This document shows, piece after piece, positions 1-5,047 of a stretch of DNA of 5,047 nt. A program made the translations under genes and the position numbers. This DNA comes from an uncultured Candidatus Melainabacteria bacterium (lineage in GTDB: Bacteria > Cyanobacteriota > Vampirovibrionia > Gastranaerophilales > Gastranaerophilaceae), in contig CAKUQA010000134.1 in assembly GCA_934675225.1 (NCBI GenBank), forward strand, positions 1 through 5,047, written 5' to 3'. Below the pieces are notes generated by a model that was not told the origin of the DNA, did not search any database, and saw only the letters and a program-made list of their open reading frames with translations. Each line of letters begins with the position of its first letter. Position 1 is the first letter of the stretch.

Positions 1-2
1 GA

Positions 3-1058
3 GTAAACAAAGAGCAACAGTTAGAAATGTTGAATAATACATATCAAAACAGTGGCATTGAAGCTCGTAAGTACGCAGGTGTTAATAACTATCAATCTTA
101 TGAAGAAAACCAGTTACCTTTGCATAACAAAGCTATTCAGGATAAAGAAGTTAACGATGCGATGGTTGAAGCCGGAACATACTCTCAATATTCAGCAAAA
201 AATCAAACAGCTGCTTTCAATGCTCATAAACAAAGATATGAACAAAATGACTACAACGAAAAAGAAGCTATTGCAGGTTTAAATAAGTTATCTGATAATA
301 TTTATAAATGCGACAAAGATAATCAGCTTGCTATGCATAATGAAATAATGAATACAAAGTATTCAGAAGTTCAAGAACATGCCGCTGCTAATATTAAGAA
401 CTATGAGGGTGATGTTCAAACAAAAGCATTAAGCACTGTATATAAATCAGGTAATGAAAAAGCTATTGCGGTTGCGGTCAATGAAGTTATTCCGGCTATA
501 AAATCTCCTGATGCTCAAAAACTTGCTTTGAAACAAGCAGTTATGGAGCTTTCCGGAGTTGTTGATACAACAGAGTTGCAAGCAAAATTTGCAAACGGAA
601 CTTTGACAAAGGCTGAAATTGCAAAACTTTCTTCAACCAAGCGCCGTGATTATTATATAAGATTATTTGATAATGCAACACCGGCTGAAAAAATTCAATA
701 TTTGAGAAGCATTCCTAACGGAAGAAATAAAAATACTATCTATAGCTTAATTGTAAAATATTATCCAAATTTATTTGAAGATTTAATTAAAACAGATGCA
801 ACACTTGCTGAAACTGTATATAATATGGCAGGTTTGGATAAAAAAGCTAAAGATACTGCGTTAAAAGTAATAATGAATATGACTACTTCTGATTTTGTAT
901 CATTAAGAAATAAATTACATTTGAATGATAATAAAGATTTAGCATCAGTTGAAACTAATCCTGTAACAGCTAAGACAGTTAATATGGCTACTCCTCCAAT
1001 GGGTTTTGATACCAAAGAGATTTATCCAAAAGATAGAAAAGGCATTTATTACGTATAA
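3..1058 (+). CDS. Unrecognised helical-repeat protein, 3' part (5' end outside window)
   Basis: I do not recognise this family. The reading frame is open from base 3 to the TAA at 1056-1058. The first in-frame ATG (27) has no Shine-Dalgarno before it, and the upstream codons (VNKEQQLE) read as ordinary protein, so the true start is probably beyond the left edge. Counting from ATG 27, residues 1-95 are polar and rich in Asn, Gln, Tyr and Lys. Residues 99-180 show a degenerate 15-18 residue helical periodicity (segments beginning NQLAMH, VQEHAA, VQTKAL, AIAVAV, AQKLAL). Residues 219-300 form more amphipathic helices, and the tail is Pro/Thr/Lys-rich. No signal peptide or membrane segment lies in the visible part, and the single Cys is residue 95. 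The repeats suggest a HEAT- or TPR-like helical scaffold, which is inference only. Codon use looks like that of its neighbours. A hairpin terminator follows 26 bases after the stop, so it is transcribed separately from ispH. Confidence 0.8.
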   Translation, partial: VNKEQQLEMLNNTYQNSGIEARKYAGVNNYQSYEENQLPLHNKAIQDKEVNDAMVEAGTYSQYSAKNQTAAFNAHKQRYEQNDYNEKEAIAGLNKLSDNIYKCDKDNQLAMHNEIMNTKYSEVQEHAAANIKNYEGDVQTKALSTVYKSGNEKAIAVAVNEVIPAIKSPDAQKLALKQAVMELSGVVDTTELQAKFANGTLTKAEIAKLSSTKRRDYYIRLFDNATPAEKIQYLRSIPNGRNKNTIYSLIVKYYPNLFEDLIKTDATLAETVYNMAGLDKKAKDTALKVIMNMTTSDFVSLRNKLHLNDNKDLASVETNPVTAKTVNMATPPMGFDTKEIYPKDRKGIYYV

Positions 1059-1084
1059 ATCAGGTAAGAATTTGTAGGAAAAAC

Positions 1085-1113
1085 AAGCCACTGAATAAAT
1101 TTCAGTGGCTTTT
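1085..1113 (+). terminator. Intrinsic terminator after the helical-repeat gene
   Basis: A perfect 11-bp stem (1085-1095 with 1101-1111, arm AAGCCACTGAA) closes a 5-base loop and runs into TTTT at 110-113 of that stretch (1110-1113). The T tail is short, so termination may be partial. Its position 26 bases after the stop codon fits the 3' end of the upstream transcript. Confidence 0.75.
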
Positions 1114-1164
1114 GTGCATATTATTATGAGCCATTCAAATTTATTCTGAAAACTTTTGTTTGAC

Positions 1165-1179
1165 CAAGTGAGGCACTTG
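1165..1179. promoter_or_regulatory. Perfect palindrome CAAGTG-AGG-CACTTG upstream of ispH
   Basis: Two 6-base arms (1165-1170 and 1174-1179) are perfect inverted repeats around a 3-base centre. They sit about 83 bases before the ispH start and are followed by ATTTTT (1180-1185). It could be a weak second terminator hairpin for read-through from the upstream gene, or an operator in the ispH leader. The sequence alone does not decide. I found no convincing promoter pair in the 1114-1261 gap: TTGACC (1160-1165) and TATATT (1195-1200) are 29 bases apart, too far to work together. Confidence 0.3.
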
Positions 1180-1261
1180 ATTTTTGGCTGCTTTTATATT
1201 CTAATAAAAATACAGTGATGCGAATGCGTTGCGAGTTCATTTGAAAGAAGACAATTAAAAA

Positions 1262-2131
1262 TTGCCTGAAAAAAATATAAAATTAGCGAAATATGCAGGT
1301 TTTTGCTACGGAGTAAAAAGAGCAGTAGAAACCGTTAAAAAATTAAAAGCCGAAAACCCTGATAAGAACGTATTTGTTCTGGGTGAACTTATTCATAATA
1401 CACAGGTTATTCATGAGCTTGAAAAACTAGGGATTAAAACTTTGACTGAAATACCTGAACACGGTAATGGTATTTGTGTTATTCGGAGCCATGGTGAAAG
1501 TCCTGAAGTTATTGAAAAAATTAAGCAAGCAGGATTTGAGCCTGTTGATTTGACTTGTCTTGACGTAAAAAAGGTTCAACAAAAAGCTATAGAACTTGCA
1601 AAGGATGATTATTTTGTTGTAGTTGTCGGAAAATCAGAGCATCCGGAAGTTATTGCAATTAAGGCAAATGCTAAGTTGTATAGCGATAATGTTGTAGTTG
1701 CGGCATCTGTAGAACAATTGAAAGAATATGAGTCTCAAATTAAAGCTCATAAACGAGTAGGGGTTGTTGTTCAAACTACACAGAGAATTACAACTTTGAC
1801 AAGTATTGTAGATTATTTGATTTCTGTCGCAAAAGAAGTTCATGTCGCAAATACGATTTGCAAAAGTACTTCTATGCGCCAAACAGAAGCAAAAGAACTT
1901 GCTAAAGAAAGTGATTTAGTAATAGTTGTAGGTTCTAAAAAAAGTGCAAATACTACACATTTGGCAGAAATTTTAAAAGATATAACAAAAACAATTCATA
2001 TTGAAAATGATGATGAATTGGATTTGTATAAAGATTTGATTGAAAAATCAAAAAATATTTCAATAACTGCAGGGGCATCGACTCCGCAAAATGTTATTGA
2101 AAGAGTTGAAAAGTGGATTAGAAGCAAATAA
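1262..2131 (+). CDS. ispH: 4-hydroxy-3-methylbut-2-enyl diphosphate reductase (IspH/LytB)
   Basis: This cytosolic iron-sulfur enzyme does the last step of the MEP pathway, reducing HMBPP to isopentenyl and dimethylallyl diphosphate. Its 289 residues match the usual length. The three cluster cysteines are present: C15 (GFCYG), C99 (DLTCLD) and C200 (NTICKST). The substrate-binding residues are also visible by comparison with E. coli IspH: H45 (LIHN), H77 (RSHGES), H127 and E129 (the HPEV motif, E129 being the proton-relay glutamate), T172/T173 (QTT), S228 and N230 (KSAN), and S273 (AGAS). The residue between S228 and N230 is Ala where E. coli has a second Ser. The start is TTG at 1262: an in-frame TAA lies at 1256-1258, no ATG is available before the GFC motif, and this start puts GFC at the expected distance. 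A weak Shine-Dalgarno-like GAAAGAAG (1243-1250) precedes it. rpsA follows after 49 bases in a different frame, probably in one operon. Confidence 0.96.
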   Translation: MPEKNIKLAKYAGFCYGVKRAVETVKKLKAENPDKNVFVLGELIHNTQVIHELEKLGIKTLTEIPEHGNGICVIRSHGESPEVIEKIKQAGFEPVDLTCLDVKKVQQKAIELAKDDYFVVVVGKSEHPEVIAIKANAKLYSDNVVVAASVEQLKEYESQIKAHKRVGVVVQTTQRITTLTSIVDYLISVAKEVHVANTICKSTSMRQTEAKELAKESDLVIVVGSKKSANTTHLAEILKDITKTIHIENDDELDLYKDLIEKSKNISITAGASTPQNVIERVEKWIRSK

Positions 2132-2163
2132 AAAATAACACGGTCAACAAAATAAATATTAAG

Positions 2164-2170
2164 AAAGGAA
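2164..2170 (+). promoter_or_regulatory. Ribosome binding site of rpsA
   Basis: AAAGGAA lies ten bases before ATG 2181 and supports that start. It is in the ispH-rpsA gap (2132-2180), which holds no terminator hairpin. Confidence 0.7.
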
Positions 2171-2180
2171 AATAAATTAA

Positions 2181-3251
2181 ATGACACAAACATTAGACAA
2201 AATGGATGAATTTGAAAGATTGTTAGAAGAATCTTTCTCAAAATCTTATTCTGTAGCTGATATCGTTGAAGGTACAGTTTTGAAAAAAGAAAACGAAGGA
2301 TATTTGGTTAGCGTAAAAGGAGCTAAAACAGAAGCTTTCTTACCTAACAAAGAAATTTCTTCTTCTGATAATGCTGAATCATTGGAAATCGGTGATGAAA
2401 GAGAATTTTATGTATTAAAAGAAGAAAATGATGAAGATGGCATGGTTCTTTCTCTTAAAAGACTTGCTTATGCTCAAGCTTGGGCTCAACTTAATGATGC
2501 AAAAGTTCAAGGTGATACTATCCTTGCAAAAGTTGTTTCAATTGTTAAAGGTGGCGTTTTAGTTGACGTTGCTGATTTGAAAGGTTTTATTCCTTCTTCT
2601 CAATTGAGAACCGGTACTCCTTTTGATGGTTTGATTGATACAAAAATCGAAGTTAAAGTATTAGAAGCTGATCCTAAGAAAAATAAACTTATCTTGTCTC
2701 AAAGACAAGCTGTTGCAGAACAAAGAGACCAAGTTGTTGACAATATTTTGTCAGAACTTGAAGAAGGTCAAATCGTAAAAGGTGAAGTTGTAAGAATTGC
2801 AGATTTCGGAGCATTTGTTGATATCAACGGAATTGACGGTTTATTACCAATTTCTGAAATTTCTTGGTCAAGAATTAAACACCCGTCTGATGTAATTTCT
2901 TTAGGTGAAACAATTGAAGTTAAAATTATTAAAATTGATAACGAATTGAAAAGAATTTCTTTATCACTAAAAAGAATGGGCGAAGATCCATGGCAACAAA
3001 TTGAAGGTCAATTTGAAGAAGGCCAAGTAATCAAAGGAACTGTTAACAAAGTTACTGGATTTGGTGCATTCATCAATATCTTCCCTGGAGTAGAAGCATT
3101 GTTACCTGTTTCTGAAATGAGCAGTGAAAATGTTAATCCGTTCAACCAATTCAAAGTTGGTGACAGTGTTGAAGTTCTTATTAAGAAATTCACTCCACAA
3201 GAACACAGAATTGCTTTGAGCATCAAAGATATTAACAAAGATGCTGAATAA
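2181..3251 (+). CDS. rpsA: Small ribosomal subunit protein S1, four S1 domains
   Basis: S1 binds mRNA on the 30S subunit and helps initiation on structured or weak-SD messages. The 356 residues carry four S1 (OB-fold) domains at about 27-94, 109-175, 196-265 and 281-349. The third and fourth are the most canonical, with GEVVRIADFGAFVDI...GLLPISEIS and GTVNKVTGFGAFINI...ALLPVSEMS, each closing on an I-x-LS(L/I)K strand. The N-terminus (MDEFERLLEESF) resembles the acidic helix of other S1 proteins that anchors on protein S2. The ATG is supported by AAAGGAA upstream. Four domains is shorter than the six-domain proteobacterial form and close to the four-domain forms of Gram-positive bacteria; cyanobacterial S1 usually has three. 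Adjacent ispH and S1 genes, sometimes fused, are known in clostridia; here they are separate. A strong terminator follows 19 bases after the stop. A general S1-domain RNA-binding protein is the alternative, but the N-terminus and length favour true S1. Confidence 0.93.
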   Translation: MTQTLDKMDEFERLLEESFSKSYSVADIVEGTVLKKENEGYLVSVKGAKTEAFLPNKEISSSDNAESLEIGDEREFYVLKEENDEDGMVLSLKRLAYAQAWAQLNDAKVQGDTILAKVVSIVKGGVLVDVADLKGFIPSSQLRTGTPFDGLIDTKIEVKVLEADPKKNKLILSQRQAVAEQRDQVVDNILSELEEGQIVKGEVVRIADFGAFVDINGIDGLLPISEISWSRIKHPSDVISLGETIEVKIIKIDNELKRISLSLKRMGEDPWQQIEGQFEEGQVIKGTVNKVTGFGAFINIFPGVEALLPVSEMSSENVNPFNQFKVGDSVEVLIKKFTPQEHRIALSIKDINKDAE

Positions 3252-3270
3252 GTGATTTAATTAAATTGTT

Positions 3271-3300
3271 AAAAACCGCTCTTTTAAAGGGCGGTTTTTT
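3271..3300 (+). terminator. Strong intrinsic terminator of the ispH-rpsA unit
   Basis: The arm AAAAACCGC (3271-3279) pairs with GCGGTTTTT (3291-3299). The stem continues inward through a T-G wobble and three more pairs to a 3-base loop. The 3' side ends in a run of six T (3295-3300). The A run on the left arm means it could also act on the reverse strand. The -35 box of the next gene begins two bases later. Confidence 0.9.
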
Positions 3301-3301
3301 G

Positions 3302-3330
3302 TTGAAATTATTAGAAAAATTTGTTATACT
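3302..3330 (+). promoter_or_regulatory. Sigma-70 promoter of the prepilin gene (extended -10)
   Basis: TTGAAA (3302-3307) and TATACT (3325-3330) are separated by exactly 17 bases, with TG at 3322-3323 making an extended -10. Each hexamer differs from consensus at one position. Transcription should begin near 3337, leaving a leader of about 26 bases before ATG 3363. The promoter starts directly after the rpsA terminator, so the prepilin gene is an independent unit. Confidence 0.85.
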
Positions 3331-3347
3331 GAAAAAGTAAAGTTAAA

Positions 3348-3354
3348 AAGGAGA
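3348..3354 (+). promoter_or_regulatory. Strong Shine-Dalgarno that fixes the prepilin start at ATG 3363
   Basis: AAGGAGA ends 8 bases before ATG 3363, an ideal spacing. This decides the start: TTG 3382, the only start codon in the prepilin frame before the leader cleavage site, has no such site, and an in-frame TAG lies at 3373-3375. Translation should therefore begin at 3363, in a frame that does not match the prepilin body. Confidence 0.88.
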
Positions 3355-3362
3355 GATTTTTT

Positions 3363-4152
3363 ATGCTAAATTTAGATTTATTTGTTCGTCGGGGGGGGGC
3401 AATTAGCGGCTCCTACAGAGGGTTTTACCTTAGCTGAGGTTTTAATTACCCTTGGGATTATCGGAGTTGTTGCAGCATTAACAATTCCTACTTTACTTGC
3501 AAATTATAAAGAGAAGGTTCTTGTTACCGGTGCTAAAAAATCGTATACTCAAACGGTTAACGCTGTAAATAAGTATATTGCAGAAAATGGATCGATTGGT
3601 GATTATTCTTATTTTTGGTCATCAAATTCTACGCATGATAAGGCTTTAGAAGCTTTGGCAAGTGAATTAAACGCTGTTAAAATTTGTACAAGTCGTGATA
3701 ATATGAATAATTGCGGTGGAAAATATGACATAAAACAATATAAAAAAATGAATGATGGTACCGGTAAAACGCAACAAGTTGGATTATTAAATAATAATAG
3801 AATTGTCTTGGCTGATGGTAGTTTCGTTGCAACACTAAATGAGGTTCAAAATGGAGATTGTACGCATTCTTATTTCTCTTTTGATAGGGATGAAAACGGA
3901 AATAATATTCCGGATTCTTCAAGTCCAAATGGGTTTAAGGGAGAAACCAAATATAGCTCAAATTGTGGTTTTATTTTGTTTGATACTAATGGTTTAAAAG
4001 GTCCAAATCAAGTAGGAAAAGATGTTTTTCAATATGGTTTTTTAGCAGACAAAGTTGGTAATTTGAGTAACGATGGATACGGAAATCTCAGATATGTTCT
4101 TGCTAATGACAAATTGATAAAAACAGAAAATTATACAATAGGAGATTTTTAA
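3363..4152 (+). CDS. Type IV prepilin/pseudopilin-like protein, out of frame at a G9 tract
   Basis: This is a class III prepilin-like surface or secretion protein. From ATG 3363 the frame reads MLNLDLFVRRGG, then leaves the prepilin frame in a run of nine G and stops at TGA 3435-3437 after 24 residues. The body lies open in another frame up to 4152. One G fewer (or two more) gives a continuous 262-residue protein. Its 20-residue leader carries Arg-Arg and ends in Gly, followed by the cleavage motif G|FTLAE with Glu at +5, the hydrophobic helix (VLITLGIIGVVAALTIPTLL) and a 242-residue mature form. Counting from TTG 3382, the globular part has Cys at 102, 111, 160 and 195 (two possible disulfides), a calcium-loop-like DRDENGNNIPD (168-178) and a DTNGLKGPN...GKDVF motif (201-216). 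Leader processing would need a prepilin peptidase encoded elsewhere. Whether it builds a pilus, a pseudopilus or a minor subunit cannot be told. It may be phase-variable, a recent pseudogene, or intact with a homopolymer sequencing error. Confidence 0.85.
3391..3399 (+). repeat. Homopolymer G9 tract inside the prepilin leader
   Basis: Nine consecutive G lie between the translation start and the prepilin cleavage site, in an AT-rich region where no other G run approaches this length. In the 9-G state the start is out of frame with the prepilin; 8, 5 or 11 G would join them. Such runs are prone to slippage in replication and also to sequencing error. Confidence 0.95.
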
Positions 4153-4190
4153 AAACTAAAGTCGAGATATTATCTCGACTTTAGTTTTTT
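4151..4190. terminator. Bidirectional terminator between convergent prepilin and sigma genes
   Basis: A perfect 17-bp stem (4151-4167 with 4173-4189) closes a 5-base TATTA loop. The left arm begins with five A and the right arm ends in six T, so each strand shows a stem followed by a T run. It starts inside the prepilin stop codon and ends 7 bases before the sigma gene stop codon, so it can serve both genes. Confidence 0.92.
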
Positions 4191-4196
4191 ATATTT

Positions 4197-5047
4197 TTAT
4201 TCTCCAAAATAATTTTTTAAATCTATTGCAAGTTTTTTGTTTTTACAAAGTTTTTTTAGTTTTGCTATTGCTCGATTTTCGATTTGGCGAATTCGTTCTC
4301 TTGAAACTCCATATTGAGAACCGATTTCATCAAGTGTTTTCTTGGCTCCGTTGTTGTCTAATCCATAGCGAAGGATTAATACATCACGTTCTTTTGGGCT
4401 AAGTTGACTTAGCATTTTTCTAATATCTTCAAATAAATTTTCTTGAGAAACTCTGCTGTCAGGAGTAATAGAATCCTCGTCTACAATAAAGTCCGCAATT
4501 TTTGATGAATCTTCTGAAGAACTTGCCGGAGTTTCCATGCTTATTGTAGATTGAGCCGATTTTACAATTGATGTTAATTTACTAACCGGAACTCCTAAGC
4601 GATATGCAATTTCTTGTTTTGTAGGAGTATGACCTAGTTCTGTTGTCAAGTCAATTGTTGCTCGTCTAATTTTTCCAAGAGATTCAATCATGTGGATTGG
4701 TAGTCTTATAATCCTTGCTTTGTCGGCAATTGCGCGTGTTATTGATTGTTGAATCCACCATGTTGCATAAGTTGAAAACTTGTATCCTTTTTTATAATCA
4801 AATCTGCCTGCAGCTTTCATTAAGCCCATATTGCCTTCTTGAATTAAATCTAAGAAAGAAAGTCCACGACCGATATATTTTTTAGCGATACTAACAACAA
4901 GACGGAGATTGGCGTTGACCAATACATTTTTTGAAAATTCGTCGTGTTCTTCAAATATTTTTTTAGCAAGATCAAGTTCTTGTTCATGCGACAAAAGAGG
5001 GATTTTTCCGATTTGTTGCAAATATATTTTAACACTGTCATCAGAAT
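4197..5047 (-). CDS. RNA polymerase sigma-70 family factor, RpoD/SigA type (5' end outside window)
   Basis: This promoter-recognition subunit of RNA polymerase has 282 residues visible, and the frame is open to the right edge. The apparent TTG start at 5021 is not real: the upstream codons read SDDSVKIYL and continue into QQIGKIPLL, the usual region 1.2 block. From the first complete codon at the edge, region 2 covers about 40-110 (NLRLVVSIAKKY, LDLIQEGN, FSTYATWW at 90-97, IQQSITRAIAD). Region 3 follows (RLPIHMIE). Region 4 starts near 215 (LSPKERDVLILRYGL) and holds the -35-binding helix-turn-helix at 237-263 (TLDEIGSQYGVSRERIRQIE). The Q and T of region 2.4 that read the -10 box in E. coli are kept, although the Arg of WWIRQ is Gln. 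The tail (CKNKKLAIDLKNYFGE) is longer than the usual RpoD end. It could be the primary sigma factor or a group 2 relative; the missing N-terminus would help decide. Its promoter is outside the window. Confidence 0.93.
   Translation of the reverse strand, partial: SDDSVKIYLQQIGKIPLLSHEQELDLAKKIFEEHDEFSKNVLVNANLRLVVSIAKKYIGRGLSFLDLIQEGNMGLMKAAGRFDYKKGYKFSTYATWWIQQSITRAIADKARIIRLPIHMIESLGKIRRATIDLTTELGHTPTKQEIAYRLGVPVSKLTSIVKSAQSTISMETPASSSEDSSKIADFIVDEDSITPDSRVSQENLFEDIRKMLSQLSPKERDVLILRYGLDNNGAKKTLDEIGSQYGVSRERIRQIENRAIAKLKKLCKNKKLAIDLKNYFGE

Follow-up and report, generated by a model that had tools for sequence, protein, structure and literature searches.

The closest described counterparts of the locus presented here are the homopolymeric contingency loci of Campylobacter and Neisseria. 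Campylobacter strains carry 5–81 such loci each, with 53% of the runs at G9 and 26% at G10 (PMC6321876, in the portions drawn on here). In Neisseria a homopolymer inside the coding sequence (G 9–20 in pilC) switches a pilus-related gene and glycosyltransferases switch too, and pilE varies via recombination with pilS, repeats being present in 23 of 607 pilS alleles (PMC5953494, likewise in the sections drawn on). The window analysed here, a 5,047-nucleotide stretch from an uncultured Candidatus Melainabacteria bacterium of the Gastranaerophilales, contains a G9 run which, judged from its sequence and that of its relatives, is most probably a slipped-strand ON/OFF switch of a pilus-like surface subunit, belonging to a large and probably OFF-by-default repertoire. 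The kind of element is already known, namely the poly-G contingency locus, and the Campylobacter phasome displays similar features: an AT-rich background, G/C runs of about 9–10 in the frames of surface genes, peaked lengths and many loci. In contrast, the runs of this lineage lie mostly in prepilin leaders, number up to 176 of at least nine bases per genome (counted as runs, not as proven switches), are in frame in about one-tenth of cases, have a modal length set by lineage that is sharper than the one in Campylobacter, and carry C on both sides. Similarly, one or two pilC genes and glycan genes switch in Neisseria, whereas tens of pilin subunits would do so here. Scale, pilin targets, OFF default, lineage-set length and C borders are new as far as the literature searches reach. 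These covered the open PMC literature, with subscription papers and preprints outside their scope, and found no paper on phase variation in Gastranaerophilales, on homopolymeric prepilin phase variation in cyanobacteria, or on homopolymeric-tract phase variation in gut metagenome-assembled genomes. Melainabacteria are mentioned beside homopolymeric sequence in one paper and beside phase variation in another, the two being a tree of ribosomal proteins and a survey of flagellins.

The run is located between ATG 3363–3365 and the prepilin body (Table 1). Translation from the ATG would leave the run in a frame that soon closes, while the frame of the body is open from CAA 3400 to TAA 4150–4152, and the two would be joined if the run were one G shorter or two longer. 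The preliminary description had given this same layout of Shine-Dalgarno, ATG, G9 and out-of-frame stop, together with a body intact for more than 240 codons and reached by losing one G or gaining two; both are borne out by the sequence, the body measuring 250 codons. A change of run length thus joins or splits the start and an otherwise intact body. Runs of at least seven consecutive G have a chance mean of 0.01 in the window and the observed count was reached in 0 of 200 shuffles, so that a homopolymer of at least eight in the coding part, as present here, exceeds what chance would give. The strong promoter also claimed earlier fared less well: a site is present, but the match alone is weak because 10 promoter-like sites are found in 3200–4260 against 4.7 in shuffles. 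No start codon was found between the G run and GFTLAE in the window.

Table 1 Features of the window around the G9 run, with the neighbouring genes.
Feature	Position	Strand	Basis or remark
Frame, no assignment	3–1058		
IspH/LytB	1262–2131		
S1-domain protein	2181–3251		
Promoter-like site TTGAAA-17-TATACT	3302–3330	+	10/12 matches; AT-rich stretch, such sites common
Shine-Dalgarno AAGGAG, 9 nt 5' of ATG	3348–3353	+	Sequence, start-scoring script
Start codon and its short frame (24 codons, TGA 3435–3437)	3363–3437	+	Sequence
G9 tract, borders TC (3389–3390) and CA (3400–3401)	3391–3399	+	Sequence; border bias in relatives
Frame of the prepilin body (250 codons, then TAA), not in frame with ATG 3363	3400–4152	+	
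Signature for prepilin processing, G/FTLAE (cleavage predicted after Gly 3421–3423)	3421–3438	+	Sequence, TIGR02532 match
Terminator-like hairpin, T-rich tail	4151–4189	+	3' of pilin gene
Sigma-70 factor	4197–5045	minus	

The body shares the signature of proteins with a prepilin-type N-terminal domain, matching TIGR02532 (GFxxxE) at 20.1 bits, above the curated cut-off of 16.3. It reached none of the equivalog cut-offs (GspG, ComGC, GspH and others), and a Pfam search of the body at 0.001 returned no family. Type IV pilus genes are reported for this bacterial group in the part of PMC5877343 drawn on here. In two homologues, P0004 and P0015, a nine-residue leader, PPP and the body are all read in a single frame, as would be expected of the ON form. 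In addition, 13 of 30 homologues among the matches listed begin within four residues of GGG or PPP, which suggests that gene callers mis-start such pilins. Among the neighbouring genes, IspH has TTG 1262 as the first codon of its frame, with no ATG nearby, and the S1 protein shares 95% identity with those encoded at three relatives' loci (L001–L003).

The slot downstream of the S1 gene was compared across 80 loci, some of which end soon after that gene. A G run of at least eight lies within 400 nt 3' of the S1 gene in 13 of the 80, and in 10 of these 13 the run is followed within 400 nt by a motif resembling FTLAEVLITLG. The prepilin run in the slot is 9 bases long in the window, 10 in L003, L005, L009, L012 (where the start is ambiguous between two candidate ATGs), L017, L019 and L025, 11 and in frame in L010, and 12 in L031 and L044; in L032 the long run is lost, leaving 6 bases in frame. 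The run is therefore a feature of long standing in the slot, with a length that moves. Relatives lacking the run and keeping a fixed frame, which had been named beforehand as evidence against a switch, are thus not the rule, with L032 as the exception. Two further loci, L039 and L040, are 100% identical over 8 kb at the S1 gene yet come from genomes with 10 and 1 runs of at least eight, respectively.

Such runs are abundant in the order, where 66 of 97 genomes contain runs of exactly G10 and 19 of the 97, the tract-rich set, hold 28 to 169 each. In the genus of G002, 32 of 33 genomes contain G/C runs of at least nine (2019 in total, median 63 per genome); 176 is the maximum and six genomes have 11 or fewer. 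The succession of Shine-Dalgarno, ATG and run was matched 1192 times, in 30 of the 33 genomes, whereas the reversed pattern gave 27 matches (runs longer than nine being counted more than once), and this recurring layout supports the earlier reading of the locus as an ON/OFF contingency locus that is here OFF. Enrichment can be judged fairly in G002, G006 and G009 alone, because the stretches of G007, G010, G043, G063 and G115 were picked for runs. In the unpicked stretches of those three genomes, 34 of 44 runs of at least eight are followed by a prepilin motif at a distance of no more than 450 nt; the zone so defined makes up 1.6–3.8% of the bases. Of the 61 prepilin genes there, 34 have an upstream run and 27 have none. 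The runs consist of G or of C on the coding strand. A few occur in other genes, comprising TupA-like ATP-grasp (PF14305) and three bodies without a Pfam match, and one run-bearing frame matches glycosyl transferase family 2 just under its cut-off. At G002:C1:360419-361375 (L128–L129) two adjoining genes of glycan type each contain a C run; the TupA-like gene is in frame at C10 and the glycosyltransferase-like one is out of frame at C11. L255 (G043:C2:1-20000) has a frame that by eye resembles a sugar nucleotidyltransferase, with an in-frame G10 213 nt in. Some G007 leaders hold two long runs about 28 nt apart (L241:2022-2060, L242:15736-15773). Contigs end or start at a run at G007:C60:4648-4658, G007:C16:1-10 and G007:C51:10-19; as assemblies break at runs, the counts per genome may be low. 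The patterns used found no pilin relatives in the viral_contigs set, where four pattern matches look like chance or other organisms. One phage contig of 52% GC (L170:6900-7800, IMGVR_UViG_2885647308_000002) has two leaders with Shine-Dalgarno and ATG, separated by some 600 nt; one leads into TTTTC-G10 and the other into TTTTC-G9, and these may be run-controlled genes of its own or chance. On another viral contig (L167:800-880) a G10 lies within an inverted repeat (aaacatc ... gatgttt), so that the run could sit in a hairpin.

Closely matched genes of relatives were compared for tract length. The tract differs in length in four of eight such pairs and is the same in the other four; the pairs are between species, the window gene is not among them, one or two (at 81–87% identity) may be paralogues, and three derive from G007, an older draft whose sequence has N gaps at certain runs. 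Two of the differing loci, where the flanks are 94–99% identical, pair an in-frame G11 in G006 with an out-of-frame G10 in G007; the third differing pair is C10 against C9 and the fourth is L031 with G12 against L032, in which the run is lost. Run length thus varies at the same place between close relatives. The bodies are under purifying selection: dN/dS is 0.03–0.33 in six distinct pairs of relatives' bodies; in three of these pairs both members are out of frame, and in the rest one is. This conservation and the difference in tract length and frame state between closely matched genes uphold the ON/OFF interpretation. At their assembled lengths the out-of-frame genes cannot be read in the usual way. 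Ninety-one of 99 such genes (window included) have neither an in-frame ATG nor an in-frame GTG or TTG preceded by a Shine-Dalgarno, even a weak one, alternative in-frame starts being weak in six and good in two, and a start with a Shine-Dalgarno between run and motif was found in 0 of 88 genes.

The length of the runs is sharply peaked within genomes and the peak is set by lineage. Most tract-rich genomes have mode 10 (1132 G10, 84 G9 and 93 G11 in 17 genomes), mode 9 is found in G115 (48 G9) and G063 (28 G9, 9 G10), and mode 12 in G010 (G12 in 10 of 13 runs of at least eight, in 200 kb); the longest assembled run has 18 bases. These modes mostly fall outside the length class that would put the prepilins in frame. 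In mode-10 genomes 46 of 51 prepilin genes need a run of 3n+2 and 6 of 51 are in frame, in mode-9 genomes 36 of 37 need 3n+1 and 4 of 37 are in frame, in G043 all 14 need 3n+2 and one is in frame, and in G010 six of seven need 3n+2 and none is in frame. The mode-10 rule spans all three phases between start and run (23, 18 and 5 genes) as well as G (31) and C (15) runs; its 46 genes represent 28 distinct leader geometries, with paralogues sharing ancestry, so that binomial probabilities for the rule are too strong. The window, with G9 out of frame, fits the 3n+2 class. Three prepilin genes of G002 depart from the pattern in being in frame with the modal G10, two of G007 in requiring 3n and one of G063 in requiring 3n+2; mode-10 genomes also hold six genes, the window's own left aside, whose run of 9 calls for two more bases. 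A general rule by which the modal run is one base short holds in mode-10 and mode-9 genomes, is broken by G010 and was rejected. Altogether, the assembled run length puts 11 of 109 run-bearing prepilin genes in frame, with starts picked by a scoring script that took no runs near stretch ends, without a Shine-Dalgarno-preceded start or with a body below 100 codons, with 7 of 101 rows left out for N near the run, and with two prepilin-like rows (G063C4 72904 and G010_L245, both out of frame) that missed the motif and were classed as 'other'. By simple arithmetic a neutral frame predicts about one-third in frame, so the one-tenth found makes the OFF default unusual; in Campylobacter draft genomes the ON share lies nearer to the neutral-drift prediction (PMC6321876, in the portions drawn on). 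We infer that selection for sparse display, with each pilin shown in few cells, is the likely reason for the OFF default.

The sharp modal length could also be explained by the constant offset that frameshifting requires, and programmed slippage at the RNA level, by ribosome or RNA polymerase, would give steady low expression in every cell. The near-constant offset within a lineage, the modal run one base short in mode-10 and mode-9 genomes and the conserved bodies are all compatible with it. We regard it as unlikely, however, since G010 with its mode of 12 requires the opposite shift, the six length-9 genes would need two more bases, G and C runs on the coding strand both work at the same mode, and lengths differ within close pairs. 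No single fixed shift serves all members, as a programmed -1 frameshift would have it.

Another alternative is a silent store of out-of-frame copies donating by recombination to an expressed pilin gene, as pilS does to pilE in Neisseria. In G115 and G063 many runs have a left flank that matches one locus and a right flank that matches another, so that leaders look exchanged, and the prepilin N-terminus is almost invariant across paralogues, both of which would suit such a store. Against this, the copies come with a Shine-Dalgarno and a start codon, whereas pilS copies are not known to have a start; the bodies of the copies here are whole with dN/dS well below 1, and in-frame copies exist at several loci, which together make a silent store improbable. 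The prepilins of the same two genomes (L174–L213) have long leaders: about 100 codons or even more can separate the run from FTLAE, and this part is open in the frame of the body and is a patchwork of repeats.

An error of sequencing or assembly in the run, the real gene being in frame, deserves mention because homopolymers are error-prone and gaps occur at some G007 runs. It is nevertheless very improbable, as a single series of metagenome-assembled genomes (BRZ_) yields both mode 10 (G006, G009, G008) and mode 9 (G063) and the bodies are conserved. Runs of up to 18 were moreover assembled, and such runs can be sequenced accurately on Illumina according to the portions of PMC6321876 drawn on. 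Least credible of all, to the point of being nearly negligible, is an ordinary gene read from TTG 3382 or a young pseudogene, for although this TTG, upstream of the run, already shares the frame of the body and would give a leader of ordinary length, it has no preceding Shine-Dalgarno, a well-preceded in-frame start exists in only 2 of 99 out-of-frame genes, and the dN/dS well below 1 in all six pairs (of relatives' genes, the window gene not among them) speaks against decay.

Slipped-strand mispairing, in contrast, explains the occurrence of runs on both strands, the change of length, the conservation of silent bodies and the surface-gene targets. Replication slippage would occasionally gain or lose one G, and the new length would join start and body in a small fraction of the cells, which would then produce the prepilin. 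Prepilin peptidase would cut off the leader and with it the varying number of glycines, or of prolines if the run is C on the coding strand, and the mature pilin would be identical for every in-frame length. Located in a leader that is predicted to be removed, the run could thus vary without changing the mature pilin.

The C borders are not predicted by slippage. C stands beside the long runs in 87–90% of cases before and 80–98% after, against 23–41% for G4 to G6 runs of the same stretches. The bias is present at G runs before prepilins (45 sites) and at coding-strand C runs (12), and is weaker in other runs (19), with 74% and 79%. Outside the genus the borders look lineage-specific, with T often after the run in G046 and A before it in G073. 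A mobile element carrying the run was considered, given that the C-bordered run occurs on both strands and also outside prepilins; sequence conservation fades a few bases outside the run. Loss of mismatch repair was rejected as the cause of the runs, as MutS and MutL scored over cut-off in all 19 tract-rich genomes (at least 28 G10 runs). The seven of 97 genomes without a mutS1 match over cut-off (G013, G016, G035, G092, G094, G096 and G098) have 0, 1, 0, 0, 0, 0 and 5 G10 runs, respectively. A broader account can be offered tentatively, in which Gastranaerophilales would hold tens to more than 100 surface genes under the control of runs, most of them prepilins; each would rest out of frame at a length set by its lineage (9, 10 or 12), so that a cell would show few pilins at a time. 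The C-bordered run on either strand would in that account serve specifically as a switch module, its length being maintained by some factor particular to the lineage.

The findings raise the question of what fixes homopolymer length in bacteria equipped with MutS and MutL. If the ON/OFF switch reading is true, an uncultured gut lineage would have a switch repertoire exceeding the surveyed maxima of 81 loci in Campylobacter and 82 in Neisseria lactamica, as given in the portions of the surveys drawn on here. This repertoire would be aimed at pilin subunits and OFF by default, and would offer a testable account of surface variation in the host.
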